From assembly GCA_030068145.1 (NCBI GenBank), contig JAPJBO010000396.1:62001-126000 (forward strand): a DNA stretch of 64,000 nt. The letters are read 5' to 3'. The stretch comes from Diplonema papillatum. Its lineage: Eukaryota > Euglenozoa > Diplonemea > Diplonemida > Diplonemidae. The number at the start of each line of letters is the position of its first letter. Positions within the stretch are counted from its first letter, which is position 1. Shown here piece after piece: positions 1 through 64,000 of this stretch. The notes beneath the pieces are model-generated. The model made no database searches and was not told the origin of the DNA. It saw only the letters and a list, made by a program, of their open reading frames with translations. The position numbers and the translations under genes were made by a program.

Positions 1-637
1 CCCATCGCGAGTGCTTGGGTCTGCTCTCTCCCCCTTCTCCCCGTTTTCGGGAAGCGTGGGTCGATTTTCTGCACCTTCCTTCGACGGAAGGGAGCCGTCA
101 CTCGCCCTTTTCCGCGCCTGGGGCTCCGGAGCCGCGGAGGGCTGCGTGAGGGAGAAGTCTGAGCTGGCCGAGCGGTCCTGCGTGTCCGAGTCGCAAAAAA
201 ACTCGTGCGACGCTTCCTTCGCCGGCGCGTCCGGCGGCAGGAACGAGACGCACGGCGCCCGCTTCCCGGTGAGGGGCGGGCTGCCGCCGCTGGGGACGCT
301 CGACAGCGTGATCGGGTTCGAATCGGGGGTGTCGGCGGCTTGCTGTTCACGGGCTTGCGCTGCTTGGTGTTGTCGTGGCTGCTCTTGTTTCTGGGGTTGG
401 CTTTGGTGTAGCTGTTGTTGTTGCTGTTGATGTTGCTGTTGCTGTTGCTGGTGCTGGTGCTGTGCATGCGGGTGTTGTAGTTGCTGCTCTTGTTCCTGGT
501 CCCGTTCCTGGCTTTGGTGCCGGTGCAGCTGTTGTGGTTGCTGTTCTTGTTGCAGTGCGTTCTGGTGCTGCTCTTGATGTTGCTGTTGTTGCTGCTGTTG
601 TTGTTGCTGTTGTTGCTGCTGTTGTTGTGGATGCCAG

Positions 638-669
<32 letters not shown>

Positions 670-1530
670 CTGCTGTTGTTGTGGATGCCAGTGCTGTTGC
701 TGCTGCTGTCGTTGCTGTTGTTGTTGCTGCGGCTCCTCCTGTTCCCGGTTTCGGTGTTGCTGCAGCTGCTGCTGCTCTTGCCGCTGCCGCTGCTCCCGCT
801 GCGCCTGCTTCCGCCGTTCCTGCTGCTCCCGCTCCTGCTGCTCCCGCTGCAGCACCCGCACCTCTTGCTCCCGCTGCGCCTGCTTCCGCCGTTCCTGCTG
901 CTCCCGCTCCTGCTGCTCCCGCTGCAGCACCCGCACCTCTTGCTCCCGCTGGCTCCCCGCGTTTTTGAAGAAGAAGTCGCCGCCGACCGACCCGGCATCA
1001 CTGTCGGCCGCCCCGCCGCCGCCTGACGGGCGCACGAACACCGGCCGCGGCTTGGCCAGCGCCGCGATGTGGTCGTGGTACTTGAGCAGGTCTGCCGTCG
1101 TCGTCGCTGCCGGATGCCTCCTCTTCATGCCGAGTGCACCCCCGTGCTGCAGGGCCAGCGGCAGCGTCGACGCGGGCCGGTTGGCCAGCACGCCGCCGGC
1201 TCCGGGGGCAGGGGACGACGACGAAGTGGCCGTCGGGCGTGCGCGTGTGGTGTTGAAGAGGGTCGGCAGGGCCGGCGGCTGACCGGAGCCACCTCTCCCC
1301 CTGCCTGGCAGCGGCGATAGCCGCTTCGGCGCCGGCCGCGGTGGCGGCAGCGCGGCGGCCCGCTCGACTGTCATGCGGTCGTCCCAGTCCAGGCGCGTGG
1401 GCGGGGGGAGCCTCTTGGGGCGGCTTTTACTCAGCGGCGGTGTGTGCGGCACTGTCTTCGGCTTCCTCCGCGGCACCGAGCGCATGTCGCCCTTGAGGAA
1501 CATCGCCCGGAGTACTTCGACATCGTCCAT
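1..1530 (-). CDS. Glutamine-rich protein, N-terminal 510 residues (runs off left edge)
   Basis: An ATG at 1530 opens a minus-strand frame with no stop to base 1, at least 510 codons. I read every codon of the frame. The order is: a basic N-terminus (starts MDDVEVLRAMFLKGDM, residues 1-16) rich in Pro, Arg and Lys to about residue 130; a short ordered-looking stretch DLLKYHDHIAALAKPRP near residue 150; an exactly duplicated 25-residue Glu/Gln/Arg unit (about 793-942, unit 75 bp) likely to form charged coiled coil; long poly-Gln tracts interrupted twice by HWHP (about 400-720); then a Ser/Pro-rich acidic part. Such composition is usual in transcriptional coregulators or low-complexity scaffold proteins, but no named domain is seen and function is unknown. 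The plus-strand Leu/Val/Ala-rich frames here are shadows of CAG/CAA codons. A TTTAAAAG box lies about 50 bases upstream of the start. Confidence 0.75.
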
Positions 1531-1678
1531 CGTGTGTTTCCCTGTTTTTTCCTCCTTGTTTTTAGAGTCTTTTAAAGCTATGACGATGAGCACCTTCTAC
1601 TTTATTTGTGTGATCCACCCAAGAATGTTATGGCTAAAGATGAAGTCGCATCACTTGAGGGTGTAATCTCAGGGCCGC

Positions 1679-1987
1679 CTACGTGATAAAGCCGTGTTTC
1701 CGGGGCTTCCATGCAGGGGACGACGACGACGACGACGAAGTTGCCGCCGGGCGGTCGCGTGTCGTGTTGATGAAGGTAGGCAGGGCCGGCGGCCGGCGGC
1801 TGACTGGCGGGCGACCCGCTCGACTGTCATGCATGTTGTCCCAGTCCAGGCGCGTGGGCGGGGGGAGCCTCTTGGGGCGGCTTTTACTCAGCGGCGGTGT
1901 GTGCGGCACTGTCTTCGGCTTCCTCCGCGGCACCGAGCGCATGTCGCCCTTGAGGAACATCGCCCGGAGTACTTCGACATCGTCCAT
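1679..1987 (-). CDS. 102-residue truncated paralogue of the Q-rich protein N-terminus (array unit 1)
   Basis: This open frame starts with the same MDDVEVLRAMFLKGDM as the Q-rich gene and keeps the Pro/Lys/Arg-rich block through LDWD. It then diverges (NMHDSRAGRPP in place of the parent's DRMTVERAA), regains a PPALPTFINTTR block and a Ser run, and stops after KPRKHGFIT. It is the only array unit whose start and frame are both intact. The upstream region is the same as the parent's, so it could be transcribed. Whether it makes a protein or is a dead copy cannot be told from sequence. Confidence 0.45.
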   Translation of the reverse strand: MDDVEVLRAMFLKGDMRSVPRRKPKTVPHTPPLSKSRPKRLPPPTRLDWDNMHDSRAGRPPVSRRPPALPTFINTTRDRPAATSSSSSSSPAWKPRKHGFIT

Positions 1988-2157
1988 CGTGGGTTTCCCT
2001 GTTTTTTCCTCCTTGTTTTTAGAGTCTTTTAAAGCATAAAGCAGGTTGCTTGGCGATTATGACGATGAGCACCTTCTACTTTATTTGTGTGATCCACCCA
2101 AGAATGTTATGGCTAAAGATGAAGTCGCATCACTTGAGGGTGTAATCTCAGGGCCGC

Positions 2158-2462
2158 CTACGTGATAAAGCCGTGTTTCCGGGGCTTCCATGCAGGGGAC
2201 GACGACGACGACGACGAAGTTGCCGCCGGGCGGTCGCGTGTCGTGTTGATGAAGGTAGGCAGGGCCGGCGGCCGGCGGCTGACTGGCGGGCGACCCGCTC
2301 GACTGTCATGCATGTTGTCCCAGTCCAGGCGCGTGGGCGGGGGGAGCCTCTTGGGGCGGCTTTTACTCAGCGGCGGTGTGTGCGGCACTGTCTTCGGCTT
2401 CCTCCGACCGAGCGCATGTCGCCCTTGAGGAACATCGCCCGGAGTACTTCGACATCGTCCAT
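2158..2462 (-). pseudogene. Array unit 2 copy of the N-terminal module, 4-base deletion
   Basis: Same module as unit 1, but the plus strand reads CCTCCGACCGAGCG where the other copies read CCTCCGCGGCACCGAGCG. The 4-base loss puts the MDDVEVL start out of frame with the rest. Confidence 0.7.
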
Positions 2463-2632
2463 CGTGGGTTTCCCTGTTTTTTCCTCCTTGTTTTTAGAGT
2501 CTTTTAAAGCATAAAGCAGGTTGCTTGGCGATTATGACGATGAGCACCTTCTACTTTATTTGTGTGATCCACCCAAGAATGTTATGGCTAAAGATGAAGT
2601 CGCATCACTTGAGGGTGTAATCTCAGGGCCGT

Positions 2633-2940
2633 CTACGTGATAAAGCCGTGTTTCCGGGGCTTCCATGCAGGGGACGACGACGACGACGACGAAGTTGCCG
2701 CCGGGCGGTCGCGTGTCGTGTTGATGAAGGTAGGCAGGGCCGGCGGCCGGCGGCTGACTGGCGGGCGACCCGCTCGACTGTCATGCATGTTGTCCCAGTC
2801 CAGGCGCGTGGGCGGGGGGAGCCTCTTGGGGCGGCTTTTACTCAGCGGCGGTGTGTGCGGCACTGTCTTCGGCTTCCTCCGCGGCACCGAGCGCATGCGC
2901 CCTTGAGGAACATCGCCCGGAGTACTTCGACATCGTCCAT
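2633..2940 (-). pseudogene. Array unit 3 copy of the N-terminal module, 1-base deletion
   Basis: Reads GAGCGCATGCGCCC where other copies have GAGCGCATGTCGCCC. The single-base loss falls between the MDDVEVL start and the remaining frame, so only an internal Met could be used. Confidence 0.7.
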
Positions 2941-3040
2941 CGTGTGTTTCCTTGTTTTTTCCTCCTTGTTTGTTTTTAGAGTCTTTCCATCGTTTGTTTG
3001 TAGAGTCTTTTAAAGCATAAAGCAGGTTGCTTGGTGTTCA

Positions 3041-3253
3041 TGACTGAATGAGCACCTTCTCCGTTTTTTAGATGGTGTGATCCACCCAAGAGTGTTTGCC
3101 TCACCAGAACTTTGCTTCACCCGAACTTTACTGCTACCCGAACTGTAGCTGCTGCCTCTAGTCGCTGGGCGCCTGTCTTTACCGGCGCACGTCGATTTTT
3201 CGAGACTGGAGGTCTATGAACATGCAATGTGAATAGCCTCTATTCGAGCCAAC
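3041..3253. other. Spacer with minisatellite seed and a short dispersed element
   Basis: No gene seen. Bases 3100-3150 hold units of the ACTTTGCTTCACCCGA minisatellite that forms the large array at 22.4 kb. Bases 3195-3250 (TTTTTCGAGACTGGAGGTC to ATTCGAGCCAAC) recur at 22165-22222, with the last part again near 9800. Confidence 0.6.
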
Positions 3254-3319
3254 ATGCGAGAAGGACCAGAATTTAGAGTCACACAGAAAACGGGCGGGCA
3301 GTCGGAAAAACTGAACGGG

Positions 3320-3589
3320 ATGAAGGTTTCTTGCATGGGACAAGATCCCACCTCGGGCGACTGTGTCGACCGGATAGCTGATAGCTTACAAAGAAACGCG
3401 TTCCGAAAGATGAAGCTTTCTTGCATGGGACAAGATCCCACCTCGGGCGACTGTGTCGACCGGTTAGCTGATAGCTTACAAAGAAACGCGTTCCGAAAGA
3501 TGAAGCTTTCTTGCATGGGACAAGATCCCACCTCGGGCGACTGTGTCGACCGGTTAGCTGATAGCTTACAAAGAAACGCGTTCCGAAAG
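3320..3589. repeat. Three exact-length 90-bp tandem repeats, open on both strands
   Basis: Units start at 3320, 3410 and 3500 and differ by only a few bases. The unit is 30 codons, so frames stay open on both strands: plus frame 3254-3694 (146 codons, each unit beginning MKxSCMGQDPTSGDC) and minus frame 3214-3852 (212 codons, each unit containing FRNAFLCKLSA). No domain is recognised and there is no basis to choose a strand. It may be a repeat-containing protein or non-coding. Confidence 0.6.
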
Positions 3590-3957
3590 ATCCTTCCGTT
3601 CTCCATGCTTCTCTGCGAAGGAACGGCAGTTAGCCAAGGTATCCGTGTTTGTTGGGCCCGATGGGCCGAATTGAGTTGGCAATGCTTTCGTTGACTTAGA
3701 TTGAGAGAGAGGCGGAGAGACGGAGATTTGCCGAGAAGGTGGAGGTGGCGACAGCGTTGCGGTGATATGCAACGACAAGGAGCCTTTAGGCAAAGCAGTC
3801 GGAAAAAGGAAACGGGGTGTGCTTTCTCGCCTGGGGCCTCGGTCGACGGCATCGACTGGTCACGATCATCTGAGCCTAAGAACTAACTAAGTGGTGTAAC
3901 TGCGCAGGGCAGTACAGGGCCACAAATCCAAAAAAAGTGGAAAACCTCCCCAGGAAC

Positions 3958-4113
3958 GGGGGGGGTCGAATAATAACACCCTGTGTTATTATTCGATTTG
4001 TCGAATAATAAAGAAAGTTCCGGGTAGCCGAAGAGTAGCAGGATCAATTGGTGGTAGTATTTTTTAGACAACCAGACGTGTGTCAAATAACTGTTATTAT
4101 TCGACCCCCCCCC
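3958..4113. mobile_element. MITE-like element with GGGGGGTCGAATAATAACA inverted ends
   Basis: The left end GGGGGGTCGAATAATAACA is matched by its exact reverse complement at 4092-4110. Total length is about 156 bp with no coding capacity, and a second internal ATTCG...CGAATAAT pair strengthens the foldback. A diverged relative lies at about 21352-21630. Confidence 0.7.
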
Positions 4114-4150
4114 TTGGTGCTACGGCGATTGCGGCCGGTTTTCACAGGGG

Positions 4151-4362
4151 GAATACTCGAGGGACTGCCTTGTGCTCATTTCGAAGGAGGCTAGAGGGGG
4201 AGAAAACAATACAACTACAAAGTGGGTCTTTTTTGTTGAACGCTTACGCCCGCCACTCAACCCAGATTTACCTGTGTTTCGTGTGGGCTACAGCACATTT
4301 ACCTCCTTTGATCTATCGCAACTGGCAGTCTCCTCAAGCATTTCCTACAAAGCAGGTGCTTG
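4151..4362 (-). repeat. R1 solo copy (YR-retrotransposon A-B repeat), end clipped
   Basis: Matches the A2-B2 terminal repeat of the element at 28.3-33.0 kb in reverse orientation. It runs from AATACTCGAGGGACTGCC to AGCAGGTGCTT and lacks the last ATACAAAA. Confidence 0.85.
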
Positions 4363-4387
4363 CCGTGTTCGGAAAAATGCTGGACCG

Positions 4388-4784
4388 GAAATACTCGACG
4401 TTGCTGCTTCGACTCCGAATGGAAGGGAGGAAATATATAGAGGGTATATAGGTAAGGGGCAAATACAATACAAACACAATCTGATTTGTTCTTCGCGTAC
4501 ACCACCACCGTAGCCTGCTTCACCCACTCCACCGCGGCCTCCCTGCTTCACTTCACTTCATCCCTTTTTGTTCTTCGCTTACACCACCGTGTGTTGCTTT
4601 CTCACTCAGGACTTTGACCGGTTTTGTTTGTGTGATTTGTCGTTTCGGGGTAGACCCGCATGACCTCACGTCCGTTCACCACGTGGTTCGGTAGCTACAG
4701 CACTTGGGATCCCGTCTGTTCTTTGTCGGGCAGCTTCGTCGAGCATTTCCTTTCAAGCTGGCGCTTACGTAAAAGAAAAGGTGT
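4388..4784 (-). repeat. R2 dispersed repeat, longest copy in the window
   Basis: Begins AAATACTCGACGTTGC and ends GGCGCTTACGTAAAAG, the same end motifs as R1 (AATACTCGA ... GCTTATACAAAA) with an unrelated interior. Other copies: 40015-40203, 47766-48015 and 58004-58217. Shared ends suggest R2 is the terminal repeat of a sister YR element; no R2-flanked coding part is in the window. Strand is assigned by analogy with R1. Confidence 0.65.
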
Positions 4785-4786
4785 AA

Positions 4787-5577
4787 TTCCCTTATATCCC
4801 TAGGGTTGAAAAAGTTTTCCCTTATATCCCTAATTAGGGATATAAGGGAATGGCATTAGGGATATAAGAGAAACTCTTTAGGGATATAAGAGAAAAGAAG
4901 TCCTGAGTAAAATTGAGTACAATTGGGCTGGAATTTGGGTCGGAAATTTGGGTCCAAAGCTCTACACCACAGGGATACTTTGATCTGTGGACTTGCTTCT
5001 TTCGGCAGGCAGTGGATGCAAATATGTTGCGCAGTGTCGCCAGCACTCCTGGTACTTCCTTTAGTGCAGAAACGACGTTGGACACATCTGTCACTGCCGC
5101 ATGTGCCAACAAGGTTCCCAGGGTATTGTCAGAATCAACTAGGGCATCAGGTGGCTGATTGCAACTAGTAGTGCTGACATGTTTTCTTCGATTGTATTCT
5201 TCCTAAAATGTGCTTATGCGTGGTTCCGTGGGTAGGTCTGATCCTCTTGAAACCCATTGCCGCCATGCCATTCCTTCATAGCTGAAACTCCGGCTACTTG
5301 ACGATGCCAGGGGTGCGGTATGGCTTCTTCCCATTCGCAGCCGCCTTCCTGCAGTTTCAAAAATATGACAAAAAAAAACACGAAGGACACGTGGGCAGAA
5401 CAGTGAGACAAAACATTCTCTTATATCCCTAATGTGTTCTCTTATATCCCTAATGTTTTCTCTTATATCCCTAATAGGTTCTCTTACATCCCTAGTTGTT
5501 TTCTCTTATATCCCTAGCTATTTTCCCTTATATCCCTAGTTAGGGATAAAAGGGAAAATAGCTAGGGATATAAGAGA
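4787..5577. mobile_element. Element bounded by clusters of an AGGGATATAAGAGAA motif
   Basis: The motif TTCTCTTATATCCCTAA or its reverse complement occurs about 13 times: two forward then three reverse at 4787-4895, six forward then two reverse at 5411-5577. Each cluster therefore folds on itself, with an exact inverted pair around TAATTA near 4836. The roughly 510 bp between has no convincing gene. It may be a non-autonomous element with iterated subterminal sites, or two separate foldbacks. Confidence 0.5.
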
Positions 5578-5636
5578 AAGTCGAAAATACCTTAGGGCTA
5601 AAGAAGAAATCTGCCAAAAGAAAAAGAAGAAGAAAA

Positions 5637-5910
5637 AGGCTGCTCCTGGTCCAGGAACGTGACGGTCAACCACAGCTTGCAAAGCTTGAGTCGGAGGCAG
5701 CACAGTGCTAAAACCCCGTCCGCTCTGCCCTGCGGCTGACCGTCTCGACGAGTTTGTGTTCAGCGCGAGCGCCAAGCCCCAAGGTGCGCCAAGCTTTGAT
5801 TATTTAGTTTGGGAAATCGGTAGCCACTTGACCCGTAGGCCCGTGGCTCTGCAGTACCGCCGAACACGTGAAGCTTGGCTCCCGTGTAGCAGGCTTTCCC
5901 TGGTACCTCA
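5637..5910 (-). repeat. R3 SINE-like dispersed repeat, about 275 bp
   Basis: Runs from GGCTGCTCCTGGTCCAGGAACG to GCTTTCCCTGGTACC. Four good copies exist (here, 18917-19192, 40778-41052 inverted, 58228-58503). All carry a purine-rich A/G tract on the same side, so read on the minus strand the unit ends in a T/C-rich tail, like a SINE or LINE 3' tail. No clear Pol III promoter boxes were recognised. Confidence 0.7.
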
Positions 5911-5914
5911 TGCT

Positions 5915-5982
5915 GGACCGGAAAAAAGTCCAAATACTTTTCAGACCCCCCAAAAGTCAAAAGTCCAACTTTTTTCCGGTCC
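5915..5982. repeat. 68-bp foldback, GGACCGGAAAAAAGTCC ends
   Basis: Inverted arms GGACCGGAAAAAAGT and ACTTTTTTCCGGTCC surround a short spacer. A second copy lies at 6892-6949 (arm GCGGAAAAAAGTCC). No coding capacity. Confidence 0.65.
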
Positions 5983-6377
5983 AAATTAATGAATATTTTT
6001 CCGGCAAAACTAGTTTTACTGATGCCTTGTGAAATGAAGCCAACGGAGCCAAGTGGCGCGGACTTAGGGTATGAAGAACTAATCTTCATTTGCCAACTTG
6101 TCAGAAGCGTAAACACACCACTCAAATTCACAATGTGCACAACGACGAGTACCGACCGTGTTCCGGATTGCTGTGTCGCAGCCGCTGCAGTGCACTGCTT
6201 AGACGTGCTTGGCCCAATAACGCGACGTGCAGTCCGTTTGCATCCTGCTTCAGTGAATTCTAGCTCGAGGTGAGAGAAGAGGCGGGCGTAGCGGTGAGAG
6301 AAGAGGCAACGCGCACATTGGCATCGGTGGTGCTCTCGTCCTCCGTCACCTCATTGTACACCATCTGATCATCGCTC
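5983..6377. other. No recognisable gene
   Basis: About 390 bp with only short overlapping frames on both strands and no family I recognise. Confidence 0.5.
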
Positions 6378-6806
6378 TCACCTTCGATCGCGGAATGCCC
6401 GGATGCTTTCTGTGACGTCATGCTCACCAGCTTTCTGCGATTTGATCTTCACAAGAGGAACGTTTGAAAGTTCCGCCTCGGGTATCAACTCGCTTTGATC
6501 AGTGTCTTCGCCACCTCCATAGTTTTCTATAATGTTGTCGTTGCAAGGTTCTAAAAGCGGCGTCCCCCATGTCAAGGTCGACGACTACGCCAGGGTGTGC
6601 ACCGACCATTTCCGCTGTGTCTGAATGGTGGTGCGGGCCACTTTGTCGACAGCCGCTAGAGGTGCATCGTGCTCTACGATCTCCACATCAGAAGCACATA
6701 CGGGCGCCGGGTCAACTTCCACGACCCCTAAAACCGGATAGGCGTTGTCAACTACGATGACCTCAACAGAAGCGGGTGCACCGTCGACTACAAACAACCG
6801 GAGCAT
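6378..6806 (-). pseudogene. Acidic hypothetical ORF with one in-frame stop
   Basis: One minus-strand frame runs from an ATG at 6806 to 6378, broken only by a TAG at 6585-6587. The first part is Val/Asp/Ala-rich (starts MLRLFVVDGAPASVEV), the second acidic (GGGEDTDQSELIPEAE). Composition is protein-like and the same frame resumes directly after the stop, so it may be a decayed gene. No homologue is recognised and chance cannot be excluded. Confidence 0.25.
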
Positions 6807-6891
6807 ATTGACAAAGAAACGAGTGGCAGAGGTTCCCTGGGTCAGGCTTCAAAATACCACAACGAAAAAACGAAACCCCCAAACTTGGTTT

Positions 6892-6949
6892 GAGCGGAAA
6901 AAAGTCCAAATTTTTCAGTACCCCCGAAAGTCCAATTTTTTTCCGGTCC
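6892..6949. repeat. Second GCGGAAAAAAGTCC foldback copy
   Basis: Same foldback family as 5915-5982, ending TTTTTTTCCGGTCC. It lies about 40 bp before an R1 copy. Confidence 0.6.
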
Positions 6950-6989
6950 AAATTTGCTCCGGTTCAATATTTTTCCGAACACGGTAGAC

Positions 6990-7200
6990 AAAAATACTCG
7001 AGGGGCTGCCTTGTGCTTACTTCGAAGGAGGCTAGAGGGGGAGAAACAATACAACTACAAAGTGGGTCTTTTTTGTTGAACGCTTACGCCCGCCATTAAA
7101 CCCAGATTCACCTGTGTTTCGTGTGGGCTACAGCCTTTGATATTTTGCAGCCGGCAGCCTTCTCGTAGTATTTCCTATAAAGCAGGTGCTTATACAAAAA
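6990..7200 (-). repeat. R1 solo copy, internally diverged
   Basis: AAAATACTCGAGGGGCTGCC to GCAGGTGCTTATACAAAAA. The middle lacks part of the ACATTTACCTCC segment, and it reads TTTTGCAGCCGGCAGCC where the young copies read CTATCGCAACTGGCAG. This is an older subfamily. Confidence 0.8.
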
Positions 7201-7367
7201 GAAACCTGGGGAAATCGCCACATCCGCCACATGACTTTTTTCATTTTCATGTGGCAAGTAAGGGTCACACGTGGCAACCGTGTGGTGACCAGCCCTGTGG
7301 TGTGAGACGAAAATGTGCGTGGGGAGATGGGGAAACGGGAATGGGAAAGGCAACGTTCGAGCAATGA

Positions 7368-9688
7368 TCATCTCGCGCGTCGTACAAGACCTGTGCTGGC
7401 AGCGGTTTTGGGAGCAAACTGTGGCAATTTCGCCTTACACTGCCGGAGTCTTAAAATCTTAGTCTTCAGCTGTGGTGACTCGACGGGTGCGTTGGGCACG
7501 CACGGCACTCTCAACACGGCGAAGCTGAGGATCCCTCTTCCAAACACAGCCTCGTCGAACAGCCACACGCCCTCACGAGCAACAGGTGTACTGCCGAAAT
7601 GAGTCTCGCCAATCGTCATTGTAGAATACTTCGACGACTCGACAAGGTCAAGGGCGACATCCACGCTGGCCACTTCCTGTTCATCGAAGTAGATTCTCAG
7701 TGTTCTGCCGTTGTACGCCGCAGTGTAATGATGCCAGTCGGAATCAATAACGATGGCGGTGGTACCAGTGAACTTGGCAACCAGCTTACCACTGCGGAAC
7801 CCGAACCAGAAGCCTTCGTTCCCGTTACTTCCATCACCTCCCAGGTTCATGAACACACGCATGCGGGTCGTGGGGGCCTCGACCATCTTCGCGTAAATGG
7901 ACATCGTCCAGGACTCTGATCCCGTAGGCACCCCATTCGGATTGCGGAACGCGAAGAATTCCCCCTGTTCAACGCGGAGGCTGCCGCCGCAGACGGAGTC
8001 GACGGCGGGAGTGAAGGTCGCGGCCAGGCTGTTGCCCGCGAGTGCCGTGTCGAGGAAGTCGCCGTCGAGGGGATACCTCGAAAACAGTTCTACGCACGGC
8101 GCTCTCAACACGTCGAAGCCGAGGACCCTTCTTCCAAACACAGCCTCGTCGAACAGCCACACGCCATCACGAGCACTAGGGGTATTGCCGGAATGCTTCT
8201 CGCCAATCATCATTGTAGAATGCTTAGACGCCTCGACAAGGTCAAGGGCGACATCCACGCTGGCCACTTCCTGTTCATCGAAGTAGATTCTCAGTGTACT
8301 GCCGTTGTACGTCGCAGCGTAATGATGCCAGTGGGAATCGATAATGATGCCGGTGGTACCACCGAACTTTGCAGACAGCTGACCATTGCCGTACCCGAAC
8401 CAAAAGCCTTTGATCCCGTCCCCGCCGCCAAGGTTCACGAATGCACGCGTGCCGGTTGTCGGGGCTTCGACCATCTTCGCGTAAATAGACATTGTCCAGG
8501 GCTCTGATCCCGTCGGCACCTCGTTCGGGTTGCGGAACGTGAAGAACTCCCCTTTTTCAACGCGGAGGCTGCCGCCGCAGACGGAGTCGTCGGCGGGAGT
8601 GAACGTCGCGACCAGGTTGCTGTTGCCCGCGGGTGCCGTGTCGAGGAAGTCGCCGTCGAGGGGATACCTCGAAAACGCTCCTGTGCGCACACACGGCGCG
8701 CTCAACACGTCGAAGCCAAGGACCCCTCTTCCAAACACAGCCTCGTCGAACAGCCACACGCCATCGCGAGCAACAGGTGTATTGCCGAAATTAATATCGC
8801 CAATCATCATTGTGGAAGACCCTAACGACTCGACAAGGTCAAGGGCGATATCGGCAGTGGCCGCTTCCTGCTCATCGAAGTAGATTCTCACCGTGCTGCC
8901 GTTGTACGTCACAGCGTAATGATGCCAGTCGGAATCGATAACGATGCCGGTGCTGCCTGCGAACTTGGCAAACAGCTGACCGTGTGGGTGTACGTAGCCG
9001 AAAAAGAAGCTTTGGTCCCCGTCTAGTTCAGACCCGAGCGCGCCGCCCAGGTTCATGAACGCACGCCCACCGGTCGTTGGGGCTTCGACCATCTTCGCGT
9101 AAATGGACATCGTCCATTCGGGTGGCGGAACGTGAAGAACTCCCCTTTTTCAACACGGAGGCTGCCGCGGCAGACGGAGTCGTCGGCGGGAGTGAACGTC
9201 GCGGCCAGGCTGTTGTCCGTAGGTGCCGTGTCGAGGAAGTTGCCGTCGAGGGGGTACCTTGAAAACGGCCCCACGTACTCGCCATCAATGCACGTGTACG
9301 ATTTGGCATTGGCCCCGCAGAAGCCGTGGATGCACGGCATGTCCGCGCAGTTGTCGAACCAAATGGGAGAGCTTCTGATATCGCATTTGGCGTTGCAGCA
9401 CCTCCCGCCCTCCAGCTCCGCAAGCGTGCACAGGCGAGCGCCGGTGTTCGTACAATAGGTATGCGCGTGTTCGAACGCCATCTGCAATTGTTGTCAAACG
9501 ATACCGCCCAAGATCCCCTTCGAGCTGCAATAATCGTCGCTATTGCAGCAGCACGCCCACTGATTGCCAGTCCTCTCGGACACATCGAACGTCTGCCCCT
9601 CGGCGGCACAAGCGTCTGCGGTGTAGCCTGCATTAGCGCCCCGTGCAACCGCCAGGCACACGAGCGCTAACATGTTCATGTATTGCAT
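7368..9688 (-). pseudogene. Secreted LamG-repeat protein, broken by a UGA and a 25-base deletion
   Basis: The gene starts at 9688 (MQYMNMLALVCLAVARGANA, a clear signal peptide). It continues through a Cys-rich region of about 120 residues (CCC, RLCTLAELEGGRCC, several Cys pairs) and then repeated concanavalin/LamG-type domains, each with FSRYPLDGDFLDTA, a GEFFTFRNPN block, WTMSIYAKMVEAP, WHHYAATYNGS, RIYFDEQEVAS and DGVWLFDEAVFGR. Three long LamG units are in the 580-codon frame at 7368-9110, and an earlier one is split. Two breaks are visible. A UGA at 9494-9496 interrupts one continuous frame (GGIV-stop-QQLQMAFEH). Near 9115, 25 bases present in the other repeats (between WTM and RNPN) are missing, shifting the frame. 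LamG domains usually bind glycans or matrix. The product would be an extracellular adhesion or binding protein. No splice-site pair restores the frame, so I call it a pseudogene. Confidence 0.75.
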
Positions 9689-9984
9689 GCTAAAGAATTC
9701 GTAAGTGAAAGTTCGTTGGTTTCGCGGAACGCACCTGCGTTGATAAGTTTCATGTAGTACGCTGCTACTAATCCGAGACTAGAGGTATACTAATAGCTCT
9801 GTCGAGCCAACCCCACTCTTTCGAGTGAAAGTTCGCTTGAAATTCCGAGGTTTTAAAGACTCCGGGTGGCTTTCGTCAATATGGGAAGATACCCATTGCC
9901 AGAACTTAGCTTCGCCCGAACTTGCTTCACCAGAACTTAGCTTCTCTGCCTCACCAGAACTTTGCTTCGCCCGAGCTAAGCAGG
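9689..9984. other. Spacer with R6 fragment and minisatellite units
   Basis: Bases 9823-9900 match the start of the R6 repeat (GTGAAAGTTCGCTTGAAATTCC). Bases 9900-9985 hold five to six units of the 16-bp AACTTTGCTTCGCCCG minisatellite. No gene. Confidence 0.6.
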
Positions 9985-10195
9985 GCAGGCGGCTGCCCAG
10001 AGCCACCTCCCCCCCTACCTGGCAGCGACGGCGCTCGACTGTCATGCGGTCGTCCCAGTTCAGGCGCGTGGGGGAGCCTCTTGGGGCGGCTTTTACTCAG
10101 CGGCGGTGTGTGCGGCACTGTCTTCGGCTTCCTCCGCGGCACCGAGCGCATGTCGCCCTTGAGGAACATCGCCCGGAGTACTTCGACATCGTTGT
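9985..10195 (-). pseudogene. Dispersed copy of the Q-rich gene N-terminal module, start lost
   Basis: Matches the parental 5' coding region at about 1260-1525 (GACATGCGCTCGGTGCCGCG, CCGCTGAGTAAAAGC, then a PGRGGGGSGQPPAL block as in the parent and unlike the tandem units). The ATGGACGATG start is replaced by CAACGATG, so the initiator is gone. It is a separate, older duplication about 8 kb from the array. Confidence 0.7.
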
Positions 10196-10261
10196 GTTTT
10201 GACGCAGCGGTTCACGCGGCTTGTACGTAACACTCATGGCCACCAAGCACGAGTTGCGAAT

Positions 10262-10390
10262 GATGGTACGTGTCAGTGGGGGGGGAGCAACACAACTATG
10301 AACGCTTGCGCTCAGCACTAAACCGTTGCTATTTGTGCTCTTGTTGTGTCTTGCAACTGGCGGCCTCCTCGAGTATTTCCTAATAAGCAA
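10262..10390 (-). repeat. R1-like diverged fragment
   Basis: Short, decayed relative of R1: GGGGGGGAGCAACACAACTATG, AACGCTTGCGCTCAGCAC, TTGCAACTGGCGGCCTCCTCG, GTATTTCCTA. Only the order of the segments is kept. Confidence 0.5.
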
Positions 10391-11169
10391 GCATCTATTC
10401 GAAAAGAAGAAAAGCTCCCAGAGGACATCAGAAAAAGAAACAGAAAAAGAAGACCCCTAAAGGGGCCGGTCAAGTGTGCCTGCGGTGATGGAAAGGGGAG
10501 GTCGGGATGATGGTCGCCTTTTCTCAGCAAAAAAAAGGACGGATGTTGGGCGAGTGTGAGAGCTCAAAAAAAAAAAGAGGAAAAAAAAAAGCAAGACAGC
10601 GTTCGACCAGGCATCTTGGACTGCAGTTCCCGCACGGCGGTACACTTTTCGCCGTTGGCGCGAGAGTTGGCGGAGATGCTGTGTCCTCTCGTGACGAGCC
10701 CAGCTTTGTCCAAAGGTTCACAGAGGACTAGCATTCGTGATGAGTCCAGCTTCGTCCACAGGTCCACAATGCTGCGCGAAACGACGGCGGACAACGTTCG
10801 AGTTGTCCACACGGACGGAACGCAATCAATTGCGGGCGCACAACCCCACGGCTGATGAATGTTCCTCCTGCGCCCTGAATCTTCGCTGGTTTCGTTCGGC
10901 CTCCACTCGGACTTTCGGAGCACGTGTGCACACTGTGAAGGTGCGGTTTCCTTGTTTTTTCCCGCATTTTTCGGCCATTTTTTCGAGCCTTGGCCACGTC
11001 TTCTGCATTTCGGGCGCGTTATGGGGGCGACGACCCTCCACCCAACGGAAGCACCGTCTGTGACACAAACAGACGGAAAGCTCCAGCAGGGCCACGAGAA
11101 GACACCCGAAGCGCAGCATCCGTCTAGTTTATTTAGTGACAACCAGAGCCGCTGAGAGCGCTGCATAAA
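10391..11169. other. No recognisable gene; A-rich tracts
   Basis: Contains a minus-strand frame of 216 codons (10564-11214) of biased composition and no recognised domain, which I regard as chance. Confidence 0.4.
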
Positions 11170-11690
11170 GTCTCTCATTCGAATCGACATCGCTCTTCTT
11201 AAATCGCGAACCATTCTTTCCGCGGATTGTTAACACCGCCATGAGAGCATGCCAGACGTGCGGCCCGGAAGCTCACGCACTCGAGCCACCACTCCGCGGT
11301 TTTGATAGTTGTGGGCCCTCCAGAAACCAAACGGAACACACTCTTTAGCGTTATTTGTCTGTCTTTATTAGGGGAACGGGGCGGTCTTTACCAACGCCCT
11401 TGATGGCTGATGGCGGTTTCTGCCATGACTTGGCAAAACGCCAATCACTTCTCGACTGTCACCCCAAGCAACAAGTCGCTACCCAGGAACGACAACTTGT
11501 TCCCGTTGTCGTACGAAGGGGCCCCGACCGCCTCGAACAGCACGTTGCAGTTCAATGATACTCCCATCGTGATGCCGACGTCGCTGAAGCCGAGGCCGGC
11601 AATGCCTACTTCGTCGAGCACTGACCGCAGGTCCTCACCCGCGAGAACGTACGCCACCCCTCCCAACGGGGCGGTCTTTACCAAACGCCC
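11170..11690. repeat. Segmental duplication of 16495-16960
   Basis: From TCTCTCATTCGAATCGACAT to GAGAACGTACGCCACCC the two segments are near identical over about 480 bp, apart from small indels such as an extra GCGTTATTTGTCTGTC here. It carries the 3' coding part of the gene at 16745-17077 but not its 5' part. Confidence 0.8.
11445..11684 (-). pseudogene. Truncated paralogue of the small protein at 16745-17077
   Basis: The minus frame reads GVAYVLAGEDLRSVLDEVG through DLLLGVTVEK and stop, identical to the last about 75 residues of the 16.7 kb gene apart from a few substitutions. The N-terminal MATFQQLA part is absent. Instead the upstream sequence repeats the downstream flank (GGGGCGGTCTTTACCAAACG), which suggests a rearranged duplicate. 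Confidence 0.6.
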
Positions 11691-12044
11691 TTAAACCGCC
11701 AGAGCACTTTTGCCAGTCGAGGCTGCAGAGCATGTATAGTGCATGGCGCTCCGCCATGCCGTTGTGCGACTAATTGCAAACTGAGGCCTTTTGGACCATT
11801 GCTTTTACTTGGCCAGACCTATCGCCACCGGCTGTGTACAGCTTGGTACGTGAAATCGCCGAGCACGTACAGGGCACCTCATGATGCTGGCACAACCACT
11901 AAACTTTAGCGTGCTCCGTACACCCACACAGATGATACCCACAAGACGGGTATATGGTATGTAGTTCACGCTGGACACCACCGCGCACGCCTTGCCAGCT
12001 CGCTTGTGCGGAGGGAGGTGGGTTTGGATGGGGGTGCTGCTGGT
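11691..12044. other. No recognisable gene
   Basis: About 350 bp without a convincing frame or known repeat. Confidence 0.5.
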
Positions 12045-12371
12045 TCACCGCGATGTGCTCGCAATCGATATGCAAGATACCAGGGTATCCAAGTTTAATA
12101 GGCTGCAGCGCATCGTTGTTGCTGGGACGGCAATGTCGAGGAGCGGGAAGGCCTCCGCACCCTCGGACACTTCGGACATGACCGAAGCCTCGAGGGCCTG
12201 CATGCTGCACGTGAACCGCTGCAGGTTCGTCATCCGCGAGGGAGACGTCGTGATCGAGCAGTTCTGCAGGAACATCCCCCCGCGCACGCTCGCGTTCTGC
12301 AGGCCGGAGTTCCGCCCCAGGGACATGGCCGCCCGGCGGGCGAAGCTCTGCGAGGCCCGCGAGCCGAACAT
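12045..12371 (-). CDS. MFGSR-family small protein, 108 residues
   Basis: The ATG at 12371 begins MFGSRASQSFARRAAMSLG, a 46-residue N-terminal block ending ITTSPSR that is shared almost exactly with the frames at 18244-18576 and 59613-59942. The rest (MTNLQRFTCSMQALEASVMSE...) is weakly similar to the corresponding part of the other two: M-x-x-[FL]-Q-x-[FL], NLQA or MQAL, LxSE or SDV, then an acidic helix. Length is nearly constant (108, 110, 109 residues). No signal peptide, membrane segment or named domain is seen. The segment upstream, through a T-run to about 12560, is also shared between loci. This is an unknown family, probably helical. The opposite strand is open too, so strand choice rests on the conserved start and length. 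Confidence 0.45.
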   Translation of the reverse strand: MFGSRASQSFARRAAMSLGRNSGLQNASVRGGMFLQNCSITTSPSRMTNLQRFTCSMQALEASVMSEVSEGAEAFPLLDIAVPATTMRCSLLNLDTLVSCISIASTSR

Positions 12372-12560
12372 GCTGCGCCTTTTTTTTTTTTTGTCTGTCC
12401 TCTCGCACAGGACAGTGTTGAGCCCTGCTCCCCGCTCCTTTGCTTCCTGATGATGGTGTGGGATTAGCTGCGGATGTTCATCCGTACTCACACAAAAACC
12501 CACCATGGTTGTGTGATTACGACGATACCGTCTGGGCGTACAGATTGGTGTCTTTCGAAC
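12372..12560 (-). promoter_or_regulatory. Conserved upstream block of the MFGSR family
   Basis: About 190 bp immediately 5' of the ATG, including a short T/A tract, GTCCTGTGCGAGAGGACAG (a perfect GTCCT/AGGAC inverted pair) and TGAGTACGGATGAACATCC, recurs at the same place before the copies at 18576 and 59942, and partly at 62.25 and 19.6 kb. Its constant position makes it a candidate promoter or leader. This is inference. Confidence 0.4.
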
Positions 12561-12720
12561 TTCTGCTTTCGTGTTTCCGATGATCCCGTGGGACGTACAG
12601 AATGGTGCCTTTCGACCTTTTGCTTAGTTTTGTGGTGTCAGCTACAAGTGGTCGGTGGCGAGGGGCTAGGATAGGAGGTTGTACTGTATCGGGCCAGACT
12701 TTAACTCATGCTTGAGCCGG
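12561..12720. repeat. R5 dispersed repeat
   Basis: Starts GTGTTTCCGACGATCCCGT (TTTCCGATGATCCCGTGGGA here), continues CTTTCGACCTTTTG and ends TATCGGGCCAGACTTTAACTC. Other copies: about 19965-20110 and 62095-62235. The opening motif alone recurs near 25628, 26720 and 42255. Confidence 0.6.
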
Positions 12721-13499
12721 GATGTCAATTCTGCTGCCTTTCCGGGCTCTCGGTAGCAGACCCATATTAACAAACCATGCGGGTTGCCCTTGGCACTGAT
12801 CTCGGTGGGCACTCCCACCGCACACGGGGAAAAAGAAAGCACGCATCTGCGAGTAAAAAGGGAAGGCAAACGGGACCGCTTTTTTTTCTTTGTAGCATGA
12901 GAAGCAAAGTCCGATCACAGAACTTGCAGGGGTTTTTTGGGCGGAGGAAGAGGAAGAAGTGTGAAAACGGGGTTTTGCCTAGAGGCTTTTCGTGTTATTT
13001 TGCAAATGCTTTGAGCTATCTTTTGTGTCCGTGTTTTCAGTCGTCTTCTTAACCATGGTTAAATGCGCAAATGGTGTCAGCCGAAGCTGGTAAAGCTTCG
13101 GCGCCGCCCACGTTATGTTTGTTTAGCATTGAGTTCTTTTAAGTACATGAACCACATGGATTAGCATGCACTGCCTCGATAGCCAGGCTATCGGATGACG
13201 TCGTCACCTGCCATTGCGTCGTCAAGGTCGAGCATTTGTGGCGCTAGCGGGATTTGGCTTTCTTGTGATTCCAAAGACTGAGTCGGCGAGTACGAGGGCG
13301 GGCAGGAGTGCCTGTTTTCCACTTTCGTTGTTTAGCATTGAGTTCTTTTGTAAGTACATGAACCACACGGATTAACATGCACTGTTTAGCAGCGGCTGCC
13401 AAACATCCCGTGACACCGCGCAAGGTGGTAAAACGCTCTTTTGTTTTCTTTTCGATTGCTTTTGATGATGAAGAAAAGGAAGACATGAAAAGCTCGTTC
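12721..13499. other. No recognisable gene
   Basis: Contains a partial internal duplication (TTTAGCATTGAGTTCTTTT at 13121 and 13332, each followed by GTACATGAACCACA). No supported coding region. Confidence 0.5.
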
Positions 13500-13655
13500 C
13501 GGGGAGGGGGGCGAACGAGAGCGTAACGGTCAAACGCAGCAGCATGCAAAGTTCGAGCCGAAGTTACCACAGTGCCATAATCTGCCCTGTGGTTGACTGC
13601 CTGACTCGTGTGCAGTGTCAGAGGCCAAGGCCCCAAAAAGTACGCCATGATTTTT
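13500..13655 (-). repeat. Diverged R3 fragment
   Basis: GTAACGGTCAAACGCAGCAGC, CACAGTGCCATAATCTGCCC and TGTGGTTGACTGCCTGAC follow R3 in order with many substitutions. Confidence 0.5.
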
Positions 13656-13679
13656 GCCTTGATGCTTTACCTACCCTCC

Positions 13680-13738
13680 CCCGTGTTAGTGTCGCCTACT
13701 TAAAGGCACCTTTTCCTAAAAGGCGACACTAACACGGG
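13680..13738. mobile_element. 59-bp foldback element, CCCGTGTTAGTGTCGCCT ends
   Basis: 18-bp perfect inverted ends CCCGTGTTAGTGTCGCCT and its complement surround 23 bp. Same family as the next element 64 bp away. Confidence 0.75.
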
Positions 13739-13802
13739 AAGCCGTTGGTGAAGATGAGACATTCTTCATGCAAATACAGGGAACCCTATTGAGAACCGTC
13801 TT

Positions 13803-13881
13803 CCCGTGTTAGTGTCGCCTCGCGTTTTCAGGCAAAAAGGCGATACTGACAAGGGCTAAACGGAGGCGACACTAACACGGG
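13803..13881. mobile_element. 79-bp foldback element, same 18-bp ends
   Basis: Ends identical to 13680-13738. The interior contains a decayed third arm (AAGGCGATACTGACAAGGG), suggesting a nested or tandem insertion. Confidence 0.75.
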
Positions 13882-13883
13882 GG

Positions 13884-14092
13884 ATTGCAAGAACGTGCTT
13901 GGAATGGGTATGTGCTCAACACCGCACTGGTCCCGTCTGCGCCGTGTTTCGGTCCTTTAAGCCACGGACACATAAGGCGGACCATCATCAGCGTGGAACC
14001 TAAGTGTCTGCAGACAGGACTGCGGTGTGAGTCTGGTTTGTCAGGCGGCTGTTCGTAGCTCGTCACAGCCAGGACCACCCGTGCTACTAGAG
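13884..14092. repeat. R8 dispersed repeat, about 210 bp
   Basis: GATTGCAAGAACGTGCTTGG to GTGCTACTAGAGCAC. A near-identical copy is at 20413-20623, and a weak partial match lies near 15850-15940. No coding signal. A G-run (14097-14110) and a short R3-like piece follow. Confidence 0.7.
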
Positions 14093-14246
14093 CACGGGGG
14101 GGGGGGGGGTAGGTAGTTGGAGAAGTCGGTATCTACTTGATTCGTAGACCCGTGGCTCTGCAGCCACGTGGAGCTTGATATCCACGCATCATATATATGC
14201 CCTCCCACGTGCTCGCATCCGTCGATCCAGCTGCTGCCCCAATACA

Positions 14247-14470
14247 AAAAATACTCGAGGGACTGCCTTGTGCTCATTTCGAAGGAGGCTAGAGGGGGAG
14301 GAAACAATACAACTACAAAGTGGATCTTTTTTGTTGAACGCTTACGCCCGCCACTAAACCCAGATTCACCTGTGTTTCGTGTGGGCTACAGCACATTTAC
14401 CTCCTTTGATCTATCGCAACTGGCAGTCTCCTCAAGCATTTCCTACAAAGCAGGTGCTTATACAAAAAAA
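14247..14470 (-). repeat. R1 solo copy, full length
   Basis: AAAAATACTCGAGGGACTGC to GCAGGTGCTTATACAAAAAA, complete A and B parts. Confidence 0.9.
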
Positions 14471-14700
14471 AACCCCAAGACACAAAGGAAAGGCTGCCTC
14501 TCTTGGAGCGGACGCAAAAGAAAAAAACCAGGGGCTGCTGAAACCCCCTGTTTACGCACTTGTCGTGCGGGTGGTAAACACACGGATTTGCCCCCGCGAC
14601 GACATGTCAGTACTTGGTACGTGACAAAGCGCATGTAAGAAAAAGTGCACCAACCCTATACGGTACGGGGGGGGGGGGTCAGAAAAGAGTGAGCAAAGGT

Positions 14701-14910
14701 TTGCTGCGCATTGTTAACGTGTCAGCAAACATGTTAACGATGAGTCATGGACCAAGCGAAAACTGTTAGTTTGCTGCGCATTGTTAACGTGTCAGCAAAC
14801 ATGTTAACGATGAGTCATGGACCAAGCGAAAACTGTTAGTTTGCTGCGCATTGTTAACGTGTCAGCAAACATGTTAACGATGAGTCATGGACCAAGCGAA
14901 AACTGTTACC
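14701..14910. repeat. 70-bp minisatellite, three copies
   Basis: TTGCTGCGCATTGTTAACGT starts at 14701, 14771 and 14841. The three units are essentially identical, so the expansion is recent. Each contains two GTTAAC sites. Confidence 0.9.
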
Positions 14911-15211
14911 TCTGGCAATCACTTTTTTTTGTGTCCGTTAGCTGATACACACAACACTCTAAGTAATGGTCATAGAACGTGTGGTCCTCCATTTAGTGGT
15001 CATCTAATTAGTGGATGGATTATTTAACATTTCCCCAGTGCTCTAATGGCTCATAATTAATTTTCCGGCTCGCGTGCCGGAAGAAACAGTATAGCCCATC
15101 AAGCTCAGAAATTCAAGCCAGCTTTGCCTCCTCGTTCACCACGGTCGCGATTCTTCGAATTGAGAGGTCATCCAATTGGTGGATTCTACTTAGTAGGAGC
15201 AATCAATTTTT
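14911..15211. other. No recognisable gene; AT-rich spacer
   Basis: About 300 bp without coding signal. A short AATTAGTGGAT motif is partly repeated near both ends (15005 and 15170). Confidence 0.5.
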
Positions 15212-15418
15212 TTTTTGTATAAGCACCTGCTTTGTAGGAAACGCTTGAGGAGACTGCCAGTTGCGATAGATCAAAGGTGAATGTGCTGTAGCCCACAAAA
15301 TCTGGGTTTAGTGGCGGGCGTAAGCGTTCAACAAAAAAGACCCACTTTGTAGTTGTATTGTTTTCTCCCCCTCTAGCCTCCTTCGAAATGAGCACAAGGC
15401 AGTCCCTCGAGTATTTTT
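15212..15418 (+). repeat. R1 solo copy
   Basis: TTTTTGTATAAGCACCTGC to CTCGAGTATTTTT in the orientation of the YR element, with small deletions inside A. Confidence 0.85.
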
Positions 15419-15443
15419 CGCGATGTTTGGGGGGATCCACTAA

Positions 15444-16001
15444 TTAGAAATCCACAAACTGAGAGTGGTGTGTAAGGTTCTGGCGTTTCGACCCGCGGTT
15501 TCCCCCGAAGTCTTTCATCGCCTTGGAAGATCGCCCCTCTTCCGTCCGCAAGGGGTTGATGGCAGGTTCGTATCTGTGATGACAAGTACGATCGGTCTTG
15601 AATACAATGACGAGTCTGCGCTGATAAAAGAAGAAAGCAAGTGAAACAGCAAAGAAAGAAAAAAAGGGAAAATGGGCAGAGAGAAAAAAAAAACTGCAAG
15701 GGCGGAGGCGACCGTACGGCCGGACGGTTGCCACCTTCTCCTTCGATGGGTCGGTGGTGTCAAACGGGAGATCTTCGTTTGATGCGTTAGCAGAGCTCTG
15801 TCTCCCATGCATCTTAGATGATGGCATCAAGTCTGCTTCAAGGAAATGGAGGACTGCAAGAACGTGCTTGGAACTGGTTTTGTGTTCAACGCCACGCAGG
15901 TTCACTGTCTGCACCGTTGTTCGGTCCTTCGAGTCACGAACATCGTGACCCCTCCATTGGCCCGTCGGCAGACTGGCGGCAAGTTGCTGGAAGGTTGCCA
16001 T
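15444..16001 (-). CDS. Hypothetical ORF beginning MATFQQLAASLP
   Basis: The ATG at 16001 begins MATFQQLAASLPTG, the same first nine residues as the protein at 17077 and as the second half of the MFGSR protein at 18.4 kb. After that it has no similarity. A homopolymer-rich Phe/Ser stretch from A/G tracts follows, and the frame ends at 15444. Only the first part is likely to be inherited coding sequence. The rest looks like read-through into spacer. Low confidence as a gene. Confidence 0.2.
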   Translation of the reverse strand: MATFQQLAASLPTGQWRGHDVRDSKDRTTVQTVNLRGVEHKTSSKHVLAVLHFLEADLMPSSKMHGRQSSANASNEDLPFDTTDPSKEKVATVRPYGRLRPCSFFFLSAHFPFFSFFAVSLAFFFYQRRLVIVFKTDRTCHHRYEPAINPLRTEEGRSSKAMKDFGGNRGSKRQNLTHHSQFVDF

Positions 16002-16110
16002 GCGGAAGGAAGGGATACGTCAGCATCGCTCAGCGTCGCAGCGACAACTCGGATCCGGAACGAGTCCGTGGAGGAGGAACGGTCTTGGCTGCTGCAAGCG
16101 AACTTTCAGA

Positions 16111-16435
16111 GTGAAAGTTCGCTTGACACCCCGGGGTTCTAAAGTCACCGGGTGACTCTCGTCGTTATGGAAAGATATCCGTTGTGCTCTGAGTGTCGTA
16201 AGAGTGGTGGTTACACGAGGATCGGTAGTTACCTTAGTTGTTGGTTATTGGTGGTTTCGGCCATTGTCCACATACCCTACTTGCGGTAGGCCCTCCTCAG
16301 TATGGTGCCGCAGTAGGTGACTGTCTGTCTTCTTGGTACCGTCTGACCGTCTCTTTTTGTGAAGTTGTGGTGTGGCTTAGGGTTTGCGCAGGTTGAATAT
16401 CCGTAGCGATATCGTATTTTCATTTTGCACACAAC
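16111..16435. repeat. R6 dispersed repeat, about 320 bp
   Basis: From GAGTGAAAGTTCGCTTGACA through GTGTCGTAAGAGTGGTGGTTA to CGCAGGTTGAATATCCG. A second long copy is 62526-62820, a half copy is 43186-43360, and only the first 60-80 bp occur near 9823, 39490 and 44000. Confidence 0.75.
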
Positions 16436-16494
16436 CAGTTCATTTTGCATTCCCGCCACGTCTTTTTTCGAGCGTGGTGCATGTCAGTGCACGT

Positions 16495-16960
16495 CTCTCA
16501 TTCGAATCGACATCTCTCTTCTTAAATCGCGAACCATTCTTTCCGCGGAATGTTGACACCGCCATGAGAGCATGCCAGACGTGCGGCCCGGAAGCTCACG
16601 CACTCGAGCCACCACTCCGCGGTTTTGATAGTTGTGGGCTCCAGAGACCAAACGGAACACACTCTTTATCAGGGGAACGGGGCAGTCTTTACCAACGCCC
16701 TTGATGGCTGATGGCGGTTTCTGCCATGACTTGGCAAACGCCAATCACTTCTCGACTGTCACCCCAAGCAACAAGTCGCTACCCAGGAACGACAACTTGT
16801 TCCCGTTGTCGTACGAAGGGGCCCCGACCGCCTCGAACAGCACGTTGCCGTTCAATGATACTCCCATCGTGATGTCGACGTCGCTGAAGCCGAGGCCGGC
16901 AATGCCTACTTCGTCGAGCACTGACCGCAGGTCCTCACCCGTGAGAACGTACGCCACCCA
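16495..16960. repeat. Segmental duplication of 11170-11690
   Basis: Source or sister copy of the 11.2 kb segment. Here the 3' coding part is joined to a complete N-terminus. Confidence 0.8.
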
Positions 16961-17077
16961 CGACTGGGAACGCAGACTCCAGCTCGAATGCTGCTCGGAC
17001 TGAGGACTGCGAGTGCAAAGGACACCGGCAGTGGTAGTCAGCACGAGCCAAGCTGCAAGTTGCTGGAAGGTTGCCAT
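16745..17077 (-). CDS. Small secreted-type protein, 110 residues (MATFQQLA start)
   Basis: The ATG at 17077 gives MATFQQLAAWLVLTTTAGVLC, a plausible signal peptide, then a short Ser/Gln-rich part and a compact C-terminal region VAYVLTGEDLRSVLDEVG to LLLGVTVEK, which recurs at 11445-11684. The frame is also open upstream to 17707 through the degenerate repeats that follow, but the ATG with the hydrophobic stretch is the best start. The C-terminal part has alternating hydrophobic residues like a small beta domain. No named family is recognised. Confidence 0.4.
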   Translation of the reverse strand: MATFQQLAAWLVLTTTAGVLCTRSPQSEQHSSWSLRSQSWVAYVLTGEDLRSVLDEVGIAGLGFSDVDITMGVSLNGNVLFEAVGAPSYDNGNKLSFLGSDLLLGVTVEK

Positions 17078-17095
17078 GCCGTCTCCTCGCCTAAG

Positions 17096-18243
17096 CGATT
17101 CTACAGGAGCGTCGCAGACGAGGGCTACCTCGGCAAGATCGAGAAGGTAGTTATTTAAGATGCCGTCGGCGGACTGCAGGTTGGCGGCAAACTTGTCGGA
17201 AGGTTGAGAGAGACGCCATCGAGTAGGAAGAGAGTGGCCTCGGACACAGATTTCATTTCGTGGTCGACTGCAACAACCCCGGTTTGCAACTTCTGGGCCC
17301 TCCGAGATCGACGAAATATCTCTAAGCGCGTTCACCAGTACCGTTGATGCGTGACCCCGATTGGACACTGCGGTTACTGCCGTTGGCTCGTCCCAACAAC
17401 TCCGCGGCATGCCAGTGGTGGCGTCGCAGACCAGGGCGACCTCGGCAAGACCGAGAACGTCGCTGTTCAAGATGCCGTCGGCGGACTGCAGGTTGGCGGC
17501 AAACTTGCCGCCAACCAGATTTGCCATGCAAAAGAGAGACGTCGTCGAGTAGGAAGAGAGTGGCTTCGGACGCAGGGTTATTTTGTGGTCGACTGCAACA
17601 ACCCCGGTTTGCAACTTCTGCCCCCCCCCCGAGATCAACGTAATATCTCTAAGTGGGAAGGGGGTGTGGTGTGCACCAGTACCGGTGATGCGTGACCCCG
17701 CTTGCATTAGACACCGCGGTTGCTGTCATTGGCTCGTCCCAACAACTCCGCGGCTGGCGTCGCAGACGAGGGCCACCTCGGCAAGATCGAGAACGTTGCT
17801 GTTCACGATGCCGTCGGCGGACTGCAGGTTGGCGGCAAACTTGCTGGAAGGTTGTCAGGCAAAAGAGAGATGCCGTCGAGTAGAAAGAGAGTGGCCTCGG
17901 ATACAGGGTTCTTTTGTGGTTGACTGCAACAACCCCGGTTTGCAACTTCGAACAGATGTCTGCAACAAGCGGATTCGGACGGGCGGGTTCCCCTCCCATC
18001 AAGTACAAACGGTTTACCCTCGCCTAGAAGGTGCTGTCGTAGGTCATGAATGCGTCAAGGTCTTATTTGCGGCTTTGACACGCTGTTACTGGCTGAAGAT
18101 GTGGCCTGAGCAGGCTGCTACCTTTTGTTCCGCATCCTTTCAAACTGTGGCTGACCAAGCCGCTGTTTGAGCTCTGCAAGGGTTTCGATGCTTGGCCCCT
18201 CCGAGGTCAACGAAATATCTCTAAGTGGAAAGGGGGTGAAGGT
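17096..18243 (-). repeat. Degenerate tandem repeats of an MFGSR-family coding segment
   Basis: Three to four imperfect units of about 300-350 bp. Each contains the minus-strand coding block NLQSADGILN...LAEVALVCDA, the CWDEP block, and the non-coding marker CAACAACCCCGGTTTGCAAC. They are in mixed frames with indels, so they are decayed internal duplications of the gene at 18244-18576. Confidence 0.65.
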
Positions 18244-18576
18244 TCACCAGTACCGTTGATGCGTAACCCCGCTTTCATTAGACACTGCAGTTACTGCCAT
18301 TGGCTCGTCCCAACAACTCCGCGGCATGCCGGTGGTGGCGTCGCAGACCAGGGCGACCTCGGCCAGGTCGAGAACGTCGCTGTTCAAGATGCCGTCGGCG
18401 GACTGCAGGTTGGCGGCCAGCTGCTGGAATGTAGCCATCCGCGAGGGAGACGTCGTGATCGAGCAGTTCTGCAGGAACATCCCCCCGCGCACGCTCGCGT
18501 TCTGCAGGCCGGGGTTCCGCCCCAGGGACATGGCTGCCCGGCGGGCGAAGCTCTGCGAGGCCCGCGAGCCGAACAT
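18244..18576 (-). CDS. MFGSR-family small protein, 110 residues
   Basis: The ATG at 18576 gives MFGSRASQSFARRAAMSLG with the shared 46-residue N-terminal block. A second part beginning MATFQQLAANLQSADGILN is also the unit amplified at 17.1-18.2 kb. It continues LAEVALVCDATTGMP and CWDEP to a stop at 18244. Two lineages (MFGSR and MATFQQLA) are thus fused in this one frame, and the MATFQQLA Met may be an internal start. The upstream block is the conserved one seen at 12.4 kb. No function is recognised. Confidence 0.45.
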   Translation of the reverse strand: MFGSRASQSFARRAAMSLGRNPGLQNASVRGGMFLQNCSITTSPSRMATFQQLAANLQSADGILNSDVLDLAEVALVCDATTGMPRSCWDEPMAVTAVSNESGVTHQRYW

Positions 18577-18916
18577 GTTGCGCCGCCTTTTTCTCTCTTT
18601 TCTTGTTGTCTGTCCTCTCGCACAGGACAGCAGCCCTGCCCCCCCGCTCTTTTACGTCCTGACGATGGTGCGTGATTAACAACGAATGTTCACGTGTACG
18701 CAAACAAGAACCCCCTTGTGTGTGTGTGTGTGTCTGTGTGTGTGTTTCCGACGATTCCGTCTGGGCGTACAGATTGGTGTCTTTCGACCTGGACTTTTGG
18801 ATCAAGAACTTCGTGAACGAAGTGAGTGAAGCTCTGGACGAATTCATACCGAAGGGTGGACTTGGCGTGCGGGGGGGGTTAACCTGTTGGTCAAGTACGA
18901 AAAAGAGAAAGAGAAA
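18577..18916. other. Shared upstream block, (TG)n tract and spacer
   Basis: 18577-18700 is the conserved MFGSR upstream block. 18717-18746 is a TG microsatellite. 18750-18800 has the CCGTCTGGGCGTACAGATTGG motif also found at 12530 and 62105. Confidence 0.6.
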
Positions 18917-19192
18917 AAGGCCGCTCCTGGTCCAGGAACGTGACGGTCAACCACAGCTTGCAAAGCTTGAGTCGGAGGCGGCACAGTGCCACAACCCCGT
19001 CCGCTCTGCCCCGTGGCTGACCGTCTTGACGAGCTTTTGTTCAGCGCGAGCGCCACGCCCCAAGGTGCGCCAAGCCTCGATGCTTTTGTTAGGGAAATCG
19101 GTAGCCACTTGACCCGTAGGCCCGTGGCTCTGCAGTACCGCCGAACACGTGAAGCTTGGCTCCCGTGTAGCAGGCTTTCCCTGGTACCTACC
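18917..19192 (-). repeat. R3 copy
   Basis: GGCCGCTCCTGGTCCAGGAACG to CTTTCCCTGGTACC, full length. Confidence 0.85.
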
Positions 19193-19459
19193 TGGTCAAG
19201 TACGAAAAAAACACAAAGACCGCAGGAGCGCACAGCAACTCCCCTCCCGTAAAACGGATCAGGCGCTTCCTTTGTTTGTGCGCACTTCCTTCAAACCTGT
19301 TTTGTTCATCTAACGGGAGTGAGGATAGTACGCTGCCATCGATCTGTTTTTGTTCTTGACAAATTGCATTTGTTAGACACAAAAACTGTTCTGTTCGGGC
19401 GGCTTTATTTTGCGGACTCATGTTCTTTATGCGGCATCGTGGCACAAGTAGTGCAGTCT
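19193..19459. other. No recognisable gene
   Basis: About 270 bp spacer with short frames only. Confidence 0.5.
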
Positions 19460-19573
19460 AGTGGTCTAGCTTGGTTTGCCGTCTACCTTTCTTGTTAGCA
19501 AGCACACGAGTGCGAGGTTTGAGGGCAGCAACGCGGCCGGTCCAGAATAAGCACGAGGTAAGGAGTTCTGAAG
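19460..19573. repeat. 112-bp dispersed element, copy 1
   Basis: GTGGTCTAGCTTGGTTTGCC to GAATAAGCACGAGGTAAGGAG. The other copy (33722-33833) is inserted in the GH5-LamG gene. Here it is joined directly to the MFGSR upstream block (CTGTCCTCTCGTACAGGAC). Confidence 0.7.
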
Positions 19574-19774
19574 TGCCTGTCCTCTCGTACAGGACAACAG
19601 CCCTGCTCCCCGCTCTTTTACACCCTGACGATGGTGTGTGTTTAAAAACGAATGTGCATACGCACGCAAGAACCCCCATGTGTGTGTGAGTGTGTTTCCG
19701 ACGGTTCCGTCTACAGATTGGCGAATTTCGGCCTCTTGGTCTGTTTGCAAGGTCCAGCTTTTCTTCTGGCAAAC

Positions 19775-19927
19775 TCAGGATGGGTTTGCTGCATGCATTC
19801 CGGTTTGCAGGGTCTCTTGGTGACCTGGACTTTTTGAACTTCTGGTTTTGAGTGCCTGCAGTTCCGGCGTTCTTTCAAGAGTGGGTACCCGGCGGGCGAA
19901 GCTCTGCGAGGCTCGGGTGCCGAACAT
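19775..19927 (-). pseudogene. MFGSR-family fragment (MFGTRASQSFARR)
   Basis: The ATG at 19927 gives MFGTRASQSFARRVP, after which the sequence departs from the family and stops at 19775. An R5 copy follows on its 5' side. Confidence 0.5.
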
Positions 19928-19964
19928 ATCTCTGCCTGCCGAGTGTCTGCTTGCTTTCTTGTGT

Positions 19965-20110
19965 TTCCGACGACCCCGTAAAGATTGGTGGCTTTCGACC
20001 TTTTGTTTGTTTTGTGGGGTTCGGCTGCATGTGGTCGGCGGGCTACGGGGGCTAGGATAGGAAGCTTCATTGTATCGGGCCAGACTTTCACTCGTGCTTG
20101 AGCCAGGATG
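19965..20110. repeat. R5 copy
   Basis: GTGTTTCCGACGACCCCGTA to TATCGGGCCAGACTTTCACTC, about 145 bp, matching 12575-12720. Confidence 0.65.
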
Positions 20111-20412
20111 TGCCTTTACGCGGGCTCTTGGTAGCAGACTCACTCGCCGGACCCCCCTTCTTTAAGTCCTGTTTGCCATGCAATGCGCGAGGTGTGGAAC
20201 AGAAGAATCCAACTCGATTCTGCGTGTCGTACAATGCGCGAGACTAACGCTGCGGTTCTGTGGATGAAACACGCCGATCGAGTGAGAGCACACGTAGCAA
20301 CCCACCAAGACACCAAGACGCGTAAGCTGCCACGAGGAGAGAGAACGGAATGGCGGCCAGTCGAAGGCAGACGAGCGTTGTGACGCAAAGCATCGGTCGA
20401 GAAAGAGGGGAG
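20111..20412. other. No recognisable gene
   Basis: A short internal near-repeat (CAATGCGCGAG at 20180 and 20231). No supported coding region. Confidence 0.5.
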
Positions 20413-20623
20413 GTTTGCAAGAACGTGCTTGGAATGGGTATGTGCTCAACACTGCACGGGTCCCGTCTGCGCCGTGTTTCGGTCCTTTAAGTCACAGACA
20501 CATAAGGCGGACCATCATCAGCGCGGAACCTGAGTGTCTGCAGACAAGACAGCGGTGTGAGTCTGGTTTGTCAGGCGGCTGTTCGTAGCTCGTCACAGCC
20601 AGGACCACCCGTGCTACTAGAGC
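20413..20623. repeat. R8 copy
   Basis: TTTGCAAGAACGTGCTTGGAA to GTGCTACTAGAGCACA, near identical to 13884-14092. Confidence 0.75.
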
Positions 20624-20639
20624 ACAGGCGAATCCGTCA

Positions 20640-21153
20640 CGCCCTAGAGAGAAAGAGGGGAGGGAGGTGCTTTGCTACTACTACTGAAAGTTGGGTGCGC
20701 CAGACCCCATCTGGAATGTTTCGACGGGAACTAAAAAAGTGTGCTTGGCGCTGGCAGCCGCTGATACACCTGAGGTACAGCTGACTATGCAAAACAAAGG
20801 TATCTCGGTGTATATCGATGCTGGTAGAGGAGTATGGAGGTCTCCTACACAACTTTCCTTGGCGGATTGGGTGCATCAAGCCAATAGAAGGCAACGGATT
20901 TGATAATATGCCTCAGAAGATCTTTCCAGCCTCCAAGCAGAACTATTACTTACTAGGTTCCATCAAACAAGATCGAAATGGGTTGGACTGGCCTACGGGT
21001 ACTTTTGCAGTAGGCGGGTACCATCTGAAACCCCACCTGCAAATTGACAAGCAACTGGCCCCAGGCAACAGCCTGCGCTCCGCTTGGCAGCGACACCTGG
21101 GGGTGTTGTGCGGCATTAACTGGATAACTTCCCCCCCCCCCCCTTCCCTTTGA
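20640..21153 (+). other. Unassigned stretch with overlapping plus-strand frames
   Basis: Plus frames 20557-20784, 20691-20903 and 20818-21153 overlap in sequence and read protein-like (for example VQLTMQNKGISVYIDAGRG, then FDNMPQKIFPASKQNYYLLG). One frame-shifted gene is possible, but no family is recognised and no frame dominates. A C-run at 21130-21142 ends it. Confidence 0.25.
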
Positions 21154-21351
21154 ATTTTCCTCATTTCGGGACGGACAGAGCTGGATACCAACAGTGATTG
21201 GACTACGCCAGAAAAGCGCAGGAAGTGGTATGGAACGTGGGGTGTGGGATAACAGAAAAAAACACGGGAGCTAGCGGTATGAAACGGGGTCAACGAAGGG
21301 GAAGGGTAGACAGAGGAGGTGGGTGCCAGAAAAAAATGGTTCAGTAAAGGG
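21154..21351. other. No recognisable gene
   Basis: Short spacer without coding signal. Confidence 0.5.
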
Positions 21352-21630
21352 CCGGGTCGAATAATGTAACGCCTGAGGTATCATTCAATTGGTCGAACTC
21401 TGTTGTGCCGGTTGATCTGTCTGCCACTTGTATTTAGGAATTCTGATCAACCACCAAAACACGCTGCCTACGTCTTTCTAGTCTGCACAATACATTGAAG
21501 GGCAACCCGCAAGATTGTCAGTACTAACAAGATTCCGACGAGGCACGGTGTGCCGAACAGCAGGGTCAAATATGGGTTTATTTTTGACAACCAGACGTGT
21601 GTCGAATAATTGTCAGTATTCGACCGCACC
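21352..21630. mobile_element. Diverged relative of the GGTCGAATAAT foldback element
   Basis: Left CGGGTCGAATAATGTAACGC, right GACAACCAGACGTGTGTCGAATAATTGTCAGTATTCGACC. The right part matches 4065-4105 closely. The interior carries a block (21410-21520, TCAACCACCAAAACACGCTG) also found alone at 40330-40405, so it is either nested or a longer relative. Confidence 0.55.
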
Positions 21631-22308
21631 CCCTCTACAGCAGTACTACTGAAAAAACGAAGAGATTGAAAGGAAGGAGGAGGAGGGGGGAAGATAAGAG
21701 CTCGCCACGCGCCTACCGGTGGTTTGAACTTTCTTCAAAATTCAAGTTTTTGGCGCAGGCCACCCCCTCTGTGTGTGGAGTCCCGGCCAGGGGGAGGGCA
21801 CTTACTTATGTCGAAAAGGCCAACTCCCCGACGTGGGTGGAGACACGTGAGGACCACCAATGTTTGCTGCTATGCGTAGATGTGCCAAACGAAAGCCCTT
21901 TGCAGAGGAGCCTCCGGCGTTCCCTGTTGTCATAAAACTCGTGTTGCCTTTTTTTTACTTTGTGACGCCCTTCGCCCGTCGGGGCGGTTTTGACCTTTTC
22001 GACGACCCGTAACAATCCCCCCCGCCCGTTAGGGTTGATCCGGCCACACAGCGCAAGCGAAAACGACAAAGCGGCAGGCAGCAGCGGCGAGCTTCTCATG
22101 TTAGTCTCCAGGCTCCATCTTTTTTTTTTTTCCTGTTGACAACTTGTGACAGCTTTTTTTTTTTTTTCGAGACTGGAGGTCCTATGAACATGCAATGTGA
22201 ATAGCCTCTATTCGAGCCAACCCCACTTTTAAAAATGTACTGTTTTTGAACTAGATAATAGCGCGGAGCTGGCTTTTTCCGTTTTTCGGATTTCATGCCT
22301 GTATGGTC
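21631..22308. other. No recognisable gene
   Basis: About 680 bp with T and A runs. Bases 22165-22222 repeat the 3195-3250 element (TTTTTCGAGACTGGAGGTC...). Confidence 0.5.
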
Positions 22309-22370
22309 CACTTCAACAGTGCGACGGTCTCCGGACCCACAGGTCCGCGGTTCGATCCCCGCGCGAAGTG
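22309..22370 (+). ncRNA. tRNA-like three-stem structure, 62 nt
   Basis: A closing stem CACTTC/GAAGTG (22309-22314 with 22365-22370) encloses a hairpin GGACC-CACA-GGTCC (22333-22346) and a T-arm-like hairpin CGCGG-TTCGATCC-CCGCG (22346-22363). It contains a box-B-like GGTTCGATCC and is followed by a T7 run typical of Pol III termination. It is too short and lacks a proper D-arm and 7-nt anticodon loop, so it is not a standard tRNA. It could be a tRNA relic or a SINE head. Confidence 0.3.
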
Positions 22371-22433
22371 TTTTTTTCGGTTTGAAGTTTTTGAGAATTT
22401 TTCGAGACTGGAGGTCCTATGAACATGCAATGT

Positions 22434-23370
22434 TCACCAGAACTTTGCTTCACCCGAGCTTCGCCCGAACTTTGCTTCGCCCGAACTTTGCTTCACCCGA
22501 ACTTAGCTCCACCCGAACTTAGCTTCACCAGAACTTTGCTTCACCCGAACTTTGCTTCCCCCAGAACTTAGCTTCGCCCGGACTTCGTTTCGCCCGAACT
22601 TAGCTTGACCCGAACTTTGCTTCGCCCGAACTTTGCTTCACCAGAACTTAGCTTCGCCCGAACTTTGTTTCGCCCGAACTTTGCTTCCACCAGAACTTTG
22701 TTTCGCCCGAACTTTGCTTCACCAGAACTTTGCTTCATCCGAACTTTGCTTCCCCCAGAACTTAGCTTCGCCCGGACTTTGTTTCGCCCGAACTTAGCTT
22801 GACCCGAACTTTGCTTCGCCCGAACTTTGCTTCACCAGAACTTAGCTTCGCCCGAACTTTGCTTCGCCCGAACTTTGCTTCCCCCAGAACTTTGTTTCGC
22901 CCGAACTTTGCTTCACCAGAACTCTGCTTCATCCGAACTTAGCTTCGCCCAGAACTTTGCTTCGCCCGAACTTTGTTTCGCCCGAACTTTGTTTCGCCCG
23001 AACTTAGCTTTGCTTCACCCGAACTTAGCTTCGCCCGAACTTTGCTTCACCAGAACTTAGCTTCGCCCGAACTTTGCTTCACCCGAACTTAGCTTCGCCG
23101 AACTTTGTTTCGCCCGATCTTAGCTTCACCAGAACGTCCGAACTTTGCTTCACCCAGAACTTAGCTTCGCCCGAACTTTGCTTCGCCCGAACTTTGCTTC
23201 ACCTTCGCCCGAACTTTGCTTCACCAGAACTTAGCATTTCCCGAACTTAGCTTCGCCCGAACTTGCTTCGCCCGAACTTTGTTTCGCCCGAACTTAGCTT
23301 CACCCGAACTTTGCTTCACCAGAACTTAGCATTTCCCGAACTTAGCTTCGCCCGAACTTTGCTGTTCCCC
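22434..23370. repeat. 16-bp minisatellite, about 0.94 kb
   Basis: More than fifty irregular units of the consensus TTCGCCCGAACTTTGC, with variants (CACCAGAACTTAGC, CCCCCAGAACTTTG). The plus frames read as repeating ARTLLRPNFASPEL only because 3 x 16 bp is a whole number of codons. Small seeds of the same unit lie at 3100-3150 and 9900-9985. No gene. Confidence 0.9.
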
Positions 23371-23436
23371 GAACTTTAACTGCTGCCTCCAGTCTCGCCA
23401 CGCGCCGGCCTTAGCCGAGCGCACGTACTTTTTTTC

Positions 23437-23522
23437 CCGACGACAACTAGTGTCAGACTAGCCTACCCGAAGGCAGTTGATTTCTTTAGGCGAGGTTTCT
23501 CTACCGGCGGAAGTTGTTTGGG
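23437..23522. repeat. R12 short dispersed repeat
   Basis: CGACGACAACTAGTGTCAGAC to GGCGGAAGTTGTTTGG. A near-identical copy is at 43757-43838. Confidence 0.7.
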
Positions 23523-23543
23523 TTAGCGTTTTTTTTTTTTTCT

Positions 23544-23762
23544 TGCATAAGCACCTGCTTTGTAGGAAATTCTTGAGGAGACTGCCAGTTGCTATAGATC
23601 AAAGGAGGTAAATGTGCTGTAGCCCACACGAAACACAGGTAAATCTGGGTTTAGTGGCGGGCGTAAGCGTTCCACAAAAAAGACCCACTTTGTAGTTGTA
23701 TTGTTTTCTCCCCCTCTAGCCTCCTTCGAAATGAGCACAAGGCAGTCTCTCGAGTATTTTTT
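23544..23762 (+). repeat. R1 solo copy
   Basis: GCATAAGCACCTGCTTTGTAG to CTCGAGTATTTTT. The sequence just beyond (TTCCTACAAAGCAAGCGCTC) resembles the end of an opposite R1-like unit. Confidence 0.85.
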
Positions 23763-24193
23763 CCTACAAAGCAAGCGCTCAGTTGCAGTTAAAAGAAGAT
23801 ACCCGGCAGGTGCCCGCCTGCAGCTTTTTGAGGGACGGGGAGGCGTCCAGAAACAATGCAACTGCAAAAGCAAAGGGCCGCCCACGTGATAAAGCCGGTA
23901 AGCATTGGGAACTTTTAAGTACACGGACCACACGGATCTGCATGCACTCACGCCGTTAAGCAGCGGCTGCCGGCTTGTCCCGTGAGACCTTTTGTAAATT
24001 TGTTGCATTAGCGTGATTGTCAGGTCATCGACTACCCTGAGCAACGCACTAGCCAGTGACACCTTTTATATGTAGGTGGTTATCATGAATAGACTACAAT
24101 GTTTTGCGCGGATAGTGCACGTCGTCCCGGGAACTCGGAACTGGCGGCCACCTAGAGGGTACTTCCAGCGAAGCGGGTGCTTGTCAAAAGGGG

Positions 24194-24226
<33 letters not shown>

Positions 24227-24402
24227 GGGGAAAAACGTCGCACGAAGGCCGAGCCGTGCTCCCGAGTCCCAGAGCCAGTGCGCGCACACTGCGCACCCTT
24301 CGCCGCGCTGAGATGACGGGCGCGTGGATATAGATGGGGAGTGCAGCATGAGGAACGCCCCCCGCGCGTTATCCAGTGGATGGATGGGATGCTCTTTGGG
24401 GC
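23763..24402. other. No recognisable gene; A38-like tract
   Basis: A long A-run occupies about 24195-24225. Otherwise spacer. GCCGCCCACGTGATAAAGCC at 23878 echoes the junction of the 1.7-2.6 kb array. Confidence 0.5.
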
Positions 24403-24628
24403 AAAAATACTCGAGGGACTGCCTTGTGCTCATTTCGAAGGAGGCTAGAGGGGGAGAAAACAATACAGCTACAAAGTGGGTCTTTTTTGTTGAACGCTTA
24501 CGCCCGCCACTAAACCCAGATTTACCTGTGTTTCGTGTGGGCTACAGCACACTTACCTCCTTTGATCTATCGCAACTGGCAGTCTCCTCAAGCATTTCCT
24601 ACAAAGCAGGTGCTTATACAAAAAAAAA
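24403..24628 (-). repeat. R1 solo copy, full length
   Basis: AAAAATACTCGAGGGACTGC to GGTGCTTATACAAAAAAAAA, complete. Confidence 0.9.
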
Positions 24629-24662
24629 GTGACGTGGCGGCTCTTATTATTTACGCATGTTG

Positions 24663-24775
24663 TTTGTGCGTATGTGCTCTCACCTGTATGGTAATTCCCA
24701 CAGTACGCTGCCAACCCTCACTTTTTGACAATGACAACCGCGGCTGTTACCTTAAAAAAGTGTCGCGAATTATTT
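24663..24775. repeat. R10 dispersed repeat
   Basis: TTTGTGCGTATGTGCTCTCA to ACAACCGCGGCTGTTACC. A second copy is at 62846-62950. Confidence 0.7.
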
Positions 24776-25734
24776 CGGATGCTTGTCCGAAAACGTATCC
24801 GTTCTGCCCAGGTGAACGGTGCTGCGCGGAAGCGGTGGCGACTGGCGGGCGCGAGGGAGCGGCACCGCAATGGGAGCCGGGGGCACGGAAGATTGATTGA
24901 GGAACCGGCCTGTTCAAAGGAATCGCGTGTACCACCGATGAAACCTCGACAAAGCCTCTTCTTGATTGCGTGAAGTGTGGGCAGTGTGTGTGCGTTTGTG
25001 CCGTCGGTGTTTCAGCATGCCGCCTCACGGGTGGCATTTCGCTGTATTTCGCTCTGCCGCTTAATCAACGGTGGGGTTTGCCGCGGTAACACTGGAACGA
25101 CATGCCGTCCGGCGAAGTGCTAGGCTGAAGACTGCTGCCCCTTGAGTGAGCGCGTGTGTTAAAAGCGCAGTGTGTGGGTGATCCGTGCGCGGCATATAGC
25201 CCATTATTCCGCCCTTTTTACGTTGCCGCCGTGGCTCCTGCCCGCCCGCTCGTGATGATTACCCATCGTGCGAGCTTCGTCTGGCACGGGCGTTTTGCCT
25301 CATGGTTTACATGTAGCTGGCCACAGCATCTTTCCGAGAGCAGCCGTTTTCTCGTACACGATGCGCCGCATTGCGCGTGTGTGGGTTCTCAGTAATGGGG
25401 TATAGCCCAGTGTGCGTGTGTGTATGTGTGTACGTGTGTGTTTGTGCGTTATCGTATGTTATGGAAAAAAAAAATGGACAGGTGTGTATCGAACTCTGAT
25501 TCCTGCGCACCGCACGCGGAATACCGGGAGAGAGTTGGCCGAGTTGGGTGGGGCTGGGTTGTCTGTTGGGGCGAGCGCTGGCGATAAAAGAAATTCTCTT
25601 TCTTCGCCGGAACGTGCCTTGTATTCGTGTTTCCGACGATCCCGTGGGACGCACAGAGTTTTTTTTCTTCTTTTTTTGTGTACGAAAACGTACGCACAGA
25701 GCGTGACAAAAGGAAGTGACCCATCGCCGTCAAG
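24776..25734. other. No recognisable gene; TG microsatellite
   Basis: A (TG)n-like tract at 25412-25448 and an isolated TGTTTCCGACGATCCCGTGG motif at 25628. Only short overlapping frames. Confidence 0.5.
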
Positions 25735-25940
25735 GGATATACACTCGGGGGACTGCCTCAGCTTATTTCGACGGAGGAAACGATACAACTACGAAGCGGG
25801 TTTCTATTGTTGAACCCAGACCATTGTTTCGGCTTGAGATTGGAATATTGTTGCGATAGTGGGGAGTCATCGGCATGCCGATGAGATTTTGCATCTGGCA
25901 GTCTCCTCAAGTATTTCCATCTTGCTTATGCAATAAAAAA
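25735..25940 (-). repeat. R1-like diverged copy
   Basis: ATACACTCGGGGGACTGCC, TTATTTCGACGGAGG, AACGATACAACTACGAAGCGG and GGCAGTCTCCTCAAGTATTTCC keep the R1 order with many changes and gaps. Confidence 0.6.
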
Positions 25941-27066
25941 AAAATGATCCGGAGGACTATAGAGAGGAGTGGTGGGCTACCTTGGGATGCTCTCAGCTGA
26001 AGCGAAAGGGACGACGGAAATGCCTCCCGTGTGCATCAGGGGCTCGCATCGCCGCTTCACCTCAGGCAAGTTCCCCCTTTCTTCTGCATGCGTGAGCCAC
26101 TCCTTCCCCCCCGATTCCACCAGATTGAGAGGCCGAAACAGCCTTAGACCCGTCCTGCGCGGTGAGGTCCAGCCTCAGAAGCTGGAGTTCTGAGGCTAGG
26201 CTCCACCGTGTGGTCCCGATGGAGGGTCGTTTTGTAGACTGATTCGTGGCATTAAGAATGCCGGTGGTTTAAGTCTCCGGCTGGCAGTGCTGTCAGAGAA
26301 CAGGAGAGAGAAAAAGGCGGGAACAGAAAAGCATAGACGGCAATGGGTCATTCTAACTCGTGCAAGGCGTGGAGGGGAACTCGGAGGGGATGCTCCCGAA
26401 TGACAGCAAGTGTCGGATGAAACCTCGGGGAGGGGTCAATTCCTCAAGGCAAAGCAGTTTTGCTTGTCTACTGGTTTTCTTTTTTTTTTTTTCCTTTTTT
26501 TTTTTTCTTCTACTTTATCTGTGTGTGCGGGGACATTGAATGGGGGGCTGGAAATACTGGTCAAGCCCGCTGTTGAGGTGCCACGGATGAACAGAGAAAA
26601 AGCATCGGAATCTCAGGGGACCCATGGCTGGTCCTCCCGAGGGGCGCAGCAGCGCTGCGCCGCTCCAACACTTAATTTTCTTGTGAGATCGACGGCATTA
26701 TTATCTGCTTCTTTTTTTTTTGTGTTTCCGACGATCCCGAATGGACGTACTTTTTTGAACCAAACATGCAATGCTGGAGGAAATAAGAACGCGTCGCAGG
26801 CCCTGTACCAAGAAGCTTACGTCGAGGGCAAAAGCGTTCAACGAACAACAGATCCCTTCCCTCATCAGTTTCCGGTTTTACCCGTTGGTGGTGGTTCGCC
26901 TGTGACGCGTCTTACTTTTTGGATGCTTGTTGTTGGTACTGTGCTGTGCCTTTTTTCTTTTGCGCACTTTTACTTATGTGTTTATGCTTCTCACACCCAT
27001 CTCTCTCTCTCGTTTGTGGATGTTTGGATAGAGGTGGTTCAGCCGGGGGATGCCCTCGTGCTGACT
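25941..27066. other. No recognisable gene
   Basis: A 223-codon plus frame (26410-27081) runs through T-tracts and into R1 and has no domain; I do not support it. R5's opening motif recurs at 26720. Confidence 0.45.
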
Positions 27067-27292
27067 ATTTTTTTTGTATAAGCACCTGCTTTGTAGGAAA
27101 TGCTTGAGGAGACTGCCAGTTGCGATAGATCAAAGGAGGTAAATGTGCTGTAGCCCACACGAAACACAGGTAACCCTGGGTTTAGTGGCGGGCGTAAGCG
27201 TTCAACAAAAAAGACCCACTTTGTAGTTGTATTGTTTTCTCCCCCTCTAGCCTCCTTCGAAATGAGCACAAGGCAGTCCCTCGAGTATTTTT
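27067..27292 (+). repeat. R1 solo copy identical to the YR element's A2-B2
   Basis: TTTTTGTATAAGCACCTGC to CTCGAGTATTTTT. By eye it is base-for-base the same as 32753-32973, including the ACCCTGGGTTTAG variant that the older copies lack (they have AATCTGGG). It lies 1 kb from the element in the same orientation. Confidence 0.92.
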
Positions 27293-27347
27293 CTTGAGAG
27301 AGAGAGAGAGACGGGAAAAACGGTTTTTGTGGTGCTGAATCTTCAGC

Positions 27348-27368
27348 GGGGGGGGGGGGGGGGGGGGG
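27348..27368. repeat. G21 homopolymer
   Basis: Uninterrupted G-run; further runs of 14 or more occur at 14097, 27971, 48380 and (as C) 59177. Confidence 0.9.
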
Positions 27369-27597
27369 TGTTGCACGACTGCGCGACGAAGCCGCGATGC
27401 TGGGCGAGCCGTAGCTGGTTTTCCCGTGGTGCATTGCGAGCTGCACGTGACGTCTCGCGGGAGGAGTGGCTTGAGTCTTGCCAGTGCAGCGTAGCTCTGT
27501 TGCACTGATAAAGTGAAGGAGAACCACCCCCGGAGCGCGGAGACGAGTTTTTTATTTTCATTTTTCTTTTTGTTTGTGCGCACCAGTGTGTGCGCGA

Positions 27598-27845
27598 TCA
27601 GCCGGCTTGCCGGCTGATTAAATTCCGAGCCCTTTTTGTTTACCAGCAGACTCGCACAAAATCTGCCGTTTTCCAACAGTATAAGCCTTGGCTATGCCGC
27701 CCCTGGAGCGGAATCAGCTTGACGCACCGGCAACATGTTGTCGTAAACCCCTTCTGATCGGCAGACCTTCCAAAGGTCAGCCGGCTGATTATCAGCCGGT
27801 CAGTTTTTCAAGAACTTTTTTTTCCGGCTGAAAATCAGCCGCTTG
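27598..27845. repeat. Cluster of three CGGCTGA hairpins
   Basis: TCAGCCGGC-TT-GCCGGCTGA at 27598-27617, CCGGCTGAT-T-ATCAGCCGG at 27781-27799 and CGGCTGA-AA-TCAGCCG near 27826. All share the same arm sequence. They could be ends of a foldback element or binding sites. No gene lies between. Confidence 0.55.
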
Positions 27846-27989
27846 TTTCCTAACCACGAACACTGGTGCGCACGAGCGGAAATCACCTGTTTTGGTGAGT
27901 TTTTCGCGCCGTACGCCCTGCCAACTACCGGTTTCTTTTGTACAAATACTGCGTTGTTGACACAAGAAAATGGGGGGGGGGGGGGGGGT

Positions 27990-28205
27990 TGCTCGAAGGG
28001 AGGCTGCCTTGTGCTTATTTCGGCGGAGGCCAGAGGGGAGAAAAGTCATGCGACTGCAAAGTGAGGCCTTTTTGATTTGAACGATTACGCCCCAGATTTA
28101 CCCGGGTTTCGTGTGGGCTACAGCGCATTTACCTCCTTTGAGATTTTGCAACGGGCGGCCTCTTCGAGTACTTCCCCCGAAGCAGGTGCATATACAATAA
28201 AAGAA
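27990..28205 (-). repeat. R1-like diverged solo copy
   Basis: GCTCGAAGGGAGGCTGCCTTG to AAGCAGGTGCATATACAATAAA. Complete order, roughly 75-80% alike by eye. It sits about 85 bp from the left end of the YR element in opposite orientation. Confidence 0.7.
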
Positions 28206-28288
28206 GAAGCGTGTGCGGGGGGGCCCGAACTCGTTGCTGCTCGCGCATGTGAGTGTGCAACAACGTACGCTTTTTTTGTGTTTTTTTT

Positions 28289-28429
28289 TTTTTGTATAAG
28301 CACCTGCTTTGTAGGAAATGCTTGAGGAGACTGCCAGTTGCGATAGATCAAAGGAGGTAAATGTGCTGTAGCCCACACGAAACACAGGTAACCCTGGGTT
28401 TAGTGGCGGGCGTAAGCGTTCAACAAAAA
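28289..28429 (+). repeat. A1, left split terminal repeat
   Basis: TTTTTGTATAAGCACCTGC to CGTAAGCGTTCAACAAAAA. The gag ATG follows on directly, its A being the last base of the repeat, so the repeat probably acts as promoter and leader. Confidence 0.9.
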
Positions 28430-29922
28430 TGCCGAAGCAACTCGACAGGTCGGGCGCGGTGAGTTGGGTGAAGAGGGTGGTCGGGACTGATGTCCCGTCC
28501 CTTTTTTCCTTCACCGCGAACAACCGCCGTCTCTCGACGGTGTTGAAGGTCGCCCGCGAGGTCGAGGGCACCGCGGAAGCCGGGCTGAGGCGCCTCCTGG
28601 GCGCCTTGGGCTACACCGACGAGGAGGCCCCCCCGGAGGGCGTCGCCCAGTGGGTACTGGCGTGGCTCGCAGTCGCGTCGGCGCCTTCCGCCACCGAGGG
28701 CGAGTTCGCAGACCTGTTGCGCTCGTCCCCGAAGGCCGCGCCCCCGCCACAGACGCCGGGGCACATGCCGCTCCCCGCCACCCCCACCGACTCTACCGCG
28801 GCCCTATCTCCGCCGGCGGCGCGCCGCGTTTCGTTCGCTGAGAGCGACGACCCGGGTGATGGCGACCTCAGGGACTGCGGCTCCACCGAGGGCAGCCGGG
28901 GCGGCGACTCAGACCGCATGGACCGCCTGCAGCGGCAGGTCGAGCGCCTCACCGAATTGGTGATGGCGGCTCTCCCGACGCGCGACTCGCCGCGGCCTGA
29001 GCCTGTCCCCGCGGCGACGACTCACCCCGCACGCGACGCGCCTCCTGGTTGCCCCGCGCCTCCGCCGGTAGCGATGCCCGTTGGGTCCTTCCCCGCCGCC
29101 GCGGCCACGCCGCTGGACTCCTGTCCCTGCCCAGCGCCCCGTCAGGGGCCGCTCGCAGGCCAGCTCCCGCCACCTCCGCCTCTTATCGACGTCTCTCGGT
29201 TACCCCGGGCTGTCCTGCTGCCGGGCTCCTCCTGCGGCCTCTTGCGGGCCATCGAGGACGCCGCGCCGCCAGTGTACCGACACCATCCGTACGCTGAGCT
29301 CTACCAGCCCCGCGCCGAGCCCCCCCAGCCCTACGCTGGGTCTTCACAACCCCTTCCGGATTTTCCGGAGGGCCCGCCTTCGCTGGGGGAGGGCGGGTCG
29401 GTCCAAGGCTCCCCCACGCTCCTCTCCCCCGGGCCAGAGCTCCTCGACCCCCAGCTCTGGGTCGGCCTCAGCCCCATCGAGAAGTCGCTGGCCCTGGTGC
29501 ACATCCGCGACTTTTTCGCCGACATCCTCGATGCCATCCCGAGCGTCGCCAACGACGCCCAACATCTCACCAACCACGTCACCACCATCATGCGACTGAT
29601 GGACGACACCACCGACCCAGACGCCCTCGTCCAGCTGGGAAGGGACACCATCCACCGGATGATGGTCCTGAAGACGGCTCTGAAAGCCGGGTGGTCTCTT
29701 GCAGGCAGCCTCCAGCACCGGCATCAGCACGAGGCCGGGTTTCCTCCGTTTCTACGGAGCGTCTTCCAGGCTCTACAGAAAGCCGAGGAGCAGCCCGCCT
29801 CGAAGCCGCCCAGGAAGCGCAGCCCGAGGCCCCGCACCCGACACTCGGGCGAAGCTCTTCCCCCCGACGCTCCCCAGGCCCCTCAGCGGACGAACGCAAC
29901 CAGGAGCAAGGCCAAGCAGTAG
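28429..29922 (+). CDS. YR retrotransposon ORF1, Gag-like, 497 residues
   Basis: The start (MPKQLDRSGAVSWVKRVVG) is fixed by the end of repeat A1. The N-terminal about 110 residues are helical with a conserved-looking core. A long Pro/Ala-rich linker (residues 110-340) follows, then a helical domain from about residue 345 (PIEKSLALVHIRDFFADIL, then several amphipathic helices with DPDALVQLGRDTIHRMM), and a basic tail KPPRKRSPRPRTRHSG suited to nucleic-acid binding. There is no CCHC knuckle. It overlaps the next ORF by 232 bases, so the recombinase would need a -1 frameshift or separate initiation. Gag-like by position and composition, as in other YR elements; no sequence family is assigned. 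Confidence 0.75.
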   Translation: MPKQLDRSGAVSWVKRVVGTDVPSLFSFTANNRRLSTVLKVAREVEGTAEAGLRRLLGALGYTDEEAPPEGVAQWVLAWLAVASAPSATEGEFADLLRSSPKAAPPPQTPGHMPLPATPTDSTAALSPPAARRVSFAESDDPGDGDLRDCGSTEGSRGGDSDRMDRLQRQVERLTELVMAALPTRDSPRPEPVPAATTHPARDAPPGCPAPPPVAMPVGSFPAAAATPLDSCPCPAPRQGPLAGQLPPPPPLIDVSRLPRAVLLPGSSCGLLRAIEDAAPPVYRHHPYAELYQPRAEPPQPYAGSSQPLPDFPEGPPSLGEGGSVQGSPTLLSPGPELLDPQLWVGLSPIEKSLALVHIRDFFADILDAIPSVANDAQHLTNHVTTIMRLMDDTTDPDALVQLGRDTIHRMMVLKTALKAGWSLAGSLQHRHQHEAGFPPFLRSVFQALQKAEEQPASKPPRKRSPRPRTRHSGEALPPDAPQAPQRTNATRSKAKQ

Positions 29923-30863
29923 ACGCCGTGAACCGCTTCCCTCCTCCGGTCTCGGGGCGATGCGGACGTCCCCTCCTCTCGGAGCCCCCTCTCTCACCCG
30001 GCGAACGGAACCGTCTTGTCCGGACTGCGAACGCGTACGTGGCGGATGCACTGGCGCTGTCCACACGACGCGGGATCCACTCCGTGTACCGGCGCTTTCT
30101 GGAGTTCCGACGTCACTGGGATGCAGAGGCAGATTCGCAGCTCGATGTCCCGACGGCGCTGGTCTTGTTCGTGACCCGTTTGCTCTCTCGTGGAGACATC
30201 TGCGCGGCCTCGGCAGTACAGTACGTCGTCAACGTACAGTCGGCCGAGAAGCGGTTGGGGCGGCCTGTCGACAGCCAGCTCGTCAGGGACTTTGTCAGGT
30301 CTCTGAAACGGGCCGGCGCGATGAAGCCGTCGAAGCAGGCTGTACCGGTGACGAAGGACGAGCTGCATCTTGCCGTTGCCCTGGAAGCGGACCCCAGGGT
30401 GCGTGTTGCGCTGGCTTTGGCCTGGCAGGGTGCCGCCCGCGTGGACGACGTGCTGACGAGAAAGGCAGAGCACGTCACCGAAAGTGCTGGTTTCTGGGCG
30501 GTGAACTGGGTGGGCTCGAAGTCGGATCCTTTCCGTCTCGGCCAGGTGACAGGAGTGATTCTTCCTCCAGCCCAGGACCAGGAGCTCCGGACGCTGTTGT
30601 CGCAAACACCTCCGGGACGCCTCCTGTTCCCGGACCTCCCTTTCCGACGAGTTGTGACCGCGCTGAAGCGCGCGAACATTTCACTCTCCGGCCATTCTCT
30701 CCGGCGGGGCGCCCTGTTTCATCTCCTGAGAAGCGGGATCGACCTGAAGGTGATCCAAAGTGTGTCGCGCCATACGACGCTGAGTGCGCTAATGCGATAC
30801 CTTCCGGAGGCCGAGGTTCCGCTCGTCCGGAACACCGCGAGGGCGTCGGCGTCCCTTCTCTAA
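29691..30863 (+). CDS. Tyrosine recombinase of the YR retrotransposon
   Basis: It integrates the element by site-specific recombination of a circular DNA copy. The recognisable protein starts near 29925. An N-terminal core-binding helical region covers ALALSTRRGIHSVYRRFLEF and SAVQYVVNVQSAEKRLG. The catalytic domain follows with the first Arg in GAARVDDVL (about 30430), the H-x-x-R box SGHSLRRGALFHLL (about 30690) and the Tyr in ALMRYLPEAE (about 30795). The R-H-R-Y set looks complete. The frame is -1 relative to gag and has no Met before about 30320 after the gag stop, so expression by frameshifting in the 29691-29922 overlap is likely, though no convincing slippery heptamer was picked out. 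It lies upstream of RT, unlike DIRS and Ngaro. Confidence 0.88.
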   Translation: MVSCRQPPAPASARGRVSSVSTERLPGSTESRGAARLEAAQEAQPEAPHPTLGRSSSPRRSPGPSADERNQEQGQAVDAVNRFPPPVSGRCGRPLLSEPPLSPGERNRLVRTANAYVADALALSTRRGIHSVYRRFLEFRRHWDAEADSQLDVPTALVLFVTRLLSRGDICAASAVQYVVNVQSAEKRLGRPVDSQLVRDFVRSLKRAGAMKPSKQAVPVTKDELHLAVALEADPRVRVALALAWQGAARVDDVLTRKAEHVTESAGFWAVNWVGSKSDPFRLGQVTGVILPPAQDQELRTLLSQTPPGRLLFPDLPFRRVVTALKRANISLSGHSLRRGALFHLLRSGIDLKVIQSVSRHTTLSALMRYLPEAEVPLVRNTARASASLL

Positions 30864-32662
30864 CCCTTCGTCTTGAACCCCCTTTCCCGTTTAAGCCGCC
30901 CAAGAAGTTCCCCGACCCGTTGGCTACGTTCTACCAGGGGCCGGGAGAGGGTCCCGAAGAAGACTTGCCCCCCTCGATGTTCACTCCCTTTGTTGGTGTT
31001 GCTTACGGGGGTGAACTCCTCATCAACAACCTCACGGCCGTCCCTACGCAACGCAGAATCGGCGAGGCTCTCGCGCCCATCTCGTCATCGTTCATGAACC
31101 TTGAGAGGTTGACGGCGCTGGACAGCCGGGGGCTGCTGCGCGGTGTGCTGGACGTGGTCCGTTCGTGGGAATCCTTCCGGTCCGCCCTGCTCCCGGGGGC
31201 GGAGGAAGCGCTGATGGCATCGGCGATCACACGAACGACGTCGAGGCGCATGCTACGCCACTTCCCGGATCTGGTGAGATATGGCGTGGCAGAGGTCGCA
31301 TCGGGCGGGTTGAGGGTCGTCCTCCCCGCCTTCACTGTCGACAAGAAGAGCGGTGGGCAGAGGTTCGTGTGTGACGGTCGCAAGCTCAACGCGATCATGG
31401 CGCGCCCGCCTCCAATGCTGCTCCCTTCGGTTCACGAGGTGATCGACCGCGTGTTGGCCTCATCGGTGGTGTTTCTCGCGGACGCCCGGAGCTATTTTTA
31501 TCAGTTCCGGCTCGACGCAGACATCCGACCGTATTTTGGCATGCACCTGGCAGGGCCGCGGGGCCGTTTTGTACAGGCACAACTCGCCGCAATGTGCATG
31601 GGGTGGAGCTGGGCTCCGGCGATAGCTCAGAGGGCCTCCCGGGTGCTCCTACCGGAGGCTGACGGTCTACCCTGGGTGGACAACTTTGTCGTCGTGGGAA
31701 GCTCGTTGCGGGAGGCAACTTCGCGGTTCGACTCTTTCGTGCAACGCTGCAGGGACGTTAACTGCGAGCTCAACGAAGACGACGAGCAGTTTGGAGCCCC
31801 CCTCAGGGAGTTCGACCTCCTAGGACTCCATTTCGAACTCTCCCGGTTCGACCGCCCCGCCCGGTATAGGATGGCAGAATCGTGGGTGTCGAAATTGCTT
31901 GGTTCCCCCGAGCTCGCCATGGTTCGGCTTGGAGGAGTATCCCCTCGCCAGTTCTACCGGGTGTTCGGATCTTTGGTCTGGTTCGCGTACACGACACGTT
32001 TCCGACTGGCCTACGCCCGATGTTCCTTGTCGTTCCTGCAGAGGCTGGCCTCGACTCTGGCATCGGATCCAGCTGCCTGGGATGTGACGAGGGCTGTGCC
32101 GCCCTCGACGGTGCGTGAGGTCGAGCATCTTGTTTCCCTTGTGGAAGAGAATCGCTGGGTCAGTCGGTCAGAATCCTTTCCCTCATCGGTCACTCTCTGG
32201 ACAGACGCCTCGTCCAAATGGTGGGCTGCGGTCCTCGAAGGGGAATCTGAGCGCGTGTCACAGGGCCCCTTTGTGGAGTTGAGTCACACCCACATCTTTT
32301 TGAAGGAACTCTTTGCAGTCCTTCGGGGCATCGAGATGACCGCCAGTTTCCATTCGAACGTCCGCGTAAGGCTCATGGTAGACAACCTCCCGGCGGTCCA
32401 TTGTCTCAACAAGGGACACTCAAAGAATTTTGCGGCCAATGTCCTTTTGACGAGGATATTCGACGCCGCACGGGCTGCCGGCCTTGTCATCAGTGCCGAG
32501 TGGGTTCCGACCGATGCGCAAAGGGCCGACCCCTACACCCGCGGGGTGCTGGCCCTGGTGAGCGACACGCCAGAGAGTGTCTGGTCGCCTCATGCAGAGG
32601 ATCTAGCTCCGCCCTCAGATTTGGTGTGCCACTGCGTGGTCCCTGGGGGTCCTGATGCGTAA
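30863..32662 (+). CDS. Reverse transcriptase-RNase H of the YR retrotransposon
   Basis: The frame is open from 29699 to 32662; the specific part starts after the recombinase. It copies element RNA into DNA. RT signs: GGLRVVLPAFTVDKKSGGQRFVCDGRKLN (fingers), FLADARSYFYQFRLD with the first catalytic Asp (about 31480), MGWSWAPAIAQRA, and in place of the usual YxDD the sequence WVDN (31673-31684), so the second Asp is Asn. RNase H signs: LWTDASSKWWAAVL (about 32200), KELFAVLRGIEM, LMVDNLPAV and WVPTDAQRADPYTRG, so D-E-D-D is present. The frame is -1 relative to the recombinase. The stop TAA (32660-32662) lies inside repeat B1. No methyltransferase domain follows. Confidence 0.88.
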   Translation, partial: TLRLEPPFPFKPPKKFPDPLATFYQGPGEGPEEDLPPSMFTPFVGVAYGGELLINNLTAVPTQRRIGEALAPISSSFMNLERLTALDSRGLLRGVLDVVRSWESFRSALLPGAEEALMASAITRTTSRRMLRHFPDLVRYGVAEVASGGLRVVLPAFTVDKKSGGQRFVCDGRKLNAIMARPPPMLLPSVHEVIDRVLASSVVFLADARSYFYQFRLDADIRPYFGMHLAGPRGRFVQAQLAAMCMGWSWAPAIAQRASRVLLPEADGLPWVDNFVVVGSSLREATSRFDSFVQRCRDVNCELNEDDEQFGAPLREFDLLGLHFELSRFDRPARYRMAESWVSKLLGSPELAMVRLGGVSPRQFYRVFGSLVWFAYTTRFRLAYARCSLSFLQRLASTLASDPAAWDVTRAVPPSTVREVEHLVSLVEENRWVSRSESFPSSVTLWTDASSKWWAAVLEGESERVSQGPFVELSHTHIFLKELFAVLRGIEMTASFHSNVRVRLMVDNLPAVHCLNKGHSKNFAANVLLTRIFDAARAAGLVISAEWVPTDAQRADPYTRGVLALVSDTPESVWSPHAEDLAPPSDLVCHCVVPGGPDA

Positions 32663-32976
32663 GCGTTCAACAAAAAAGACCCACTTTGTAGTTGTATTGT
32701 TTTCTCCCCCTCTAGCCTCCTTCGAAATGAGCACAAGGCAGTCCCTCGAGTATTTTTGTATAAGCACCTGCTTTGTAGGAAATGCTTGAGGAGACTGCCA
32801 GTTGCGATAGATCAAAGGAGGTAAATGTGCTGTAGCCCACACGAAACACAGGTAACCCTGGGTTTAGTGGCGGGCGTAAGCGTTCAACAAAAAAGACCCA
32901 CTTTGTAGTTGTATTGTTTTCTCCCCCTCTAGCCTCCTTCGAAATGAGCACAAGGCAGTCCCTCGAGTATTTTTTT
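32658..32976 (+). repeat. B1-A2-B2 right split terminal repeats
   Basis: B1 CGTAAGCGTTCAACAAAAAA to CTCGAGTATTTTT, then A2 GTATAAGCACC to CGTAAGCGTTCAACAAAA, then B2. A and B share the 19-bp CGTAAGCGTTCAACAAAAA, the natural crossover sequence between the two halves. Confidence 0.92.
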
Positions 32977-33721
32977 TTTTGTTTTGAAGTATAGAGCTCA
33001 CTAGGATAACAAACGGAGGCTGGGTCTTAGCCTTTTGAGAGGGAAACATCGGGAACATGAACCCCTGTTACCGAAAAGATACAGGTGTGCGGGGATACGA
33101 CGACAACACAGCTAATGGTGGTGCCTCCCGTGGCGGCCGCCCCTGCCCCAGCGGGACTTCGTGGGGGCCGCCGGGTTGTGGACGGCGCGGATGTCGCGCG
33201 AGGACAGCGGCTGGTCGAAGAAAAGCAGCTCGTCGACCGACCCTTCGAACAAGGTTTCCCCGCTCGGGGTGGCGCCGACGGGGATCGTCGCGTTCCCGGT
33301 GAAGAGGCTCGGCAGGCGGTACGACCGCCTCTTCTTGTATTTGCCGTTGAGGTGCAGGGACGCCACGCCGTCACACACGCTGACGGCCACGTGCGTCCAC
33401 TTGTTCGTCCGCACGCGCGTGTGGAATGCGGCGGGGGCGAACGAGTGGAACCAGGTCCTCCCGCACTTGAACGCGCTCTTCCACGTCTTGGCTTGCGGCA
33501 GGATGCTGCACCATGACGACCCGAAGGACCCGACCGCCGGCTTGAGCCAAACGCTGACCGTGTAAGAATCGCCGGTGGTCAAATTAGCCGGCAGCTCAAT
33601 ACCCGACGCGCCGTCGAAGCTGAGCCCATCACCATGCACCCCGTCTACGAACGTCACGCCGCTTCCGATCGTCTGCACGTCCTCAGAGGAACCTGTGTTT
33701 CGTCGTAATTCATTCTGCTGC

Positions 33722-33833
33722 GTGGTCTAGCTTGGTTTGCCGTTTACCTTTCTTGTAAGCAAGCACACGAGTGCGAGGTTTGAGGGCAGCAACGCGGCCG
33801 GTCCAAAAATAAGCCCGAGGTAAGAAGTTCCGA
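33722..33833. mobile_element. 112-bp dispersed element, copy 2, inside the LamG domain
   Basis: GTGGTCTAGCTTGGTTTGCC to GCCCGAGGTAAGAAG, matching 19460-19573. It separates CKSLADRTGTSE from DVQTIGSGVTF of the GH5-LamG frame. Confidence 0.7.
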
Positions 33834-33863
33834 GGTACCTGTGCGGTCGGCAAGCGACTTGCA

Positions 33864-34177
33864 CGAAAGAAGTGCCTGATCGTTTTTACGCTGGATTCAG
33901 GACGCAAGTGAAAACGCCACGGTTTGCGGCGACGAGCTTCTCGTTTCCTCCAACATGTCATGTTTGGTAAGAATAGTTGAGTTGCAGCTCTTGACAAAGA
34001 TAGACGGAAAAAAGAAGGTGTTATTATTCTTCGCTTTTTCTCACGAACGGGGGGGGTCGGTCCTGCTTTTGGCTTGGTAGGTTCCCGACTCCCCAATTCG
34101 TGGTTAGCACGAACTCAAGAGGTCTAGTCAACTATTCCCTGCAGGATTGGCACACTTTCAAAACCAAAACAGGGAAT
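33864..34177. mobile_element. 314-bp insertion flanked by a 33-bp direct repeat
   Basis: The sequence CGAGGTACCTGTGCGGTCGG plus 13 further bases occurs at 33831-33863 and again at 34178-34210, on both sides of unrelated DNA that interrupts the LamG coding frame. This is either a long target-site duplication or a tandem duplication with later divergence. The insert contains an ATTATTCTTCGCTTTTT stretch and a G-run but no ORF. Confidence 0.6.
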
Positions 34178-36488
34178 CGAGGTACCTGTGCGGTCGGCAA
34201 GCGACTTGCAATCGAATGTGTACGCCGCGCTCGGCGGCGGCGTGGACACCGCGAAGAGCTCGAAAGTTCGGCTCGCCGACGACCCGTCCAGCAGCGCCAC
34301 GGTCGCGGTCAGCACCACCGGCACCGGGTCCAGCGGCGGGGCGACGACGCCGGTCGACGTCAGCACCGACTCGTCGCTCGACGTCCAAACCACGCCCATC
34401 CCAAGCAGCGTCGTGTTGGGCAGCGTCAGGGTCCCCGAAACGGTTTGCCCCACGGCTTCGGCGATGCACAGCGCCGCGAGCGCCCGGTCTGCCAGCACGG
34501 CCTCCGACGTTTTTTCGACGAGGAGCACGTCGACTTCGTCAGGGAGCAGGGCCTTGCTGAACAGCGCGAAGTCGTCGAACCAGCCGTTGAATGGTTTGTC
34601 GACCCTGTTGAGTCCAAGGGTGAAGAGGAAGTCCGCGGGCGGGTTAACGAAGAAGTCGGGTATGCCGGTGGAGCGGAACACGGCGACGCCGTTTTGCATG
34701 AAGGTCATCTCCCCGTCTTTGACGGCGACGGCAAAGTGCGTCCACTGGAACAGGGGCACGAAGAGCCGGGTGTCCCGCGTTGAAGTCCGGCCAGCGGACT
34801 TCGTCTGGACCGCCATACGCCCCGCGAAGTGCGAAGGCATCACGTTGAGCGACTCAAACTCGCTCCCGAAGAACACCGCTGGCGTCAAGATCGACAGGCG
34901 CGCCGGTTTGACCCAAAACGCGATCGTATACTCGGACGAATTAAGCAACCCAGGCGGGAACCGAAGCCCGTACGTCCCATCGAGGTACAGCGCCTGGCCG
35001 GAGACGGCATTCGGCGAGGATCCAAACTGCGGCGCGACGGGGTTGACATCTGCCAGGTACTGGTCGTGGTAGAGCTTCCCCGCCGCCGGGGTAGACGCCC
35101 ATTCCGTGAACCGCGACGCTTCGAGGGAGAGCGCCGCCAGCGACGTGTTCACTCCGTCGGCCACATCGCCGTCGAAGTCGAAATACGCGACCATGCTCGG
35201 ATGCCTCGCGACCGCTTTAACGGGCGCCGGCGTCGTCGGTACCGGCACCGGTGCCGGCGCGCGCTTCCAATAGCCCTGGTCAACGAGGGCCCCCAGCTGC
35301 GCGACGAAGTACGGCAGCACCGGCGCGGTGTACGCTTCGTTCAGCAGCCCGGTCCAGTGCTCGTAGCCGTACGGCTCGCCCGGGCCCCCGGAGTTCGTCC
35401 CGGCCACTGAATAGTACCCCCACGGGAGGTCGTGGAACGCGAGCCACGGCTGCAGGTGCACCCAGTACGGCGTGTCGAGGAAATACGCGAAATGCTTGAA
35501 CTCGAACTCTCCCAGGAGCACCGGAGCCGCGTACGACGCGTTCGCGTCGATGAAGATGTAGCCCAGGAGCCTCGGATCAAATCGACCACGGATTTTCCCG
35601 CGTGTTGAGCGGAGGAGTACCCGAAGTGGGACACGTCACCCGCTTTGTTCGGAAATGAGGGTGTGTCACAGCTGTCGAGATATCGGGTGGTCCCTGACGC
35701 CGGTCAGGTTCTGCGCGAGGTCGATTTCCTTGCACGAGCATCAGCAGGTGCGGCGCGAGCGCTTGCAAACCGGTCCTCGCGGGATCGACCGCGAGCCTCC
35801 ATGTCCGGGTCGCGACGTCCCCTGAACCCCAAGTCGGCGTGACCCGAACCCCGCCGACGTCGTCAGCCCGCAACTCATTCCGAAGGTCAGCTCCAACCAC
35901 CATCGGGTTGTCCATGTGCCGGCGCACCATGACCTCCCACAGGTCCAGCCACCGCTCCTCCGGGTACTCGTCCGAGTACCACAGCCCGTTGCCGTCGGTG
36001 GCCCGGCAGCAGTGGCTCGCTGCGGACACGTAGTTGACCAGGATGACCATCATCCCCTTGCGGGTCAGCTTCTCGACGACGGCGCTGAACACATCGAGGG
36101 CCGTCGCGTTGAGGAGCTGGGGCTCCATGGCGACGAGGTTGGCCTGGTCGATCACGGGGTTCGTAGCGACCATCTCGAGGGAGAACGGCATCTGCACGCA
36201 GTTCAACCCCCAGTCCACCATCAGGTCGGCGATGCCGTCGATCGTCTTCCACTCCAGCCCCATGGGCACGAAGAGCTTCTCCTCCGCTCCCGGCCAGCTC
36301 GCGCACGACAGCTTCACGCGCTTCCCTGTCGCGTCCACGGTATGCGTCCCGTTAACGCTCAGCGGCATCACCGCTGTCGGCACCGGCAGCTGCGCCGGCG
36401 CATCGGTCACTTCATGGTGCCCCCACCAGTTCACATGCGTTGCTGCGCACACTGTAGCCAGCGCTGCCAGCCAGCATGTTCGAAGCAT

Positions 36489-36945
36489 CCTTTTGAAAGA
36501 CCGCGAAGGTCGGCTGGGACCGGAGGTTACCGGAGAGTGCGCGGATGCTTTGTGTGTGTGTGTGTGTGTTTAACCTGATTCGTGTGAGGATGATGTGCGT
36601 TATATGCAACTTGATTCCTGTGTGGTGCTGTGCATTCGGTGGCAGCCTGATACGTGTGTGATGCTGTGCATTAGGTGGCAACCTGATACGTATGTATGCT
36701 GTGCGCTAGGTCGCGTCGCAACCTGACGTACGTGCGATGCTGTGCGTTATAAGTGTGTGCTGGGGATGCGACGCAACCCGTTGGAGGTGTAGCCGAGAGA
36801 GAGAGAGAGAGAGCGAATTAGACACTTCCGGATTGCTGCCGGACGCACTGCGGCACTGTAGCTGTGTCTCCAAAAGGCGGAACGGCTAAAAAGTTTGAAA
36901 GTGGTAAATGTGCCAGAAAATAAATGTGAAACGAGAGGAGAGAGA
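36489..36945. repeat. About 50-bp degenerate minisatellite and (GA)n tract
   Basis: Around 36570-36770 four to five units contain CCTGATACGTGTGTGATGCTG and GTGCGTTA or GCATTAGGTGGCAA. A (TG)n run at 36553-36570 and a (GA)n run at 36795-36813 flank it. No gene. Confidence 0.65.
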
Positions 36946-37076
36946 AAGAGAGAGGGGGTTGAAGCGTAATCGGAACCGCAAAGACAAGGCAATGTCTTTG
37001 CTACGCGGGAGGCCATAAGGCGTCTCCACGCGTTGTGTAGAGTGCTTGGGTATGTTCGAGGAGATTGTGGTACCCT
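36946..37076. repeat. R9 dispersed repeat
   Basis: GAGAAAGAGAGAGGGGGTTG, then AAGACAAGGCAATGTCTTTGC, to GTATGTTCGAGGAG. A second copy is at 40425-40556. Confidence 0.65.
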
Positions 37077-37489
37077 AATCGCAAATGTAGGGCTTCTGCA
37101 GGATTGGGTATGTGTGAAAGTTTTCATTTGAGGTTGCCTCATGCCAAAACGGGTAGATAGCAAAAAGGTTCTGACACCAGATGGTAAAGTAGGACTTTTC
37201 TCGGAATTCGCTATGTTCCTGAAAGTGCGTCGAGCGGCCTGCTGTCCCATCAGCGGTCTATCAGCCTGGGGTCGACCGGCTGATTGTTCGTTCGCTAGAC
37301 GAAGAGTGCGGTGGTTTACCTTTGCAGCCATTTTTCCGTTTTGAGGTCTTGGGCGTATCTTTTTATAGGTTTCCTTTTCCTCTGGAGCCTCCGGCTGATC
37401 GTTGAGGCTGGTGGTCGAAAATGGCGAAGGGGGGAAAAGAGGGTAGTGGGGATGGTCTGGCCGGGGCCGGGTGATGTTCTCGTCGTTGT
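37077..37489. other. No recognisable gene
   Basis: Spacer. The part around 37280-37340 (TCGCTAGACGAAGAGTGCGG) recurs weakly at 43012-43070. Confidence 0.5.
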
Positions 37490-38800
37490 TCAGCAGTTGA
37501 ACACTTGTTTGGCGTTGGCCCAGCGGTTCCGCCTGTCGGTGGGAGGCCGTTGGTGCCGCCGTTGATGCGCTTCGTGAGGGTCAGGAAATCGGCCGCCGAG
37601 CCGCTGTCGGTCGTATCGGTTGAGGTTTCGCGACGTCCAGTACCAGACGGTTGGTCTTGAAGCAATGGACGGGACGAGACGCTCTCGGGCTCCTGGGTGA
37701 GCGGAAGCCCCAGGACGGTCCCAGCTGACCCGTAGTTCGACCGTCCCGTGAGCTGGATGGGGCCTCTTCCTTTAAACCGCCTGCCGTCCCCTGGCTGTGT
37801 GTTGCCCAGGTCTCTCGGCCTTCGTAAAGCTGACCCCGACGCAATTTCTTCGAAGTACCGCAGGCCGACGGACTCGTGGCCCACCTGTGCGACGAACGCA
37901 GCGATGCGGTTGCACCGCACCTGCGTCGACGCGCCTTGCAGCAGAGTGCTGAGCGCCGCATTGAAGTAAGGGAAGGAGAGCTGTCGCCCGGGTGGCGCTG
38001 AGGCTCTCGAACGACGATCTGAACTGCGCCAGCGACACGAACTGCGGCGCGGCGGCCGCGGGCTGCGGGTCGGCGACGCAGCACTTGGTGGTGCTGGAGC
38101 CCGGGCACACGCCGTTGAACGTGCCGCCGCCGCAAGTTGACACCGACTGGCAGCTGCCCATGTACCTGTTGATGCTCGTAGTGCAAGACCCGACAGACGG
38201 TGCGGGCGCAGGCGCTGACGATGCTAGGCAGCACTTCACCGCCGCGGCTCCCGGACACAGACCGCTGCGGAGGGTCCCAGGACAGTTCGTTCCGCTAGCG
38301 GTGTCGACGCACGTCCCAGCGCCCGACCCGTAGCGGCAGCTAGCCCCGACGCCAGCAGCGACGGCAACGCAACACTTGACGCTGCTCGCACCCGGACACA
38401 GCCCAGTGCGGAGCGTCCCCGGGCAGTACGTGCTAGCGGTGTCGACGCACGTTCCGGCCCTCGACCCGTAGCTGCAGCCGGCCCCGGCGCCGGCGGCGAC
38501 GGCAAGGCAGCACTTGATGTTGCCGCCGCCCAAACAGAGCCCCGACGCCAGGTTCCCGGGGCAGCCTGTCCGGGCGGTATTTATGCACTTTCCGGTCGAC
38601 GACCCCGACGCGCAGCTCGCGCCCACAGGGTCGCAGCACTTGACGTTGCTGGCCCCCGGGCACAACCCGGTGCGCAACGTGCCCACGCACTCCACCGCGT
38701 TCACGTCAATGCACATCCCCGTCGACCCGAGGTACGTGCACGCTCCCGCCGCAGCGGTATGCGCGAAGGCGAGGCAGCAAGCCGCGACGAAGGTCCGCAT
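37490..38800 (-). pseudogene. GH19 chitinase paralogue B, frameshifted
   Basis: It starts [19 protein letters not shown] (38800), a signal peptide identical to the intact paralogue at 46338. Five six-Cys repeats (pattern C-x-x-G-x-C-x-D, then GLCPG-x4-KCC) follow, against ten in the intact gene. The GH19 domain then begins [19 protein letters not shown]. An extra base in GTAAGGGAAGG (37972 region; intact copy GTAGGGAAGG) shifts the frame just before the catalytic core. Several more single-base indels follow (at GTCTCTCGGCC, CGTAAAGCTG, GGTTGGTCTTGAAGC), although [12 protein letters not shown] and [13 protein letters not shown] are still readable. All indels are in the last third and the repeat part is clean. 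Ends VFNC-stop like the intact copy. Confidence 0.85.
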
Positions 38801-39035
38801 CGAGAGGCGGTGTGCCCTTTGTTCTTTTTTGTCGTATAATTTCTTTGGGATCCCTTTTGTTTTTTTGTGCGTGTTTGACGAGTATAGTTGGAATTATTCA
38901 GAGCTATAGTTCGCTTGAGAATCCGGGATTTTGGAGTCTCGGGTGATCTTCTTCAAATGGGGTCTTTGATAGAACAACATACTACTGCCGTGGACGTGTC
39001 AGTACAAAATAGAACGTTGGCCACGTTGGAACCTG
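38801..39035. other. Spacer between chitinase copies
   Basis: No gene. About 50 bp near 38980 (AACAACATACTACTGCCGTGG) recurs at 39755, so the flanks of copy C are themselves duplicated. Confidence 0.5.
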
Positions 39036-39431
39036 TTATGAATAGATACATAATGGCACCAGGAGAGTGGTGTCAACGCACGTTCCGGCGCTTGATCCGT
39101 AGCTGCAACTGGCCCCGGCGCCGGCGGCGACGGCAAGGCAGCACTTGATGTTGCTGGCTCTCAAACACAGCCCCGACGCCAGGTTCCCGGGGCAGCCTGT
39201 CCGGGCGGTGTCGGTGCACTTTCCGGTCGACGATCCCGACGCGCAGCTCGCGCCCACAGGGTCGCAGCACCTGATGTTGCTGGCGGCCGGGCACAACCCG
39301 GAGCGCAAAGTGCCCGCGCACTCCAGCGCGTTCACGTCAATGCACATCCCCGTCGACCCGAGGTACGTGCACGCTCCCGCCGCAGCGGTATGCGCGAAGG
39401 CGAGGCAGCAAGCCGCGACGAAGGTCCGCAT
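39036..39431 (-). pseudogene. GH19 chitinase paralogue C, 5' fragment
   Basis: The ATG at 39431 gives the same signal peptide and two and a half six-Cys repeats, 95% or more like copy B by eye. Homology stops abruptly at about 39071 after GTCVDT, and the frame ends in unrelated sequence (TLLVPLCIYS). The conserved leader GGGCACACCGCCT before the ATG is kept, so the duplication included the promoter side. No catalytic domain. Confidence 0.85.
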
Positions 39432-40014
39432 CGAAAGGCGGTGTGCCCTTTTTGTTGTTTTGTCGTACAAATTCCTTGTGTGTTTTAGAGTTAAAGTTCG
39501 CTTGAAACTCCGGTGGTTTAGGGTCTTCGTGTGACCGTTCATGAATGGGTTCTCTTTAGAGCAAGAAAGGGCTATATGGTTTCGGGTTGTATATTTTGTG
39601 CACGCTTTCGTTATGGATTATGGCTAGCCATGTCCGGGACTGTTTGTGACCGACACCAAGTACATTCCTTCGTGGAGTGTAGCCTTGGGCCCCCCACGTT
39701 CTACAAGTTGTTTTTGTGCGTCTTGTTTTTGAGGGGTTCGGCTAGATCTCGTTGTTGGAACAACACACCACCGCCGTGGACGTGTCGGTACCAAATAGAA
39801 CGTCGAAAATTTCGAAGGCAACTTCTGTGTGCAATTTCTCGCCAGATGGGCCTAGTGTCGTGCATGGGGGCTCACAAACCGTTCGCCACTGTCTGAGAAT
39901 AGGCACCAAGGGTCAGCACCTGGCGGAAAACATGTTTATTCCGCTCCAGGTGACCAGTCAGCCTTCAAGGCTCCTGTGGCTACGTGCAGAATCCTCGCTG
40001 TATTGTAGCTGTGT
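39432..40014. other. No recognisable gene; R6 fragment
   Basis: R6 start (GTTAAAGTTCGCTTGAAACTCC) at 39490-39545. The rest is spacer, with a block at 39750-39800 shared with 38970-39020. Confidence 0.5.
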
Positions 40015-40203
40015 TTGTGCTTCGCTTACACCACCGTGTGCTGTTCTCTCACTCAGGACTTTGACATGTCTCGCTTACACCACCGTGTGCTGTTCTCTCA
40101 CCCAGGACTGTTGACATGCCTGTGTGTGTCTTGTCGTGTAGGGATAGACCCGTATGGCCTCACGTCCGTTCAACACGTGGTTCGGTAGCTACAGCACTTG
40201 GGG
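40015..40203 (-). repeat. R2 copy with internal tandem duplication
   Basis: CGCTTACACCACCGTGTGCTG is present twice (40022 and 40073), then TAGACCCGTATGGCCTCACG to CTACAGCACTTGGGG. The end motif is missing. Confidence 0.7.
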
Positions 40204-40269
40204 CATGTGAAAAAAAAGGCGGAACGGTTACAAAGCTGGATGCGGGGGTTTGCCGAGTATTTGTTTGTG

Positions 40270-40560
40270 CGTGCCGGTTGATCGTTTTCCCACTTGTATT
40301 TACCCTGTGTGTATTCAGGTAAGGAATTCTGATCAACCACCAAAACACGCTGCCTACGTCTTTTTAGCCTGCACAATACATTGAAGGGCAACCCACAAGA
40401 TTGTTGGTACTAAAATAAACGAAGGGAGGGAGAGAAAAGGAGAGGGGGCGACGCGTACTCGAAAAACAGCGAAGACAAGGCAATGTCCTCGCTACGCGGG
40501 AGGTCGGAGGACGTCTCCGCGTGTGTTGGATGATTGGGTGGTTCGAGGAGCAAATGGGGG
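40270..40560. repeat. R11 block followed by R9 copy
   Basis: 40270-40412 matches 21405-21525 (GTGCCGGTTGAT, TCAACCACCAAAACACGCTG). 40425-40556 matches R9 at 36946. No gene. Confidence 0.65.
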
Positions 40561-40777
40561 TTCTTTGTTTTCCTTTCTTTTTTACCAAACACGAAATGTT
40601 GGAGGAAATGAGAAGCTCGTCGCCCGCGTTTTCACTTTGCGTCCTGAATCCAGCTCTACGTAAAAACGATCAGGCACTGTGTTAAACGAAAACACTCTCT
40701 CTTCCCATCATCATCATCATTCGTTTTGTATCAGCCGCGGTTGTGCGAGTGACGAGCTCTTATTTTTGGTGTTACGC

Positions 40778-41052
40778 ACGGATACCAGGGGAAGCCTGCT
40801 ACACGGGAGCCAAGCTTCACGTGTTCAGCGGTACTGCAGAGCCACGGGCCTGCGGGTCAAGTGGCTACCGATTTCCCAAACTAAAGCAATCAAGCCGTGG
40901 CGCACCTTCGGGCTTGGCGCTTGCGCTGAACACAAGCTCGTCGACGGTCAGCCTCAGGGCAGAGCGGACGGGGTTGTAGCACTGTGCTGCCTCCGACTCA
41001 AGCTTTGCAAGCTGTGGTTGACCGTCACGTTCCTGGACCCGGTGCGGCCTTT
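40778..41052 (+). repeat. R3 copy, opposite orientation
   Basis: GATACCAGGGGAAGCCTGCT to ACGTTCCTGGACCCGGTGCGGCC followed by a T/C-rich tract. Confidence 0.8.
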
Positions 41053-41221
41053 TTCTTTTTTCTTTCTTCTTCTTCTGGTGTTACGCATGCACAGGGAGTG
41101 CAGAAGACTTCCCGTTCCGAAGCGAGCCCGCTGCTTTCGAGCGGTTTACGACTCGTTTCTCAAATTGAGCCAATTCACCTACCCTCCATGAAGGCGACCT
41201 TCAGCTCGATTACGACCGCCT

Positions 41222-41645
41222 GAGACCGACGAGGCGGGAGGTGCAAGATAAGGTACCAGCGACGAAGAGAGGTGACACGAAACAACCGCGAGGCGGGAGG
41301 TGCAAGATAAGGTACCAGCGACGAAGAGAGGTGACACGAAACAACCGCCCGAGACCGACGAGGCGGGAGGTGCAAGATAAGGTACCAGCGACGAAGAGGT
41401 GACACGAAACAACCGCCCGAGACCGACGAGGCGGGAGGTGCAAGATAAGGTACCAGCGACGAAGAGGTGACACGAAACAACCGCCCGAGACCGACGAGGC
41501 GGGAGGTGCAAGATAAGGTGCCAGCGACGAAGATAGGTGACGCGGGACAACCGCCTGAGACCTACGAGGCGGGAGGTGCAAGATAGGGTACGAGCGACAA
41601 AGAGAGGTGACATGAAACAACCGCCCGAGACCGACGAGCCAGAAG
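41222..41645. repeat. 68-70 bp minisatellite, six copies
   Basis: GAGGCGGGAGGTGCAAGATA begins at 41231, 41290, 41360, 41428, 41496 and 41566. The first interval is 59 bp, the others 68-70 bp. A seventh decayed unit ends near 41645. The minus-strand frames across it are repeat artefacts. Confidence 0.9.
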
Positions 41646-43185
41646 GTAACAAGCGCCGGAAACATGATCCGGTGCACTCTAAGAGGTAATCACGAAAGAG
41701 AGCAGATGCAGATTATCACCACAGATTCTTTGCATTCTAACCCAAACGATTCCGCGGCGCTTACACTCGGTTTTCAACTCGGTTACGCTTTACGTAACTG
41801 GATTACGTTCTACAAGGCTATGGCGACGCAGATTATCGCCACAGATTCCTTGCATTCTAACCCAAAAACTACAAGGCTCGACAACATTCGATGGGGCAGG
41901 GGGTGAATTGGCTCACAAACACGGATTTATGAATGAAAAGGCGCGCATCTTCGTCTTTGAGAACCAGTCTGCCTTGAGGCACTTGCGACCAACCCAGTTC
42001 ATAAGGTTTGCCTCGTTGGTTCCCCTTCTGTTTTGTTTTGTTTTTTTTCTCCCCGAGCTCAGCTCGCTATAATGAAATCATGGACGATCGAATCCGATCG
42101 GTATTTGACCTGCAGTCGCGACCCACTTTGCTGGTGACGTAACAGATTATGAAATGTAACCCCAACTCCGTATTGCGTGTACTTCGTGCGTACGCCTTGC
42201 GTACCTCTTGCGTACTTGAATCGGGTTTAGAGGGTATCACGTTTTCTTTTTGTGTTTCCGGCGATATTCGCCTTCCCCCCCCCCCCCAACGGCCAGGGAT
42301 TATTCTCATCCCCAAAATTCGGGAAGATCATGGTTAAAAAGTCTGTAGCATGGCCGGAAAGATTTTTTTTCCACGTTGAGCGAGGTTTTTTTGTAATACC
42401 TGTAAGCCTGGTATGCGACCTTCGTGGGCCACTCTACCCCACTTGCGGGTTTTGCGGGTCCTCTAGCCTGGCTTTGCAAGCACAAAAAAGTTTTCACCAG
42501 AAGCTCCTGGTTAAAACCCCTTTTTTAACCGGCCTGTTTTGAGAATACTTTTTTTTTAGAGTTAAGGTTTTTGGCGGAGAAATCTTTTTTTCACTATGCG
42601 GGATAATCCCCCTGGCAACAGCAACAGACAAAACAGGCCGCCCGGAGGCGATCTATTTCTTTGGGCAGGTTTTTTGTTGGAATAACTGTGGCATTGGCTT
42701 TAGTGTTGCCGACAACCAACCGGAGTTGATGTGCAGTCTGGTGTCTTTCGACGTTTCTTGGTATCCTTTGGGTGGTGGCTAGCCCTGTGTTTTTTTTTTT
42801 TTTTTTTTTGTCTTTGTCGCGTAAGATCCCAGATACCACTTTCCGACTAATAACAAAACCGCAAACAAGGGTATCCCGTTCTCACAACACTCCTTGCTCG
42901 CCGCTCTCGCATGAAAATGTGGCGAATCACATGAAGCTCCTTAAAGCTAGCTTGAGACCACACGTGTCGTTAGAGGCTCCGGGGTGACTTTATGACGGTT
43001 TGTGTATTTTGCTAGACGAGCAAAGAGTGCGGTGAGTATCTTTGTAGCCCTTCTTCCGGTTTGTGGTTTAAAGGGGCCGGTTTCGTGGTGCTTTCCTTTT
43101 TTTCTTTCCTTTTACCCGACGACAACCAGGGCATTAGCTTGGTCTCCGGCCCATTTTTCAAATTTGGACTGCTGACGGCTGTTTA
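41646..43185. other. No recognisable gene
   Basis: Holds a 40-bp duplication (GCAGATTATC-CCACAGATTC at 41706 and 41828), an isolated R5 motif at 42255, poly-T/A tracts and part of the R9-side block near 43010. No supported coding region. Confidence 0.5.
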
Positions 43186-43360
43186 GAGTGAAAGTTCGCT
43201 TGAAACTCCGGGGTTTTAAAGTCTCCGGGTGACCTTCGTCGTTAAGGGAAGATAACCTTTGTGCTCTGAGTGTCGTAAGAGTGGTGGTTACACGAGGTAA
43301 GAGGATCGGTGGGTACCTTGGTTGTTGGTCATTGGTGGTTTCGGCCATTGTCCACACTCA
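43186..43360. repeat. R6 half copy
   Basis: GAGTGAAAGTTCGCTTGAAA to CGGCCATTGTCCACA, the first about 175 bp of R6. Confidence 0.75.
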
Positions 43361-44352
43361 GGAATGGGCTCAACACAGGCAGAATGCAAAAACAAGACAA
43401 AATCACCTCCCACAAGGCAATTCCTTAAGGAAAACATCAGAAACCCCAGGCGGGGCGTCACCAGAAATCCAAAACTCGAATCCTACCACTCATGTGCCCA
43501 TAAAATGCTCCGAAAGGGCGGGAAAAGTGGTCAGACGCCCGTTTAGGCTGGAATAACAGCTGCAGGATGCGAAAACAAGGCCAAATCACCCTCACAAGCG
43601 CGACGCGACGTATCTTCACGACGATGCTGGGGCCCTGAGTGCCTCGGATTGCACGTTGGCCACCTCTGCCGGGGGCCTGGGTCTGGTGCCATTTTTTTTT
43701 CTTTTTTCCAAATTTGGACTGACAGTCCAAATGTGGATAGAAGCTAATCCCCTGCGACAACTCGTGTCAGACTAGCCTACCCGAAGGCAGTTGATTTCTT
43801 TAGGCAAGTTTCCTCTACCGGCGGAAATTGTTTGGGGGCCTTTTTTATATTGTTTTCCTTTTTCTCGGGGAGTCTCCCTGGCTGACCGTTGGGGCTGGGA
43901 GTCATTTAAACATCGCAAGGGAGGAGAAGGGAGGGAGGGGGAACTTCTAGCCGCCCAGTGTCGGGTGGTGTTCTCGTCTTCTAGACTGCCTCGAGTTTTT
44001 AGAGTGCAAGTTCGCTTAGGGATCCGGGGGTTTATAGTCTCCGGGTGACCATTGTCGTAAAGGTTCCTTCAAGGTGGGGCGGAGGGAAGGGGGTTTCCTT
44101 TTGTGCTGTTAGAGCAGGGCCTAGGCAGTGTGTTTGCATTCCTTTTCATACTTTGACTTCACTGTTTGCTGTCACACGTGGTTGCGCATCCGTATATCTT
44201 CGTTTTCAGCTTAACAAGAGTAGTGGTATTTCATTGTTGCGGTGTCCCACCTATTCCACACCTCTCGTGTCACTGCACAAAGTCAGACTAGAGTCAAACA
44301 CAACAGGGTCTTCTTTCCCCGCTGACAGTTTCAAGTCCGTTCCCTTGACTGG
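43361..44352. other. No recognisable gene; R12 copy
   Basis: R12 copy at 43757-43838 (GTGTCAGACTAGCCTACCCG). R6 start at 44000-44055. A short foldback CCAAATTTGGACTGACAGTCC lies near 43710. No gene. Confidence 0.5.
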
Positions 44353-46338
44353 CTAGCAGTTGAACACTTGTTTGGCGTTGGCCCAGCGGTTCCGCCTGTC
44401 GGTGAGGCCGTTGGTGCCGCCGTTGATGCGCTTCGTGAGGGTCAGGAAATCGGCCGCCGAGCCGCTGTCGGCGTATCGGTTGAGGTTTCGCGACGTCCAG
44501 TACCAGACGGTGGTCTTGAAGCCAATGGACGGGAACGAGACGCTCTCGGGCTCCTGGGTGAGCGGAAGCCCCAGGGCGGTCCCAGCTGACCCGTAGTTCG
44601 ACCGTCCCGTGAGCTGGATGGGGCCTCTTCCTTTGAACCGCCTGCCGTCCCCTGGCTGTGTGTTGCCCAGGTCTCTCCGGCCTTCGTAAGCTGCCCCCGA
44701 CGCAATTTCTTCGAAGTACCGCAGGCCGACGGACTCGTGGCCCACCTGTGCGACGAACGCAGCGATGCGGTTGCACCGCACCTGCGTCGACGCGCCTTGC
44801 AGCAGAGTGCTGAGCGCAGCGTTGAAGTAGGGAAGGAGGGCTGTCGCCCGGGTGGTGCTGAGGCTCTCGAACGACGATCTGAACTGCGCCAGCGACACGT
44901 ACTTCGACGCGGCGGCCGCGGGCTGCGGGTCGGCGACGCAGCACTTGATGCTGCTGGAGCCCGGGCACACGCCGTTGAACGTGCCGCCGCCGCAAGTTGA
45001 CACCGACTGGCAGCTGCCCATGTACCTGTTGATGCTCGTAGTGCAAGACCCGGCCGGCGCGGGCGCTGACGATGCTAGGCAGCACTTCACCGCCGCTGGC
45101 CCCGGGCACAGCCCGGTGCGGAGGGTCCCACCACAGTTCGTCCCGGCAGTGTCGATGCACGTTCCGGCGCTCGATCCGTATCTGCAGCTACTCCCGACGC
45201 CGGCGGCGACGGCAAGGCAACACTTGACATTGCTGCCTCCCGGACACAGCCCAGTGCGGAGGGTCCCGCCACAGTTCGTGCTGGCGATGTCAATGCACGT
45301 TCCGGTGCTCGATCCGGACGCGCAGCTAGCCCCGACGCCGGCAGTGACGGCAACGCAGCACTTGACGTTGCTCGCTCCTGGGCACAGGCCAGTGCGGAGG
45401 GTCCCGCCGCAGTTCGTCTTGGCGGTGTCAATGCACGTTCCGGCGCTCGAACCGTACTTGCAGCCAGTCCCGACACCGGCGGCGACGGCAAGGCAACACT
45501 TGACATTGCTCGCTCCTGGGCACAGGCCAGTGCGGAGGGTCCCGCCGCAGTTCGTCTTGGCGGTGTCAATGCACGTTCCAGAGTTCGACCCTTCTTTGCA
45601 GCTGGTCCCGACGCCAGCAGCAACAGGAAGGCAACACTTGACATTGCTCGCTCCTGGGCACAGGCCAGTGCGGAGGCTCCCGCCACAGTTCGTCTTGGCA
45701 GTGTCGATGCACGTTCCGGAATTCGATCCTTCTTTGCAGCTGGTCCCGACGCCAGCAGCAACAGGAAGGCAACACTTGACATTGCTCGCTCCTGGGCACA
45801 GGCCAGTGCGGAGGGTCCCGCCACAGTTCGTCTTGGCAGTGTCGATGCACGTTCCAGAATTCGATCCTTCCTTGCAGCTAGTCCCGACGCCAGCAGCTAC
45901 AGCAAGACAACACTTGACATTGCTCGCTCCCGGGCACAAGCCAGTGCGGAGGGTCCCGCTACACTTCGTATTAGCTATGTCGATGCACGTCCCGGCGCTC
46001 GATCCATATTTGCAGCTAGTCCCGACGCCGGCGGCGACGGCAAGGCAGCACTTGATGTTGCTGGCTCCCGGACACAGCCCCGTCGCGAGGCTTCCCGTGC
46101 AACTCGAACGGCCGGTATTAATGCACTTTCCGGTCGACGATCCCGACGCGCAGCTCGCGCCCACAGGGTCGCAGCACTTGATGTTGCTCGCGCCGGGGCA
46201 CAACCCGGTACGCACGGTGCCCGTGCATGCCTGCGCGTTCACGTTAATACACGTCCCCGTCGACCCAAGGTACGTGCACGACACCGCCGCGGCGGTATGC
46301 GCAAAGGCGAGGCAGCAAGCCGCGACGAAGGTCCGCAT
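44353..46338 (-). CDS. Secreted GH19 chitinase with ten six-cysteine repeats, 661 residues
   Basis: It hydrolyses chitin or a related polymer outside the cell. I choose the ATG at 46338 ([18 protein letters not shown], signal peptide), shared with copies B and C, over the upstream in-frame Met at 46539. Residues about 20-470 are ten repeats of 45-46 residues, each C-x(3-8)-G-x-C-I-[DN]...C-x-G-x-L-x-T-GLCPG-x4-KCC with six Cys, joined by AVAAGVG linkers. This CPG-x4-CC motif is known from small Cys-rich modules on secreted wall hydrolases, where a carbohydrate-binding role is likely. The last about 185 residues are GH19: [13 protein letters not shown] with Glu535 and the second acidic position at 543-544, [39 protein letters not shown]. 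Frame intact, Ala/Gly/Cys-rich, ends QVFNC. Repeats 4-6 are nearly identical, so they expanded recently. Confidence 0.92.
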
Positions 46339-47083
46339 CGAGGGATGGTGTGCCCTTTTGTTGTGGTGGACTTCCTGTTTTGGTTTCCTTTTGTGTGCGT
46401 GTGTAACGTGCAGGATCATTACCAAAGACTTCGATTCTGAATGGAACGAGGAAACGACTTTCAAACAGATTGGAAACGAGGATTCCAACATGACCATGAA
46501 GGAAATCAAAAATCCCGAGTGATCGGAAAGGCAAAACAACTGTCCCTCGGCTCAACTGCGGTTGATCGAGGGTGACATCAATTGCACTTATCGGTCGATG
46601 TCTTGGCTCTGGGAACGATGAAGACCGCGGCCAGACGCGATAGTCAATGGGAATTGCAGAAGCATGAGACGAGTGTGGTGTAAACCCGTTTTCACATGGT
46701 GCTCCTACTAGAAGCGTTCACCATGTGTAAGCGGTGGGTGTTGGAATTCATGTATAGGCAACCGCTGTTCGGAGTATGGCCCAGCGGCCGTAGGCTTCCG
46801 CGCCACAACTGACGCTCTTTCTTGCTGCCTGTGCTGTCCGGAACTGTAGCCTCGTTTGTCAGTGGCTCCCTGCTTGCTGCTCAAAACTGGGCCCGTCTGG
46901 GGTTGTCATAGTGACAGTGTCAGGCCAAATACCATTCCAGCACTATTTCCAAACTTTTTGCATCCAGCGCTGAACGCGGAGCAGCGAGAAGCGGTTGCGC
47001 GTGCGATGAGGACCCATTCTAGCAAGTCATCTACCTCCTGTCTGGCCACCAGGATCGCAACAGAAGATGATTTCTGCGCTCTC
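46339..47083. other. Upstream of chitinase; possible helicase relic
   Basis: Directly upstream is the shared leader AAGGGCACACCATCC. At about 46937-46999 the plus frame reads FLHPALNAEQREAVARAM, like the LNxEQxxAV motif that precedes the Walker A box of UPF1/MOV10-type SF1 helicases. No Walker A follows, so at most a relic. Confidence 0.3.
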
Positions 47084-47790
47084 GTCACAATCCGGTGCCG
47101 ATAGTGTTGGGCTCTTCGCAGCAGGTTGTCTGTGGTGCGACGCACAGTATCGCAATCAAATGAACGTTAGGACACCCCTTGCGAGTCTAGCGGAGAAACG
47201 TGTTGCTCAGACCGGCGTTAACTTCGGGTCCGTGTCCTATGGTTTTCCCAGAATCGCGGAATAGAGCTAAATTTGAGAACTTCAAATTCACCAAAACTCC
47301 AGACTCGGACAATGGACTCCTGCAATCTCTCACAATCCGGAGCCGTTGTGTTGGGTGTTGGGATCTTCACAGCAGGTTGTCTGTCGCGCGACGCACAGTA
47401 TCGCAATCAAATGTACGTTAGGGCACCCCTTGCGAGTCTAGAGGAGAAACTCGTTGTTGCTCAGGGCGGCATTTGTGCGAGTTCGGCGTGTGATGGCAAC
47501 TTCGGGGTTCGTATCACCCTGCGGGTTTCCCAGAAAAGCGGGATAGCTCGCTAAAAAACTAAATTTGAGAATTTCGAATGTACCAAACTTCTAGACTCGG
47601 ACAAAAGACTTGCCGTTGGTGCTGGGCTCTTCACGCTGAAGGTAGTAGGTTGCCTGTGATGGCAACATCGGGGTCCGTGCCCTATAGTTTTCCCAGAAAA
47701 GCGGAATAGCTCGCAAGAGAGCTAAATTTGAGATTTTCAAATTCACCAAACCTCCAGACTCGGACAAAAATACTCGACGTAGCTGCTTCG
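47084..47790. repeat. R7 tandem repeat, period about 245-260 bp
   Basis: Units start at CTCGTCACAATCCGGTGCCG (47084) and CTCACAATCCGGAGCCGTTG (47329), with a third, partial unit from about 47580. Each holds TTTCCCAGAA, GAGCTAAATTTGAGAA and CTCCAGACTCGGAC. Another piece is at 48028-48100. No gene. Confidence 0.75.
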
Positions 47791-48015
47791 ACTCTGAATG
47801 GAAGGGAGGAAATATAGAGGGAAGGGGCAAATACAATACAAACACACCGTGTGTTGTTTTCTCACTCAGGACTTTTGACCTGTTGTGTTTGTGTGATTTG
47901 TCGTGTAGGGGTAGACCCGCATGACCTCACGTCCGTTCAACACGTGGTTCGGTAGGTAGCACTTGGGATCCCTTCTGTTCTTTGTCGGGCAGCATCGTCG
48001 AGCATTTCCTCGTGT
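47766..48015 (-). repeat. R2 copy
   Basis: AAAAATACTCGACGTAGCTGC to GAGCATTTCCTCGTGTAAAA, joined directly to the R7 unit. Confidence 0.75.
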
Positions 48016-48214
48016 AAAATACTTCTGCAATCTCGTCACAAGCCGGAGCCGTTGTGTTGGGTGCTGGGATCTTCACTCTGTAGGTTGTCTGCCGTGCGAC
48101 GCAGACTTTAGCGCAATCGAGTACCGACGAAAAGAAAGAATGTCGCCGTCAAGTCTGGTACTTCGTCTTCTTAAAAACGAAGCGCGGTCCAGGAATCGTT
48201 CCGTCGGAGAAGAA

Positions 48215-48299
48215 AGAAAAAGAGAGAGAGAGAGAGAGAGAGAGACGAGTTAGAGTGCAGGGACCATCTCTCCGAGGAGTATCCGGTCGCCCCACTACA
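48215..48299 (-). mobile_element. 5'-truncated LINE copy: last 45 bp plus (TC)n tail
   Basis: ACGAGTTAGAGTGCAGGGAC to GTCGCCCCACTAC is identical to 50088-50138 at the end of the full LINE, and both are followed on the minus strand by (TC)n and a T-rich tail. Similarity ends at CACTAC, typical of an abortive insertion. Confidence 0.75.
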
Positions 48300-48379
48300 G
48301 AAAAATAAACCGAGAAGAATAAAACGAACGAAAACAGCAAACGGCGTTCGCGGATTTCCCCGGTACGCTTGTGCTCGCA

Positions 48380-48805
48380 AGGGGGGGGGGGGGGGGGGGG
48401 GGCAGTGCTGATACTAAGCCTGAGACCCAAAACGAAGTTGCTAACCCTGGGTGGGGGTGGGTACCCCCCCCCTCCTGGTGCAACCCACTGTGGACCTACT
48501 GTGGGACCCACCTTAGCTAAATTCTCTAAGGTGAAATGGTGGAAAAAGTGGGTCAAAAACTTTTTTTTTCGAGTGCTTTTTTGGGAGGATTTGGGCCAAA
48601 AAAAAATTTTTTTTTCTTGGTCGCTGCTGAGGAAACCACCTTAGAGCGGTCACCACCCTGCTGCACACAGGCCCTGCAGGAGGGGGGGGGGGGGGTACCC
48701 ACCCACCCCTCGTTGCCGTCCGGCTGACAACGATGCCGAGTTTAGGGGCCTTAGCATCAGCACTGGGAGGGGTGTCGCTTCCCCTCCATGAACTTTCCGA
48801 GAAAA
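48380..48805. other. G23 run and G/C-rich spacer
   Basis: G-run from 48380 to 48402, a GGGTGGGGGTGGGTACCCCCC palindromic stretch near 48450 and a second G-run near 48680-48693. No gene. Confidence 0.6.
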
Positions 48806-49024
48806 GATACTCGAGGGGCTGCCTTGTGCTTACTTCGAAGGTGGCTAGAGGGGGAGGAACAATATCAACTACAAGTGGGTATTTTTTGTTGAACGCTTAC
48901 GCCCGCCACTCAACTCAGATTCACCTTTGTTTCGTGTGGGCTACAGCACATTTACCTCCGTTGATCTTTTGCAGCTGGCAGCCTCCTCAAGTATTTCCTA
49001 CAAAGCAGGTGCTTATACAAAAGA
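48806..49024 (-). repeat. R1 solo copy, older subfamily
   Basis: AAGATACTCGAGGGGCTGCC to GGTGCTTATACAAAAGAAAA. Shares GGGGCTGCCTTGTGCTTAC and TTTTGCAGC with the copy at 6990. Confidence 0.8.
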
Positions 49025-49775
49025 AAAAGTAGAGAGAAAAGACAACAAGGACCCGTAAGTTCGCTCCCCCGTGCCACCGCGTAACCGGATGCAACCTGGG
49101 CACCTCTTTCGCATGAGGAATGACGGCGGCAAAGCACTTGAGTTTGCACATACATCTACCCGAGCACCTACGGATTTGGCGGTCACTGGCAACCTAACCC
49201 AGCAGCCAGATCTGTTGAACCATGTCTCGGTCCTCCCGGGTTGTAGACAAAACGCAAAAACTCGTACTGCGGGAAAGCCTGCGGCTCTCTGAAGATAGCG
49301 AAATGCCTCGTCTGCAACAACCTTGATTAACGCCGCGCGCTCGATGAGTTTCCTTCTTTCCTTCTGTTTCTACGTACTATCTGGTGAAACAGCAGTCAAG
49401 GGACGGAGCGGGGAAAGAAGCCCTTGCTTGAGTTTGACGCTTGCCTGACTTCGCGCAGCAGACTGGGACACCGCGTGCTTCGGGGTGGCTACCCATTCTC
49501 CCACACCAGTCAAAGCGTGGCAAAACAAGACTGATGGGCTTCGAACGTGCGTATCCTACTGGATCCAATGCTCTGTGGTCAGGTTGTATTGCTCGCCAGC
49601 ACTGAAAGACGCGTTGACCGCTGAGTCTGAAGAAGATAAGCCCCGCTGCATGAACGTTCTCCGCAGCCCACGGCGGGGGGGCCGTGTACCTTCGTCGTGA
49701 GACCACGATGGTGCCGCACTTCGCCACTCGCAGCGGGTGCCGCCGCAAGCTATCAGCGCACTCAAGAAAAGAGAA
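49025..49775. other. No recognisable gene
   Basis: Frames up to 158 codons on the minus strand (49377-49853) have no family signature and run into an R1-like repeat. Confidence 0.45.
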
Positions 49776-49972
49776 GAAATACTCAGAGGGCGCCGCCCGG
49801 TGCTTACTTCGAGCAGAGAGGCGCGAGAGAACTGGGGTGAAGCACACCTTCAAGTCTGCGCCCTCCCAATCCTACCAGAGCTTCGTGCGGCTTGTAGGAC
49901 ATTTCTTCTTTTGTGATTTGCAACGGGCGGCTTCCTCGGGTACCTCCAAAGCAAGTGCCCATTAAAAAAGAA
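49776..49972 (-). repeat. R1-like diverged copy
   Basis: GAAATACTCAGAGGGCGCCGC, GTGCTTACTTCGAGCAG, TTTTGTGATTTGCAACGGGCGG and AAGTGCCCATTAAAAAAG follow R1 order with heavy divergence. Confidence 0.55.
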
Positions 49973-50149
49973 AGGGGAAAAAAAAAGGGGGGGGTGGAGG
50001 TGGAAGGCGATCGCTGCCGTCCGAGTAAACGGCAGGGAAGTCTTCGGGGCTGAAAAGAAAAAAAGAGAGAGAGAGAGAGAGAGACGAGTTAGAGTGCAGG
50101 GACCATCTCTCCGAGGAGTATCCGGTCGCCCCACTACTATCCCGTACTA

Positions 50150-53100
50150 CTACGGCGGGCGCAAGTCGTTGCGCCGTGGGCGCGGAGCGAGCCGTGGCCC
50201 TGTCAAAGATGATTGTTGCACCGATGGTGGCGCAGCCGGGGGCGTTCTGACTGGCGGACGAGACCGCCTGGCAGGCGTGTGTTGGCACGTTGTTTCGCGG
50301 GCTCTCCTCCTTTTGGCAATAGCCCGCCCTATGGCGGCGGCTAGCATCTTGACAGAGAATCTCAACTCCCACTGAACATAGGGTACGTCGTGCGGATATT
50401 CAGGCACGGCATCGTTCCAGCTGTTACGGGCGCAAATTGTTTCCAGCTTGCCCAACATCCACTCGGTCTTCCGTCCAGCCGCAAAGCGTGGGCGGTGGGT
50501 ACAACCCGGCATAGCCGGCGCACCAAAACAGCGGAGGGAACAGACCCCCTGCCGCCACTTCCCAGGGAAGGAGGCGACTCCTGAGTCGGCGCAGCACAGG
50601 TCGTTGATAGCTCGCATAAGGTACCCAATTTGCAGCCCCTTCTCGGCGAAGGTTCTCCCTGGGAGCTTCGAACGCGTAAATGCCTCAAAATCAAGCGCGA
50701 GTTCCACGCCTGTCGTCGGGAGAGGGTTGGAGCTGACCCATGATAGACTCCGCAGCCAGAAGACCAACGTCGCTGCGAAGCGGGTTCCGATGTTGGTCGT
50801 TAGCAACTTACGACTGTCCGTTGCTAAGTGTACGTCGTATTTCGTCGACGCACCTGAGGCGAGTTCCCAAGGGCGTGTTGCCGCAAGGCTCCGCTGCGCC
50901 TGCGCCATCTCGATTGAGATCGTACCGATCAGCCTCTGGATCTTCTCCAGGAGGTCAGGAGGGGTCCCGTAGGGGGGTATCCCTCTAATGCACAAGCACT
51001 GGGGCATGTCCCGGACCATCGCCTCAGCAATGCAAAACCGGGATCGCAGCTCGTTCCATCTACAACCTGGGCCCGGACATTGCCAGTAGTAATGCCACAG
51101 GGTCCCCGTCGCACCGCTGTCGCAGAACTCGCAGTCGCCGCTCCCCGAACCCCACTTCCTGCGGCACCATTCCCGTGAGTACACCGCTCCCCCAATACAT
51201 CGACTGATCGCGGAACTCAATTTGTGGTCCGTCGCGCGGTTCAGCCAAAGCCGATTCATGGCACGTACGTCCACCCCTCCTTCGATTCCGTCAAATCCTT
51301 GTCTCTGTGTGGTCAAGTAACGCCACGCGCGCAGACGCAGGCCCTCACGAAAGAGGTGTGGGGCTTCTTTACCGAGTAGCGACACGGGAGTCCCGTCGAA
51401 AGACAGGGACTGGAAGCTGTGCTGCGTGGCCCGTAGGAATCTTATCTCCCGCAGAAGATTAGCCATAAGACCTACGGGACCCTTGATAGACGAGTCGGCT
51501 CCCACGCGAAGGAGAGCGTCCATCCTCACCCGAAACCTCTCTTTCCCGTATTGTTTCACGAACGTGCGGAATAAGCTGAAACCTGAGGCGCATGCCGGAT
51601 CACACAGGTGTGCTTTTGCAACCAGGGAGAGAACCGCAAGAGGGCTCTTCGCCCGGTTAGATCGAGGGATCACGCAAGCGGAGAGTGCCGTTCGGAGCGT
51701 TGAGCTGTTGACGAAGCCACCTGTTGTATTCGTGCAGTAGGCCGCCCCGTAATACGCGGAGGCTGCGATCGTCTGCATTATGCGGAACTTCGTGCGATGC
51801 ATGAGCGGCGCCGCCTCAAGTCTGGCCGCGGCCTCGACCGTGGCGTTGGCCCTGCGGTTGTCAACGGGTCCCTCTGTGCCCAGGGGGACACCCAAAACCT
51901 TCACTATTTTGCTCGATCGAATTATTTTGCGACCGATCACGAGGCGAGGAGGCTCTGGGGACGTCGAGAAGGAGACCGACTTGTCCTCGTTGAGGGCAAA
52001 GCCTGTCAGGCTGTCGAACACCTCTGTGGTTCGAATTCCCTCTTGGAGTAGCCTCGCAAGTTGCGACAGCAGGTACAGATCGTCGGCGAACGACTTCGGA
52101 CTCACCCGAGCTCGGCTGACCAAGGCCTTCGAGAGAACAGAGAGGAGCGCGTTGATCAGGACCACTGATATCGGGCAGCCCTGGAGAATTCCGTTGGTGA
52201 CAGTGAACATCTCGCCGACTCCCAAGGGGTACCGGAAGCGACGCCGCAGGTGCTTGTATATGTGGCGTAAGGGTGCCAGCACACGCTCGTGAAGCCCAAG
52301 CGCCTCCATCAAGTCGAGCACCAGGGCCTGAGGGACGCGGTCAAAGCACTTGGCAAAGTCGAGTGCGACCCCGCACAGGGGTGTACCGTTCGTCAGTGAT
52401 TCCTCTATCGACAGGGCGATATCCATGACCACGTCGTCGCAGGAGTGGCCGTGCCGGAAACCATGTTGCGACCCGTGAATCCATAGCTCTTGCCAGAGCA
52501 TGACATCCTGTAGGCGCACGCTAGCCCAGAGTCGGTATACTACGCTCGAGACAGTAATCGGACGCAGCTTCAGTGGATCACTCCCTTCTCCTTTAGGAAT
52601 TAAGGTGACCATTGCGTCCAGGACTCCGTCGGGCCAGAAGCCGGTTTCCTCTACCTCGTTGAGCACCGCGACAAAGCTTTCCAGGATTGCATTCGGCAGA
52701 ACGGCGATTTCACGCATGCGCCAGCCGTCGACACCGCAAGACGTCTGTACGCTCTTCTTTTTCGCCACCTGACGAAGCCGCTCGGCCGTGATCGGATTTA
52801 GATTGCATGGGTGTTGCGTGATAAAGTCTTTGTACTCCTGGAAGAAAGGGGCAAACTCGGGTTCCCTCTTCTCGGCGTACATGCGGAGCACTGGATCCCA
52901 ACTCCTCCTCACCAACGCGTCAACTTCTGCCAAGTTCGCAGTGAGCCGCCCATCGGCCCCAGTTACAAACGATAACCCCGATGGCGCGTCTTTCTTCACC
53001 CAAGCGAACGATTCCTTCCCCAGGGGGTCGCGAAGCTCCCGCTGACTCCTCGCGCTCTTCAGGTATCTCGAAGTTAGCGTGCTATGCGCCAGGTCACGAC

Positions 53101-54529
53101 ACAGTCCTGAGACGGTAAACGCGAGGCCTCTTCCGATTTTCGCTGACGGCGGCTCGGGTGGCAGAGCACACTTCCCATCCGTGCGCAGCAACACGAAACT
53201 TCGAAAGGAGCGTATTTTCGTCCACTGTCCCTCAAGCTGGAAGGGCAAAGGGCCAGGGGAGACGATTGTGCTTTCCCATTTGGCTCTGGCGGCTGCGTAC
53301 TCCCGTATGCGCCCAAGGAGACACCTGGCTCTCTTCAAAGAAGCTGTATCGGCTCCCGCACCTTCAGGGGACGGCCTCGCCGATACTCGCTGAGAGTTCA
53401 ATTCCCGACGTACGCCACGGCCACAGTACCCGGTTAGGTTGCCTTCGATTCCGGATTTGAGGATGAGGTACTCTTCCGCAGCTCGCGAAGTCCGTTGCCA
53501 GAGGAAGTTCACCCGGGGGCTACCTTCGAGCCCGGGGGGGCAAGGGTCCCCGAGGCGGTACTTCTCAGAGACGTTCCGGAGGGCATTCGGGTCGTCCAGG
53601 CCGCTCAGCCCGGTGCTTGGAATTGCCCGGGGGTACCGGAGTACCGGGTTCAGTTGTTGGAATACTGCAAGATTAAAGGTGGCTCGGACCGCCTTGTGCG
53701 TAGGGAGGCCGGCTTCGAAAGTCTCCACGCGACCGAGAGCGGCAGAAGCGACTTCGTTGGTGAGAAGAAGGTCGATGCGTGACGGCTGACCGTGGTAACA
53801 TGTAAACTCTGCAGGACTTCCCAGGGCTTCAGCTTGCAGCTCGGCAGAGTCCGACCAGCCGTTGCGCAAGGCGAATCGGAGCGCCGGGGAACCGAGGGGG
53901 GTCGTGTTGAAATCGCCGGCGGCGACAAGGGGCACAGCACCCAAGCGCTGGCGCAATCCCCACAGGGATCCCTCGATCAACCTTTCCCGCTCGGGTTTTT
54001 CGGAAATGCCACAGTGACCGTACAATGACACCACGTGTACGGCTCCTTTACCTACACCTGTCGCGACACGTACATGCAAGAAGCGGGCCGATTCGTAGGC
54101 ACGTTGCTCGGCTGCGTCAAAAGGCTCGACGATACATGCAGGCAAGCCTTTCTTGACGAAAATCGCGACTCCTGCACTACCTCCTGTAACCTGGGATGGG
54201 ACGCTGTTGCCGCACTTCCGCCCAACACAGCAGCTGCCGAAGAAGGGTTGCCATACATCAAGGGCGCCGGCTTGTTTCAGGGCCATCCGGATACTTCTCT
54301 GCCCGGCACTCGTCAACTTCGTTTCTTGAACACAGATGATGTCCGCCGCTATGCAGATGAGGAGGTACAGGTTCTTCATCAAGGACGTGACATTTATAGT
54401 CACAATTCGAATTGGTGGAGGGCCAGGGTTGGGTTCGATACCTTGAGTCACGAGAAGCGCGTACGCTACGAGGGCCAGATAGAACTCTCTCGTCGGCTGG
54501 GGGGACAAATCGTTGGCGTGGATCACCAT
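50150..54529 (-). CDS. LINE ORF2: endonuclease-reverse transcriptase, 1459 residues
   Basis: It nicks target DNA and reverse-transcribes the element RNA there. Residues 1-37 are hydrophobic and end in GIEPNPGP (30-37), close to a 2A-type D-x-E-x-NPGP motif. APE endonuclease covers 40-285: N46, E69 in VQETKL, Y170 in SLYGHCG, D206/N208 in AGDFN, D253 in SRIDLLL, H278 in LPTHKAV. RT covers about 590-960: LIPKGEG, HGFRHGHSCDD, LDFAKCFD with D724, GILQGCPIS, FADD at 814-817, FALNEDKS. Further on come a CEFCDSGATGTLWHYYWQC zinc-binding motif and a C-terminal domain (RTFAEKG ... CSLRCFGAPAMPG ... RPRFAAG). No RNase H is seen. The start ATG overlaps the ORF1 stop as ATGGTGA, pointing to termination-reinitiation. 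The tail is basic and Pro-rich. Confidence 0.92.
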   Translation of the reverse strand: MVIHANDLSPQPTREFYLALVAYALLVTQGIEPNPGPPPIRIVTINVTSLMKNLYLLICIAADIICVQETKLTSAGQRSIRMALKQAGALDVWQPFFGSCCVGRKCGNSVPSQVTGGSAGVAIFVKKGLPACIVEPFDAAEQRAYESARFLHVRVATGVGKGAVHVVSLYGHCGISEKPERERLIEGSLWGLRQRLGAVPLVAAGDFNTTPLGSPALRFALRNGWSDSAELQAEALGSPAEFTCYHGQPSRIDLLLTNEVASAALGRVETFEAGLPTHKAVRATFNLAVFQQLNPVLRYPRAIPSTGLSGLDDPNALRNVSEKYRLGDPCPPGLEGSPRVNFLWQRTSRAAEEYLILKSGIEGNLTGYCGRGVRRELNSQRVSARPSPEGAGADTASLKRARCLLGRIREYAAARAKWESTIVSPGPLPFQLEGQWTKIRSFRSFVLLRTDGKCALPPEPPSAKIGRGLAFTVSGLCRDLAHSTLTSRYLKSARSQRELRDPLGKESFAWVKKDAPSGLSFVTGADGRLTANLAEVDALVRRSWDPVLRMYAEKREPEFAPFFQEYKDFITQHPCNLNPITAERLRQVAKKKSVQTSCGVDGWRMREIAVLPNAILESFVAVLNEVEETGFWPDGVLDAMVTLIPKGEGSDPLKLRPITVSSVVYRLWASVRLQDVMLWQELWIHGSQHGFRHGHSCDDVVMDIALSIEESLTNGTPLCGVALDFAKCFDRVPQALVLDLMEALGLHERVLAPLRHIYKHLRRRFRYPLGVGEMFTVTNGILQGCPISVVLINALLSVLSKALVSRARVSPKSFADDLYLLSQLARLLQEGIRTTEVFDSLTGFALNEDKSVSFSTSPEPPRLVIGRKIIRSSKIVKVLGVPLGTEGPVDNRRANATVEAAARLEAAPLMHRTKFRIMQTIAASAYYGAAYCTNTTGGFVNSSTLRTALSACVIPRSNRAKSPLAVLSLVAKAHLCDPACASGFSLFRTFVKQYGKERFRVRMDALLRVGADSSIKGPVGLMANLLREIRFLRATQHSFQSLSFDGTPVSLLGKEAPHLFREGLRLRAWRYLTTQRQGFDGIEGGVDVRAMNRLWLNRATDHKLSSAISRCIGGAVYSREWCRRKWGSGSGDCEFCDSGATGTLWHYYWQCPGPGCRWNELRSRFCIAEAMVRDMPQCLCIRGIPPYGTPPDLLEKIQRLIGTISIEMAQAQRSLAATRPWELASGASTKYDVHLATDSRKLLTTNIGTRFAATLVFWLRSLSWVSSNPLPTTGVELALDFEAFTRSKLPGRTFAEKGLQIGYLMRAINDLCCADSGVASFPGKWRQGVCSLRCFGAPAMPGCTHRPRFAAGRKTEWMLGKLETICARNSWNDAVPEYPHDVPYVQWELRFSVKMLAAAIGRAIAKRRRARETTCQHTPARRSRPPVRTPPAAPPSVQQSSLTGPRLAPRPRRNDLRPP

Positions 54530-56325
54530 TGTGACTCCGGGGGGGGGACGTCGGCGGTCGCCTGCGCGGGCGAGGGAGATGAAGTTGGCGGCGTGGCCCG
54601 CGACTTAGTCCAGCATGCGTGACAGATTGCAGCCTGGCAGGGGCCGTGCGCGCAAAGCCGCTTGGCTTGTCCGACCTGCATGCCTTTGGCGCAGACCACG
54701 CAGAGGAAAGCTTCGGCGTTCGAGTGTGCTTCCTGCCAGCTGGTGTGCCGGCAGTCGGTGACCATGTTGTCCTTGCCGTCCACCCGTGCTAGCTTTTCCT
54801 GGGACTCAGTTGTCTCATCCTCTGTGCGTCCCCTCTTTTGGCCCGGAGACGGCTCGGGCCGTTCGTTGAGGCTAGCGAAGAACTCGGGTGGGAGTTTGAC
54901 CTTCTCCCGCTGACACTGCGTGGAGAATCCCTTCCGTTGCCTCGCGTCAGTGGAGCGGTCGTATTTCCTTATCGAAATAGACGCGCGATCGAGCCGGAAG
55001 AACACGGGTGCAGGTGGGCCCGTGTCGGCGATGACGATGCACACGGTCTTACCTTGTCGCTTGAAGGCCCCGGCTTGTTCGACCTTCCAGCCGGCAGCAG
55101 CGCAGGCGGCAAGGAGGTCGGTCGCGTGTTCCGAAGCGCACGCGGTGGTGACCACGTATTTGTCGCCACGCAGTTGGCGCTTCGACAGCTTTTTTCCGAC
55201 CGCGGATTCGGTGGCGGCAACGTGTTCCGGGGTCGTCCGAATGCCGAAGACACCCGTCTTTGTGCCCGCGATTACCCCGAACGTATTCGGAGTCAGTGCC
55301 GCCAGCCGTCGCGCCTCTTCAAGGGTGCAGTCACTCACCCACACCGCCGGCATGGTGTCCGTCCCGTTGACGAAGGACAAGGCCTTCCAGAATGTTCCGG
55401 CTTTGCCGGAGCTCCGCAGCAGCTTCTGCACGTCAACGATCGGGACGCGCACGCTCACCTCACACACCCCCTGCCGGCGGTGCACCTTTGTGAACACTGC
55501 GCTCCAATCCATGCGCAGTCCTTCCGCTTCTGCGGCCTTCTTCGCCATAATCCGCACAGATTGTGCGGCCTTCATCGCGGTATCCCAGGTGGCCGCGTGG
55601 ACGTAGGCGGCGCGCACCTGGAACAGGCAAACCTGTGTCGTCGGCTGGAGGGTGTCGACTGCTTTGCAATGCACCGTGGGCAGGGCCAGGTTTTGGAACC
55701 GCGACCATACGTCCTGATGACCGCCGTCAGACAAGGTGACGAGGTGCCTCACCGAACCGTCCCACGGAACGCTGCAGACGACGGCAACCTTCGCTTCGGG
55801 GTAAACCGCGACGGTGTCGAGGGCCGCACCCCATGCGGATTCCGCATCTTCGACACTTGCAGCCACGAGTAGGCCGCCCTTTCCGCTCCTCAACTCGTCG
55901 GTAGACCCGACCTTCGCCACTTGCCAGTCATGGAAGACCATACTGGCCTTCGGACGGGTGCGGCGCGTCCTCTCCGACCACGTGCTAGGCACCTGCGGTT
56001 GCTTCGTCGATGTAGAGCGGCGCATCCTTTCCGCCCATGAATCTTCGGTGGAGGGGTCCGGTCGCTTCTCGGATACCGGTCGCTTATCGGACACCGAACG
56101 CTTCTCGGATACCGGAGGTCGAGCCTCATGTGCCCCGGAGCCATGCGTCGAAGGGGGCGCGGGTTTCTGGGCGCCAAGCGGTGCGGGCGACGATCCGGCC
56201 ATCCCTGTCTCGACCAAGGACAGGATGACGTCTAAGATAGACAGCAGTTGCTGCCTCGTCTTTTTGTCATGGCACTTCCCAGCCAAGGCGGATGCCCTGG
56301 CGATCAGTGCGTCGACGTCATCCAT
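54523..56325 (-). CDS. LINE ORF1: nucleic-acid-binding protein with C-terminal zinc finger, 600 residues
   Basis: The protein starts MDDVDALIARASALAGKCHD. Residues 1-45 look helical. About 50-130 is a Pro/Ser/Arg linker with three hexamer repeats (VSEKRS, VSDKRP, VSEKRP). About 130-480 is an ordered region with possible RRM-like folds (TFGVIAGTKTGVFGIRTTPEH to KTVCIVIAD). The end carries a Cys/His cluster (LCVVCAKG, RLCAHGPCQAAICHACW) that fits a RING- or PHD-like treble clef (C-x2-C, C-x-H-x2-C, C-x2-C) rather than the CCHC knuckle common in LINE ORF1. It likely coats the element RNA. Ends ESQW, the last codon being shared with the ORF2 start. Both strands are open here; the minus frame is chosen for its linkage to ORF2 and the Cys cluster. 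Confidence 0.85.
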   Translation of the reverse strand: MDDVDALIARASALAGKCHDKKTRQQLLSILDVILSLVETGMAGSSPAPLGAQKPAPPSTHGSGAHEARPPVSEKRSVSDKRPVSEKRPDPSTEDSWAERMRRSTSTKQPQVPSTWSERTRRTRPKASMVFHDWQVAKVGSTDELRSGKGGLLVAASVEDAESAWGAALDTVAVYPEAKVAVVCSVPWDGSVRHLVTLSDGGHQDVWSRFQNLALPTVHCKAVDTLQPTTQVCLFQVRAAYVHAATWDTAMKAAQSVRIMAKKAAEAEGLRMDWSAVFTKVHRRQGVCEVSVRVPIVDVQKLLRSSGKAGTFWKALSFVNGTDTMPAVWVSDCTLEEARRLAALTPNTFGVIAGTKTGVFGIRTTPEHVAATESAVGKKLSKRQLRGDKYVVTTACASEHATDLLAACAAAGWKVEQAGAFKRQGKTVCIVIADTGPPAPVFFRLDRASISIRKYDRSTDARQRKGFSTQCQREKVKLPPEFFASLNERPEPSPGQKRGRTEDETTESQEKLARVDGKDNMVTDCRHTSWQEAHSNAEAFLCVVCAKGMQVGQAKRLCAHGPCQAAICHACWTKSRATPPTSSPSPAQATADVPPPESQW

Positions 56326-58003
56326 ACTCGAATGAGAGCGGGGATGGACCCCCCTTCACGCTTCTCTTAGCTGATACTTATACTCGTTCTCTCTTTTTCT
56401 GATCTGATATCCCACCACTTCTTTTTTCTTCACCCGAGGTGTTTCCGGGCAGAACCCGGAGCCGCTTTCCTTCAAGGGTAGCCACGGCAAGCCACCAATA
56501 AAGTACAGAAAAAGATGATACGCCCCTCCTCCAAACTGTCCGCCTGTCTATTCTTACTGGCCCCGTCTGCTGTCGTCGTCGTGTGGTGTATAGTCGAAGG
56601 CAGAAAAGGCGAGGGATCGATAGCTATCGGAAGCTACGATGTTTCGGAGTATAGCAATGTGGGTACCCATCTTGTGTACAGGTGTAGCGTGCGTGTCCGT
56701 ATACAGAAGCTGTCGTTCGAGCTGATTTCACAGCAAAGGGGCTGACTGGCAAGCCGCAAGGGAATGACGACCCATCCAGTCCAAAATGGCACTGGGCTCA
56801 CACCGTGCCCAATGCAGCATCACCGTGCAAGAGATTGTATTGGACAAGCTTTAGAACCTGTGTGGGGATCTAAATCGGAGTTGCCAACCTCCTCGCGGTG
56901 GTCCCCGCCCACTGTGCGCAAGCACGGCTAATGGCAACACGTGCACAGTGCGCTGCTCAGGGTAGTAGAAGGCCCGTCAGTAGTCCCGAGGGACGATAGT
57001 AGTACAAACCTGTGTCGACGTCCGTCAGGAGAAATGCCCCTCGGTAACCCCTCAAGGGCCCCCCACTGCCAAGCACGTGGTCGGCTCATTGACGCCCTGT
57101 GGGTGGGTCACTGCTCAAGACCGCGAAAGCTTGCTGTCAGTCGGGCCGGCTTTTCCACGTCCGGAGGCGGGAGTGCCCCGTGCGTTGTGACTTCTCCGAT
57201 GGGCAACCAGGTGTGACACCCCAACAGCTCCACGGACCAGCCACTGCTGGAAAGGCATTGTGGCGGTCGGCGGCGCATGCAGTACGCACCTGTATAACAT
57301 GTGCCGCGTCGCAGGTAGCACAAACCGAAGAAGCCCGTGCGGCAGGGAGTGGAGACGAGGTGATGGGAAGCGCGAAGCAAACCAGCCCGGACGGACCAGC
57401 AAGACCCAAGACCAGGCGACCAAGAGAAGGAGGGGGACGCGACCCAGAGACCCGGGCTGAGAAGCCTGGAGCTAGTGTGATGGACCTTTCTTCGGAGGGG
57501 CTCACGCACTCAAAGTCCGACTTTTACGCACCCGTATCACATGTGCCGTACACAGCCATGATAGTGACAATAGGGTAACCCCGAGGGCTCCTCGCGCTAC
57601 GGACACCGTGACTAATAACTCCGTGGAGTGCCCACTTCGGGCAAGCTCGCAATCGCAGACGACAGCAGCTGGCAGAAGGAGGGTGGTAGAACTGGCGCTA
57701 TTGCCGAAGGTTGGCGCCGGTGGTGATGATGCTGATGGTACTTGGGACTTCGGCTCTTAGCACTTCCATATCATGTCGATCGTCAGCAGACGCAACCTCG
57801 TCGCACGTCCTCCTGCTGGTAATATTTGCTAACAGACGGGAACAAGAGTTAGAATAGAGCACCTACTGTCGTCTTTTTTCACCGACGAAAAAGACGGAAA
57901 AAGACGGGGGGCGTCCCTACCTGCCCCGCCTGAAAGCGACCTGAGCTCAACTACGCGGCGATTACACTCAAGTATTTCCTACAAAGCACGAAGAAGAAGA
58001 AAA
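56326..58003. other. LINE leader, then no recognisable gene
   Basis: 56326 to about 56460 is the presumed LINE 5' leader. At 57099-57578 a GC-rich plus frame (159 codons) has a CPVRCDF...CITC pattern but no family I can name. Two blocks ending TATAACATGTGCCGCGTCG and TATCACATGTGCCGTACAC (57295, 57535) are related, hinting at an old element. Otherwise nothing is seen. Confidence 0.35.
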
Positions 58004-58217
58004 AGATTGATTTGTTCTTCGCTTACACCACCGTGTGTTGTTTTCTCACTCAGGACTTTTGACCTGTTGTGTTTGTGTGATTTGTCGTGTAGGGGTAGAC
58101 CCGCATGACGGCTCACGTCCGTTCAACACGTGGTTCGGTAGTTACAGCACTTGGGATCCCTTCTGATCTTTGTCGGGCAGCATCGTCGAGCATTTCCTTT
58201 CAAGCTGGCGCTTATGT
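58004..58217 (-). repeat. R2 copy
   Basis: GATTGATTTGTTCTTCGCTTA to GGCGCTTATGTAAAAAAAG. R3 starts within 11 bp. Confidence 0.75.
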
Positions 58218-58227
58218 AAAAAAAGAA

Positions 58228-58503
58228 GAAAAGGGCCGCTCCTGGTCCAGGAACGTGACGATCAACCACAGCTTGCAAAGTTTGAGTCGGGGGCAACACA
58301 GTGCCACAACCCCGTCCGCTCTGCCCCGTGGCTGACCGTCTTGACGAGCTTGTGTTCAGCGCGAGCGCCAAGCCCCAAGGTGCGCCACGCCTTGATGCTT
58401 TAGTTTGGGAAATCGGTAGCCACTTGACCCGTAGGCCCGTGGCTCTGCAGTACCGCCGAACACGTGAAGCTTGGCTCCCGTGTAGCAGGCTTCCCCTGGT
58501 GCC
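58228..58503 (-). repeat. R3 copy
   Basis: GGGCCGCTCCTGGTCCAGGAAC to GGCTTCCCCTGGTGCC, full length. Confidence 0.85.
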
Positions 58504-58651
58504 TACAAAGCATGGACAAAAGAAAAGGAGTATTAGTAGTTTCAGCTTAGTAAGAGTTTGATCTTTACAAAGACCAGCCACAGTCAACGCCGCGTAGGTG
58601 CGGGCTTTTGATATGAATCATCACGTTTCAAACCCCCGTTTGCGCGTAGGC

Positions 58652-58890
58652 GAAGGTGTACGACCAGTTGGTGGAGAAGGCCATCAACGACGCGAAGAGC
58701 AGAGTGCTCGGGGGGGGCGTTCACGGAGGCAGTGCACCACGGGCCGCAGGTGTCGGCGGAGCAGCTCGAGAAGGTGAACTCGATGATTGAGCAGGGCAAG
58801 AAGTCCGGGAGCGGAATTGGTGTGCGGCGGGACGCAGCACTCGGGGGATGGCTACTTCGTCGAACCGACGATCTTCTCGCACGTGCCGTA
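58652..58890 (+). pseudogene. Aldehyde dehydrogenase fragment, frameshifted relic
   Basis: Three plus frames in sequence match consecutive parts of the ALDH C-terminal half: AKVYDQLVEKAINDAKSRV (58652-), HGPQVSAEQLEKVNSMIEQG (about 58738-) and CGGTQHSGDGYFVEPTIFS (about 58826-). This is the order seen in NAD(P)-dependent aldehyde dehydrogenases (Y-x-x-FVEK, GPQV-x-x-x-Q, CGG ... GYF-x-PT-x-F). At least two indels separate the pieces, the catalytic Cys region is absent, and no further ALDH sequence is found on either side. It is an isolated dead fragment. Confidence 0.75.
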
Positions 58891-59612
58891 ACCTGGAAGC
58901 ACCCAGAGGGTGCCGGTGGTACAAAGGTGCAGTTGTCCAATCACGGTCACGAAAGGTTTGTGCCTATTGTGATGAGGTGGTTGACCAGGCCCCCACGAAG
59001 CCTTATACACAACACGGTTACACGAGGATGCAGCCGTGCTTGGGTGTGCGCTCAGCCATCACAGGCCATTGGCTGCTAAGCAGCACCGCGTCGCGTCAAG
59101 TACATGATGCTGGCGGTTGGGGGATCGGCGACCGCGACTCAATTAAGGTGCGGTCAACAGTGTCGCCTCGTGAAGGCCCCCCCCCCCCCCCCCCCCCCCG
59201 CGACACCACAAAAGAAATGCGTGGTTTTGTTGAAAAGAAGAAACAGGAAAGAAGGAGGGAGGCGCACAATAAAGACACACCCTACGCGCAGCGTTTGCAG
59301 GCGTCGGAGGCTTCGGGAGGGCAGGTTGTCGTAGGTTCAGCAGGGTCAGCACAACGCTGGCTGAAGTACTGGCAGTTACTGGCAGCGGAGACCAGTCAAA
59401 CGTACCAGCCGATTCACTTCGTGCAGGTTTGTGTCTTACGTGACGGTTCGCGGGTTTCGTTTCCGGAACTTAGTCGCTGTTCGTCGCAAGCAGACCCCAA
59501 AAAAAGTTATTACTCTTGGGTCGAATGTGGGCACCAGCCGAATTTGACCCGTGCCTAGAAAAAAAGATGCGTTCCTGAGCCAAGGAGCGTGTGGCGATGA
59601 GTGCACGCGTTG
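58891..59612. other. Spacer with C23 hairpin
   Basis: 59177-59199 is a C23 run inside GTGTCGC...GCGACAC (59160-59166 with 59200-59206). No gene. Confidence 0.6.
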
Positions 59613-59942
59613 TCACGATGCAAGAACCGGTATGCCCTTCCTGACGGCAGCGGTGTCCTCGTGAGGCAGCATGCCACAATAGGTGCTAAACACCGACAAA
59701 GGAACGTCGGTGACGAGCAGGGTCTCCATGACTTCGCCCATTTCGGACGTCAGCGCCTCGCCGGTCGCCTGCAGGTTGGTGGTGAACTGCTGCAAGGTCG
59801 CCATCCGCGAGGGAGACGTCGTGATCGAGCAGTTCTGCAGGAACATCCCCCCGCGTACGCTCGCGTTCTGCAGGCCGGAGTTCCGCCCCAGGGACATGGC
59901 CGCCCGGCGGGCGAAGCTCTGCGAGGCCCGCGAGCCGAACAT
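59613..59942 (-). CDS. MFGSR-family small protein, 109 residues
   Basis: The ATG at 59942 gives MFGSRASQSFARRAAMSLG and the shared block to ITTSPSR. It then reads MATLQQFTTNLQATGEALT and SEMGEVMETLLVTDVPLSV to a stop at 59613. The second half is clearly related to, but distinct from, the 12.0 and 18.2 kb members (FQ/LQ-Q-[FL], NLQ, acid-rich helix), which supports real coding divergence rather than a mere DNA repeat. The upstream block (CCTCTCGCACAGGAC, TGCGGATGTTCATCCGTAC on the plus strand) is conserved. Function unknown. Confidence 0.5.
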   Translation of the reverse strand: MFGSRASQSFARRAAMSLGRNSGLQNASVRGGMFLQNCSITTSPSRMATLQQFTTNLQATGEALTSEMGEVMETLLVTDVPLSVFSTYCGMLPHEDTAAVRKGIPVLAS

Positions 59943-60130
59943 GTTGCGCCTTTTTATGTGCTTTTTTTTGTCTGTCCTCTCGCACAGGACAACAGCCCTG
60001 CCCCCCGCTCTTTTGCGTCCTGATGATGGTGTGGGATTAGCTGCGGATGTTCATCCGTACTCACACAAACCCCCCTTGGTTGGTGTGGTCGGTATAGCCA
60101 GGGGGAACTACGGGGAACTGACCTTGGGTT
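59943..60130 (-). promoter_or_regulatory. Conserved upstream block of the MFGSR family
   Basis: Same block as 12372-12560, with GTCCTGTGCGAGAGGACAG directly 5' of the T/A-rich leader. The downstream GGGGAACTACGGGGAACTG motif recurs near 62050. Confidence 0.4.
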
Positions 60131-61122
60131 TCCACAGAATGGCCAAGCCTTTTGAAAAATGGAGCTTTCGGGGTGTCGGGGGTGGTGCTTTCGTGACGCC
60201 GTTGCATGAAGGATTCGTTGGAATGTAGACTCGAACGGTATCGTAGGACTCGCAGAAGTCGGTTGGCTCACATCAAGAGTCCGGTGATCGACGAAAGAAT
60301 GTGCTTGTGTCCAACTTGTGTCTGCATGGAAGGGAAGCTGATAAGAAGTTACTTCTTGATAAGCTGCATGCCCTCACCCGAAGCATGCCGTTCAAGGCTA
60401 ATGGTGTTGTGGGCAAGATCCCTGGAACAGAAGGATGCAGAGCCCGAAGAACCAAAGGCTTTGCCGTGTCCGAAGTCTCCCTCGCGCCAGCGAAAGAAGC
60501 AAACAAGCCAGAGCCTCTCCTTGCGCGCCATTCCGACACTCCAATCCCTCTTGGGTTTGGGCAAGAAGGTGATCCGCAATCACGTTCAGAAGCCCAGGGC
60601 GTTTGCATCAGCTCCACTACTCTGGGAGAAACCGGAAGCTCTCCGGAGATGGTACCTGCATTCCAACTCGAAAGGCCAGTCGACGGCTGTATGCAAATGG
60701 GCGGAGGTCCTGGACTGCGAAGGCGTGACTACCCCACAAGAAGGACTCGCTGTCTCTCTGTTCTGCCCCTGCCGCCGTAGCCATCTTATCCTTGGCCAAG
60801 CACCGGTTTCTCCTCCTGCAACGCAACCTTGCCTTCAGCATGGCCATTATGACTGTCATTCTGGTTATCAACCTTACTCCTCGCTCGGGTTGCCGTCTTC
60901 GACCGCGACCGCCTCTGATAGTTTGGGTTAGAATACAAATAATCTGTGGCGATTTGCGGTGTCGCGGTTATCTCTTCGTACGTGATGTGTCATGATTTCG
61001 CCTCTTTAGCTCGACTTGATCGTCGTGCTCAGGCGCGCGTTTGGTGACTCGCTTCTTCTTCGATTGCTCGTCCAGGTTAATCGGCTGCTGCACCGGCGCT
61101 TTCACACGCCGCACTCCACTTT
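60131..61122. other. Unassigned; overlapping plus frames 60206-60931 and 60301-60780
   Basis: Two long plus-strand frames (241 and 159 codons) overlap here. The second reads LVSNLCLHGREADKKLLLDK near its start, the first is Ser/Pro/Leu-rich. Neither shows a known domain. One may be an unknown gene. Confidence 0.25.
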
Positions 61123-61744
61123 CTAGTGCTCGTGGCACACCCGCTCACTCCACTTTTCGTGTTCCGTGGCGTTGAACACCGCCCATCTCGCCGCACGCTC
61201 CGCCCTTCCACCTCCGTACGTCGGGAAAAGATCCATCCCCCACGCCTCGTCGCTGAACTCGTGCCGCGTCAGCTGTGTCTCGAGCACTTCCATCGTCTCC
61301 GTACCACCACGGAAGATCGGCCTCATCTCGTACCCCGTGAGGCACGGCGGGGCTCCCACCGTTCTCAGCGACCCTATCTTCTCCAGTTTCCTGTCTGGCA
61401 GAAGCGGTCCGTCGCCGTTTCGCTCCAGCGCATCCCCGACGGGTTTAAAAGTTTTGCGAGTACCCTCGCACGCATGCTCAACGGTGTCCCGTCCGTCGTC
61501 GCTACGACACTGCCCGGAAGATCCAGTTTGGTGCACACTTCAAGTCGACGGCGAGCTCCGCCATCGAGACGTCACCCGCCACCGACCAGCACATCCCATC
61601 CAGCCAATACTGCAGCGCCCGGAACCACCTCTCTCCTCCGACCGCCGCGAAGGTCTCCGGTCCCGCGATCGCTTCGAAACCCGGCCGCGCGGGGTCTGAT
61701 AGAACATGTATTGCTCTCCTTACCGCAGCTGATCCTGTCACCAC
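61123..61744 (-). pseudogene. Relic of a second LINE lineage: C-terminal domain of ORF2
   Basis: Two minus-strand pieces in different frames (61744-61502 and 61536-61123) align in order with the C-terminal domain of the intact LINE ORF2. The first has W-FRALQYWLDGMCW...AELAVDLK against its VFWLRSLSW...VELALDFE. The second has RKTFKPVGDALE, KIGSLRTVGAPPCLTGYEMRP, FRGGTETMEVLETQL against RTFAEKGLQIG, CSLRCFGAPAMPGCTHRP, AAGRKTEWMLGKLET. Sequence identity is low, so this is another lineage, dead here by a frameshift. No RT or endonuclease part is found. Confidence 0.65.
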
Positions 61745-62039
61745 CTGTCAAACCGTGACTCCCATTCTGTCCTTCCTTCTCATCCTATTCCCGACTGCAG
61801 AAAGTGGTCACCACGAAGGAATTACCCCCCAAAATTCACCGATTTTGGCCTGGACCAGGTGGCTTGTCTCCCGGGGTCTTTGATCTTGATACGCTCGAAT
61901 TGCCCGAAATTGTCCTTATTTTGTGACGAAAAAGTGCAAAGTAGCTTAGAAATGCACTCCAGAACCCAAGGCAGCGTCCCTGAAGCACTCAGCAAAAAAA
62001 CAAGAAACGAAAAAAAAAAAGAATGACACCCCCCATGTT
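61745..62039. other. No recognisable gene
   Basis: Spacer with an A-run at 62010. Confidence 0.5.
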
Positions 62040-62385
62040 GAACTACGGGGGAACTACGGGGAACTGGCCCACCGACCACACCATTGGTTGTGGGATTACG
62101 ACAATTCCGTCTGGGCGTACAGATTGGTGTCTTTCGACGTTTTGTTTTGTATTGTGGTGTCAGCTACATGTGGTCGGTGGGCGGGGGGAAGTTTTACTGC
62201 ACCGGGCCAGACTGAAACTCATGCTTTGCGAGGCCCGCGAGCCGAACATATGGCGCCGCCTGTTTTTTTTCTCTTTTGTCTGTTCTCGCACAGGACAACA
62301 GCCCCCGCTCTTCTGTGTCCTGATGATGGTGTGAAGATTAACACCGGATGTGCATACGTTTCCACACAAGAACCCCCCTAGCAAG
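62040..62385 (-). pseudogene. R5 piece joined to an MFGSR-family start and upstream block
   Basis: The ATG at 62249 gives MFGSRASQS, then departs (MSFSLARCSKTSP) and ends at 62160. 62250-62385 is the conserved upstream block. 62095-62235 overlaps an R5 copy, so the coding part has been replaced by R5. Confidence 0.55.
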
Positions 62386-62525
62386 CTTGCTTGAGCGCCT
62401 TCGGCGCATCAAGTTGTAATCCTTACGTTTCTGAGCGAACTCCTCATATCCACTCGCCAAAAGCGAGGTTGGAGGGGTAAAGCAGAAAGTCTTATTATTT
62501 ACGCACAGCCGGGGGGATTTTGTTT

Positions 62526-62820
62526 AGAGTGAAAGTTCCCTTGGTGACCTTCGTCGTTCTGGGAAGATATCCTTTGTGCCCTGAGTGTCGTAAGAGTGGT
62601 GGTTACACGAGGTAAGAGGATCGGTGGGTACCTTGTTTGTTGGTCATTGGTGGTTTCGGCCATTGTCCACATACCTTACTTACGGTAGGCCCTCCTCAGT
62701 ATGGTGCCGCAGTACTGTCAGTTTTCTTGGTACCGTCTGACCGTCTCTTTTCGTGTTGTGCTGCTGCTTTTGGTTTGCGCAGGTTGAATATCCGCAACTA
62801 TATCGTATTGCAATACGGGT
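62526..62820. repeat. R6 copy, long
   Basis: GAGTGAAAGTTCCCTTGGTG to CGCAGGTTGAATATCCG, matching 16111-16435 with a small gap near the start. Confidence 0.75.
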
Positions 62821-62845
62821 GCTACAATTAACGTAGCAAGGAGTG

Positions 62846-62950
62846 TTTGTGCGTATGTGCTATCACCTGTATGGTAATTTCCACAGTACGCTGCCAACCG
62901 TCACTTTTTGATAATGACAACCGCGGTTGTTACCACAAAAAACTGACAAA
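62846..62950. repeat. R10 copy
   Basis: TTTGTGCGTATGTGCTATCA to ACAACCGCGGTTGTTACC, matching 24663-24775. Confidence 0.7.
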
Positions 62951-63366
62951 CGCGTGCCCCACCGATTGCCCCCTTTTTGTACTCCCCCTTCGAATCCTTT
63001 CGTTCCGTCTCTGACGGCCCTCTTTTTAACCTGTATGTTCTTCCCCATTCCTCTGTTCCCCACCGTCTTTTCCCCGTGACTTCGAACGCCGGACCTGCGG
63101 GCACTCAAACCTGAGAAGCCGATACCGTCCAGGTCACCAGGAGGCCCTACGAACCGGAATGCATGCAGCAAAAGCCATCCTGACACTGCCAGGAGAAAAC
63201 TTGCAAACCGTCAAAGAGGTCGAAATCCCAGAAGCTGTACGCCCGCACGGCTTCGTCGGAAACACACAACCAGTTGGAATCCCTTCTGTTTCTTCGCTCT
63301 TCCTGGGAAGTCGTGGCTCCGTTCTCAGCTGTTTCGCTATCTCCCAGCTGCGGGCATCCGTGCTAC
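62951..63366. other. No recognisable gene
   Basis: About 415 bp with short overlapping frames only. Confidence 0.5.
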
Positions 63367-63964
63367 AATAGAGACATGGATACACGGTAGGCGAAGCTCT
63401 GTGAGAGGTCCGGGAGCTGAACATCATGGGCGGTTTGCGCTGAACACGAGCCCGTAGAGACGGCCATCCACAAGGCAGGGATTCGCGACTCTTGTGTTGA
63501 CTTCGCTTCGCAAGCTCTGCATGCCGCGGCCCTGCCGGTTTTGAGTGCCCACAGGTCCGGCGTTGAACAATAGAGACATGGATACTCGGAAGGCGGAGCT
63601 CTGTGAGGTCCGGGAGCTGAACATCATGGGCGGTTTGCGCTGAACACGAGCCCGTAGAGACGGTCATCCCCAAGGCAGGGAGTCGCGACCCTTGTGTTGC
63701 TTCGCTTCGCAAGCTCTCATGCTGCGGCCCTCCTGCCACGATGGTTTTGAGTGCCCGCAGGTCCGGCGTTCTGGAATAGAGGCATGGATACTCGGTAGGC
63801 GAAGCTCTGCGAGGTCCGGGAGCTGAACATCATCGGCGGTTTGTGCTGAACACGAGCCCGAAGAGACGGTCATCCACAAGGCAGGGAGTCGCGACTCTTG
63901 TGTTGCCTTCGCTTCGCAAGCACTGCATGCTGCGGCCCTGCCGCCACCGATCTTCGTGAGCACT
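63367..63964 (-). repeat. Tandem array, about 200-bp units with a decayed MFGSR start
   Basis: GAGACATGGATAC or GAGGCATGGATAC begins units at about 63372, 63572 and 63780. Each contains GGCGAAGCTCTG-GAGG-CCGGGAGC-GAACATCAT, whose minus reading MMFSSRTSQSS-FRVSM is a diverged MFGSRASQSFARRAAM. The array reaches the window edge region. Confidence 0.75.
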
Positions 63965-64000
63965 TCATGGAAAATCTAACCGAGCAACTTAGAAGATGTC

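Follow-up and report, generated by a model that had tools for sequence, protein, structure and literature searches.

A probable VIPER-type tyrosine recombinase retrotransposon in the diplonemid Diplonema papillatum

A 64,000-nt stretch of the Diplonema papillatum genome (GenBank assembly GCA_030068145.1, contig JAPJBO010000396.1, positions 62,001 to 126,000; hereafter, the window) was analyzed, and we conclude that it very probably contains an autonomous and recently active tyrosine recombinase (YR) retrotransposon of this host, assigned to the VIPER type on the basis of its gene order and repeats. As far as can be read from DNA alone, the case consists of the anatomy of the element, apparently intact catalytic residues, a T-tract as target, a single clean empty site belonging to a solo unit, and near-identical copies elsewhere in the genome. 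D. papillatum (Euglenozoa, Diplonemea) shares its phylum with the kinetoplastids without belonging to the Kinetoplastea. The initial annotation had placed the element in a non-trypanosomatid host, beside GH5, chitinase and LamG genes, and both points were confirmed: the host is a diplonemid and the neighboring genes carry GH5, GH19 chitinase and LamG domains. The accompanying statement that the element lies outside the usual host group holds for the class only; since diplonemids belong to the phylum of the kinetoplastids, the known range is extended by one class.

Such genes were partly noted before in D. papillatum: in the available text of the genome paper, TATE-like ORFs are counted under DNA transposons, and that main text, as available, makes no mention of repeats, solo units or an insertion site (PMC10161547). 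No report of a VIPER-like element in a diplonemid was found at the title and abstract level among the literature matches listed. Many VIPER-like copies of kinetoplastids are decayed or have no clear ends. In the D. papillatum assembly there are dozens of near-identical copies whose ends are exact, the target is defined as a T-tract, and an empty site is available, together with plentiful SIRE-like units and four related families in which the YR precedes the reverse transcriptase (RT). How insertion proceeds, where SIRE-type units come from and how old the VIPER type is can thus be tested in a free-living protist, Diplonema being a free-living marine relative of the trypanosome group.

Structure of the element

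The complete YR retrotransposon proposed by the initial annotation was recovered as a single element at window positions 28289-32974, with the organization A1-gag-YR-RT/RNase H-B1-A2-B2. The gag-like, YR and RT/RNase H ORFs all lie on the plus strand in this order, with the YR before the RT, and the split direct repeats are as proposed, A1 being 100% identical to A2 (141 nt) and B1 100% identical to B2 (101 nt). The span originally given, 28289..32976, is correct at its start, but its end had to be moved to 32974, where B2 ends with its T5; the two extra T residues belong to the T-run that follows. The features are as follows (all on the plus strand).

28289-28429: A1, 5' split direct repeat, 141 nt, starting with the T5 core (TTTTT followed by GTATAAG)
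28289-28293: T5 outer core of the 5' end; present again at 32753-32757 (B1-A2 joint) and 32970-32974 (3' end)
28410-28429: inner core, 20 nt, with which A ends and B starts; present again at 32657-32676 and 32874-32893
28429-29922: gag-like ORF, 497 aa
29691-30863: YR ORF, Pfam Phage_integrase 1.2e-8
29699-32662: ORF3, RT/RNase H, up to 987 aa, RVT_1 1.8e-5 (under the Pfam cut-off)
31079-31867: RT domain, motif A D206, motif C WVDN (D272 N273)
32183-32551: RNase H domain, acidic residues D447 E481 D506 D555
32657-32757: B1, 101 nt
32753-32893: A2, 141 nt, identical to A1
32874-32974: B2, 101 nt, identical to B1, with T5 as its 3' end, followed by the target T-tract

Comparison of copies showed that the 5' end of A1 recurs in other copies and that the T5 core is found at the 5' end, the B1-A2 joint and the 3' end; in family 3, a shorter core is common to A and B. 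The layout is not due to chance, because the host genome contains further near-identical copies, and a complete B1-A2-B2 is present at 26 of 40 scored RT-B1 ends. New details are the second core at the meeting point of A and B, the existence of alternative 3' ends, and the absence of stops from the RT frame throughout the YR gene.

Encoded proteins

A tyrosine recombinase with catalytic residues and an RT with RNase H, features of YR retrotransposons (order DIRS), are both present. The Pfam scan of the element detected Phage_integrase and RVT_1 as its only domains, and hence no methyltransferase; it gave no match for the gag-like ORF, which has no CCHC zinc finger and whose C-terminal part is related to the family 3 gag (24% over 190 columns).

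The YR frame is open from 29298, with its first ATG not before 30321 and its conserved part from approximately 29919. Numbered from 29919, the residues R174, K201, H259, R262, H285 and Y294, which we take to be the catalytic ones, are invariant in an alignment of 15 YRs. The YR and RT/RNase H ORFs overlap, the ORF3 frame being free of stops from 29684 across the entire YR gene and ending at B1. The usual RT motif C is YxDD; here it is WVDN or WIDN, invariant in the clade, and the four acidic RNase H residues are invariant in an alignment of 18 sequences. The YR models with a Cre fold and the RT models as Ty3-like. The absence of other families from the structure match lists is no argument against them. 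A deposited D. papillatum protein, P0021, has the same gag-YR-RT sequence, and the gene models deposited with it imply GT-AG introns at 29739-29782 and 30845-31056.

Insertion site

Insertion takes place into T-tracts at the T5 core. Solo A-B units lie in T-tracts, as full elements do, and 23 of 30 solo units have at least three extra T residues on their left side, as compared to 2.7% of 1200 control positions. One copy (L024) has the core variant TTTTG at both its 5' end and its B1-A2 joint, as expected from templating.

The initial annotation had suggested a search for empty sites. A clean one was found for a solo unit located in a tandem array: three empty array units of the matching kind contain T16 or T17, whereas the occupied one reads T17, unit, T5, so that target duplication is absent at this one site, which is that of a solo unit. 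The fetched stretch also contains four array units of a different kind, with T4 only. For the window copy, none of the 40 scored matches covers both flanks; its right flank is a dispersed repeat beginning at a T-tract, and its left flank matched solely its own place in the window among the 40 scored matches.

Solo A-B units

Forty A-B units with full identity to A2B2 were scored, and 30 of them stand alone; the window itself contains the following solo units.

27071-27292, plus strand: solo A-B unit, 100% to A2B2
23540-23762, plus strand: solo A-B unit, 96%
15212-15418, plus strand: solo A-B unit, A 97% with 15 nt missing, B 100%
24403-24624, minus strand: solo A-B unit, 98%
14246-14468, minus strand: solo A-B unit, 98%
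4152-4361, minus strand: solo A-B unit, 98.6% over 210 nt, incomplete ends
48802-49022, minus strand: solo A-B unit, 90%, closer to family 2
6990-7200, minus strand: solo A-B unit, 87%, closer to family 2
27992-28200, minus strand: old solo A-B unit, 76%, adjoining the full element in opposite orientation

The unit at 15212-15418 was considered as a chimera when its A part looked divergent; this was rejected, as A is 97% identical with 15 nt missing.

Solo units could arise by recombination between A1 and A2 with loss of the interior, or small A-B forms could be inserted directly. It is quite possible that they represent an independent small element mobilized by the YR rather than deletion products. 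Solo units make up 30 of the 40 scored A2B2-identical units, as compared to 7 of 40 RT-B1 ends without A2B2 (two of the seven being a single insertion), although both counts were taken among the matches listed and the two lists were sampled differently. The B repeats are separated by 217 nt and the A repeats by 4.5 kb, so that deletion should occur more readily between the former, and the T-tract location of solo units is like that of full ones; on the other hand, recombination between A1 and A2 yields an identical product, and the empty site is consistent with both origins.

Relationship to VIPER, TATE and DIRS groups

In the literature consulted, the accepted hosts of VIPER-like elements are all Kinetoplastea, and matches in a few bacterial records are regarded as contamination or kept for the YR only (PMC6681497). 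In our protein searches (approximately 8000 candidates scored in each), no match was named as kinetoplastid, VIPER or TATE, and none as Ngaro or PAT; most matches are nameless, and some of these could be kinetoplastid, VIPER or TATE proteins. A scan of viral contigs gave 37 pattern matches and no relatives, and one of prokaryote genomes gave 50 pattern matches and a single relative, L079, a contig in a Chromatiales MAG. We read L079, P0057 and P0059 as DIRS-like, a name that their records do not carry. None of the weak matches P0057-P0062 has a Pfam tyrosine recombinase, and P0060 has a retroviral-type integrase.

A 29-row RT tree, with no rows dropped, places the element within its own clade only. 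A second tree combined 15 of the 28 in-clade rows with six outside RTs (L079 and P0057-P0061; P0062 was left out); it grouped the DIRS-like trio with a support of 100 and split off all six with a support of 72. The new clade linking VIPER to other DIRS-order elements that the initial annotation had envisaged is not supported, this second tree setting the clade of the window apart from the DIRS-like group. Because the host is related to the kinetoplastids that bear VIPER and TATE, the VIPER-like order can be explained without such a link.

The gene order and repeats common to VIPER and the element could still reflect convergence. An element of Ngaro or PAT type, in which the YR moved ahead of the RT independently of VIPER, is improbable. 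The A1...B1A2B2 layout is found in Ngaro and PAT as well, repeat features of YR elements being homoplastic and arising repeatedly (PMC4157794, available text), and the protein search reached no named VIPER protein; nevertheless, the YR precedes the RT in all four D. papillatum families seen (see below), no methyltransferase domain was found in the element, SIRE-like A-B units are present, and the host belongs to the phylum of VIPER hosts.

Copies and related families

Near-identical full-length copies, for which a search of the host assembly had been suggested, are present. Among 73 scored RT copies in the genome, 42 are at least 97% identical and 31 are 82-83% identical. Equal length and 0-10 differences in 4469 nt relative to the window copy were observed in 26 of 31 fetched copies, and the three frames have the same lengths in 27 of 32 compared copies; both counts include L028 and L034, which are a single insertion with the same flanks on two contigs.

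The 82% subfamily (L080) has the YR before the RT and split direct repeats A1...B1-A2-B2. The family of L083 and L084 also has the YR before the RT (YR identity of approximately 46%), and in a fourth family Phage_integrase lies ahead of RVT_1 in 3/3 deposited proteins scanned. In some copies of the P0052 family, a single ORF apparently holds all three genes. The YR-only loci L081 and L082 were set aside as further families, as no RT-like ORF of at least 200 aa was seen beside the YR when judged by eye.

The B2 of L084 is 96% identical to that of family 2 and 65% to its own B1, and L084 thus appears as a clear chimera between families, the sole one left; exchange between families 1 and 2 is hard to detect, since their A and B are 96% alike.

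The YR ORF is no separate insertion, because the same order occurs in the 26 same-length copies (two of them one insertion), in L080 and in L083/L084. That the gene order is an artefact, through a YR inserted into an RT element or copies that are assembly duplicates, is highly improbable: five of the fetched copies match the window copy letter for letter from A1 to B1, and L028 and L034 have identical flanks on two contigs, but these are the sole pair alike on both sides among the flanks compared, the YR overlaps ORF3 with ORF3 kept open, and the order recurs in more distant families.

Proposed transposition cycle

The RNA of the VIPER-type element would be packed by Gag and copied by the RT/RNase H, with the internal B1-A2 joint presumably serving as the template that rebuilds both ends. 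The DNA form may be closed, probably as a circle, at the T5 core, from the B end to the A start (...CTCGAGTA-TTTTT-GTATAAG...), and the YR would insert it by exchanging strands at its T5 with a host T-tract, which would leave no target duplication. Gag-YR and Gag-RT might be produced by frameshift or splicing; we infer this joining of frames because an early ATG is missing from the YR and the ORF3 frame stays open across it. In the relative P0001 (68%) the YR starts with ATG, which argues against the YR always being a Gag fusion.

A wider reading, which we offer tentatively and with some doubt, is that the VIPER type predates the separation of kinetoplastids and diplonemids, that T5 is the insertion site, and that the core GCGTTCAACRAAAA at the A/B meeting point is a second site, connected with the end swap between families (L084) and the alternative 3' ends; the A-B units would be self-moving and SIRE-like, and ORF3 would be kept open through the YR so that one transcript could give Gag-YR and Gag-RT by alternative frame joining.

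Comparison with known elements

The DIRS-like L079 resembles the element in having an RT and a YR, and RT motif C ends in DN in L079, P0057 and P0059; it differs in that the RT precedes the YR and no split repeats were seen on inspection of its contig, and the three group apart from the clade of the window in the RT tree. PAT, TOC and kangaroo of Volvox share split direct repeats with the element but carry a methyltransferase; in kangaroo, the YR is inverted and internal repeats lie between the methyltransferase and the YR (PMC4157794, available text). Neither a methyltransferase nor inverted repeats, which are PAT- or DIRS-like features, are present in the element, the repeats of which are direct. 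Ngaro has the RT before the YR. It shares split direct repeats, RT/RNase H, a YR and the lack of a methyltransferase with the element and was compared by description; it is a separate group in print.

The closest likeness in organization is to VIPER and TATE. In these, a gag-like ORF is followed by YR and RT/RNase H ORFs that overlap, the repeats are arranged as A1...B1-A2-B2, and target duplication is stated to be absent in the available text (PMC6681497, PMC12278014). An RNase H closer to that of hepadnaviruses than to those of other YR elements is also counted among the marks of VIPER-like elements. The element has the same ORF arrangement and split direct repeats, no methyltransferase was found in it, and no target duplication was seen at the one solo-unit empty site. 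Overlap of the YR and RT/RNase H ORFs is described for VIPER-like elements (PMC12278014, available text); Ngaro and Viper are elsewhere said to be usually without ORF overlap (PMC3266345), and in Bodo saltans TATE copies all three genes lie in a single ORF (PMC6681497, PMC12278014, available text). The differences are the diplonemid host, the lack of a sequence link in protein searches and, for TATE, the target, which is the telomeric repeat there and a T-tract here. The CCHC box of Gag is missing in some VIPERs, as in the element. Finally, the solo A-B units correspond to A2+B2 of the element, just as SIRE of T. cruzi corresponds to A2+B2 of VIPER (PMC6681497, PMC12278014, available text).

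Anatomy and reading frames of the element

The YR retrotransposon noted in the initial annotation was confirmed: at window positions 28289-32974 the order is A1-gag-YR-RT/RNase H-B1-A2-B2, and both repeat pairs, A1/A2 (141 nt) and B1/B2 (101 nt), are 100% identical in this copy.

Parts of the window element
28289-28429, A1
28429-29922, gag-like ORF; no domain in the Pfam scan
29691-30863, YR ORF; Pfam Phage_integrase (1.2e-8)
29699-32662, ORF3, RT/RNase H; Pfam RVT_1 (1.8e-5, below the Pfam cut-off)
32657-32757, B1
32753-32893, A2
32874-32974, B2

The end of A and the start of B have 20 nt in common (28410-28429, 32657-32676 and 32874-32893), and B meets A at a run of five T (T5, 32753-32757).

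The YR frame is open from 29298, with its first ATG at 30321, and the ORF3 frame is open from 29684. In family 2, the 82% subfamily, no ATG was found in the YR frame before codon 375; a contrary case is the related protein P0001, which has an ATG at the YR start. Through YR, the ORF3 frame contains zero stops in family 1 (the window element and near-identical copies), family 2 and the third family, while synonymous-codon shuffles gave means of 9.0, 9.0 and 6.7 stops, with minima among 5000 of 1, 1 and 0, respectively (the test of the third family begins where its ORF3 is open). Control ORFs analyzed in the same frame had 5 stops versus 5.9 in the shuffles, 11 versus 18.3, and 35 versus 46.9, so a mild general stop depletion exists, but nothing like zero. 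Substitutions between families 1 and 2 in the overlap number 29, 9 and 113 at YR codon positions 1, 2 and 3, which indicates that the YR protein is conserved and that ORF3 is kept open but is free in sequence. We propose that RT would be reached by translation from gag through the open ORF3 frame and that YR would be made as a Gag fusion, the frames being joined either by frameshift or by short GT-AG introns such as those implied in the deposited gene models.

Copies and solo A-B units in the host genome

The RT protein was searched against the host assembly (271.4 Mb, 2910 contigs); among the best 73 of 2688 first-look candidates, which were scored, 42 copies were at least 97% identical and 31 were at 82-83%. 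The three frames measure 497, 390 and 987 codons in 27 of 32 copies (the window copy and 31 fetched ones). The A1-to-B1 length equals that of the window copy in 26 of the 31 fetched copies, with 0-10 differences per 4469 nt, and five of the 31 show zero differences from the window copy over this stretch. Loci L028 and L034, whose flanks agree on either side, are a single insertion seen twice. Where comparable, A1 and A2 differ by 0-3 nt, except in L023 (8), and B1 and B2 by 0-2, except in L020 and L036 (B2 at 95% and 94%, gapped alignment). Judging from these sequences, the element appears to have been active recently. It is also present among NCBI-named Diplonema papillatum proteins: the match of P0021 (DIPPA_33724) to the window YR spans 310 of 314 residues, and that to the window RT is at 99% over the covered 49%.

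Nine A-B units that lack the element's interior lie in the window, with 76-100% identity to A2B2. A genome-wide search gave 594 first-look candidates, the best 40 of which were scored, every one 100% identical. Ten of these have the B end directly upstream and also occur in the RT-B1 list, and are full elements; the other 30 are solo units (29 fetched, one in the window). No gag, YR or RT matches were found around the 29 fetched units within 300 or 1500 nt per side.

Target site

Among the 31 full-type loci that have a 5' flank, 26 carry at least six T, T5 included, before GTATAAG; the remaining ones are L024, L028, L034, L035 and L041. At least three further T occur on the left of 23 of 30 solo units, versus 2.7% of 1200 control positions taken from these flanks, and on the right of just 4 of 30. 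In L024 the core reads TTTTG at both the 5' end and the B1|A2 joint, as expected if one site templates the other.

An inverted-repeat stretch rich in CCGGCTGATT lies at window 27567-27882, and a related repeat forms a tandem array on contig C4 (L085) that was the target of a solo-unit insertion. Three uninterrupted array units of matching kind carry T16 or T17, the occupied unit consists of T17, the solo unit and T5, and other target bases are neither duplicated nor lost at its joints. A search for the empty site of the window copy scored 40 matches, none of which covered the two flanks together.

Three different repeats that start right after a T-tract form right flanks of the element: one at L014, L023, L050 and L057, another at L029 and L030, and a third at L017 and L039. 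The element thus entered each of them at this place repeatedly, so T-tracts that border other repeats act as recurrent targets.

Alternative 3' ends

The best 40 of 385 candidate RT-B1 ends were scored (36 fetched, the window copy, and three judged from the A-B unit list). A2B2 follows in 26 and is absent in seven, six of which stop at the T-run after B1 (two being the same insertion), while the seventh, L067, reaches seven bases into A2. Another five stop within five bases of the A2 end. L024, L026 and L027 stop two or three bases before that end; L070 stops five bases beyond it, within B2, and L022 four bases beyond it, where the sequence is like the A-gag joint. The flanks of L022 are mutual inverted repeats (97% over 243 nt). 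Of the other two, L023 continues into a family-2 derivative, and B1-A2 of L041 is followed directly by the first 121 nt of gag; the latter layout resembles a head-to-tail repeat of the element with one common A. In a separate list, L076 and L077 end at A2 (within five bases of its end) and after B1, respectively. That ends recur at two places, after B1 and at the A2 end, suggests that the cores are where the breaks behind alternative 3' ends occur.

Related families and RT phylogeny

The family 2 locus L080 matches the window element in anatomy, in its T5 and in its 20-nt core. The third family shows about 46% identity to the window element in YR and 48-49% in RT (from the related deposited proteins P0003, P0032 and P0035); L083 has gag-YR with RT cut short, and L084 has YR-RT and a gag with a deletion. 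Its A and B have a shorter common core, GCGTTCAACGAAAA. The last B of L084 is 96% identical to family 2 versus 65% to its own B; in this single case, ends were exchanged between families at the A|B core.

In a fourth family (P0019/P0052; RT identity 63-66%), Phage_integrase lies ahead of RVT_1 in all three deposited proteins scanned (P0049, P0051 and P0052), with matches below the Pfam cut-offs. In genomic copies, matches to gag and RT (C759, C405, C313, C607 and others) or to YR and RT (C811, C1334, C283 and C362) are in phase, within open frames that are equally long, at about 1280-1500 codons. From match positions and frame lengths, these copies apparently form one continuous ORF, which fits the proposed translation of RT from gag and the Gag-YR fusion. 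The deposited D. papillatum proteins P0050 and P0052 are gene models joining such elements to other sequence (YKT6-like name; ankyrin repeats), and are probably annotation artefacts. YR ORFs with no RT seen nearby were found at L081 (C204) and L082 (C1574), and are perhaps of Crypton type; upstream of YR, L081 carries a tandem array with a repeat unit of 53 nt, of which 19 overlapping copies were listed.

In a first RT tree (29 rows, 476 columns), families 1 and 2 and P0019 group together at 100, as do the third family, P0035 and P0032; both groups lie amid environmental relatives and a single EukProt transcript. A second tree (21 rows, 477 columns) combined 15 in-clade rows with six outside RTs, and the split between them has a support of 72. 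L079, on a contig in a Chromatiales MAG, groups at 100 with P0057 and P0059, all three DIRS-like by our own reading. This group and the split place the window RT outside these DIRS-like sequences, and nothing found supports the earlier suggestion of a clade linking VIPER to other DIRS-order elements.

Genomic surroundings

The neighbours noted initially are indeed present beside the element: the GH5 gene, the LamG proteins, and a chitinase that belongs to GH19. On the minus strand, window 50150-54529 holds the ORF of a non-LTR retrotransposon, with domains for endonuclease and RT; GIEPNPGP near its start resembles a 2A-type peptide, a motif known from trypanosomatid L1Tc. On the plus strand, a full-length 5.8S rRNA match (46583-46736, 49.8 bits), besides which the Rfam scan of the window at gathering score gave nothing, is perhaps a dispersed rRNA fragment; dispersed 28S rRNA fragments are reported for D. 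papillatum (PMC10161547). The same source describes a genome of about 280 Mb, rich in transposable elements, with more than 60 ORFs similar to DNA transposon proteins, TATE included.

Comparison with VIPER, TATE and other groups

VIPER and TATE are described as having a gag-like ORF and two overlapping ORFs (YR; RT/RNase H), with A1 / B1-A2-B2 repeats and without target duplications (PMC12278014, PMC6681497); according to PMC3266345, ORF overlap is not usual in Ngaro and Viper. In kangaroo the YR is inverted, and PAT elements contain a methyltransferase (PMC4157794). No proteins named VIPER or TATE were among the hits of three protein searches. The window element shares with VIPER the gag-like ORF, the overlapping YR and RT/RNase H ORFs and the A1 / B1-A2-B2 arrangement, and this match to the published anatomy suggests that it works like VIPER. 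In its structure, it is an element of the VIPER type; its host (Euglenozoa, Diplonemea) belongs to a lineage related to the known hosts, and it provides useful new details on such elements. SIRE, the short form related to VIPER in T. cruzi, is described as A2+B2 of VIPER (PMC6681497), and the solo A-B units stand in the same relation to the full element here.
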